From: Chloroflexi bacterium HGW-Chloroflexi-8
GTDB lineage: Bacteria; Chloroflexota; Anaerolineae; Anaerolineales; Anaerolineaceae
Assembly (NCBI GenBank): GCA_002841995.1
Contig: PHBS01000016.1
Location: 1-39,187 of the forward strand
Reading direction: 5' to 3'
DNA: 39,187 bases
Shown: positions 1 through 39,187 of the stretch, one piece after another
Layout: every line of letters begins with the position of its first letter
How positions within the stretch are numbered: position 1 is the stretch's first letter
Notes under the pieces: generated by a model
What the model saw: only the letters and a program-made list of their open reading frames with translations
Databases searched by the model: none
What the model was told of the DNA's origin: nothing
Made by a program: the position numbers and the translations under genes

Positions 1-11
1 TCGTAAAGGTT

Positions 12-26
12 CAGGGTCCTACCCTG
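12..26 (-). terminator. Short hairpin after the minus-strand operon
   Basis: Perfect 6-bp inverted repeat, CAGGGT and ACCCTG with a 3-nt loop, lying directly after the TAG stop of the membrane protein gene on the minus strand. There is no clear T-run in the few bases left in the window, so this is a possible weak or factor-assisted terminator only. Confidence 0.3.
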
Positions 27-1937
27 CTAACACCACCACATATTAAACCACCAGATGGTTCCCAAAAAGAAAGAGACAATACTGATGACAACCAGGGTGA
101 CAAAGATTGCTGATTTTCGATTCCCAATACCAATCGCTAAGAGGAGCAGCAGCGGAAGTATGAAATCCATCAAGTAACGGTATCCCAATTGCCATGCGCC
201 ATTATTGCTATACAAAAGCAGCAGGATGATCGTCAGAAACGTGGATATCCATGCACCAATTGTCCACAAGTTAAATTTGAGCCTGCGGACCACATAAATC
301 AGAGCTGGCGTCATAGAAAGAACGCTGACACCATCACGTGTGGCTGAATAGTAAAGACATCCTTCGGTAAGTGATACTTGTGGAATTCGCAAGAACATCA
401 TATTAAAATTAGTTGCCAGAAAATGAATGTTGAACATTCCATAGGTCTGGACAGCTTCCATCATCCAATCTGAGCTGTTGATACTCACATATCCAAAATC
501 AAAAATATTACCAAAACGAATAAAGTTATAGAAAAGCAGCCCGGCTACACCTAAACAGACCGGTACAGCCGATTGAAAAGACCATTTGAACCAATTCCCC
601 CACTCTACTTTTCCTGAGGTTTGATACATGAAATAAAAAGCGATGCCGGCTAACAATGGCCATAATGTAAAGATATTGGGCCGGGACATAACTGCCAAAC
701 CCAAACATAACCCAATCCACCAGGGTGAAAAGCGTTTGAGAACGAATAATAATGCCAGGGCAGCAAAGGTCAGTGTCAGGAGTTGGCTTATAAACCACAT
801 ACGACCCATGATCGCTAACCACATGTGTGATGTGCCAAATACAAACAAGGCAGTGATCAGCAAGTTTGCTGATTTTTTGGTGGGGATCATCTCCAGGTTG
901 GAAGCTTTTTCGAGGATTAAATAGACTAAAATGGCATTGATAGCGCCAATGGTGATCGAAAAAAGCACCGTGTTTGTTTTTGCTGCCCCATAAATTGCCA
1001 CCAAAGGCATGATGATGAAAGCTGGTAGTGGTGGGTTGGGGACATACCAGTTACCATTAAAGAATGTCAGGTCATGTTGCGAATCCGGATTGGTGAGGAA
1101 AAGCCTGCCTTGCATGAAGGCTTCAGCCAGTTCGTGCCAGTAAGCTTTGGAAGGTGTGTTTGTCCAGGCCATCCATTGCGAGGTGTGACGGTAGATAGTG
1201 TAAGTTACAACGCCAATTGCCAGTAGAAAAAGTACACGACGGGCAACGGATGACCAGGTTTTTTCTTTAAAGAATTGCTCCAGGAGTCCCCAGCTCAGGA
1301 AGAGCAGTACAGGTAGAAAAATAAAGTCTTCCAGGTTGCGCATACGCAAGTCCCAGGTGATCTTTGCATAGAATTTTGCTGTCAGGAAGTAAATTACCGT
1401 GAAGATGGCAAAAAGGATAGCTAATTGAAGTGGAGATAAAATGCTCTTCAATCGATGTGTAATTCTTAAATAAATCAAGATCAAATAAAATATACCCAGG
1501 ACTATAAAATCAAACCAGATCAGCAACAAACCCATATTGTTCAGGATGGTTTGTAAAATGACCAATTCTTTGGAAGCCGGGGATATAGCTAATATCAGAA
1601 CAGCAACGATACAAAGAAAGAATGTAAATAGCAAGGCAAAAAGGATAAATACCCGCCAGGGATTTAAAAACAAAACCTGCAGGTTTTGTTTTAACCTGAG
1701 CCAGCCAGGAATTTGTTTGATCTCAGAAAAGGTGATTCCTAGCAGTCCCAACACAATGACAAATGCCGTGAAGGCAATCAGCAGTCGTGGCAAGGAGTAT
1801 CCAAATAAAAATCCGGATCCTTGTTCGGATCTTGAGCTTAGAAATACAATGATCGATAAAGCACCGGTGATCGCCTGAATTGCTGTGACCAGGGAGATTC
1901 GTTTGGAGAAAAAAATTGCGTCTGGGGAATCTGACAT
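27..1937 (-). CDS. Polytopic membrane protein, GT-C glycosyltransferase-like
   Basis: A 636-residue protein made almost entirely of hydrophobic helices, with roughly 12 to 14 membrane segments. A long non-membrane loop near residues 255-310 carries a Trp/Tyr/Pro-rich stretch including YVPNPPLPAF, and a later segment contains MSRPNIF. This layout (many helices, extracytoplasmic loops with aromatic and acidic residues) is typical of GT-C fold transferases that use polyprenyl-phosphate sugars, such as the ArnT/PMT relatives. I see no diagnostic catalytic motif, so the transferase role is inference. The gene lies 25 nt downstream of the HerA-like gene on the same strand and may be read from the same promoter, with no clear functional link to DNA processing. 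The ATG start precedes MSDSPDAIFF, and the first helix begins about residue 15. Confidence 0.6.
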   Translation of the reverse strand: MSDSPDAIFFSKRISLVTAIQAITGALSIIVFLSSRSEQGSGFLFGYSLPRLLIAFTAFVIVLGLLGITFSEIKQIPGWLRLKQNLQVLFLNPWRVFILFALLFTFFLCIVAVLILAISPASKELVILQTILNNMGLLLIWFDFIVLGIFYLILIYLRITHRLKSILSPLQLAILFAIFTVIYFLTAKFYAKITWDLRMRNLEDFIFLPVLLFLSWGLLEQFFKEKTWSSVARRVLFLLAIGVVTYTIYRHTSQWMAWTNTPSKAYWHELAEAFMQGRLFLTNPDSQHDLTFFNGNWYVPNPPLPAFIIMPLVAIYGAAKTNTVLFSITIGAINAILVYLILEKASNLEMIPTKKSANLLITALFVFGTSHMWLAIMGRMWFISQLLTLTFAALALLFVLKRFSPWWIGLCLGLAVMSRPNIFTLWPLLAGIAFYFMYQTSGKVEWGNWFKWSFQSAVPVCLGVAGLLFYNFIRFGNIFDFGYVSINSSDWMMEAVQTYGMFNIHFLATNFNMMFLRIPQVSLTEGCLYYSATRDGVSVLSMTPALIYVVRRLKFNLWTIGAWISTFLTIILLLLYSNNGAWQLGYRYLMDFILPLLLLLAIGIGNRKSAIFVTLVVISIVSFFLGTIWWFNMWWC

Positions 1938-1962
1938 TTCAGAAATTATAACGCCTCTATAC

Positions 1963-3666
1963 TTAAAATCCTAAATCCCTCAAATAGTCAACGGTGCTTT
2001 TATTTTCACCTGGCTCATCTTTTCCAAGCAATTCCTGCCAAAAGGTCTGATCATATCGCCTGGATCGTATCGGAATGGGCATGGGCACACCCCAGCCCAA
2101 TAGCAATACCTCTTCGGCCGGTTGTAGGCGTGAGAGCATTCCACGTAACGAGTCACGACCTGCCAGTCCGGACAAAACTGCTGCGATATCGGCATCGTCA
2201 CCCAACCAGCCGCTGATCCGTGTCCCTAATTGCGACATGACCTCGTCGTAGATCTGAGATGGGCGTTGGTCGATAATGAGCAGAGTGACATAATATTTAC
2301 GCATTTCCCGGGCAATCGTGCTGAAAGTGGTTTGGGCAGCCATTTCTCGATTCAGAAGCTTATGGGCTTCCTCCACCACGATCACCAGCGGCCGGGGTTC
2401 TGTACCGCCTTTGCCGCGAAATTCATTCGTCTTATTTTCCCAGGCTGCGCGAATATGACGGGTCAGTATATTGGTTACCAGCAGATAATCCAGATCGGAT
2501 TCGTGATTTCCAAATGATAATACGACATGTTTGCCTTTTTCGAGGTGTTCGATGATCGATTTTAAGGCATTTTTAGGAGGGTTGACGCTGACGTAACTGG
2601 CATTGAAAACACGGCCAAGCTTGGAATGAAGGGCTTCGGCTGCCATGGCATTGATCCCATGTTGGTTTGCCCAAAAAGCAACACTGTCCGGGGCAGGCAC
2701 TTTCTTGCCTTTTTCATCTTCGATGACTGTACCATTCTTAAGTTGCTTGAACTCGTGGAACCAGCGTTCAGGACCAAAAACTTGCAACAACGCATCCAGC
2801 GTAGTAGCCGAGGTTTCGCGAAGGTCCAGTTCACGTGAGAGCATCAGGATATCCGCCGGAGAGATTTGCGATTCTGCCAGTTGAAGATCAAAATCCGGAC
2901 TCAACCCACGGATCTTATTGCCGGCTCCCAGCCCAACCAGACTGACTTTGTTACCAAATTTAGACTTTAGACCCGCGACCTTGGTGTTGGTATCGGTAGC
3001 CTGGTCGTCAAAGCCGTATTCATTGTGCATATCGAAAATGAGCACGGATGTTTTGTCATAGTGAATCAGACCAGAGAGGATAATTCGGGTCAGGAAGGAT
3101 TTACCGGTTCCTGTTGCACCAAAGATTCCGGAGGATCGCTGTACGAACTTATCCAGGTTCAAGCAAATTGGATGACCCAGTTCGCGTGTACTGCCGACAA
3201 TAAATTGCCCTTTTTTCCCGGGATCTCCAAATATGGATGCAACATCACCCGCATGCGCGGATCGTGCCAAGGAATGGTGTGCGGGCACAGTTTTAACCGG
3301 CATTGCTCTGGGTTGATCTTCGGGATGCTCAATTCGCCAGGTTTCATATTCGTCAGAACCTGGTTCCGGGCCGATCGTCATCATTAAGGCAGGCATGACC
3401 TCCAAATTGGTGAAGAGTGTCTGGCCATGCAGCAAATTTGCGAGATGGGCAGGGAAACGATTTTCGCTTTGTTCGTCAGCAAAACGAGGGTCAGTGGAGC
3501 CAAGCTGCAAATCCGTCACCAGTCCGTAAAATTGATCCGGGAGGGATTCAATTACCACAAAGCTACCCTCACGAACCTGGTTGGCAGGCACTGTCAGGCG
3601 GACATTCAGGTTATTTTTCAATCCACCACCAACCACATATCCGATCACTGAATTTTTATCAGTCAT
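1963..3666 (-). CDS. herA: HerA-like hexameric DNA translocase/ATPase
   Basis: A 567-residue FtsK/HerA superfamily ATPase. The N-terminus (about residues 5-55) is a HAS-barrel with IGYVVGG and FYGLVTDL. The motor domain shows Walker A GATGTGKS at 183-190, the HerA-type DMHNEYG at 213-219, Walker B ending VIVVEEAH near 429-436, and a sensor-like IDQRPSQI near 466-473. HerA proteins form hexameric rings that pump DNA and, with the nuclease NurA, process DNA ends. The NurA-like gene two genes upstream supports that pairing. The start overlaps the preceding gene by 8 nt, implying translational coupling. The motor is complete and no key residue seems missing. The best-known HerA-NurA pairs are archaeal. 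Bacterial versions serve in repair or, in other gene contexts, in antiphage defence; nothing nearby specifically indicates defence. Confidence 0.88.
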   Translation of the reverse strand: MTDKNSVIGYVVGGGLKNNLNVRLTVPANQVREGSFVVIESLPDQFYGLVTDLQLGSTDPRFADEQSENRFPAHLANLLHGQTLFTNLEVMPALMMTIGPEPGSDEYETWRIEHPEDQPRAMPVKTVPAHHSLARSAHAGDVASIFGDPGKKGQFIVGSTRELGHPICLNLDKFVQRSSGIFGATGTGKSFLTRIILSGLIHYDKTSVLIFDMHNEYGFDDQATDTNTKVAGLKSKFGNKVSLVGLGAGNKIRGLSPDFDLQLAESQISPADILMLSRELDLRETSATTLDALLQVFGPERWFHEFKQLKNGTVIEDEKGKKVPAPDSVAFWANQHGINAMAAEALHSKLGRVFNASYVSVNPPKNALKSIIEHLEKGKHVVLSFGNHESDLDYLLVTNILTRHIRAAWENKTNEFRGKGGTEPRPLVIVVEEAHKLLNREMAAQTTFSTIAREMRKYYVTLLIIDQRPSQIYDEVMSQLGTRISGWLGDDADIAAVLSGLAGRDSLRGMLSRLQPAEEVLLLGWGVPMPIPIRSRRYDQTFWQELLGKDEPGENKSTVDYLRDLGF

Positions 3667-4285
3667 GGTCCACCTCCGAAGGGATAATGTCAGCGTCGGT
3701 TAGGGCTCCGAGCACATTCATCAGGGTTGGATAGTCGTCGCGTAAAAGCGTGATCAACTCCTGGGTGGCAGCGAAACTCCAGGCAGCATTCCCATACTGC
3801 TGGTGAGCTGCAGAAGCCTGGCGGATATGACTGGCCAGCACCTCTGCTACCGGGAAATCAATCCCACGCAGAATATGGCGGAAGTAACCAAAGTGCCCAC
3901 TGCGGGTGAAGGCACAAATCTCCTCAGCAGAACAGAAATAGACCTCATCCAGCGTTAATGGTGGGCGGGGAGGCAGGAGGTGAAAAAATTTTCCATTATG
4001 TTGGAATCCGACAAAACACATACTGAGTTCAACTGGTACGGAACGATGCAGGCGATTATCAATGATCACCTCATCGCTGATTTTCTCTGCAGTTACCAAT
4101 TGACGAACCAGGCCATCATCGTCGATATGCATATCATACAACAGCCCATAAATCTGGTAGCCATTGGATTGTGGGATACGTATCATGCCGCCCAGTTGTG
4201 GAAGATCCAATTCGGCAACACGGCAGCCTGCTACGCCACCACTTGTGTTGGCTCGCAGTAAATAACCAATTTGATCTTTGTTCAT
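3659..4285 (-). CDS. Stand-alone HAS-barrel-like protein between nurA and herA
   Basis: A 208-residue protein without a recognisable catalytic motif. Its first 55 residues (QIGYLLRANTSGGV, then G-M-I-R-I, then YQIYGLLYDM) line up by eye with the N-terminal HAS-barrel of the adjacent HerA (VIGYVVGGGLKNNL, G-S-F-V-V-I, DQFYGLVTDL), sharing IGY, the glycine before the hydrophobic strand and YGL. The remainder is mixed alpha/beta, with a helical stretch near residues 145-190. The ATG overlaps the nurA stop as ATGA, and the stop overlaps the herA start by 8 nt, so the three genes form one tightly coupled unit. I infer an adaptor or regulator of the HerA-NurA complex, because in characterised complexes the HerA HAS-barrel contacts NurA. 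The function is not established. Confidence 0.75.
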   Translation of the reverse strand: MNKDQIGYLLRANTSGGVAGCRVAELDLPQLGGMIRIPQSNGYQIYGLLYDMHIDDDGLVRQLVTAEKISDEVIIDNRLHRSVPVELSMCFVGFQHNGKFFHLLPPRPPLTLDEVYFCSAEEICAFTRSGHFGYFRHILRGIDFPVAEVLASHIRQASAAHQQYGNAAWSFAATQELITLLRDDYPTLMNVLGALTDADIIPSEVDHD

Positions 4286-5454
4286 TTTCCGAACCTCGTT
4301 TTTCCGGATAGATTTTTTACCTGTTGTTTGTTGGAAGTTTCGCCTGTAGACAATCCCAGGTTGTGCATTTCAATTTGAATTAATTCCATTAAGCGGGACC
4401 GTTCTTCGTATGATACCAGGGCGGTTTCATGGGCACGATGCAGGATGTAAGGATAGGCTTTACTTCCCATTTGGCGACATTGTTCAAGCAAATTGTGCTG
4501 AGTGATTTGCAGTGCTTCCTCCATTAGTACGACCCAGGTCGGGATTTCGACACGTACAATCTGTGGTTTGCCGATTCTCCCAACATTAAGGTAGAAGAAA
4601 TGGATGGCTAAAAGACCGTGAAATTGTTTGACAGCCCTGGATTGTAAACCAAAGGTAGCAGACCGATCTCCCGGTTTCAGTATCTCTGCAAAAATATCTG
4701 CATCGCTGACCCCCTGAAACGAATGAATTTGATCTGCTTTCGAAAGCTGTTCATTCGAGAGTGTTTGCAATTCAAGTAGACGAACGACCAAATCGGAGCG
4801 CGGTTTATCGACATATCCGGCAGTCAGTACCTGCTGTTCTGCCATTTGGCTGAGAATGCTGATGTATTGCGACAATTTTTCCTGATACTCGCGGGAATCC
4901 TTACCTTCCCGGAATAGTTCAAGCGGGCCATCTGTCAGAGTTAAAACAGGAAGCGATTCTTTTTGAACCGGCTTCAACAAGGCTGCTCTTTCCTGATAAT
5001 CCCGGCGAAGCGCAATCAGTTCTTCTCCAATCAGATAACCTTGCTCATTATAAAGGTCGTCAGCATATAGAAGTTGACTTTCAATTGCCTGGCGGGGATC
5101 TTCACCTTTCGCAAGACGAATAAGACCTACATTGATAACCCCAAATTGCACTGCCAGGTGGGAATCGGGGATGATTTGTGAACCATCAGCTGCCCACAGG
5201 ATGATGGATGTTAAAAATCTGGTTTCTGGAATAGCTATATTAATGGGTTGATCGCCGGGAAGTGCACAGCGAAAATCCGGGATATGTGCCAGGGTCGATT
5301 GGACACGTTCCGAGAGAGTTGGGAGTTCATGCGCATATCGATCCAGAAGCTGAAATACTCTCTCGCGTCGGGATTGCAATTCCCTTTCCCGGACGGGTGC
5401 CAATTGTGCTGCTGCTTTAATTGAAGCACGGATTTGTTGATAATTGACGGGCAT
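4282..5454 (-). CDS. nurA: NurA-domain nuclease
   Basis: A 390-residue protein. The family hallmark DGSQ lies at residues 90-93 after a hydrophobic strand, a second aspartate lies in LTLTDGPLEL (D175), and a late histidine lies in ILHRAHETALVS. NurA proteins are Mn-dependent nucleases (5'-3' exonuclease and endonuclease) with an RNase H-like fold, working in the central channel of HerA for DNA end resection. The N-terminal 60 residues are mainly charged helix. It is the first gene of the nurA/HAS-barrel/herA operon. Its SD-like AAGGGGAA lies just upstream of the ATG, and two TATAAT boxes sit 33-46 nt upstream. Length is within the family range. The identity rests on motifs and on the HerA neighbour. 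Confidence 0.82.
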   Translation of the reverse strand: MPVNYQQIRASIKAAAQLAPVRERELQSRRERVFQLLDRYAHELPTLSERVQSTLAHIPDFRCALPGDQPINIAIPETRFLTSIILWAADGSQIIPDSHLAVQFGVINVGLIRLAKGEDPRQAIESQLLYADDLYNEQGYLIGEELIALRRDYQERAALLKPVQKESLPVLTLTDGPLELFREGKDSREYQEKLSQYISILSQMAEQQVLTAGYVDKPRSDLVVRLLELQTLSNEQLSKADQIHSFQGVSDADIFAEILKPGDRSATFGLQSRAVKQFHGLLAIHFFYLNVGRIGKPQIVRVEIPTWVVLMEEALQITQHNLLEQCRQMGSKAYPYILHRAHETALVSYEERSRLMELIQIEMHNLGLSTGETSNKQQVKNLSGKTRFGK

Positions 5455-5844
5455 TTTTCCCCTTTTGGAGATGAAAGCTTTTCTGGATTATAGCATTATA
5501 AATTCCCTGAGCTGAATTAAACGTTTGGAATGTGAGTTTCAGAAGTGTGATGGAAATTTGAAAAATATATTGTCCACAGACTATTTGCTTAATATGTGAG
5601 GCGGAAATGGTGGCAGAAAGAGCTTCTGGATGGTGTTATTTTTGACTGTGAGACAAATTCATTGGAAAAAAAAGATAAATTAACCTCATAACCATTAACA
5701 ACGGCTGGCAATCCGGATAAACACATCATAGACTTGTATTTAGTGTGTAGATATTTTCATTAGAAATGATCTGTCCCATATATAATTTTAATTGCTGGGA
5801 TTTTGATCACCTCGGTCTTAAATTTGATCACGACTGGAGAGTTT
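5455..5844. other. Divergent intergenic region between nurA and the propeller gene
   Basis: About 390 nt without a plausible gene. The left end holds the minus-strand TATAAT pair for nurA. The right end holds the ribosome binding site of the propeller gene. The middle is AT-rich, with no clear inverted repeat, RNA gene or consensus promoter that I can support. Confidence 0.6.
5487..5500 (-). promoter_or_regulatory. Tandem -10 boxes for the nurA-herA operon
   Basis: Read on the minus strand, two perfect TATAAT hexamers (5495-5500 and 5487-5492) lie 8 nt apart, 33 to 46 nt upstream of the nurA ATG. No good -35 hexamer is seen at the usual distance. The overlapping boxes suggest closely spaced transcription starts near 5475-5485. 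Confidence 0.5.
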
Positions 5845-7053
5845 ATGACCCTAAACCGATTATTCTTCCATTTTCTTCCACGTTTTTCTCGCAGTGGTTT
5901 GCTTGCATTGGTTCTGGCCTTATTGTTCACAATTTCCATCGCTACTGCACAGACGAATAGTCTGACAGTTGAGGAGACCGCATTAAATCCGGATGGTTTG
6001 GGATACGAAATCAACCTGTCTCCGGATGGGAAAATTGTCCTAAGTGATTTTGATGGTGGTGAGATACGAATCTATACAGCAGATGGCAGCCAGGCAGTGA
6101 TTTTTAGCGGTGTGGGTCTCGTTTCGGATGCACGTGCAGATACAAATGGCACCATTTGGTATATTGAAGAGGGTCGACAATGTCTGGGTGAAATGAATCC
6201 CATCAATGGTGAAGTGAAATGTTGGGAGTTACCCTTAGCACCGGATAGCTCTAATATTTTTTATGGAACCACATTGGATGGTGCTGGCCGGGTTTGGGTT
6301 TCAGACTTAGCTAACCCGATATTGTTCCGGTTCGATTCAGCCACTACCAAAATGTGCGCATTGGACGCCTCCAGCCTGACCTCAGATGGTGGTTATTATT
6401 TGATGTTTGATAATTACAATGAGATTCTTTGGTTTGCCGATTATACAAATTACCGCCTGCTTTCGTTTAATGAAAATGATAACCAGCTTTCGAGCTATAA
6501 GGTTACAAATGGGAATTTCAAAATTGAAGGAATTATCAGTGACCAAGAAGGTGGTGTCTGGTTTACCGATTCATTTAATGGATCGATCGGGCACCTGGTT
6601 CGAACAGGGACCGAAGAAACACTATATCAATATCCAATTCCGGCTGGCGATAGTGATTTAAAAATGCTAACTAAGGAAAATATGCGAATTTGGTATTCGG
6701 CCGGAGATGTTTCTTCCGGGACTATTGGAATGTTGGATCCGGCACTTATGACAGTATCTGAAACCGCATTTACGAAAGAGATTTTTCCAGGTCCGTCGTT
6801 CACCTGTCAAGACGCAGTGCTTATCGAGGAATTTACAGCAGCACGCACCGAATTAACGCCAGACTGGATTTCTAAATATTATGAACAAATTGTTGCACCG
6901 GAAGGCTGGTCAATTTACAGCATGCCGGCTTATTTTTTTCCATGGGGAATCCAGTACTCAGATGGTGTGCTTTGGATTGTTGATCAAGGCAACCAAAAAT
7001 TGGCACGACATATTTTTGAACAATATGTTTACATACCTTTGATCAAACGGTAA
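5845..7053 (+). CDS. Secreted beta-propeller protein (Vgb/SMP-30/NHL-like)
   Basis: A 402-residue exported protein. I chose the ATG at 5845 over an in-frame ATG at 5803 because GGAG lies 7-8 nt upstream and it yields a clean signal peptide: an Arg-containing N-terminus, a hydrophobic core and a cut near TAQTN. The mature part has repeated blade units of the form G-x-(V/I/L)-W-(F/V/I)-x-D/E, for example GTIWYIEEG, GRVWVSDLAN, EILWFADYTN, GGVWFTDSFN and GVLWIVDQGN. This is the pattern of streptogramin lyase-like and SMP-30-like propellers. I cannot place the Vgb catalytic histidines with confidence, so lyase activity is not claimed. The protein ends in YVYIPLIKR, which resembles a tail of many Chloroflexota secreted proteins. 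It may bind or hydrolyse a ligand at the cell surface. Confidence 0.75.
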   Translation: MTLNRLFFHFLPRFSRSGLLALVLALLFTISIATAQTNSLTVEETALNPDGLGYEINLSPDGKIVLSDFDGGEIRIYTADGSQAVIFSGVGLVSDARADTNGTIWYIEEGRQCLGEMNPINGEVKCWELPLAPDSSNIFYGTTLDGAGRVWVSDLANPILFRFDSATTKMCALDASSLTSDGGYYLMFDNYNEILWFADYTNYRLLSFNENDNQLSSYKVTNGNFKIEGIISDQEGGVWFTDSFNGSIGHLVRTGTEETLYQYPIPAGDSDLKMLTKENMRIWYSAGDVSSGTIGMLDPALMTVSETAFTKEIFPGPSFTCQDAVLIEEFTAARTELTPDWISKYYEQIVAPEGWSIYSMPAYFFPWGIQYSDGVLWIVDQGNQKLARHIFEQYVYIPLIKR

Positions 7054-7206
7054 TGGATCGATCCAGGTTCGTCAGATTTTTTCTGTAAATTTGGTATCCA
7101 TAAACCTTCAAACTATTTGGTGTTATCTAATTTGTTAAGTAATTTTTACCTGAATTGTCATAAAATGATAGTTGATCATTTTTATGGAAATTTCAGGAGG
7201 TTTGTT

Positions 7207-8412
7207 TTGGCCCGAAGAGTGTTTGGATTAGGATTACTTTTTGTTTTTATCTTAAGTGTAAGCATATTAAGTCCAATTCAGCCGTTGGTTTTCGCTGCAA
7301 CACCTATGCTTACACCTACCAAGGAGCCTGCCGGTCAAATCGGACCTCAAACCTATCCTGATGGTGTAAATCCACTGACTGGATTAGCAGTGCAAAATCC
7401 GGAAAATTTACTTTTACCTCCGGCACTGGTTTCCATTACGAATTTTCCAGCTAGTTCGCGCCCACAAGCCGGGCTTTCCTATTCACCCTTTGTTTTTGAA
7501 ATTTACATTGGTGAAGGCATGACTCGTTTTCTTGCCATGTTCTATGGTGATTTCCCAAAAACCGATAATAATGCCCCGACTACTAACGGCTCGACAGGCA
7601 CAATCACGGATAACGCCATGATAGGACCTGTTCGCTCTGGGCGCTTACCATATGAAGGCATTCGCAAACTGTTCAACGGATTTTTGGTTATGGCTTCCGG
7701 TTCATCCATGGTTGTTCCCAGTTTAAACCAATATACCAATGTATATGGAAGTGATGCGGGCAATCCCAATAGTGCGATGATCGATGTTACAAAACTGGAG
7801 CAAATTGCAGCTAATAATCAAGAGCGATTGGGCGATCTTTCGTTGCAAGGTTTGGCATTTAATGATGCCATTCCTGTGGGAGGTGTTCCTGGTGATCGGA
7901 TCTGGTTGATGTATGCCTATTTAAACCAGATCAACTGGCAGTATGAGCCGAGCAGTGGATCCTACAACCGATATCAGGATCACGTCGATGGAACTACTTT
8001 TGATCTGATGACAGATCGTTTGAATCAAGAGGCATTAACATTTGAAAATGTGGTGATTTTATTTGCGCCACATGAAGTGGTTACACCAACCATTATTGAT
8101 ATCAATATAATGTATATGAAAAAAATGCCAGCGCTCTTATTCCGTGATGGACAAATGTTTAAGATTTATTGGACAACTATCAGCGAACAGTATGAACGCT
8201 CTACAGGAAAATTGCGTCCGATCCGCTTTATCGATGAAAATGGGAACGCCTTTCCATTAAAACCCGGACAGACCTGGGTGGAAGTGGTTCAGCAATTTAC
8301 CCCATATTACGAGGTGCCAGATAGCAAACTGTTCTACGACCTGGCAAATAAAAAGGAACCCGGATCAGGAGTTTGGGCAGTTCGCTGGTATCCTCCAGCC
8401 GGAGCAAAATAG
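7207..8412 (+). CDS. Secreted DUF3048 protein (YerB-like)
   Basis: A 401-residue protein starting at TTG 7207. The start is fixed by a perfect AGGAGG at 7195-7200, six bases upstream, and by the signal peptide that follows (ARR, then a hydrophobic core to VFAAT). An in-frame ATG at 7117 has no ribosome site and would bury the signal. DUF3048 hallmarks are visible: NPLTGL, then R-P-Q-A-G-L, and the conserved GPVRSGR near the middle. The C-terminal subdomain has FENVVILFAPHEVV and ends with the Trp-containing PGQTWVEVV. The family includes B. subtilis YerB, an exported lipoprotein of unknown function. No lipobox cysteine is seen here, so it is probably a released or simply secreted form. It is convergent with the YciI-like gene. 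Confidence 0.85.
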   Translation: MARRVFGLGLLFVFILSVSILSPIQPLVFAATPMLTPTKEPAGQIGPQTYPDGVNPLTGLAVQNPENLLLPPALVSITNFPASSRPQAGLSYSPFVFEIYIGEGMTRFLAMFYGDFPKTDNNAPTTNGSTGTITDNAMIGPVRSGRLPYEGIRKLFNGFLVMASGSSMVVPSLNQYTNVYGSDAGNPNSAMIDVTKLEQIAANNQERLGDLSLQGLAFNDAIPVGGVPGDRIWLMYAYLNQINWQYEPSSGSYNRYQDHVDGTTFDLMTDRLNQEALTFENVVILFAPHEVVTPTIIDINIMYMKKMPALLFRDGQMFKIYWTTISEQYERSTGKLRPIRFIDENGNAFPLKPGQTWVEVVQQFTPYYEVPDSKLFYDLANKKEPGSGVWAVRWYPPAGAK

Positions 8413-8489
8413 CACAAAAATAACGAATTAAATCGCTGGTCAGAGAATTGTATTATAAGTTTGTCAACCTGGCTGACTACTTTACTCAT

Positions 8490-8783
8490 CTACCGTACCC
8501 AATCTTCCAAAACAGGTTGGCGTTTGACCGGGTCGAACTCTACAAATCGATAGGTGGCAGCCTGGTTCTGACCATAAGGATCGTTGAGGAAATAAGTTTG
8601 GATTTCTTCCAAGGATGGTGCGCGTGCAATCACGATGCCACCGGTCTTCGGATTCATTGGACCAGACATTAATAACCAGCCCTGGTCATAACCAATCTGC
8701 AAAAAAGCGCGATGGTCTGCTAAAATCCCGGCAATTATTTCCGGTGGGGCAGTATATTGAATCTCAATCAAAAAATGTTTCAT
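8490..8783 (-). CDS. YciI-like protein
   Basis: A 97-residue protein with the YciI fold signature: an N-terminal strand (HFLIEIQYT), a helix with DHRAFLQIGYDQGWLLMSGP, then the strand GGIVIARA followed by the LEEIQTYFLNDPY helix. H and D residues of the putative active-site pocket (DHR, NDPY) are present. YciI family members are small ferredoxin-like dimers of mostly unknown biochemical role. Length matches the family (about 90-100 residues). AAAGGAT lies 7 nt upstream of the ATG. It stands alone on the minus strand, convergent with the DUF3048 gene and divergent from maf. Confidence 0.85.
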   Translation of the reverse strand: MKHFLIEIQYTAPPEIIAGILADHRAFLQIGYDQGWLLMSGPMNPKTGGIVIARAPSLEEIQTYFLNDPYGQNQAATYRFVEFDPVKRQPVLEDWVR

Positions 8784-9250
8784 TGTAGATCCTTTTTATT
8801 CAGTCTATGGCTGAAGGAAAGTGGATGCATGAGCTTGTTCAAAAATATACTATATCAATATTGAGATTTGTGTTATTTAGCTAAATCAGTCCATCTAACA
8901 TTATAAGAAATTGCATACACGTTGTGTATGTTTGAAAGAGAATTATCAAATTGCGAATTTGGTTGTAAACATAAGCGATCAATAAAAAGGGCTGCTCATT
9001 CGGCAATTATTTTCCAGTTCGTAAACACCCTTTGTAAATTATTTTGAATTAATCCTTGCGGTGCAATGACCAGAATCATCATAAAGATTTGGAACTCTTC
9101 TTCACGCCCAATTAAAGATTTTATTTTGATTGGGTCTTCAATTTGGATGGTAAATGGTACAGTACCGGAATACATGCACAGGTTTTCACTAACAACCGCT
9201 TAAAACTTGATTCATCTATTCCCTTTCTCACTTGTGTTAGAATCCTAAAC
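8784..9250. other. Intergenic region upstream of maf
   Basis: About 467 nt with no supportable gene. It contains two short palindromes: CATACAC-GTT-GTGTATG at 8914-8930 and CAAATT-GCG-AATTTG at 8947-8961. Either could be a protein-binding site. The right end holds the maf promoter. The small open frames crossing the region lack ribosome sites. Confidence 0.5.
9234..9243 (+). promoter_or_regulatory. Extended -10 promoter of maf, likely leaderless
   Basis: GTGTTAGAAT, i.e. an extended -10 (TGTG-N-TAGAAT, hexamer 9238-9243), ends 7 nt before the maf ATG at 9251. Transcription would begin at about the start codon, and no ribosome binding site is visible, so the mRNA is probably leaderless. The 12-mer TTGTGTTAGAAT occurs again upstream of the tRNA-Gln gene. 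Confidence 0.5.
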
Positions 9251-9919
9251 ATGAAAAACGAACCATGGATTCTGGCCTCAAATTCTCCGCGGCGAAAGGA
9301 ACTGCTGGGTTTATTCAACCATCCCTTTGTAATCATGCCTGCGGATGTGGAAGAGAGTTTATTACCCGGAGAGAACCCATCTGATTACGTGAGCCGTTTG
9401 GCGCAAACCAAAGCGAGTGTAATTAGCAGTACAAATCCTGAAGTAATATTAATTCTGGCTGCGGATACAACTGTTGCTGATGGGGATGAAATTTTAGGTA
9501 AGCCTTTAGATAAATCGGATGCGCGACGCATGTTACGCCAACTTCGTGGGCGAATTCATCAGGTTTATACTGGTATTTCGATTTGTTCTCCAAAAAATAA
9601 TATTCAAAAGACCTTGCTTTGCCGTACCAACGTGCCCATGAGAGATTATTCCGATCAGGAACTGGAAAGTTATCTTGACAGCGGGGACCCGATGGACAAA
9701 GCCGGTGCTTACGGTATTCAGAATTCACAGTTTCACCCGGTGGAAAATTTTTCTGGTTGCTTTGCCTCTGTCATGGGGCTTCCGCTCTGTCATTTTGAAT
9801 ATGGGTTAAAGATGTTCGACCAGCATTCTGAAACTTCTATTGCCGGCGCCTGCCAAAATCATCTACAATATGAGTGTCCGGTTTATGACCGGATTTTGCA
9901 TGGAGAGCAGGTAGGATAG
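9251..9919 (+). CDS. maf: Maf-like nucleoside triphosphate pyrophosphatase
   Basis: A 222-residue protein with the full Maf signature. The nucleotide-binding LASNSPRRKELL lies at residues 8-19, E34/E35 at the end of the next strand, the catalytic ADTTVADGDEILGKP at 71-85, then VYTGISI, and the late DKAGAYGIQ. Maf/YhdE enzymes hydrolyse non-canonical or canonical NTPs (dTTP, UTP and modified nucleotides) to monophosphates and pyrophosphate, in house-cleaning and in division control. The start at 9251 (MKNEPWILASNS) is preferred over an in-frame ATG at 9143 because the family begins just before the L-A-S-x-S-P-R-R strand and the promoter -10 lies between the two. About 30 extra C-terminal residues beyond the core are Cys/His-containing (C-Q-N-H, YECPVYDR) and of unknown use. 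It precedes the PBP gene by 40 nt. Confidence 0.9.
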   Translation: MKNEPWILASNSPRRKELLGLFNHPFVIMPADVEESLLPGENPSDYVSRLAQTKASVISSTNPEVILILAADTTVADGDEILGKPLDKSDARRMLRQLRGRIHQVYTGISICSPKNNIQKTLLCRTNVPMRDYSDQELESYLDSGDPMDKAGAYGIQNSQFHPVENFSGCFASVMGLPLCHFEYGLKMFDQHSETSIAGACQNHLQYECPVYDRILHGEQVG

Positions 9920-9959
9920 CGATGGTTCAAAACTGGTGTTATATCAATCCGGAGGATTT

Positions 9960-12185
9960 ATGAAACGATTGGTCAGCTTATTGGTACTGATTATTTTCAT
10001 CATCAGTGCTTGCACACCTAAAATCAGTGGGACTCCGCAACCTACCCAATTAGATGCAACAGAACCCCTTCCGACCCCTCAAATTAATATTACGCATGCA
10101 CCAGATGCGAAACAGGAAGCAGCCGATTTTTTGGAAGATTGGCGTCTTGAAGATTTCGAAAGTATGTATAACCGTCTGAGCACCCTGAGTCGAGATGCGA
10201 TTTCATTAGAAGATTTTACAAAGCGCTATCAAAATGCCATGTCTGCTATGACTTTGAATGAAATGACATATCAGATAACATCTTCACTCACTAACCCCAA
10301 GAATGCCCAGGTTGGATATTCTGTGGATTTTAAAACTGCGTTAGTCGATACGATTACCCGAAACATGGTCATGAATCTGACATTGGAAAATAATCTTTGG
10401 AAAGTACAATGGGAAGATTCAATGATATTACCCGAGCTCAAAGGGGGTAATACACTTTCAATGGATATTACTGCACCTGCTCGCGGGAATATTTATGATG
10501 TGGATGGCAGCGCGCTGGTAGCCCAATCCGATGTGGTTGCGCTGGGAATCACACCTGGTCAAATTGGTGAAGGACAAGATGGCACCCTGATTTCTTATCT
10601 TTCCAGGCTCACAGGATTGAATTCGGATTATATATTTTCATTATACGAAAACGCTGGGCCAGATTGGTACATTCCGATTGGTGAGACTGCCAAAACCAAT
10701 GTCGATCGGTATTATGATGCTTTGGTTGCCCTGGGAGGTTTGAATATGAATTACTACACCTCCCGGTATTATTTCGATGGTGGTGGTGCAGCACATATTA
10801 CCGGTTATGTACAATCCATTTTTCCGGAAGAATTGGATGAATATAAGCGTAATGGGTATCGGGGAGATGAAAAGGTTGGCCGAACTGGTCTGGAAGCCTG
10901 GGGAGAAGAAGCCTTGATTGGCAAAAAGGGCGCTTCCTTATATGTAGTGAAACCGGATGGAACTGTTGAAACACGCATTGGAACGGCCGATTCAAAGCCT
11001 TCTCAGTCAATTTACACAACCATTGAACGCGATTTTCAATCGCAAGTTGAAAAGGCGATGGAAGGCTTTCGTGGTGCAGCCGTTGTAATGGAAATGGATA
11101 CCGGACGTATTCTGGCACTGGCATCAACACCAACGTTTGATCCCAATTTGTTTGATCCTCTAAATGTTAACTATAGTTACATGCTTGGGGATATGTTGAA
11201 TACAACAGATAACCGCTTGCTGAACCGTGCTACGCAAAGTGCTTACCCGCTTGGATCTGTGTTTAAGATTATTACCATGGCAGCCGCTCTGGAAACAGGT
11301 GTTTTTAGTAAGGAAAGCAGCTATTATTGTGACAGCTCTTTTACTGATCTCTCTGGAATCACGCTTTATGATTGGACTTATGAAAAAGAACTTCCTCCGA
11401 GTGGGCAATTAACCTTACCGGAAGGATTAATGCGATCATGCAATCCCTGGTTCTGGCATATCGGATTGACACTGTGGGATGTCAACCTGCCGAATGCAGT
11501 ATCTGATATGGCGCGCGGTTTTGGGTTGGGAGAACCAACCGGAATCGATCAGTTACCGGAAGTGTCCGGCAGTATTCCAAATCCGCAAAACCAGGGTGAT
11601 GCCGTACAACTGGCAATTGGACAGGGTGCAATGCTCGTGACGCCTTTACAAGTTGTAACATTTGTAGCAGCGGTTGGTAATGGAGGAACTTTATATCAAC
11701 CTCAATTGGTAGAGCAAATTGCACCACCGGAAGGCGATCCAACATTCATATTTGAACCGATCGTAAAAGGCAAGCTGCCGGTCTCAGCGGAAAATTTAAA
11801 AATTATTCAGGACGCCATGTACTCTGTGACGAACAGCAGCCGTGGTACCGCTCGTTCACCGATGCTCGGTTTACAGGTGCCTGTGTATGGCAAGACGGGA
11901 ACTGCGCAAAATGAACCTCTAGATCCCCATGCCTGGTTTGCTGGTTATACAAAAATGGGAAATGCGAATCGCCCGGATATTGCCATTGTTGTACTGGCAG
12001 AAAATTCCGGTGATGGCTCTGCCATTTCAGCTCCTATTTTCAGGCGTATTGTTGAATTGTATTACTTTGGTCAGCCCCAAAGACTTTATCCCTGGGAATC
12101 TTCTTATTATGTGACTCGCACGCCTACACCTTCTATCACGGACACGCCGGAAGCGGAACAGCCAACAGCAACACCGGAAGGTTAA
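9960..12185 (+). CDS. Class B penicillin-binding lipoprotein (MecA-like transpeptidase)
   Basis: A 741-residue peptidoglycan DD-transpeptidase. The start at 9960 has GGAGG at 9951-9955 and gives a lipoprotein signal with lipobox ISAC (Cys18). An NTF2-like MecA N-terminal domain covers about residues 48-158. The dimerisation domain starts at ARGNIYD (174-180) and includes RTGLE (308-312). The transpeptidase domain carries SVFK (S433/K436), SCN (493-495) and KTGT (645-648), so all catalytic motifs are intact. The C-terminal tail (about 718-741) is Thr/Pro-rich. The NTF2-like domain is typical of class B PBPs of monoderm bacteria such as MecA and PbpA-like proteins, and it agrees with a single-membrane envelope. 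Lipid anchoring instead of a membrane helix is unusual for this class. It lies between maf and rsgA, 9 nt before the latter. Confidence 0.9.
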   Translation: MKRLVSLLVLIIFIISACTPKISGTPQPTQLDATEPLPTPQINITHAPDAKQEAADFLEDWRLEDFESMYNRLSTLSRDAISLEDFTKRYQNAMSAMTLNEMTYQITSSLTNPKNAQVGYSVDFKTALVDTITRNMVMNLTLENNLWKVQWEDSMILPELKGGNTLSMDITAPARGNIYDVDGSALVAQSDVVALGITPGQIGEGQDGTLISYLSRLTGLNSDYIFSLYENAGPDWYIPIGETAKTNVDRYYDALVALGGLNMNYYTSRYYFDGGGAAHITGYVQSIFPEELDEYKRNGYRGDEKVGRTGLEAWGEEALIGKKGASLYVVKPDGTVETRIGTADSKPSQSIYTTIERDFQSQVEKAMEGFRGAAVVMEMDTGRILALASTPTFDPNLFDPLNVNYSYMLGDMLNTTDNRLLNRATQSAYPLGSVFKIITMAAALETGVFSKESSYYCDSSFTDLSGITLYDWTYEKELPPSGQLTLPEGLMRSCNPWFWHIGLTLWDVNLPNAVSDMARGFGLGEPTGIDQLPEVSGSIPNPQNQGDAVQLAIGQGAMLVTPLQVVTFVAAVGNGGTLYQPQLVEQIAPPEGDPTFIFEPIVKGKLPVSAENLKIIQDAMYSVTNSSRGTARSPMLGLQVPVYGKTGTAQNEPLDPHAWFAGYTKMGNANRPDIAIVVLAENSGDGSAISAPIFRRIVELYYFGQPQRLYPWESSYYVTRTPTPSITDTPEAEQPTATPEG

Positions 12186-12194
12186 AAAATCTTT

Positions 12195-13145
12195 ATGACA
12201 AAATCATTGGTTAAAGGAAGAGTTCTCTACGTAAGTTCCGGTTTTTACCAGGTTCAGTTGGAGGATGGGAGGGAAATCACCTGTCACCCGCGTGGAAAAT
12301 TAAAAATGCGTCGCCCGGACTCATTCCGTGAAGATTTGATTGCCATGGGAGATATGGTTATGATCAGTCTTCAGACAGACGGAAACAGCGCAATAGAGGA
12401 CGTTCTTCCAAGAAAGACTGCATTGATCCGCTCAGCACCAACAGCGCGGGGAGATTATAAACAAATTCTCCTGGCGAATCCCGACCAGGTGGTTCTCGTT
12501 TTTGCTTGCGCTCAACCCGACCCGCATTTGCGCATGTTGGACCGTTTTTTGGTGATTTGTGAAAGGCAGCAGATCCAGCCAATTATAGCAGCCAATAAAG
12601 TTGATCTTGTCGGAGATGAACAGGCACAAAAATTATTCTCGGTCTATAGTGATTTGGGTTATCCGGTCATTTATACTTCTGCTAAAAAAAATCAGGGAAT
12701 TACGGCATTAAAAGACACGCTGGTCGGTAAACTATCCGGCCTGGTTGGGCCATCCGGGGTAGGGAAATCGAGCCTATTAAATGCAATCCAACCGGATTTG
12801 GGTCTGGCTGTAAGTTCTGTAAGCGAAGGTATCATGAAGAAAGGCAGGCATACCACAGTAACCAGACGTCTTTTTCCTTTAAATGAGGGTGGTTATGTGG
12901 CGGATTTACCCGGCATTCGAATGCTCTCGATCTGGGATATTGCACCGGAAGAATTGGACGGCTACTTTCCTGAACTTCGGGATCTTGTTTCTGATTGTCA
13001 ATTTAGCAATTGTACGCATACAAATGAGTTGGATTGCGCAGTGAAAAAAGCGGTTATCAAAGGTGAAATTAACCCCGACCGTTATGAATCTTATGTACGC
13101 ATGCGTTACGGAGAAGAAATAGAAGTCGAAGGATTTGAAGAATAA
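12195..13145 (+). CDS. rsgA: Ribosome small subunit-dependent GTPase A
   Basis: A 316-residue circularly permuted GTPase. The N-terminal OB-fold covers about residues 5-75. The G motifs come in permuted order: G4 NKVD (134-137), G5-like SAK (162-164), G1 GPSGVGKSS (185-193), then G3 DLPGI (237-241). The C-terminal zinc site is Cys268, Cys273, His275 and Cys281 (C-x4-C-x-H-x5-C). RsgA assists late 30S maturation and is stimulated by the 30S subunit. Length and motif set are normal for the family. The start lies 9 nt after the PBP stop without a clear ribosome site, so translation is probably coupled. Confidence 0.95.
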   Translation: MTKSLVKGRVLYVSSGFYQVQLEDGREITCHPRGKLKMRRPDSFREDLIAMGDMVMISLQTDGNSAIEDVLPRKTALIRSAPTARGDYKQILLANPDQVVLVFACAQPDPHLRMLDRFLVICERQQIQPIIAANKVDLVGDEQAQKLFSVYSDLGYPVIYTSAKKNQGITALKDTLVGKLSGLVGPSGVGKSSLLNAIQPDLGLAVSSVSEGIMKKGRHTTVTRRLFPLNEGGYVADLPGIRMLSIWDIAPEELDGYFPELRDLVSDCQFSNCTHTNELDCAVKKAVIKGEINPDRYESYVRMRYGEEIEVEGFEE

Positions 13146-13315
13146 AGGGTGATTTAACTGGAATTTTGCGATATTTGAGGGCTAAACTGTCAAAGATTAC
13201 AAAACCAGACAGATTTCAAAGAGTTTTTGAAGGTTTGTCGAAATTATTATTAATACATATGACGTAAAATTTGTGTTATTAACCCATTATAATTAAGAAA
13301 TAAATCACCGATAAA

Positions 13316-13344
13316 TTGACATGAAATTTAAATAAGGTTATACT
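13316..13344 (+). promoter_or_regulatory. Consensus sigma-A promoter of the first importer operon
   Basis: TTGACA at 13316-13321, a 17-nt spacer, and TATACT at 13339-13344. The predicted start is near 13351, leaving an AT-rich leader of about 79 nt before the ATPase gene at 13430. Confidence 0.75.
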
Positions 13345-13429
13345 TTTATTTGGTTCTAAGTCAATACTGGCAGTAAAAACGCTGCAATTCTTTCCGATTA
13401 ATTAAATTACTGATTGAGGGCAAATATAA

Positions 13430-14419
13430 ATGGCCGAATTATTGAATGTAAGAGGCCTCGAAACGCAGTTTCGTACTCGTGAAGGGCTTGTTCATGCAGT
13501 AAACGGAGTTGACTTCAGCTTAAAAGAAGGCGAAACTCTGGGGATCGTTGGTGAGAGCGGATGCGGGAAAAGCGTGACAGTCATGTCCATGCTTCGATTA
13601 ATCCCATCCCCTCCCGGAAAAGTTGTTGCCGGTCAGGCATTCTATCAAGGAAAAGACCTGCTCAAGATGTCGGACGAAGAAATTCGTCATATCCGCGGAT
13701 CTCAAATTAGCATGATTTTTCAGGATCCGATGACCTCTTTTAACCCTGTCCTGACAATTGGCAGACAGGTGGCGGAACCTTTGGAAATTCACCAGGGTAT
13801 GAACCGCAAACAGGCTTATGAACGAGTGACCGAAATGCTGGAACTGGTGGGTATTCCCAAGGCTAAAGATCGCTTGGGGGATTATCCACACCAGTTTTCT
13901 GGTGGTATGCGCCAACGTGTAATGATCGCCATGTCATTGGTGTGTAATCCCTCGATCTTAATTGCTGATGAACCAACGACAGCCCTGGATGTCACAATTC
14001 AGGCTCAAATTATTGAGCTGGCAAAAGAGTTGCGTGACAAGCTCGGGATGGCTATGATTTGGATCACACATGATTTAGGTGTTATCGCAGGTCTGGCTGA
14101 TCGTATGGCCGTCATGTATGGTGGTTTGATTATTGAAACAGCGCCAGTAAAAAGTCTTTATGCGACGCCATCACATCCTTATACTTTGGGTCTCATCAAT
14201 AGCCTGCCTCGTTTGGACATGGATCAATATCACCGTCTGGAATCTATTGATGGTCTTCCGCCCATATTAATGGAAAAGCCAGTTTCGTGCCCGTTTGCTC
14301 CCCGCTGCACGTTTGTAAGAGAAAGATGCTTACAGGAGAATCCGCCATTATTGGAATCGGCTCCTGATCACTATACCGCTTGTTGGGTAGACCCGGCAAC
14401 TGGGAGGGACCGTTCATGA
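13430..14419 (+). CDS. Oligopeptide/dipeptide ABC transporter ATPase (DppD/OppD-type)
   Basis: A 329-residue cytoplasmic ATPase. Walker A is GESGCGKS, the Q-loop is [13 protein letters not shown], the signature is FSGGMRQRV, Walker B is [12 protein letters not shown], and the switch histidine is in ITHDLG. The C-terminal oligopeptide-transporter extension has cysteines in CPFAPRC, then ERC, then TACW. In DppD-type ATPases this pattern can hold a 4Fe-4S cluster. It is the first gene after a consensus promoter and pairs with the next ATPase, whose ATG overlaps its stop as ATGA. The two permeases (17452 and 18534) and the SBP (15529) complete the importer. The substrate is inferred as peptides but is not proven. 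Confidence 0.92.
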
Positions 14420-15402
14420 AAACTGAAAACGCTGAAATCCTCTTACGCGTTGAAAATCTTGTAAAATATTTTCCCATTAAACGCGGTATTATCATTCAGA
14501 AAACGGTGGGAGCCGTCCATGCTGTGGATGGTGTCTCCTTTAATATTCATAAAGGTGAAACACTGGGTCTGGTGGGGGAATCGGGATGTGGAAAATCGAC
14601 CACCGGGCGAACCATTTTGCAGCTTTACCGACCTACATCCGGGCATGTCTTCTACAATGATGTGGACCTGACATCTATTAAAGGCGAGGATTTGCGCGTA
14701 ATGCGCCGGAAAATGCAGATGATCTTTCAGGATCCTTACGCCAGTCTAAATCCCCGCATGACTGTTGGCGAAATTATTGGTGAGCCACTGGTTATTCATA
14801 AGCTCGCTGACCGCAAACAAACTCAGGAACGGGTTGAACACTTGCTGGAGCTGGTCGGCTTGAATGCTAAATTCTATAATCGGTTTCCACATGAATTTTC
14901 AGGCGGCCAAAGGCAGCGTATTGGTGTTGCCCGTGCTTTGGCGTTAAACCCGGATTTAATCGTTTGTGATGAACCTATCTCAGCTTTGGATGTTTCAATT
15001 CAAGCACAGGTTGTAAATTTGCTGGAAGATTTACAAAAAGAATTTAATCTGACTTATCTGTTTATTGCTCATGATTTATCGATGGTACGTCATATCAGTG
15101 ATCGTGTGGCGGTGATGTATTTAGGCGTGATCATGGAATTGACCGGTCGCACGGAATTATATAATAACCCGCTTCATCCTTACTCACAGGCGTTATTATC
15201 CGCAGTACCGATTCCAGACCCGGTTGTGGAAGAAAAGAGAAGACGCACAATTTTGAAAGGTGATGTTCCATCGCCGGTCAACCCGCCATCCGGTTGCCGT
15301 TTTCGAACTCGCTGCCCGATTGCGGTTGATATTTGTGCACAATCAAAACCGGAATTCAGAGAGATTAATCCAGGTCATTTTGTGGCCTGTCATCTTGTCT
15401 AG
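14416..15402 (+). CDS. Oligopeptide/dipeptide ABC transporter ATPase (DppF/OppF-type)
   Basis: A 328-residue partner ATPase. The start at 14416 overlaps the upstream stop (ATGA) and has GGGAGGG about 8 nt upstream; an in-frame ATG at 14380 is inside the previous gene and less likely. Walker A is GESGCGKST, the Q-loop [13 protein letters not shown], the signature [10 protein letters not shown], Walker [13 protein letters not shown], and the switch IAHDLS. The C-terminal cysteine motif ([14 protein letters not shown], then ACH) again suggests a possible 4Fe-4S site. PISALD is the usual OppF form of the D-loop region and supports assignment as the F subunit. It forms a heterodimer with the preceding ATPase. 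Confidence 0.92.
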
Positions 15403-15528
15403 TCTTTATTTATTTGTAGGAAACCTTTGAAAGGAGGTGAGAGACTCCAAATACAAGCTCAAATCCATGTTTCAAGATTAAGTCGTATATCAAAATTTTC
15501 CAAATTCCCAATTTAGGAGGAGAAAAAG

Positions 15529-17361
15529 ATGCGTTCAAAATTATTAGGTCTAGCGGGTCTACTGATCGTTGTTAGTATGATCCTTGGTGCTTGCCAACCG
15601 GCAGCGGTTCCAACACCAGAAACCATTATTCAAACTGTGATTGTTGAAGGAACCCCACAGGTTCAAATCATCACAGCAACACCAGCTCCTGTGGTTGCAC
15701 CAGAGGAAATGAAGGCCATTACCATCAATATGGGTCCTGGCGATATTCCGACCATTGATCCTTCACTTGGAACCGATACTTCCTCAATCCAGGTCGCGAC
15801 TGAAACGTTTGTGGGTCTTACCCGTCAGGACGAAGTGACCAACCTGGTTGAACCTGGTATGGCAACTGAATGGTCATCAGTCGTAAATGATGATGGTACT
15901 GAGACCATTACATTCAAACTGCGCAATGACATTTCCTGGGTAAACTACAATGGTACAACGGTTGAGCAGGTCATGAATTGTGACGGCGCGCCTCGTATTG
16001 TTAATGCCAATGATTTCTACTATGGCATCATCCGCACCCTGCAACCAGCCACTGCTTCCCAATATGCGTATGTGTTGGGTATGTCTATGGCAGGAGCCGG
16101 CGACTTTAACAGTGGTGTAACCGATGATCCAACAACTGTTGGAGCAAAAGTTATTGATGATTTCACCATTGCATTAACTTTCGTTGAACAGGCTGCCTAC
16201 AACCCGGCGATTGCTGGTATGTGGATTGCTTATGCTGAACCGTCATGGCTCATTGATGGCGACGATTGTACTGAAGCACGTGGCGAGAAATGGACCGAGA
16301 CTGGTTTCTTCCAGGGCTATGGCCCTTACACCCTCAAAGAGTGGGTACATGACTCAACTTTGACTCTCATCAAGAATCCCTTCTGGCCTGGTACCACTAA
16401 TATTCCACAACCGAAAATCGAAGAAATTACCTGGACCATGTTAGATGCATCACCCGCCATGGCAGAATACGAAGCTGGAAACCTGGACACAGTTGCTGTT
16501 CCATTAGCTGACATGGACCGTGTCAAAGCAGACCCAGTATTATCTGCTGAATACGTTGTAGCCCCTAACTTCTGCACATACTATTATGGTTTCAACACAT
16601 CCGCCCCAGTCGTCGATGATGTTCGCGTTCGCCGCGCCTTGTCACAGGCCATTGATCGCCAATCCTTGATTGACAACGTTCTCAAGGGTGGTCAGGAACC
16701 TGCTCAATGGTTCTCCCGCCCAGGTTTAGCTGGAGCTCCAACCATGGCAGATCATCCCGATTTAGGTGTGAAATATGATCTTGAAGCTGCTAAAGCCGAA
16801 TTACAATCCTATCTGGATGAAAAGGGCAAAACTGCTGCTGAACTTGACATCACCCTTATGTTCAACACCTCCGAAGGTCACCGCAAGATTGCTGAAGCAA
16901 TTCAGCAGATGTGGAAAGATGGCTTAGGGTTAGATGTCAAACTGGTCAATCAGGAATGGGCAGTTTACCTTGATACCATCAAGGGCGCTGCGACTCCTCA
17001 GATTTACCGCTTAGGCTGGTGCCTGGACTACCCGGATGCCAACAACTTCATCCGCGAAAACTTTGGACCCAATGGCTCTGCCAATCCATTCACCAATGGC
17101 AAACCATCTGGTGGTGTCTTCTACAATAACGAAACTTTCTTCGCTGGATTGTTGGAAGCCGCCCGCGAACAGGATCCTGTAAAACGTGTTGATCTATACG
17201 CAGCACTCGAGCAGACCCTGGTTTATGATGACGCAGTCATTGCGCCAATCTACTGGTACACTCGCAATACCCTCACCAAACCATATCTTACTCGCACATT
17301 CTCTACTGGTGGTCACGAACACATTGAGAAGTGGGATATCGATATGGCTGCTAAGCCGTAG
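15529..17361 (+). CDS. Family 5 solute-binding lipoprotein of the first importer
   Basis: A 610-residue extracellular binding protein. The signal ends in lipobox LGAC (Cys22), followed by a Pro/Thr-rich linker. Family-5 motifs occur in the normal order: an N-lobe with FKLRNDISW and N-G-T-T, the GYGPYTLKEW turn near the middle, IEEITWTMLDASPA then YEAGNLDT, the VRVRRALSQAIDRQ helix, and a C-terminal APIYWYTRN. It delivers a ligand, most likely oligopeptides, to the permeases at 17452 and 18534. AGGAGGAG lies 7 nt upstream of the ATG. Many codons end in C (TTC, AAC, GAC), unlike the flanking permease genes, which suggests high expression. A strong hairpin follows the gene. Confidence 0.92.
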   Translation: MRSKLLGLAGLLIVVSMILGACQPAAVPTPETIIQTVIVEGTPQVQIITATPAPVVAPEEMKAITINMGPGDIPTIDPSLGTDTSSIQVATETFVGLTRQDEVTNLVEPGMATEWSSVVNDDGTETITFKLRNDISWVNYNGTTVEQVMNCDGAPRIVNANDFYYGIIRTLQPATASQYAYVLGMSMAGAGDFNSGVTDDPTTVGAKVIDDFTIALTFVEQAAYNPAIAGMWIAYAEPSWLIDGDDCTEARGEKWTETGFFQGYGPYTLKEWVHDSTLTLIKNPFWPGTTNIPQPKIEEITWTMLDASPAMAEYEAGNLDTVAVPLADMDRVKADPVLSAEYVVAPNFCTYYYGFNTSAPVVDDVRVRRALSQAIDRQSLIDNVLKGGQEPAQWFSRPGLAGAPTMADHPDLGVKYDLEAAKAELQSYLDEKGKTAAELDITLMFNTSEGHRKIAEAIQQMWKDGLGLDVKLVNQEWAVYLDTIKGAATPQIYRLGWCLDYPDANNFIRENFGPNGSANPFTNGKPSGGVFYNNETFFAGLLEAAREQDPVKRVDLYAALEQTLVYDDAVIAPIYWYTRNTLTKPYLTRTFSTGGHEHIEKWDIDMAAKP

Positions 17362-17382
17362 AGTTTAAGAACCACAATATAG

Positions 17383-17415
17383 AAATTGGGGGAGAGAAAT
17401 CCTCTCCCCCAATTT
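17383..17415 (+). terminator. Strong hairpin between SBP and permease genes
   Basis: A perfect 14-bp stem, 17383-17396 pairing with 17402-17415 (core TTGGGGGAGAG / CTCTCCCCCAA), with a 5-nt loop, ending in a T-run. It has the form of an intrinsic terminator. Because the permease genes follow without a visible new promoter, it probably acts as a partial terminator or 3' stabiliser that raises SBP mRNA over permease mRNA. Confidence 0.8.
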
Positions 17416-17451
17416 TTCCAAAAAACCGAAATACATGTTTTTGGAGGTTTC

Positions 17452-18513
17452 ATGGGTCGATATCTCATCCGACGAATACTTTATATGTTAGTTGTAATTT
17501 TGGTGGTATCTTTTATTACCTTCAGTCTTATGCATGCTGTTCCAGGTGGACCTTTCGATAAAGAGAAAAAATTACCGGCAGAAATTATTGCAAATCTGGA
17601 AAAACGCTATCATCTTGATCAACCGCTTTGGAAACAATACCTCTCCTATTTAAATGATGTCTTTGTTCCTCAATTTGCAAGTGAAGGACCCAAAGGACTG
17701 GTTGTAGATGATGATTTTCTAATTAATATCAAAATTACAAACAGTTTTTGGATTCGATGGATGAATTTTGGTCCAACATTTACTTCAAGAAGTCGATCCG
17801 TAAATGATATTTTTCGGCAAAATTTGCCAATTTCTGTTCAATTGGGTCTGATGGCTTTAATGATCGCAATCGTTATTGGTGTGCCATTGGGGATCATATC
17901 TGCTCTAAAACAAAATACAGTTTGGGATTATCTCGGAATGAGTGTCGCCATTTTTGGCGTTTCTGTTCCGGTTATTGTACTTGGTCCGCTGATGATTTGG
18001 ATTTTTGGGGTGACCTTAAAGTGGTTACCACCAACGGGCTGGGGTTCTAAACCACCTTATTTTCTGGGTGTTTTTCCGACCAATTTAAGCTGGGATTATT
18101 GGCGAACAGCGATTATGCCATCCGTAGCTTTAGGTCTGGGAAGTTCGGCAATCTTAGCCCGGCTAACCCGTGCAAGTCTCTTACAGGTGATCCGGGAAGA
18201 TTACATTCGCACAGCACGGGCGAAAGGCGTGAAAGAACGCATGGTCATTACCCGACATGCTTTGAAAAACTCTCTGATACCGGTTGTGACCATTCTCGGG
18301 CCGATGATGGCAGGATTGGTGACCGGTACTTTTGTAACGGAATTAACTTTTGGAATTCCTGGAATGGGTAAATATTTCGTTACCAGTATTACCAACCGTG
18401 ATTACCCGGTTATTATGGGAACGATTTTATTATATGCAGTCTTTTTGGTAATTGCTAATCTGCTTGTGGATATCATGTATGCCTATTTGGATCCACGTAT
18501 TCGCTATGATTAA
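17452..18513 (+). CDS. Oligopeptide ABC transporter permease (OppB/DppB-type)
   Basis: A 353-residue inner-membrane permease. The start at 17452 follows TTGGAGG by 4-5 nt and gives the usual short cytoplasmic MGRYLIRRILYML start; an upstream in-frame ATG at 17386 lies in the hairpin and is rejected. It has six or so membrane segments. The extracytoplasmic loop between the first two is long (residues about 35-130), as in OppB. The EAA loop reads RTARAKGVKERMV and contacts the ATPases. The C-terminal DPRIRYD is typical. It pairs with the next permease, 20 nt downstream. Confidence 0.92.
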   Translation: MGRYLIRRILYMLVVILVVSFITFSLMHAVPGGPFDKEKKLPAEIIANLEKRYHLDQPLWKQYLSYLNDVFVPQFASEGPKGLVVDDDFLINIKITNSFWIRWMNFGPTFTSRSRSVNDIFRQNLPISVQLGLMALMIAIVIGVPLGIISALKQNTVWDYLGMSVAIFGVSVPVIVLGPLMIWIFGVTLKWLPPTGWGSKPPYFLGVFPTNLSWDYWRTAIMPSVALGLGSSAILARLTRASLLQVIREDYIRTARAKGVKERMVITRHALKNSLIPVVTILGPMMAGLVTGTFVTELTFGIPGMGKYFVTSITNRDYPVIMGTILLYAVFLVIANLLVDIMYAYLDPRIRYD

Positions 18514-18533
18514 TTTTCTGAGAGGTTGAATCT

Positions 18534-19562
18534 ATGACAAAACCTGTATCACTTGATAGTAAGGAGTTTGGGGCTGGAGGAAAACCGATCAGCCAAAAGG
18601 GCGAAAGTCTCCTCAAAGACTCGATTCGTCGATTGGCCCGAAATCGTGCGGCAGTGGTAGGTGGTTCCATTATTTTGATTTTGATCTTAACAGCATTATT
18701 TGCTAACCTCGTAGCGCCTTACCCCTTTGCTGACCAAACCCTGGTCGACCAGAACAAAGTCCCTCAATGGGTCTTAAATTTATTCCCCACCATGCAGCCA
18801 TACGCGAAATTATCGCCGAATTATTTTCTGGGTGCAGATTATGTTGGACGTGACCTGTTTAGCCGAATCGTCTTTGGCGCGCGCGTATCACTGACGGTTG
18901 CCTTCATCGGACCATTGATTAGTCTGATTATTGGGGTGACTTACGGTAGCATTTCCGGTTACTTTGGTGGCAACCTGGATAACTTGATGATGCGGATTGT
19001 GGATGTTTTATACGCGTTCCCGAGTCTGCTCTTCATTATCCTCTTGTTGGCTTTCTTCCGTTCCACATTTGCACAACCCGAACCTGGTACGTTTACATAT
19101 ACGATGGGGCAGCTGGACGCTGCTACCGGAGGATTATTGTTTATTTTTATTGGAATTGGCTTAACAGCCTGGGAAACCATGGCTCGCCTTACTCGCGGAC
19201 AGGTTTTATCGATCCGTGAAAAAGAATTTGTGGAAGCAGCTCGTACACTTGGCGCGAAAAATGGCCGAATCATGTTCCGCCATATTCTCCCCAATGTTGT
19301 TGGTCCGCTGGTTGTTGCCGAAACTTTAGCCATCCCGGGTTATATATCCACCGAAGCCTTTCTTTCATTCATTGGTATTGGTGTCAATCCTCCAACGCCA
19401 TCCTGGGGATCTATGATTTCAGATGGTGCCCAGGTGATTCGCACCTATCCAAACCAGGCAGTTTTCCCAGCGTTGGCGCTGGCCATCACCATGTTTGCAT
19501 TTAATTTCCTTGGAGATGGTTTGCGGGATGCGCTGGATCCCCGCTTGCGCGGTACTCAATAG
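18534..19562 (+). CDS. Oligopeptide ABC transporter permease (OppC/DppC-type)
   Basis: A 342-residue permease. One N-terminal membrane helix (about residues 42-62) is followed by an extracytoplasmic loop carrying the family motif GADYVGRDLFSR, then five further helices. The EAA loop is VEAARTLGAKNGRIMFRHILPN, and the C-terminus ends in GDGLRDALDPRLRGTQ, as in OppC. It forms the heterodimeric channel with the preceding OppB-type permease. A GNRA-capped hairpin 32 nt after the stop ends the operon. Confidence 0.92.
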   Translation: MTKPVSLDSKEFGAGGKPISQKGESLLKDSIRRLARNRAAVVGGSIILILILTALFANLVAPYPFADQTLVDQNKVPQWVLNLFPTMQPYAKLSPNYFLGADYVGRDLFSRIVFGARVSLTVAFIGPLISLIIGVTYGSISGYFGGNLDNLMMRIVDVLYAFPSLLFIILLLAFFRSTFAQPEPGTFTYTMGQLDAATGGLLFIFIGIGLTAWETMARLTRGQVLSIREKEFVEAARTLGAKNGRIMFRHILPNVVGPLVVAETLAIPGYISTEAFLSFIGIGVNPPTPSWGSMISDGAQVIRTYPNQAVFPALALAITMFAFNFLGDGLRDALDPRLRGTQ

Positions 19563-19593
19563 TCTTTGTTTTATCATCGCAGCTTAGAACCTG

Positions 19594-19623
19594 CTACAGC
19601 GGAGGTGCAAACCTCCGCTGTAG
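19594..19623 (+). terminator. Perfect 13-bp hairpin with GCAA tetraloop
   Basis: CTACAGCGGAGGT (19594-19606) pairs perfectly with ACCTCCGCTGTAG (19611-19623) around a GCAA (GNRA) loop. It is followed by TATTAAAT rather than a strict T-run. It probably marks the 3' end of the first importer transcript, since a separate promoter for the next gene follows within 20 nt. Confidence 0.7.
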
Positions 19624-19640
19624 TATTAAATAGGCAGAAT

Positions 19641-19669
19641 TTGCGGGATATTCCTTGGGTGGTTATAAT
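19641..19669 (+). promoter_or_regulatory. Promoter of the orphan SBP gene
   Basis: TTGCGG at 19641-19646, a 17-nt spacer and a perfect TATAAT at 19664-19669, between the hairpin and the SBP gene at 19741. The predicted start is near 19676. Confidence 0.6.
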
Positions 19670-19740
19670 GAGGAGAAATACATCGAATGATAATTGTGGT
19701 AGCACCTCACATCTGTTGGTTATTCCACTAGGAGGCTTAA

Positions 19741-21696
19741 TTGAAGTTTCAGAAATTCCAACCTGGGTTGATTTTTATGATCCTTGTTATTCTTATAATG
19801 ACGGCTTGTCAACCGCAGATTGCTATTGAAAATACCCCCAGTCCTATCGTTGCCACAGAAATTATTAAAACCACTACGCCTACTTTAGAACCTCCCCGCA
19901 GTATGGTAATTTGTTTGGGTGACGAACCGTTGACGCTTTATCCTTATGGAAGTGACAGCCGTGCCATGTGGAGTGTTTTGGAAGCCATTTATGATGGCCC
20001 GATTGATACTGTAAATTTTGAGTCACAACCGGTAATTTTAAAAGATCTGCCTACATTGGAAAATGGCGGAGCGGTGACCCAGGCTGTAACCGTATCTGCA
20101 GGAGACCCGGTCGTGGATGTGAATGGAGATCTTGTACTTCTGGTGAAAGATACCATTGTTTTACCTGTAGGTTGCCAAGATGATACCTGCGCGATTAAAT
20201 GGGATGGGACCACCGAATTACAAATGACACAATTAAGCCTGAGCTTTACAATGTTGGACGGTCTATTGTGGTCAGATGGTCAGCCTTTGACTATGGCTGA
20301 CTCTGTTTATTCTTTCCACCTGGCAGCCGACCCGAGTACGCCAGTCAATCGTTATCATGTGGAACGAACAGCCGATTATAGCAGTACGAGTGACACAACC
20401 TTAACCTGGGTGGGTGTACCTGGTTTTTATCCACAACATTTTGGGGATTTATTCTGGATCCCACTTCCCCAACATGCCTGGCAGAGCAAAACTGCTGCCG
20501 AATTATTGACAGATCCGGCAGCAACCCAAACCCCGATTGGATGGGGTCCTTATCAGATCAAAGAATGGGTATCAGGCAGCCATATTGAATTAATCCCCAA
20601 CCCAAATTATTTTCGTGCAAGTGAAAATCTGCCGGTATTTGATACGCTTGTGTATCAATTCTTGGGAACAACCGCCGATAGCAATTTAAAGGCGCTTGAA
20701 ATTGGTGAATGTGACTTGATTGATGCAACCGTGTCATTAGATGAACAATTGGTGGATGTGGTTGAGAAGAGCAATCTGGGTGAGATTAAAGCATATTTTG
20801 GCCAGGGTCCAGAGTGGGAACACCTGGATTTTGGTATTGTACCAGCCAGTTATGATGATGGAATTCAAATGAATAGTGATCGCGCGGATTGGTTTGGTGA
20901 TCTTCGGATGCGTCAGGCATTTGCGTATTGTATCGATAGGCAGGCCATTGCAGACCGTTATTTTGTCAACCGATCAGAAGTGCCAACCAGTTTTTATCCA
21001 CCTTCTCATCCTCTTTTTGATGGGTCCCTTAGTGCAATTGCATATGATGTAGAAAAAGGAACTGCACTTTTAGAAGAGATGGGGTGGATGGATGAAGATC
21101 AAAATCCATCAACCCCTCGAATTGCCCGCAATGTGGCCAATGTTGTGGATGGAACACCTTTGTCCATTAATTATTTCACAACGCAATCTGACTTACGGGT
21201 TCTGGTTTCGAACGATATTAAGAATTCGGTTGCTGTTTGTGGAATTGAATTGAATGTTTTGAATATTTTTCCATCCGAATTATATGCTTCCGGACCCGAG
21301 GGAGTGTTGTTTGGACGTAATTTTGATCTGGCTCAATTTACCTGGCAGGCGGGCCGTGATACCCCGTGTTATCTGTACACTACAAAGCAAATCCCGAATG
21401 AAGCAAATATGTGGATTGGAACCAATATAACCGGTTATCAAAACCCGGATTATGATCAGGCCTGTGGACTTGCTCAACAAAAGCAGCCAGTAGATCCAGC
21501 CTTATATATGGAAGCTAATCAAAAGATTCAACAAATATTCGCTGAAGACATGCCGGTATTACCGCTTTATTACCAGATTAAAATTGCTGCCAGCCGTCCG
21601 GATTTTTGCGGACTTGATGCACTTGATGTCAGTTCCCGAAGCGTTTTAAGAGCCTTAGAAACTTTCAATTATGGCGAAAATTGTAAAAATCCATAA
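19741..21696 (+). CDS. Family 5 solute-binding lipoprotein, orphan
   Basis: A 651-residue binding protein starting at TTG 19741, with AGGAGG at 19730-19735 five bases upstream. The signal ends in lipobox MTAC (Cys23). Family-5 motifs are in canonical order: LWSDGQPLTMADSVYSF in the N-lobe, GWGPYQIKEW, a divergent GECDLIDATV, then LRMRQAFAYCIDRQ and a C-terminal MPVLPLYYQ. An insertion of about 60 residues before the LWSDG motif includes GCQDDTC, a possible disulfide pair. It has its own promoter and no dedicated permeases, so it probably feeds one of the flanking importers with a different ligand. Its codon use is less C-ending than that of the other two SBP genes, suggesting lower expression. 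Confidence 0.88.
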   Translation: MKFQKFQPGLIFMILVILIMTACQPQIAIENTPSPIVATEIIKTTTPTLEPPRSMVICLGDEPLTLYPYGSDSRAMWSVLEAIYDGPIDTVNFESQPVILKDLPTLENGGAVTQAVTVSAGDPVVDVNGDLVLLVKDTIVLPVGCQDDTCAIKWDGTTELQMTQLSLSFTMLDGLLWSDGQPLTMADSVYSFHLAADPSTPVNRYHVERTADYSSTSDTTLTWVGVPGFYPQHFGDLFWIPLPQHAWQSKTAAELLTDPAATQTPIGWGPYQIKEWVSGSHIELIPNPNYFRASENLPVFDTLVYQFLGTTADSNLKALEIGECDLIDATVSLDEQLVDVVEKSNLGEIKAYFGQGPEWEHLDFGIVPASYDDGIQMNSDRADWFGDLRMRQAFAYCIDRQAIADRYFVNRSEVPTSFYPPSHPLFDGSLSAIAYDVEKGTALLEEMGWMDEDQNPSTPRIARNVANVVDGTPLSINYFTTQSDLRVLVSNDIKNSVAVCGIELNVLNIFPSELYASGPEGVLFGRNFDLAQFTWQAGRDTPCYLYTTKQIPNEANMWIGTNITGYQNPDYDQACGLAQQKQPVDPALYMEANQKIQQIFAEDMPVLPLYYQIKIAASRPDFCGLDALDVSSRSVLRALETFNYGENCKNP

Positions 21697-21825
21697 TTTT
21701 TTAACATGATTGCGTTCAATTATTAAGGTCTGTATCGGAATTAAAATACTATTAACAAAGTCTTGTTTTAGTAGTGACATGCTTCCTGAAATTGATTAAA
21801 TTGAAGTAGTTTGGATATTCCTTTC

Positions 21826-21854
21826 TTGACAGTACTTCCCGCATGTGCTATATT
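21826..21854 (+). promoter_or_regulatory. Consensus sigma-A promoter of the second importer operon
   Basis: Perfect TTGACA at 21826-21831, a 17-nt spacer ending TGC (extended -10), and TATATT at 21849-21854. Predicted start about 21861, giving a structured leader of about 115 nt. Confidence 0.8.
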
Positions 21855-21858
21855 CCGG

Positions 21859-21881
21859 ATACGCCCTTTATAAGGGGGTAT
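21859..21881 (+). promoter_or_regulatory. Imperfect inverted repeat at the transcription start, candidate operator
   Basis: ATACGCCCTT (21859-21868) and AAGGGGGTAT (21872-21881) form a 10-bp dyad with one mismatch and a 3-nt centre, lying directly on the predicted +1 of the promoter. A repressor bound here would block initiation. A short RNA hairpin is the alternative. Confidence 0.4.
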
Positions 21882-21894
21882 TCTGTTTGTCGTA

Positions 21895-21930
21895 GGAGAA
21901 GTAGTAGCAAGATCTTGCGACGATTTCTCC
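21895..21930 (+). promoter_or_regulatory. Leader hairpin before the permuted SBP gene
   Basis: GGAGAA (21895-21900) pairs with TTCTCC (21925-21930). Inside lies the perfect 12-nt palindrome GCAAGATCTTGC (21907-21918), separated by a small internal loop. It sits in the 5' leader about 45 nt before the start codon, so it may affect mRNA stability or be a second protein site. Confidence 0.35.
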
Positions 21931-21976
21931 GCAAATCAATCTTCATTTCCAAATATTCTCACAGGAGGAGAAGGTA

Positions 21977-24535
21977 ATGAAAAAAAATAAATTCATGTTG
22001 TTTATGGGTTTGGTCATTGTAGCCAGTATGGTTTTGGCTGCCTGCCAACCCGTGGCTGCTCCCACGGAAGTTGTAGTTGAACCTACAGCTGAAACACCAG
22101 TGGAAGCACCAACCGCAGCACCGACGGAAGTCGTTGCTCCGACTGTAGAACCAACCCCAGAAGTGGTTCGCACCACTCGTAAAGGTGGTTGGTTAGATGA
22201 AATCGTTTTCTCTGTTGTTGATAGCGCATCTGTAATTACACAATTACAGGCTGGTGCCATTGATATCTATGCAGATAGCCTTTCATCTAAAGATTTAACT
22301 GCCATTAAAGATTCCGGTTTGAGCTATTCAACTGCATCAGGTCTCTATTATGACATGATGTTTAACCCGGCAGTATTTTCTGATGGTCGATTAAATCCAT
22401 TCAATAACCGCAAAATCCGCGAAGCAATGAACTGGATTGTTGATCGCGATTACATCAACCAGGAAGTCTTCGCTGGCGGTGGTTTAGCCAAATTCTTTGC
22501 GATTACAACTCAATTCCCGGATTACGCAGATCTGGCAGATGTTGCCCGAAAGCTTGAATCATACTACGCTTATGATTTAGAAAAAGGCCGTGCCGCTGTA
22601 GCAACCGAAATGGAAGCTATGGGCGCAACCCTGGTTGACGGAAAATGGAATTTCAATGGCGCACCTGTGACCTTGGTTTTCATTATTCGTAGTGACTCTG
22701 ATGGTACCCGTATTCCGATGGGCGATTATTTTGCCTCACAATTGGAAGCAATTGGTTTCACAGTTGATCGCCAATACAAGACCGGTGGAGAAGCCTCCCC
22801 AATCTGGATTGGCTCCGAACCAACTGATGGCCTCTGGAACGTTTACACTGCAGCATGGTCTGCCACAGTTCTCGACCGCGACCAGAGCAACATCTTCCAG
22901 GAAATGTATCTGGATTCTTCAGCTCAGGGTATTCCGTTATTCTTACAGAATGTTTCTGACCCTGAATTCAAAGATTTAGGTGATAAATTAGCCCAGGCTA
23001 CATTTAAGACCGTTGAAGAACGCCATGACATGATGGCTCGTGCCCTTGAGCTTTCACTTCAGGACTCTCTCCAGGTCTTCCTTATTGATGGTAAAAGCTA
23101 TATTCCTTACCAGAACAATGTAATTGCCACTGCTGACTTAGCTGCTGGTGTTCAGGGTGCACAAATTTGGCCATTCACACTTCGTTTTAAAGACGAAGAG
23201 GGTGGTACATTGAATTGGGCAACCCAGGAATTGTTTGGTGATCCCTACAACCCGATCGCTGGCTCCAACTGGGCATTCGATCAGGGTGCCATTCGTGCCA
23301 CCCAAAGTGGTGACTATATGTACGATCCATACACTGGCTTGTTATGGCCACTTCGTTTGGAAAGTGCTGATGTCGTTGTCCAGGAAGGTCTACCTGTTGG
23401 AAAGACACTGGATTGGGTAAATTTGGAATTCGCTCCTGAAATTAAGGTTCCTGCTGATGCATGGGCTGATTGGGATGCTGCAACCCAAACATTTATCCCC
23501 GCTGGTGAAGGTGTGACAGCTTTACGCAAGACTACCGTTTACTATCCTGCTGATTTGTTTGAAACAGTCAAATGGCACAATGGTTCCAATCTCTCCATGG
23601 CCGATATTGTCATGGGTATGATTATGACCTTCGATCGTGCCAAGGAAGCAAGCGCAGTTTATGACGAACAGGCTGTTCCTGGTTTCGAACCTTTCATGGA
23701 AAACTTCAAAGGTATGCAGATCGTTTCCACAGATCCTCTAACTATTGATTACTACACCAATCTCTATTCATTAGACGCCGAACTTAATATCCCAATTTTC
23801 TTCCCAACCTACACATTTGGTGAGGGTTCCTGGGATATGATTGCTATCAGCAATTTAGCTGAGGCTGGTGGCGAATTGGCTTACTCTATCGACAAAGCCG
23901 GTACTGCAGAAATTGAACAGACCAGCTGGGTCGGTGGACCAAGCCTTGAGATTTTAGCCAAATACTTGGATCAGGCAATTGCTGAGTCCGTTATTCCGTA
24001 TGCCCCCACCCTTGGTCAATACCTGACTGCAGAAGAAGCAGTTGCTCGTTATGACGCCACTAAGGCCTGGTATGCAGAACACGGTCACTTCATGATCGGT
24101 ACTGGCCCCTATTTCATTGATAAAGCATTCTTAACTGAGAAGAGTTTGACACTCAAGAATTTTGCAGACTATCCTGATCTTGCTGATCGTTGGGCTTCTT
24201 ATGGTGAACCCAAACTGGCTACCGTCGAACTTGATGGCCCAGGACAGGTTAAGATTGGCGACGAAGCAACATTTGATGTTTATATCACTTTCAAAGATAT
24301 GCCATATCCAACCGCTGAGATCAAACAGGTTAAATTCTTGCTCTACAATGCCAAGAACGAAATCGTTTCTGTCAGTGAAGCTGTTGCCGTAGAAGATGGT
24401 CTGTACAGCATCGTATTAGATGCAGCTACAACCGCTTTACTTGAGGCTGGTTCCAACAAGCTAGAAGTTGCTGTTGTTCCGCTGACCGTAAGTCAACCAA
24501 CCTTCCAGGCAATTGAGTTCGTAACAGCCCCATAA
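21977..24535 (+). CDS. Circularly permuted family 5 solute-binding lipoprotein with Ig-like tail
   Basis: An 852-residue exported lipoprotein (lipobox LAAC, Cys23; Pro/Thr/Glu linker to about 66). The family-5 motifs are in rotated order. First come segments normally in the second half: LDEIVFSVVDSASVI and LQAGAIDI (73-97), FNNRKIREAMNWIVDRD (142-158) and FLIDGKSYIPYQ (368-379). Then come segments normally at the N-terminus: GTLNWATQELFGDPYNPI (410-427), VKWHNGSNLSMADIV (531-545) and GTGPYFI (708-714). Residues about 746-852 form an Ig-like beta domain. Each half occurs once, so this is a rotation and not a duplication. AGGAGGAG precedes the ATG. Highly C-ending codons suggest abundance. It feeds the permeases at 24625 and 25748. 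Ligand unknown; oligosaccharides are plausible. Confidence 0.85.
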   Translation: MKKNKFMLFMGLVIVASMVLAACQPVAAPTEVVVEPTAETPVEAPTAAPTEVVAPTVEPTPEVVRTTRKGGWLDEIVFSVVDSASVITQLQAGAIDIYADSLSSKDLTAIKDSGLSYSTASGLYYDMMFNPAVFSDGRLNPFNNRKIREAMNWIVDRDYINQEVFAGGGLAKFFAITTQFPDYADLADVARKLESYYAYDLEKGRAAVATEMEAMGATLVDGKWNFNGAPVTLVFIIRSDSDGTRIPMGDYFASQLEAIGFTVDRQYKTGGEASPIWIGSEPTDGLWNVYTAAWSATVLDRDQSNIFQEMYLDSSAQGIPLFLQNVSDPEFKDLGDKLAQATFKTVEERHDMMARALELSLQDSLQVFLIDGKSYIPYQNNVIATADLAAGVQGAQIWPFTLRFKDEEGGTLNWATQELFGDPYNPIAGSNWAFDQGAIRATQSGDYMYDPYTGLLWPLRLESADVVVQEGLPVGKTLDWVNLEFAPEIKVPADAWADWDAATQTFIPAGEGVTALRKTTVYYPADLFETVKWHNGSNLSMADIVMGMIMTFDRAKEASAVYDEQAVPGFEPFMENFKGMQIVSTDPLTIDYYTNLYSLDAELNIPIFFPTYTFGEGSWDMIAISNLAEAGGELAYSIDKAGTAEIEQTSWVGGPSLEILAKYLDQAIAESVIPYAPTLGQYLTAEEAVARYDATKAWYAEHGHFMIGTGPYFIDKAFLTEKSLTLKNFADYPDLADRWASYGEPKLATVELDGPGQVKIGDEATFDVYITFKDMPYPTAEIKQVKFLLYNAKNEIVSVSEAVAVEDGLYSIVLDAATTALLEAGSNKLEVAVVPLTVSQPTFQAIEFVTAP

Positions 24536-24568
24536 GGCTGATCACTTAATTTTGTTACAATGAATTCC

Positions 24569-24601
24569 GATAGGGGCCAGTGTCTATCACTAGCCCCTAT
24601 C
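24569..24601 (+). terminator. Hairpin between the permuted SBP gene and its permeases
   Basis: GATAGGGGCCAGTG (24569-24582) pairs with CACTAGCCCCTATC (24588-24601), 14 bp with one C-A mismatch and a 5-nt loop, followed by TATTCT. It is placed exactly as the hairpin in the first importer operon and probably has the same role of lowering transcription into the permease genes. Confidence 0.7.
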
Positions 24602-24624
24602 TATTCTAAAAATGAGGGTAAACC

Positions 24625-25746
24625 ATGACTCCAGAACCCAAGTCCGGTAGTCTCGGTGAAAAAAAGAAAGCTACGAATTCGACTTTTCTCCGTGTGGCAC
24701 GGTTTATGTCATTTCGTGTCATTATGCTCTTTATTACGATTGTAATTGGTGTCTATGCAACCATTATGATCGCCAATATGGGTGGTTATGTCGACGATAT
24801 CATGCGCAATAACATAAAAGAAACAGTTAATTTGCGCGTGGCAGCGATGACGGCCAATACTCAGACTTCAACCGAGACTCGTAAGCAGATGGCTGAAGAA
24901 ATGATCGCTTTGGAAGAAAAGCGGTTGGGTCTGGATACACCCTTTATGGTACGTTCATTCCGTTATTTATCGAATGCATTACAGCTAAACCTGGGTCGGG
25001 CTTTGCATATGGTCAGCGATAATGGTTCGCGCCAAGTCAAGAACATTATCCTTGAACGCTTGCCTGCAACCTTGTTATTAATGGGAACATCGCAATTATT
25101 CTTATTTTTCTTTAGTGTCTTTATCGCACTTGCCTTATCTCGTTCCTATGGAAGTTTTTGGGATAAGCTGGTGATTACGCTTTCTCCTACTTCAGCTGCG
25201 CCGCCATGGTTTTATGGTATTTTCTTTATTTTGATTTTTGCAGCAGTATTTAAAGTTCTACCATTTGGGGGGATGGTGGTATCACCGCCACCTGATAATA
25301 CCTGGGATTATATATTAAGCGTTTTAAAACATTTAATATTACCCGCAGGGTCCTTAATCATCAGTTCATTATTTATTAGTATTTATAACTGGCGCACGTT
25401 CTTTTTAATTTATTCAAGCGAGGATTATGTCGATATGGCGAAAGCTAAAGGGCTTCCATCCCGAGATATTGAACGACGCTATATTTTACGGCCAACTTTA
25501 CCAACAATTATTACAAACTTTGCGTTGCTGGTGATCGGACTTTGGACAGGCGCTACGATTACGGAGACTGTATTTCTCTGGCCAGGTCTTGGGAGAACCC
25601 TTTTCCGCGCTATTGGCTTTTATGACACACCCGTCATCGTGGGTTCCACAATTATTTACGCTTATTTACTGGCATTCACCGTGTTCTTCCTTGATTTTAT
25701 TTATGCATTGGTTGACCCACGTGTAAAAATTGGGGGTGGAAAATAA
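24625..25746 (+). CDS. ABC transporter permease, OppB-like
   Basis: A 373-residue permease. A charged cytoplasmic head (about residues 1-30, KPKS/KKK-rich) precedes the first helix at about 32-52. A long extracytoplasmic loop (about 53-145) contains a helical EEMIALEEKRLGLDTP, as in OppB. Four or five further helices follow, with the EAA loop VDMAKAKGLPSRDIERRY and the C-terminal ALVDPRVKIG. The start has GAGGG about 6 nt upstream, just after the hairpin. The next permease begins 1 nt after its stop. It is less similar to the peptide-type OppB at 17452 than expected for a duplicate, so the two systems are old relatives. Confidence 0.88.
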   Translation: MTPEPKSGSLGEKKKATNSTFLRVARFMSFRVIMLFITIVIGVYATIMIANMGGYVDDIMRNNIKETVNLRVAAMTANTQTSTETRKQMAEEMIALEEKRLGLDTPFMVRSFRYLSNALQLNLGRALHMVSDNGSRQVKNIILERLPATLLLMGTSQLFLFFFSVFIALALSRSYGSFWDKLVITLSPTSAAPPWFYGIFFILIFAAVFKVLPFGGMVVSPPPDNTWDYILSVLKHLILPAGSLIISSLFISIYNWRTFFLIYSSEDYVDMAKAKGLPSRDIERRYILRPTLPTIITNFALLVIGLWTGATITETVFLWPGLGRTLFRAIGFYDTPVIVGSTIIYAYLLAFTVFFLDFIYALVDPRVKIGGGK

Positions 25747-25747
25747 T

Positions 25748-27091
25748 ATGAACAAAATCAAGAGTTTTTTCACAGCATTAAAGGGATATCCATCTGCAAT
25801 TTTTGGATTAATCATTGTGATTGCATTAGTGGTACTTTCAATTTATGCGCTCATAAAAATCCCATATGCCGAAGCAATTCGGTTATGGCGTGGCGGCGAA
25901 GAAGTCTGGTACCAAAATCCTAAAAATGTACCACCAGCCTGGTTTAATTATTTCACCAAAGAGAAGCTCCCGGAATCATTTGCAGTAAAAGTTGGCGATG
26001 ATGGTTTGCAAAAGGTTGTCACACCCGGTGAGCAAGGGACATCGACGATTGAATTCACATATGATTTTGAGTTTGATTTTGATCAATTTCCACAGGAAAT
26101 GTTCCTTTATTTGAAATCAAATTACACAGAAAAAAATCCATTTATATCGGTTTATTTGATCACCCCGGATGAAAGGGAAATTCGAATTACCGACACCGGA
26201 ATCAGTCGCCAACAAACATACCGTTTTTCACAGGACGAAAAATTGGTTCGTCGACTTAAGGGGCAAGACGTAATGAAGGGCTTGTTTGTCTTACCAGCAA
26301 CTGAACCCATTCAAATCGTAAAAGGCACATATACCTTACTTATTCAAGGATTGGTTTTTGAAGAAGGGTCAGACATTGATGTTGAATTTGTTATGCATGG
26401 TTCAACCTATGGTATCGCTGGAACAGACCACGCCCGTCGTGATTTAGCCGTTCCGTTGTTATGGGGTGCACCGATTGCAATGGCATTCGGTCTACTGGCA
26501 GCAGTGGGAACTTCCGTGTTATCCATGTCGATTGCTGCTATTGGTGCCTGGTATGGCGGATGGTTGGATGAGTTAATCCAGCGCATTACCGAAATTAACC
26601 TGGTATTACCCTTTTTGGCAATCTTGATTATGGTGGGTACTTTTTATTCGCGTAGTATATGGACGATTCTTGGTGTTACTATACTGCTAAGTATTTTCAC
26701 AGGATCAATAAAAACCTACCGGGCTATTTTCTTACAGGTTAAAGAATCAACTTATATAGAAGCAGCCAGAGCGTATGGGGCAAATGACTTTCGTATTGTC
26801 TTTAGATACCTGATTCCCAGGATGATCCCACTTCTAATTCCAACTTTGGTTTCTTCAGTCCCTTCATATGTTTTCCTGGAAGCATCCCTGGCAGTTTTGG
26901 GACTTGGTGATCCTGTATTACCCACATGGGGTAAGATTATCAATGATGCAGAGGTCAATGGTGCTTTATACAAAGGATATTATTACTGGATTTTGGAACC
27001 TGCAGTGTTGCTCATGATTACAGGGCTGGGGTTTGCCATGTTAGGTTTTGCTCTTGACCGCATCTTTAATCCAAGATTGAGAGGAATTTAA
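25748..27091 (+). CDS. OppC-like ABC permease with large extracytoplasmic insertion
   Basis: A 447-residue permease, about 100 residues longer than its counterpart at 18534. After one N-terminal helix (about 15-37), roughly 180 extra residues (about 40-220) separate it from the OppC motif, here GTDHARRDL (225-233), where GRD is usual. The inserted part is rich in beta-strand and acidic residues (IEFTYDFEFDFD, PFISVYLITPDE, KGTYTLLIQGL) and looks like a beta-sandwich outside the membrane. The channel core is normal, with EAA loop IEAARAYGANDFRIVFRYLIPR and the FNPRLRGI end. The ATG at 25748 is used; an in-frame ATG at 25730 lies inside the previous gene. The added domain may dock the permuted binding protein. 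Confidence 0.87.
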   Translation: MNKIKSFFTALKGYPSAIFGLIIVIALVVLSIYALIKIPYAEAIRLWRGGEEVWYQNPKNVPPAWFNYFTKEKLPESFAVKVGDDGLQKVVTPGEQGTSTIEFTYDFEFDFDQFPQEMFLYLKSNYTEKNPFISVYLITPDEREIRITDTGISRQQTYRFSQDEKLVRRLKGQDVMKGLFVLPATEPIQIVKGTYTLLIQGLVFEEGSDIDVEFVMHGSTYGIAGTDHARRDLAVPLLWGAPIAMAFGLLAAVGTSVLSMSIAAIGAWYGGWLDELIQRITEINLVLPFLAILIMVGTFYSRSIWTILGVTILLSIFTGSIKTYRAIFLQVKESTYIEAARAYGANDFRIVFRYLIPRMIPLLIPTLVSSVPSYVFLEASLAVLGLGDPVLPTWGKIINDAEVNGALYKGYYYWILEPAVLLMITGLGFAMLGFALDRIFNPRLRGI

Positions 27092-27094
27092 CTC

Positions 27095-28051
27095 ATGACA
27101 GAAAAAACCCTCTTGCAAGTCGATCAATTAAAGCTGCATTTCAAAACTCAACACGGCATTGTACAGGCTGTGGATGGTGTTGATTTCCAATTAGAGTCTA
27201 ACCAGGCTGTCGTCGTAGTTGGTGAATCTGGTTGTGGAAAAAGCTCGCTGGCAAAAGCCATTTTAAGACTTTTACCCCGTAATGTTCAGGAATATTCCGG
27301 GAAAGTATATTTGAACGGCCAGGAAATTATGGGTTTGTCGGAAGAGGAATTCCGTCAGCAAATCCGTTGGGTGAAAATGTCGCTCGTTCCTCAAGCAGCT
27401 ATGAACTCACTAAACCCGGTGTTGCGAGTTGGAGATCAGGTTGCAGAACCTCTGATGGTCCACTTTGGCGCCAAAAAAGAGGATGCTCTGGAACAGGCTA
27501 AAGTTATGTTTCAGCATGTAGGAGTTCCGGTTGATTTTATTAACCGCTATGCATTTGAACTTAGTGGTGGGATGCGTCAGCGCGTTGCTTTGGCAATGTC
27601 ATTGGCCACTTCACCTGACTTGATTATTCTGGATGAACCAACTTCAGCCCTGGATGTTTTAACTCAAGCAAATATCTTTAACCTGCTTAAAAATATTAAA
27701 CAACACACTGCAGCCAGTTTTATCTTAATCACACATGATATTGCAACCTCGAGTGAATTAGCAGATAAGGTTGCAGTAATGTATGCTGGACAGATTGTTG
27801 AGGTTAGTGATTCGACTACCTTTTTCAGTGAACCCCACCATCCTTATTCTGCAAAGCTGATGGCCAGTGTTCCTAAATTGCGCGCCAATTCCGAACCGGA
27901 TTTTATTACCGGTCAACCTCCCAGTTTAATTAATCCGCCTACGGGATGCCGGTTTGCTGCGCGTTGTTCAAAAAGATTCTCAAAATGCGTTGAGGAACCA
28001 CCCGTTACTCAGATTGGAAATAATCTGGTTAAATGCTGGTTGTATGAGTAA
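27095..28051 (+). CDS. ABC transporter ATPase, OppD-like
   Basis: A 318-residue ATPase beginning 3 nt after the permease. Walker A is GESGCGKSS, the Q-loop SLVPQAAMNSLNPV, the signature LSGGMRQRV, Walker B LIILDEPTSALD, and the switch ITHDIA. The C-terminal oligopeptide-type extension has cysteines in CRFAARCSKRFSKC and KCW, a possible 4Fe-4S ligand set. PQAAMNSLNP replaces the usual FQDPxxSLNP in the Q-loop, a feature I have seen in OppD-like ATPases of sugar-type systems, which fits a non-peptide substrate only weakly. It pairs with the next ATPase. Confidence 0.9.
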   Translation: MTEKTLLQVDQLKLHFKTQHGIVQAVDGVDFQLESNQAVVVVGESGCGKSSLAKAILRLLPRNVQEYSGKVYLNGQEIMGLSEEEFRQQIRWVKMSLVPQAAMNSLNPVLRVGDQVAEPLMVHFGAKKEDALEQAKVMFQHVGVPVDFINRYAFELSGGMRQRVALAMSLATSPDLIILDEPTSALDVLTQANIFNLLKNIKQHTAASFILITHDIATSSELADKVAVMYAGQIVEVSDSTTFFSEPHHPYSAKLMASVPKLRANSEPDFITGQPPSLINPPTGCRFAARCSKRFSKCVEEPPVTQIGNNLVKCWLYE

Positions 28052-28063
28052 AAGGGGTGCAAA

Positions 28064-29098
28064 ATGATTAACCAAGAAAATGTAAATGCGATGACTGAAG
28101 AAAACCCGAACAAATTTGGAAAGAGAAATGTTCTGCTTTCTGTAAAAGATCTTCGTGTATGGTTTGAACTTCGTAAATTTGGTTTTGGCCATGCAGGTTA
28201 TGTTCATGCAGTGGATGGTGTAAATTTTGAACTCAAAGATGGTGATTCCATCGCAATTGTTGGGGAAAGTGGTTGTGGAAAATCCAGCTTGATGAAAACT
28301 ATCCTGGCATTGTATAAACCGACAAAAGGTGAAATTACTTTTGGCGATTATACGTTAAACGACTTAAAAGGTAAGAATCTGAAGGATTATCGTTCTAAGG
28401 TAGGTTTTGTTCAACAAGATCCTTACGGAGCTTTACCTCCATTTATGAGTGTCCAAACAATTCTAGAAGAACCGCTTATCATCAACGGCGTCAAAGATAA
28501 GGCTGAGCGGATAGAAAGAATTCAAAAAGTGTTGGAAGAAGTCAAGATGACCCCAACCATTGATTTCTTACCGAAATTCCCCCATATGCTGAGCGGTGGA
28601 CAACAACAACGTATTGTAATTGCCCGCGCGATGATTTTAAATCCGAAGCTTTTAGTGGCAGATGAACCTGTATCCATGCTGGATGCATCAGTTCGTGTCG
28701 AAATACTCAGGCTTCTGCGTGGATTGCAAGAAAAATATAACCTGGCAGTCATTTATGTTACACATGATCTTTCCACTGTTCGGTATTTTTCGGAGCGTAT
28801 TTTTGTAATGTATGCAGGACAGGTTATCGAAAAATCGCAAGTGGATTTATTAGTGGATAACCCTTTGCATCCGTATACTTTTGCGCTTCTGGAGGCGACC
28901 TCGGACCCAGATGCCCATAACGCAACTGTCATGAAAGAGATCCCACCTGGTGAGCCGCCAAGTCTGGTCAAACCACCAGAAGGCTGTCGATTCCATCCAC
29001 GTTGCCCCAAAATCATTAAAGGCGTTTGCGATGTGAAAGAACCACCAGAATTTCAACCAGAACCAAATCACTACGTTTCTTGTTGGCTGTACGAATGA
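28064..29098 (+). CDS. ABC transporter ATPase, OppF-like
   Basis: A 344-residue ATPase. Walker A is GESGCGKSS, the Q-loop GFVQQDPYGALPP, the signature LSGGQQQRIVIARAM, Walker B LLVADEPVSMLD, and the switch VTHDLS. The C-terminal cysteine motif CRFHPRCPKIIKGVC with SCW completes the oligopeptide-type extension. The start at 28064 has AAAGGGG about 8 nt upstream; a second in-frame ATG at 28091 is possible. Its stop overlaps the start of a small membrane protein (ATGA), which should be counted as part of this operon. Confidence 0.9.
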   Translation: MINQENVNAMTEENPNKFGKRNVLLSVKDLRVWFELRKFGFGHAGYVHAVDGVNFELKDGDSIAIVGESGCGKSSLMKTILALYKPTKGEITFGDYTLNDLKGKNLKDYRSKVGFVQQDPYGALPPFMSVQTILEEPLIINGVKDKAERIERIQKVLEEVKMTPTIDFLPKFPHMLSGGQQQRIVIARAMILNPKLLVADEPVSMLDASVRVEILRLLRGLQEKYNLAVIYVTHDLSTVRYFSERIFVMYAGQVIEKSQVDLLVDNPLHPYTFALLEATSDPDAHNATVMKEIPPGEPPSLVKPPEGCRFHPRCPKIIKGVCDVKEPPEFQPEPNHYVSCWLYE

Positions 29099-29298
29099 GA
29101 TTTTTTACACCTTTGCGATTGTTAATACTTGGGGTTGCGCTCCTAATTCTGGGCGTTGTATTACCTTTGCTCATGGTCGTAAAAATTATTGAATCAACAT
29201 ATTTCCTGAATTTTCTTGCGTACGCCATGTCGCTGGCAGGAACTGTTTTTTCTACTTTAGGTCTTGCTTTCTATGTCCGTATAAAAAAGAATAAATGA
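29095..29298 (+). CDS. Small two-helix membrane protein coupled to the ABC operon
   Basis: A 67-residue protein starting at ATG 29095, which overlaps the ATPase stop as ATGA. It has two hydrophobic helices (about residues 7-29 and 38-58) with a short linker containing IIESTYFLN, a basic start (MRFF, R8) and a basic tail (YVRIKKNK), predicting both ends in the cytoplasm. I do not recognise a family. Translational coupling and the terminator just after it place it in the importer operon. It may be an accessory subunit or regulator, but no function can be assigned. Confidence 0.65.
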   Translation: MRFFTPLRLLILGVALLILGVVLPLLMVVKIIESTYFLNFLAYAMSLAGTVFSTLGLAFYVRIKKNK

Positions 29299-29339
29299 AG
29301 AGGATCCGTTTAAGATCTGCCTTTCAAAAATGAAATCCG

Positions 29340-29365
29340 AAAACAGCCCAATTTAGGGCTGTTTT
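29340..29365 (+). terminator. Intrinsic terminator of the second importer operon
   Basis: AAAACAGCCC (29340-29349) pairs perfectly with GGGCTGTTTT (29356-29365), 10 bp with a 6-nt loop, and the stem itself ends in TTTT followed by AATATTT. Confidence 0.85.
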
Positions 29366-29386
29366 AATATTTCTGAAAATGGTTCT

Positions 29387-29394
29387 GCTATAAT
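29387..29394 (+). promoter_or_regulatory. Extended -10 of the response regulator gene
   Basis: GCTATAAT preceded by T (TGC-TATAAT, hexamer 29389-29394) lies 44 nt before the ATG at 29438, just after the operon terminator. No good -35 is seen; the TGN extension may compensate. Confidence 0.5.
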
Positions 29395-29437
29395 AAATCA
29401 GCGAATAATTTTCCAAATTTTGGAAGGAGAGCCAGAA

Positions 29438-30544
29438 ATGGCTTCCAAATCAGTTTTAATCGTTGATGATTCCTATGAGCTGACCAGGGTACTTCAGGCA
29501 GCAATCTTAACGTTGGATAAAGATTTAGATGTAAAGGTTGTGCCATCAGCAGAGGAAGCCATGTTAATGATGGCTAAAACGCCATTCGATTTACTGATCA
29601 CCGATATTCGTTTACCCGGCATATCCGGAATGGAGTTGCTTCCTAAAATTCGCGCCAGGAATAAAAAAGTCAATATTATTTTGATCACCGGATTGACTGA
29701 TTTGAGCCTGGACGATAAAGCAAAGACCATGGGTGCAAACTATTTTTTTAGAAAACCAATTGAAATGAGCTTGTTTTTAGAGACCGTTGCTTCTTTTCTG
29801 GAATTAGACCCACCAAAGAAATCATCGAAAATCAGTAATTTAGTCCGTGGGATGCCCTCTGTCATTACTCAGGAAGAAGAAGAGGCACTCAATGTTTCTG
29901 GTACCCTTTCCAACTTAAGACAGGAAATTGGTGCAAAAGTCGTCTGGCTTATTAATGAAAGCGGGAAACTTGTAGCTCAATCAAGCGAAAATCAACAGGC
30001 TTACAATGAACAGGAATGGGCACCTCTCGTTTTGCCTGTTCTTTCCACCGGGGAAAGATTCACCAGTTTTTTCAAAGAGATTTCTGCTCCTCAATCATTT
30101 CTGGCTTATCGATATGATCAAAAAGATATTGTGATTGTTCCTGTGAGCGAATTTGCCTTAATTCTGATTTTGGCGCGAGGAAAAGGGCATTTACAGTTGC
30201 CGCTCGTAATGGATACAGTTCTTTCATACCAGTTGGAAATTCAGGGTTTATTACAACGTATGGGAGTTCTTCATGCTACACCCGCGCAAGTGATGTCACA
30301 AGAGCCGCAAGAATCTGCCGACTTGTCAATCGATATCAGTGGTCTGGCAGATTTGAATGATGTTGATTCAGAAGAGTTTGTCAAATTATTCAATATGAAA
30401 CCTGGTAAAAAGGATGCTGATGCATTTTGGGATGAAGCAGCCTTAAATTACAACTATGATTTGCAAAACCCTGAAATCCTGACCTATGAACAGGCAGCAA
30501 AGCTCGGATTAGCTCCGGAAGAGAATAATCCTCACAATGAATAA
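29438..30544 (+). CDS. Response regulator with roadblock-like output region
   Basis: A 368-residue protein. The ATG at 29438 is preceded by GGAAGGAG; an in-frame TTG at 29420 lies inside that site and is rejected. The receiver domain (about 1-122) is complete: acidic pocket D10/D11, phospho-acceptor D56 in LLITDIRLPG, T84 and K106 in FFRKPIE. The rest contains no DNA-binding or enzyme motif. Residues about 150-290 form an alpha/beta unit (VVWLINESGKLVAQSS, then LAYRYDQKDIVIVPVSEFALILIL) that resembles roadblock/LC7 or GAF-like regulators of small GTPases. The C-terminus (about 300-368) is acidic and ends with DLQNPEILTYEQAAKLGL. It probably acts through protein contacts, not transcription. 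No histidine kinase is adjacent. Confidence 0.8.
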   Translation: MASKSVLIVDDSYELTRVLQAAILTLDKDLDVKVVPSAEEAMLMMAKTPFDLLITDIRLPGISGMELLPKIRARNKKVNIILITGLTDLSLDDKAKTMGANYFFRKPIEMSLFLETVASFLELDPPKKSSKISNLVRGMPSVITQEEEEALNVSGTLSNLRQEIGAKVVWLINESGKLVAQSSENQQAYNEQEWAPLVLPVLSTGERFTSFFKEISAPQSFLAYRYDQKDIVIVPVSEFALILILARGKGHLQLPLVMDTVLSYQLEIQGLLQRMGVLHATPAQVMSQEPQESADLSIDISGLADLNDVDSEEFVKLFNMKPGKKDADAFWDEAALNYNYDLQNPEILTYEQAAKLGLAPEENNPHNE

Positions 30545-30630
30545 TCACTAATCCGAAAATTCGGGTGAAAAATCATCGCACTTTGTTGGAATATCTATTT
30601 TCTTTAAGTCTGGTTGAATGAAATAATTTG

Positions 30631-30639
30631 TGTTAGAAT
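30631..30639 (+). promoter_or_regulatory. Extended -10 upstream of tRNA-Gln
   Basis: TGTTAGAAT, within the 12-mer TTGTGTTAGAAT, with hexamer TAGAAT at 30634-30639, 22 nt before the mature tRNA 5' end. The same 12-mer precedes maf. Confidence 0.5.
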
Positions 30640-30661
30640 ACGAAGGCTTGTCATTAAGCAC

Positions 30662-30736
30662 TGGGGCATGGTGCAATCGGCAGCACACCAGACTTTGGAT
30701 CTGTGGATCTTGGTTCGATTCCGAGTGCCCCAGCCA
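30662..30736 (+). tRNA. tRNA-Gln (anticodon TTG), CCA encoded
   Basis: The acceptor arms TGGGGCA and TGCCCCA pair perfectly. The D-arm is GTGC/GCAC, the anticodon loop CTTTGGA gives anticodon TTG, and the T-arm is CTTGG-TTCGATT-CCGAG. Discriminator G73 and an encoded CCA follow. The anticodon stem CCAGA/TCTGT has one C-T mismatch at its outer pair (27-43). The gene stands alone between the response regulator and glmU. Confidence 0.93.
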
Positions 30737-30851
30737 TTTTTGAAAGAAAATGATGGTTGTGTCGAAAAAATAAAGAGTTAGCAACAATCGAGCTTTTTGC
30801 TGGGAGAAGTTGAATGCCAGTATGAAGCTTTTTTGTTTTAACCCCAGGGCT

Positions 30852-30880
30852 TTGTGGTAGGATATTTTTAAAAGTATAAT
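30852..30880 (+). promoter_or_regulatory. Promoter of the glmU operon
   Basis: TTGTGG at 30852-30857, a 17-nt spacer and a perfect TATAAT at 30875-30880, with a leader of about 65 nt before glmU. Confidence 0.55.
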
Positions 30881-30951
30881 AATCTTGTGAACTTACCCAA
30901 GCTTAACATTAGTTGCCTGAGAGTGGGATTTGAGGAGAAACAATAAATAAT

Positions 30952-32295
30952 ATGAAACTATCATCCATCATCTTGGCTGCCGGCAAAGGTACGCGCATGT
31001 ACTCGTCGCTGCCCAAGGTATTGCATCGTGTTTGCGGATTACCCATTATTCATTATGTTGTTGACATGGCCAATAATATTGGTGCAGAAGTGCCGGTGGT
31101 GGTTACCGGTCATGGTGCAGACCAGGTAAAAGATTTTCTGGGTGATCGTGTAAAATATGCCAGTCAGACCGAGCAATTGGGAACAGGTCATGCTGTTCTA
31201 TGTGCCCAAGACTCAATGAATTCAGTTGACGGCTTAATATTGGTAACACCCGGTGATATGCCCCTGTTTACAGAGCAAACACTAAAGAAATTAGTAGAAT
31301 TACAGGTCGCCAATTCGGGACCAATGTCAATGCTGACAGTTATTTCAGAAGATTCTCACGGTTTTGGTCGGATTATACGCGATACAGATGAGAGTGTTCT
31401 TGCAATTGTGGAAGAAGCGCAGGCAACACCAGATCAATTACTTATTAAGGAATTAAATGTCGGAGCATATTGTTTTAAAGCCGTTTGGTTATGGAATGCG
31501 CTTAAGAAAATTAAACTTTCTCCAAAAGGGGAATACTACCTGACCGATTTGGTAGAAATTGCTGTAAACGAGGGATTAAAGGTTGCAGCATTTGTTGTGC
31601 CTGATTTAGATGAAACGTTGGGTATCAATACCCGAATTCACCTCGCTGAAGCAGAAACCATTATGCGTAGAAGAATCCTAAGGTCTTTGATGTTATCCGG
31701 GGTTACCATCATCAACCCGGAGAGTACCTACATCGAATCCTCTGTGAAAATTGGACAGGATACAATCATTCAGCCAAATACTTTCCTGCGCGGAAAGACA
31801 CAAATTGGTACAGGTTGTGAGATCGGTCCGAACACGATCATTACAGATTGTCAGGTCGGAAATCGTGTCAAAATCCTGGCAGCGGTAATGGACAAAGCAA
31901 TTGTTGAAGACGATGTGGATATGGGCCCCTTTGTTCGCTTACGAAAAGGTGCACATTTAGGTCAGCATGTCCATATGGGAAACTTTGGTGAAGTGAAGGA
32001 TTCTTATTTGGGTGAAGGCACGAAAATGGGTCACTTTTCTTATATTGGTAATGCCACAATTGGAAAAGATGTCAATATTGGTGCCGGTACAATCACCTGT
32101 AATTATGATGGGGAACATAAACACCCAACCGTGATTGGAGACAATGTATTCATTGGCAGTGACACGATGCTGGTAGCCCCTCTCAATATTGGTCAGAATG
32201 CACATACTGGTGCAGGTGCTGTCGTTATCCATGATGTAGAGCCAGGCGATACAGTCGTTGGTGTCCCCGCTAAACCTTTGCGAAAGAAAGAATAA
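30952..32295 (+). CDS. glmU: Bifunctional GlcNAc-1-P uridyltransferase / GlcN-1-P acetyltransferase
   Basis: A 447-residue cytoplasmic enzyme making UDP-GlcNAc for peptidoglycan and glycans. The N-terminal Rossmann uridyltransferase starts SSIILAAGKGTRMYSSLPKVLH, and TEQLGTGHAV and VTPGDMPL follow. From about residue 245 a left-handed beta-helix of hexapeptide repeats forms the acetyltransferase, with VRLRKGAHLG, CNYDGEHKHPT and a GADT-like IGSDTMLVAP. Both active sites look complete. A GAGGAG ribosome site lies about 14 nt before the ATG, farther than usual. The next gene starts 1 nt after the stop, so glmU leads an operon with the CBS protein, cdd and recO. Confidence 0.95.
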   Translation: MKLSSIILAAGKGTRMYSSLPKVLHRVCGLPIIHYVVDMANNIGAEVPVVVTGHGADQVKDFLGDRVKYASQTEQLGTGHAVLCAQDSMNSVDGLILVTPGDMPLFTEQTLKKLVELQVANSGPMSMLTVISEDSHGFGRIIRDTDESVLAIVEEAQATPDQLLIKELNVGAYCFKAVWLWNALKKIKLSPKGEYYLTDLVEIAVNEGLKVAAFVVPDLDETLGINTRIHLAEAETIMRRRILRSLMLSGVTIINPESTYIESSVKIGQDTIIQPNTFLRGKTQIGTGCEIGPNTIITDCQVGNRVKILAAVMDKAIVEDDVDMGPFVRLRKGAHLGQHVHMGNFGEVKDSYLGEGTKMGHFSYIGNATIGKDVNIGAGTITCNYDGEHKHPTVIGDNVFIGSDTMLVAPLNIGQNAHTGAGAVVIHDVEPGDTVVGVPAKPLRKKE

Positions 32296-32296
32296 G

Positions 32297-33565
32297 TTGA
32301 ATAGTTTTTATTGGATTATCCTGTTTGTCGCATTATTGATCGATCTGCTTTTCTCAGCAGTTCGGTCAAGCCTATTAAACACCCATCCAGCTCAATTAAT
32401 CGATATGCGTGATCAGAATCCTGAGAGAGTTGAAAAAGCTTTATCTGTATTGGATAAAAAGCGTTTACGCATCTCATTACGCATCAGTTTGATCCTGATG
32501 CATTTTTTGATTGCCACATCAATTTTATTGCTGGTCCTTAATTCGAAACCAAATATTTCGATCTGGTTGGTATTTTTAATCGCTGTGTTTTCTGCATTTC
32601 TCATGCTTTTACTTGAATTTGCGATTGAAGGTTTGGTTCTTCATAATCCTGAGGATTGGGCATTACGGCTTGCCCCGGTTGGGGATGCAATGGAAGTAAT
32701 TTTTACGCCGGTTGCTGCGTTAATGATGGCTGTTCTTGGGTCCCCGGAAGCCCTGCAAACCAGATTATCTCCTGTTACAGAAGAGGAAATTAAAAGTTGG
32801 GTAAATTCCGCACAGGGGACTGCATCACTGGAGCAGGATGAGCGTGAAATGATCTATTCCATTTTTCAATTTGGTGAAACACTCAGCCGTGAAATTATGG
32901 TGCCACGCATTGATATTACTGCTCTGGATGTTAATTCAACCGGTCTGGATGCAATACGCTTGTTTACTCAGAGCGGGCATTCCCGTGTCCCGGTCTTTGA
33001 TGAGACAATTGATAATGTGATCGGATTGTTATATGCCAAAGATCTTTTGCAGGCTGATTATTCGTCTCACGAGATTGTGGATATCCGCCCATTTTTACGG
33101 AAAGCATACTTTATTCCAGAATCAAAAAATGTTGACGAGCTGTTGCGTGAAATGCAATCGGAAGGTATCCACATGGCAGTTGTTGTTGATGAGTATGGCG
33201 GTACCGCTGGCGTGGTCACACTTGAAGATATCGTGGAAGAGATTGTTGGTGAAATTCGCGATGAATATGACCAGGGAGAAGAACATCAGGTCCAAAAATT
33301 ATCGGATGATGAATATGTTTTTTCGGGGAGAGTTGCCCTGGACGATGTTTTTGATCACTTGCGCGTAGATTTAAGCAGTGATATGGCAGATACTTTGGGC
33401 GGCTATATATATGGCCAAATTGGAAGAGTTCCAGTAGGCGGTGAGCAAATCAAAATTGATGGTTGGGTACTTACAGTTGCACTTGTGAGTGGCCGGCGGA
33501 TAAGAAAAATCGTAGCGAAACGCGTAAATGTTAATCAGGAAAGCCAGGAAAATCATGAAACTTAA
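32297..33565 (+). CDS. CorC/HlyC-family membrane protein with CBS pair
   Basis: A 422-residue protein read from TTG 32297, directly after the glmU stop. This start keeps the N-terminal helix (FYWIILFVALLIDLLFSAV) that is conserved in the DUF21/CNNM domain; later ATGs would remove it. Membrane segments lie at about 3-22, 60-80 and 88-110. A linker leads to the CBS pair, opening with REIMVPRIDITALDV and closing with HMAVVVDEYGGTAGVVTLED and IVEEIVGEIRDEYD. The C-terminal CorC_HlyC domain (about 340-415) follows. Such proteins are linked to Mg2+/Co2+ efflux. Position next to cdd and recO is common in bacteria. Confidence 0.88.
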   Translation: MNSFYWIILFVALLIDLLFSAVRSSLLNTHPAQLIDMRDQNPERVEKALSVLDKKRLRISLRISLILMHFLIATSILLLVLNSKPNISIWLVFLIAVFSAFLMLLLEFAIEGLVLHNPEDWALRLAPVGDAMEVIFTPVAALMMAVLGSPEALQTRLSPVTEEEIKSWVNSAQGTASLEQDEREMIYSIFQFGETLSREIMVPRIDITALDVNSTGLDAIRLFTQSGHSRVPVFDETIDNVIGLLYAKDLLQADYSSHEIVDIRPFLRKAYFIPESKNVDELLREMQSEGIHMAVVVDEYGGTAGVVTLEDIVEEIVGEIRDEYDQGEEHQVQKLSDDEYVFSGRVALDDVFDHLRVDLSSDMADTLGGYIYGQIGRVPVGGEQIKIDGWVLTVALVSGRRIRKIVAKRVNVNQESQENHET

Positions 33566-33965
33566 TCCGGATCAGATGTCTGAATTGATCATTGCTGCAA
33601 CCGAAGTTCGTCAATGGTCGTATTCACCGTATTCTCATTATGCAGTTGGTGCTGCTGTGTTAACCACTTCTGGCAAGATATATGATGGTGTAAACATTGA
33701 AAATGCAGCATATCCAACATCCATTTGCGCTGAGCGAGTTGCTTTATACAAGGCAGTTTCGGAAGGTGAACGTGGTTTTGAAGCGATTGCGATTGTAACT
33801 GAGAATGCAGGCAGTCCATGTGGTTCTTGCCGGCAAGTAATGGCAGAATTCGGATTGGGCACAATTGTGCTATTGGCTGACCTTAATGGGCAAATAAGAC
33901 TACAAACCACTGTCGCTGATTTATTACCACATGCGTTCACTCCCCAAGATTTACCACACCATTAA
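33555..33965 (+). CDS. cdd: Cytidine deaminase
   Basis: A 136-residue zinc deaminase converting cytidine and deoxycytidine to uridine forms in pyrimidine salvage. The zinc and catalytic motifs are both present: TSICAERVA (C-A-E) and SPCGSCRQVMAEF (P-C-x2-C). SYSPYSHYAVGAA and the NIENAAYP substrate loop match the family. Length is normal for the homotetrameric short form. The ATG at 33555 overlaps the previous stop by 11 nt, indicating coupling. An in-frame ATG at 33528 is inside the upstream gene. Confidence 0.95.
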   Translation: MKLNPDQMSELIIAATEVRQWSYSPYSHYAVGAAVLTTSGKIYDGVNIENAAYPTSICAERVALYKAVSEGERGFEAIAIVTENAGSPCGSCRQVMAEFGLGTIVLLADLNGQIRLQTTVADLLPHAFTPQDLPHH

Positions 33966-33977
33966 TCGAAAAATATC

Positions 33978-34766
33978 ATGAGTACTCGAGAACGAAGTCG
34001 TAGAGTTGAAGGCATCATTCTTCGACACCAACGGTGGGGAGAAGCGGACCGGATACTCACGATTTTTACCCGTGAATTGGGCAAGATACGGGCAATTGCC
34101 AAAGGCGCAAGAAAGACGCAATCACGAAAAGCTGGTCATTTAGAGCCGTTCATGCAAACTGCATTGTTGCTGGCACAAGGTCGTGATTGGTGGATTGTGA
34201 CACAGGCTGATACGGTTGAAGCATTTTTACCCCTTCGTGAGGATTTGCAAAAAACTGGATATGCAGCCTATATTGTCGAATTATCGGATAAGTTTACTTA
34301 TGAGGATGGACCCAATCCCTCCTTGTATCGTCTGATCATTGAGACGATGTGGCATTTAGCTGCCAATCAACCCGTGTTTATTGTCATACATTATTATGAA
34401 ATTCGATTGTTGGATATTCTGGGTTTTCGTCCACAGTTGTTTCAATGCGTAATATGCGGAGAAGAAATACAAGCAATTGACCAGTATTTCAGCGCCTTGC
34501 ATGGCGGGGTGGTTTGTCCTAATTGCGCGTATAAAAGCGAAGATTCCCGTCGAATCAGTATGGATGCGCTAAAGTATCTTCGACATTTTCAGCGTAGCAC
34601 ATATCAACAGGCATTAGCAGCCAATCCAGATGAATCCATAGCCAATGAGGTTGAAGGTATTATGCAGTGGTATCTCACGTTCTTATTGGAACGAAATATT
34701 AATTCGCAGGCTTTTATTCGTGAAGTTCGCAAAGGATATCAATCCTCTATCAACGACGAAGATTGA
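33978..34766 (+). CDS. recO: DNA repair protein RecO
   Basis: A 262-residue protein. The N-terminal OB-fold begins RRVEGIILRHQRWGEADRIL, with the typical GKIRAIAKGARKTQSRKAGHLEPF. The central helical region precedes a zinc finger, CVICG and CPNC separated by about 27 residues (C-x2-C ... C-x2-C). RecO binds ssDNA and SSB and, with RecR, loads RecA in gap repair. The start lies 12 nt after cdd. Family length is about 240-260 residues, as here. Confidence 0.92.
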   Translation: MSTRERSRRVEGIILRHQRWGEADRILTIFTRELGKIRAIAKGARKTQSRKAGHLEPFMQTALLLAQGRDWWIVTQADTVEAFLPLREDLQKTGYAAYIVELSDKFTYEDGPNPSLYRLIIETMWHLAANQPVFIVIHYYEIRLLDILGFRPQLFQCVICGEEIQAIDQYFSALHGGVVCPNCAYKSEDSRRISMDALKYLRHFQRSTYQQALAANPDESIANEVEGIMQWYLTFLLERNINSQAFIREVRKGYQSSINDED

Positions 34767-34822
34767 TATACCAGCAACCCAGAAACATTAGATGGGATCA
34801 TTCGTTTTTTTAACTTGATCGA

Positions 34823-34828
34823 TATAAT
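34823..34828 (+). promoter_or_regulatory. Candidate -10 for the hypothetical/antiporter pair
   Basis: Perfect TATAAT 37 nt before the ATG at 34866, in the gap after recO. No convincing -35 is seen. Confidence 0.35.
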
Positions 34829-34865
34829 CATCATATTATCCTGATTTGAATTTATTAAGGAAATA

Positions 34866-35306
34866 ATGAAAAAGTATCTATTGATTGGGTTGATGCTCAC
34901 CCTACCTGTATTATTTATGATGGTGATATTTCAATTTGGTAAAGACCTAAAAGCACCTAAGGAAATTCATGGAACCTGGCAAATGAGTATAACTGGGGAT
35001 AATTTAAAATCACCTAGCTGTAATCTGACATCTATATTAGGAAAATCCCCAAAATTCAGCATCTTGCAATCCGGAAAATTTATTCATATGTCGTTTGAGA
35101 CAAAAACTGAAACTCTTTTGAAAGGTAATTTAGATCAGGAGAACCTTGTAATAAAGAACAATATGATGAAACTGGATGCAATAATTGACAAACATAACAA
35201 CCTTGTAAGCATGCAAGGACATGTAAAATTGGCAGATTGTGATGAACTGATTCCATTCATTGCGCAAATGGATTCAATAAATGAGGGGGATGCATGGACG
35301 CAATAG
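34866..35306 (+). CDS. Hypothetical membrane-anchored protein
   Basis: A 146-residue protein of unknown family. It has an N-terminal helix (about residues 4-24, YLLIGLMLTLPVLFMMVIF) acting as signal anchor, then a mainly beta-strand exterior domain with alternating polar strands (HGTWQMSITG, SILQSGKFIHMSFETKT, LVIKNNMMKLDAIID). Two cysteines (SPSCNL, LADCDE) could form a disulfide. The HGTW opening and repeated short strands recall small lipocalin-like barrels, but this is only an impression. AAGGA precedes the ATG, and the gene overlaps the antiporter start by 13 nt, so the two are co-translated. Confidence 0.6.
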   Translation: MKKYLLIGLMLTLPVLFMMVIFQFGKDLKAPKEIHGTWQMSITGDNLKSPSCNLTSILGKSPKFSILQSGKFIHMSFETKTETLLKGNLDQENLVIKNNMMKLDAIIDKHNNLVSMQGHVKLADCDELIPFIAQMDSINEGDAWTQ

Positions 35307-36595
35307 CGCTGTTATTGCTTCAAATAATCGTGATTCTGCTTGCTGCGCGTTTAATGGGGTATCTATTTCGCTTAATTCACCAACCACAGGTGATGGGAGA
35401 AATGATTGCAGGAATACTACTTGGTCCTTCATTATTGGGCTGGTTGTCTCCCAAAATTTCAGCAACATTGTTTCCTGTAGAAAGTCTGAATTCATTAAAT
35501 GCTATCAGTCAGCTTGGCCTTATTTTATTTATGTTTTTGGTCGGTCTTGAATTGGATATTTCCCGAATCCGAAAAAATGGCGGGAAGGCATTATTGATCA
35601 GTCACACCAGTATTATTTTTCCTTTTTTTCTAGGCTCCTTACTGGCATTAATTCTTTACCCTCAGCTTTCAAATGACCGTGTTTCTTTTTTAATCTTTGC
35701 AATATTTTTAGGGACGGCAATGAGTATTACCGCATTTCCGGTCTTAGCAAGGATTCTTTCGGAAAGAAAACTGATTAATACAACCATGGGGTCCATTTCA
35801 TTGGCCTGTGCAGCAATAGATGATGTGACTGGCTGGATTCTTTTAGCAATTGTTGTTGTGATGGCACGTTCATCTGCAATCGATTCCAATATTTTATGGA
35901 CAATTATTGGATTATTAATATTTATTGTTTTGGTTTTGTTGGTACTTCGCCCCATTTTTAAGAAATTGGGATCAAAATTTGAAAAAAAGGGAAAAATATC
36001 GCATGACTTGCTGGCCATGCTTTTTATATTTTTATTAATTTCCAGTTGGGTGACAGAGGAATTAGGGGTCCATGCGCTTTTCGGTGCTTTTGTCATCGGT
36101 GCAGCCATGCCAAAAGATAACAAATTTGTACATGCAATCACTGAAAAGATTAATGATTTGGCAGTAGTGCTTTTTTTACCGATCTTCTTCGCATTAACAG
36201 GTTTGCAGACCAGAATTAATTTAATCGATAGTCCGCAACTCTGGCTTTTTGCAATGCTTATTATTTTGGTTGCTATTGCAGGGAAGTTTGGAGGAGCAAC
36301 GATAGCAGCTCGAGTGAGTGGTATGTCCTGGCGTGATTCGGGTTCGGTGGGTATTCTGATGAACACCCGAGGATTGATGGAACTGGTGTTGTTGAACATT
36401 GGTTTAGAGATTGGTGTAATATCACCAGCCTTATTTTCAATGCTCGTGTTGATGACGATTACAACGACTTTTATGACGGCACCAATTCTGGAATGGATCT
36501 ACTACATCCGAATGGTTCCGAAAAATTATGAACTTACCACTTCGGTATCTGAAATTGACGCGAATAATGTGGCTACTGCAGTGAAACTGGAATAA
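35294..36595 (+). CDS. CPA2-family cation/proton antiporter
   Basis: A 433-residue membrane protein with about 12 helices. CPA2 features are present: RLIHQPQVMGEMIAGILLGPS near the start, GLILFMFLVGLELD, the TAFPVLARILSERK signature, the IDDVTGWILL helix with paired Asp residues expected for electrogenic Na+/H+ exchange, and LGVHALFGAFVIGAAMP. It lacks the C-terminal RCK/TrkA-N domain found in KefB and KefC. It is probably Na+/H+ or K+/H+; which ion cannot be told. The start at 35294 lies inside the preceding hypothetical gene. Confidence 0.88.
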   Translation: MDAIALLLLQIIVILLAARLMGYLFRLIHQPQVMGEMIAGILLGPSLLGWLSPKISATLFPVESLNSLNAISQLGLILFMFLVGLELDISRIRKNGGKALLISHTSIIFPFFLGSLLALILYPQLSNDRVSFLIFAIFLGTAMSITAFPVLARILSERKLINTTMGSISLACAAIDDVTGWILLAIVVVMARSSAIDSNILWTIIGLLIFIVLVLLVLRPIFKKLGSKFEKKGKISHDLLAMLFIFLLISSWVTEELGVHALFGAFVIGAAMPKDNKFVHAITEKINDLAVVLFLPIFFALTGLQTRINLIDSPQLWLFAMLIILVAIAGKFGGATIAARVSGMSWRDSGSVGILMNTRGLMELVLLNIGLEIGVISPALFSMLVLMTITTTFMTAPILEWIYYIRMVPKNYELTTSVSEIDANNVATAVKLE

Positions 36596-36984
36596 ACCTC
36601 ACAATATTAGGAAAACCTGGATTAATCAAGCCAAAGAGAGTTTCTTAAGTCCATAAGTTCTTTCAACTTGCTCAACATCAGTCATTTTCAGGTTGTAACG
36701 TTTTTCATTCGCAATGAATTTTTTAATTGATCATTGTTAGAAAATGATCATTTAATTGAGAGTAGTCGACATTGGCTTGAAACTTGTTCATCAATTTTCT
36801 GAAAGAATGCCGAAATTAAAAACTTTGAGTAAAACAATTGACTGGCAGATGATTTTATTCCTGTGATTTTGTGAGAGGTGTCCGCCGATCAATTATTGAT
36901 TGGTATAATTACAAAACAGTTTTTGAAAACTTGATTTTTTCGAGCAATTTTCCCTGGTTTTGATAAAAACCGGACGGAGGAAGT
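36596..36984. other. Intergenic region upstream of glyQS
   Basis: About 389 AT-rich nt with no supportable gene. It holds an 8-bp inverted repeat (TGATCATT at 36728-36735, AATGATCA at 36743-36750) and the glyQS -10 box at 36904-36909. I looked for a glycine riboswitch or T-box and found no T-box-type antiterminator sequence. Confidence 0.5.
36904..36909 (+). promoter_or_regulatory. -10 box of glyQS
   Basis: Perfect TATAAT preceded by TGG (extended -10), 76 nt before the glyQS ATG. No clear -35. A small hairpin (GGTTTT ... AAAACC) lies just before the ribosome site GGACGGAGG. Confidence 0.5.
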
Positions 36985-39187
36985 ATGAGCAATGGGTTAG
37001 ATTTTCAATCAATAATACTAAAGTTGCAGCAGTACTGGAATGACCAGGGTTGTCTGATCTGGCAGCCTTATTACACCCAGGTAGGCGCTGGAACGATGAA
37101 TCCAGCTACGGTCTTACGCGTACTCGGTCCGGAGCCCTGGAATGTTGCCTATGTTGAACCTTCTGTCCGGCCAGATGATGGTCGCTATGGCGAGAACCCG
37201 AATCGCTTGCAACAACACACACAATTTCAAGTGATTCTGAAACCTGACCCTGGTAACCCGCAGGAGCTTTACCTGAAATCTCTGGAGGCATTGGGAATAA
37301 AACCAGAAGAACATGATATTCGGTTTGTCGAAGATAATTGGGAATCCCCGGCGCTGGGCGCGTGGGGGTTAGGCTGGGAAGTTTGGCTGGATGGTCAGGA
37401 AATAACGCAGTACACATATTTTCAGCAAGCTGGAGGAATGCCAGCAGAACCTGTTTCGGTGGAGATCACCTATGGTTTGGAGCGAATAGCTATGACTCTG
37501 CAGAAAGTGAGTCATTTTAAAGATATTCGCTGGAGTCCAAGCCGAACATATGGGGATGTGCATCTAAGGGGTGAACAGGAGCACAGTAAATACTATTTTG
37601 AGATCGCAAATGTCGATCGTTTACGGGAAATGTATAATCTCTTTGAAGCAGAGGCGATTCAAGCTTTGGAACAAGGATTGGTTCTGCCAGCTCATGATTA
37701 CGTGCTTAAGTGCTCACATACTTTCAATATATTGGATACCCGCGGGGCAGTTGGTGTTACAGAACGACAGGCATTGTTTTCCCGAATGCGTGAACTTTCA
37801 CGCAAAATTGCCGAAGCCTATTATCAGCAGCGCCAGGAAATGAATTTTCCATGGCTGGAGCAAGATGTAAGTGAACCCACCATCGAAGATAATTATGTGG
37901 AATCCACACAACCTCAGTCAAATGATCCGTCTGATTTTCTTTTAGAAATTGGGACGGAAGAATTACCGGTTGGAGATTTCCAAACCGCAATACAACAATT
38001 AAAAAATCGTGTACCTGCTTTATTGGAAGAAGCCCGTCTGGCTCATTCTGAAGTAGACGTGTTAGGAACTCCGCGCCGGCTGGTTGTCTCTGTAAAGGAT
38101 TTGGCTGCAAAACAAACTGATTTTGTTCAAGTTGTCAAAGGCCCGCCCGCGGATCGCGCTTTCAACCCGGATGGAACTCCCACCAAAGCAGGAGAAGGAT
38201 TTGCCCGTAGTAAAGGCGTGGATGTATCTTCTTTGGAAGTGAGCGAAATAGATGGTGGTAAATATGTTACCGTACAACTTCACCAGAAGGGACAGTCGGC
38301 AGTTTTAGTTCTGGAACAATTAATTCCCGAGTTAATCGCCAGTCTCAAATTTGATAAACCAATGCGCTGGAATGCGAGTGGTGTTAGTTTTTCACGACCG
38401 ATTCGTTGGCTTGTTGGCATTCTGGGTAATCGATTGGTACCATTTAAGTACGCCAATCTAAAAAGCTCTAAGAATACTCGTGGCTTACGATTCCAAAAAC
38501 AAGATTTCTTAACGGTTCAGAATAGTGATGACTATTTTGATCTGATGAAAAAACAGGGTATCATCCTGGATATTGAAACCAGGAAAGAAACAATTCTCGA
38601 GCAGGTTAAAGCTTGCATAACGAGTATTGGAGCAGATCCTCTCAAGGTCGATCTGGAATTATTAGATGAGGTGAACCTGTTGGTTGAATCTCCGATGGCA
38701 TTTGTCGGCAGCTTTGAGGCTGAGTATTTAAAGTTACCAGCAGAAGTGCTCATTTCTGTGATGAAAAAGCACCAGCGTTATTTCCCTGTATTTGACAACA
38801 ATAAGAATTTGGTAAACCATTTTATTGGCGTTCGTAATGGGGACAACCAATATATCGATACAGTTGCAGATGGGAACGGACAGGTTATTCGGGCGAGGTT
38901 TGCTGACGCAAGGTTTTTTATTCGTGAAGATTTGAAATTAAAACTGGAAGAATATCGACCATTGCTTTCCACACTTACTTTTCAATATAAACTCGGCTCA
39001 ATGTTGGATAAAAACGACCGCATCGAAAGAATCGTACAGGACCTTCTACCTGAATTTATGGTCACCGGTGAAGAAGCGGAGGTGGCAAAACGCGCTGCAC
39101 ACCTTTGTAAAGCAGATCTAATGACGCAAATGGTTGTTGAAATGACCTCATTACAAGGGGAAATGGGAAAGTATTATGCTGGCTTTT
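36985..39187 (+). CDS. glyQS: Glycyl-tRNA synthetase, fused alpha and beta chains (partial)
   Basis: 734 codons are open from ATG 36985 (GGACGGAGG about 5 nt upstream) to the window end, without a stop. Residues 1 to about 295 are the class II catalytic alpha subunit: [51 protein letters not shown] and [14 protein letters not shown]. After an acidic linker (about 296-315) the beta subunit begins at [12 protein letters not shown] (residue 317), followed by [19 protein letters not shown] and the [13 protein letters not shown] region. In most bacteria glyQ and glyS are separate; the fused single-chain form is known, for example, in Chlamydia. The C-terminal beta domains lie beyond the window. 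It charges tRNA-Gly. Confidence 0.95.

Follow-up and report, generated by a model that had tools for sequence, protein, structure and literature searches.

The gene at positions 21977..24535 of the window, the whole stretch of 39,187 nucleotides that was analysed (contig PHBS01000016.1 of Chloroflexi bacterium HGW-Chloroflexi-8), very probably codes for the binding component of an Opp-type importer, a lipid-tethered family-5 solute-binding protein that would have kept the fold of its family while its chain was opened at a new place. The 852-residue product carries the segments of the family in a rotated order, and we refer to it and its relatives as family A. The features that bear on this reading, all on the plus strand, are as follows.

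15529..17361, plus strand: control, family-5 protein in canonical order (one PF00496 stretch, 2-367)
19741..21696, plus strand: control, family-5 protein in canonical order (one PF00496 stretch, 18-358)
21977..24535, plus strand: apparently circularly permuted family-5 solute-binding protein, 852 aa, family A (open reading frame with an ATG start)
21977..22045, plus strand: signal peptide ending in the lipobox LAAC, predicted lipidated Cys23 (read in the translation)
22046..22171, plus strand: Pro/Thr/Val/Glu-rich tether, residues 24-65 (read in the translation)
22172..23188, plus strand: residues 66-404, placed first; this is the second part of canonical members, with the rest of domain I, domain III and the return strand (PF00496 148-355; 7fi3 324-613 with profile A1)
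23189..24196, plus strand: residues 405-740, placed second; this is the canonical first part, with the N-terminal strand, domain II and the GTGPY strand (PF00496 25-140, below cut-off; 7fi3 63-309 with profile A1)
24197..24532, plus strand: residues 741-852, extra C-terminal domain, perhaps Ig-like (weak FlgD_ig match)
24625..25746, plus strand: OppB-type permease of the same operon (PF00528)
25730..27091, plus strand: OppC-type permease, 453 aa (PF00528)
27095..28051, plus strand: OppD-type ATPase (ABC_tran and oligo_HPY)
28064..29098, plus strand: OppF-type ATPase (ABC_tran and oligo_HPY)

In the translation, LDEIVF (from residue 73), LQAGAIDI and NNRKIREAMNWIVDRD (to 158) come before DPYNPI (from 421), VKWHNGSNLSMADIV and GTGPYFI (to about 714), and the WHNG..AD and GTGPY motifs are in place. 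The score of PF00496 (SBP_bac_5), 99.2 bits against a curated cut-off of 32.4, makes the protein a member of the family; the match falls into two stretches, the better of which lays residues 73-303 on positions 148-355 of the 368-position profile, and positions 148-355 precede positions 25-140, an order that rotation restores. Scanned alone, residues 67-404 matched positions 148-355 with 88.7 bits, and residues 405-740 matched positions 25-140 weakly, with 17.9 bits and an E value of 0.0019, which is under the cut-off. The best-scoring solved sequence relative over both parts was PDB 7fi3, a 732-residue dipeptide/oligopeptide transport binding protein, presumably of Thermococcus kodakarensis, which has the canonical order, whereas family A has the second part first: phmmer placed query residues 464-733 on chain 39-307 and residues 137-297 on chain 400-569 (E 5.9e-21), and the family-A profile A1 (41 rows) matched 7fi3 in two swapped pieces, of 99.5 bits (63-309, the first part) and 140.9 bits (324-613). 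The rotated motif order claimed in a sequence-only reading of this DNA is thus borne out by the motifs and by the swapped Pfam and 7fi3 matches. Every canonical segment was found a single time, in agreement with that reading's point that each half is present once and duplication does not explain the order, and the separate profile searches that it proposed did not show residues 66-400 matching the N-lobe and 405-745 the C-lobe in the usual order.

When residues 405-740 were moved before residues 66-404, PF00496 matched in one stretch, 25-355, with 110.5 bits compared with the native 99.2; the rotated protein likewise aligned to 7fi3 in one stretch (39-569; 83.6 bits, vs 77.4 unrotated), and profile A3, made from five rotated members, aligned 7fi3 61-609 in one stretch with an E value of 1.5e-71. 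Rotation points were also scanned in steps of 15 and scored with a profile built from twelve proteins in canonical order. The two other family-5 proteins of the window, each with a single forward PF00496 stretch and so in the normal order that had been ascribed to them, scored 206.3 bits (15529; best rotation 207.3, 11 residues away) and 210.0 bits (19741; best 210.3, 7 residues away, with starts to 135 nearly as good) from their native starts. The window protein scored 67.2 bits when opened elsewhere, compared with 53.7 in its native order, a modest gain, with the best starts at 591-636. These starts show only that the GTGPY strand belongs ahead of LDEIVF; they fail to locate the opening of the chain because the canonical profile misses the beginning of the first part, which is divergent in family A, as its Pfam score when scanned alone indicates, and for the same reason the order within the remainder of that part depends on 7fi3, one solved relative. 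The rotated profile split family-A proteins into swapped pieces in 21 of 201 genomes, two pieces in each and three in G016. Profile, solved-relative, rotation and comparative results, all drawn from sequence, support the view that the protein is a circular permutation of the family.

The new ends of the window protein correspond to mature E. coli OppA at about residues 202-219; for OppA we take the signal peptide to be 26 residues long and the domain limits to be 1-44, 169-270 and 487-517 (domain I), 45-168 (domain II) and 271-486 (domain III). With these limits the new ends lie inside domain I, between the post-GTGPY strand and the LDEIVF strand. Each half therefore holds pieces of domain I, and the halves are not the two lobes; the circular permutation proposed in the sequence-only reading stands, but its equation of the halves with an N-lobe and a C-lobe does not. 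The old N and C termini appear to be joined near residue 405 (residues 400-410). Both termini of oligopeptide-binding proteins other than YejA lie close together beside strands of domain I, according to the text available of PMC10924461, and closing them should therefore be easy.

The extra domain of residues 741-852, which matched FlgD_ig with 15.5 bits (E 0.017, below its 27-bit cut-off), comes after the same point where the new N terminus begins. It is absent from the members of genus g203 that were examined, whose proteins end near profile position 735-740, and it is therefore not needed for the permuted order. The lipobox is an established motif, and a simple pattern found it in 103 of 133 family-A open reading frames, some of the 30 misses having a Cys in a like place; the same pattern found no lipobox-like motif in L043, L045 and L046 (f30), which are distant members of the family. 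The C-terminal ends of L043 and L045 consist of a hydrophobic stretch followed by lysines, so that in these proteins the anchor may sit at the C terminus, at the same opening. In the proteins of L016, L024 and L041 the canonical first part is interrupted near window residue 508 by an insert, ranging in length from about 20 to more than 100 residues; that of L016 is Ala/Glu-rich and perhaps a coiled coil.

The rotated order is conserved across the phylum. Profile A1, searched at an E value of 1e-10, matched in 44 of 400 Chloroflexota genomes, a lower bound since two candidates were scored per genome. The survey of Chloroflexota homologues that had been suggested found near-full-length relatives in the same order, with one collinear alignment covering 689 or more of the 846 profile positions, in 38 of the 400, own genome included; several of these 38 had supplied rows to the profile, and one match, G444:C37, has an inner TGA. 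The remaining six genomes gave partial matches resembling ordinary family-5 proteins. A scan of named genome contigs yielded 361 relatives, of which the best 80 were taken, and 140 distinct open reading frames matched in the collected loci: 133 were full length in the window order, three were re-permuted, and four were incomplete, cut by contig ends or locus borders. Window-order relatives occur in many genomes at 40-80% identity, with six more at 23-26%; that of Anaerolinea thermolimosa (NZ_DF967965) is 71% identical over residues 1-852. Three loci with Spirochaetaceae, Clostridia or Symbiobacterium titles (L109, L113 and L126) fell within a supported set with Chloroflexota-titled rows, and a plasmid collection gave no match at 1e-5. 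Among 201 Chloroflexota genomes, with at most six candidates scored in each, the search turned up no sister in canonical order whose first part matches, and hence no representative of the ancestor; in the 16 genomes with a match but no family-A match, ordinary family-5 proteins matched from profile position 267 or later. Neighbouring family-A genes on the same strand were seen in L074 (three), L164:136-5700 (two) and L165:6404-11232 (two); those of L165, and two of the three in L074, lie directly next to each other.

The operon holds two permeases and two ATPases bearing oligo_HPY, the set of an Opp/Dpp-type importer. In its OppC, the part before the GTDxxxRD motif is longer by 120-130 residues (within about 25877-26419) than in two control OppCs, the motif lying at 231 rather than at 100 and 109; these two controls, one beside the canonical protein at 15529 and one beside a protein of family B (described below), lack the extra stretch. 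No Pfam family matched it above cut-off and no PDB match covered it, the five PDB permease matches starting at residue 224 or later; it probably lies outside the membrane, on the extracytoplasmic side. The 80 named loci hold 82 family-A genes, 76 of them with at least 2700 bases downstream, and among these 76 an OppB lies within 700 bases downstream in 73 and an OppC with the extra stretch follows in 72, the four without it being two genes of L074 and those of L093 and L127. Downstream of the operon, at window positions 30662-30736, lies a tRNA-Gln gene.

A different rotation is found in a second family, B, of which the same genome holds a member on contig C25 (L171:2662-4389). This 575-residue family-5 protein has profile positions 64-365 before 2-53, and on 3tpa its residues 76-444 align to 129-503 and its residues 473-567 to 27-125. 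Rotated, it matched Pfam positions 2-365 in one stretch, with 280.3 bits compared with 272.8, and scored 334.5 bits on the canonical profile compared with 273.1 in its native order. The opening aligns to about residues 122-130 of OppA, within domain II by the limits assumed above. Family B was found in 26 of 201 Chloroflexota genomes, own genome included, as a single collinear match reaching residue 570 or beyond, one of which (G209) starts only at 118. Its profile was built from 52 proteins, and of 71 open reading frames scored 50 had the B order, most of these being seeds of the profile; 13 were canonical, with the two parts swapped against the B profile, as expected, and the others comprised L211 (a B protein with extra short matches), L268 (different; see below) and six partial matches. 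At L295:1015-3354 (minus strand), a family-1-like binding protein, judged by eye, runs in frame into a B-order protein, a fusion or an artefact.

Each of the two families appears to have been re-opened at one shared loop of domain III, at OppA 358/359 in what we call the A' order and at 356/357 in the C order. The family-A protein of L163:5858-8125 (contig C19 of G444) has profile positions 222-736 first and 59-219 last, and rotating it raised its Pfam score from 63.4 to 72.4 bits; on the canonical profile it scored 50.7 bits after rotation, compared with 22.6 before. The A' order occurs at five loci in four genomes, namely L163, L175/L226 (open reading frame at L226:5726-8116), L177/L227 (L227:215-2551), L233 and L234, the last incomplete at its start; a search with the A' order gave any match in 7 of 84 genomes. 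In a 26-row tree, whose outgroup rows did not fall together, the A' proteins are not one clade: forcing them into one costs 298 log-likelihood units (p-AU 7e-64), and the supported branches force at least three order changes among A' relatives, on which two trees agree. In separate segment trees for L163, L175 and L177, the long segment forces three changes and the short segment only one. Both segments of L175 and of L177 keep the same window-order neighbours; those of L163 have the same neighbours by path, its short segment being most identical (45%) to that of the A' protein L175. That the segments of all three keep their neighbours speaks against gene mixing as the cause of A'. A' may also represent one gain with later returns.

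The C order is that of L268:1345-3075 (G014), in which the signal peptide is followed by 3tpa 360-508, 34-123 and 133-347. Its rotation scan reached 317.2 bits at best, compared with 244.1. The protein is 69% identical to the B-order L272 and groups with 13 B proteins (98/96), though a clade of B proteins without it is not rejected (p-AU 0.12). L268 is a complete gene, at a locus that also has an ABC ATPase gene. An open reading frame on contig C222 of the window's own genome (L136:1390-3003) was considered as a fourth permutation and set aside: its start fits the C order and unrelated sequence follows, so that the C order is represented by one complete gene, L268. By eye, the L136 reading frame continues into rhodanese-like and helicase-like sequence, probably marking a chimeric contig or a broken gene.

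Several other explanations of the window protein have to be weighed. The genome is fragmented into 256 contigs, one of which is the window in full, and C222 of the same genome looks chimeric by eye, which could suggest that the assembly misordered two gene pieces when joining them; the relatives of the same order in many genomes, A. thermolimosa among them, refute this, and an artefact of that kind has practically no chance of being the explanation. It could also be supposed that only the half comprising residues 66-404 is homologous to family 5 and that the other is an unrelated partner domain, a proposal to which the weak Pfam match of residues 405-740 lends some colour. Those residues, however, matched 7fi3 63-309 with 99.5 bits when profile A1 was used, the rotated profile spans both parts in one alignment, and the WHNG..AD and GTGPY motifs are present, leaving this proposal extremely improbable.

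A fusion of two separate proteins or of two family-5 copies, each folding alone or swapping halves in a dimer, could also be supposed: tandem family-A genes do exist, at L074, L164 and L165, and the same segment order would be seen in a domain-swapped dimer. Against a fusion or duplication of this kind, each canonical segment occurs once, so that one chain amounts to one complete set, and neither part would hold a whole bilobed domain; the adjacency of the canonical termini favours closure within one chain. We therefore regard a fusion or duplication as very unlikely and a chain opened at a new place as the better account of the gene.

On this account of a re-opened chain, the match to 7fi3 suggests a bilobed, three-domain cluster C fold, and the permuted protein would fold as an ordinary Venus flytrap, in which the new opening would bring the lipid tether and the additional C-terminal domain together at a single site in domain I. 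The lipid anchor might then sit on a different face of the flytrap, as the sequence-only reading proposed. The tethered flytrap would close on its ligand, peptides or similar oligomers, and the loaded protein would dock on OppB and the OppC with the extra stretch, import being powered by OppD and OppF. Permutations generally arise through tandem duplication, in-frame fusion and trimming, and family A likely took such a route, from a tandem duplication through an in-frame fusion to loss of the outer parts. The tandem family-A copies are only suggestive in this respect, and no fused intermediate was seen at the loci that hold them. Family B could have arisen by the same route, with its opening in domain II, before the later re-opening in both families at one loop of domain III. 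A broader proposal, about which we are evenly divided, is that the family-5 fold in Chloroflexota behaves as a ring with an evolving opening: two ancient openings, in domain I (family A) and domain II (family B), would each have been followed by a re-opening at one and the same loop of domain III (OppA about 356-359), and the order would have changed three or more times within one small family-A clade, through a recurrent local mechanism and possibly under selection on the tether site.

DppA, HbpA and OppA, the familiar members of cluster C (family 5, PF00496), are likewise lipoproteins with an Opp operon and belong to the same family by profile score, but the order of family A is not collinear with the PF00496 profile. 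For families B and C, 3tpa and 1dpp are strong matches, 3tpa in rotated order. The nearest precedent for the permutation itself is TpMglB-2 (Tp0684), which the available text of PMC4990184 describes as a naturally circularly permuted, membrane-tethered, glucose-binding protein of cluster B; its authors proposed the names Type Ic or Cluster Bc, and considered it possible that this topology is suited to, or was favoured by, anchoring. Both it and the window protein, the latter as judged from its segment order, are permuted, tethered binding proteins of ABC systems, but TpMglB-2, as far as that text goes, has a sugar-binding cluster B fold in one permuted order, whereas the proteins described here belong to cluster C, with two primary openings and re-opening at a third site. 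The five PDB matches of the window protein all carry family-5-type names, and no cluster B (MglB-like) family or chain was among its Pfam or PDB matches at E values up to 1. Our search of one open-access library, judged from its listings, found no report of a permuted peptide-type cluster C binding protein; natural permutation is thus known for a cluster B sugar binder (PMC4990184), and the cluster C case is apparently unreported in that library.

The start and end of the chain seem to have changed repeatedly in the evolution of these relatives. Order-dependent annotation can hide such proteins, whose native matches come in pieces. The series of re-opened proteins offers a test of whether chain order and tether position affect flytrap closing and docking, and the re-opening at the same loop in two separate families is material for understanding how permutations arise. 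If the ring reading is true, a recurrent local mechanism would be implied, for instance the resolution of tandem concatemers at a preferred loop, and the Chloroflexota would offer one receptor in natural forms that between them are tethered at all three domains.
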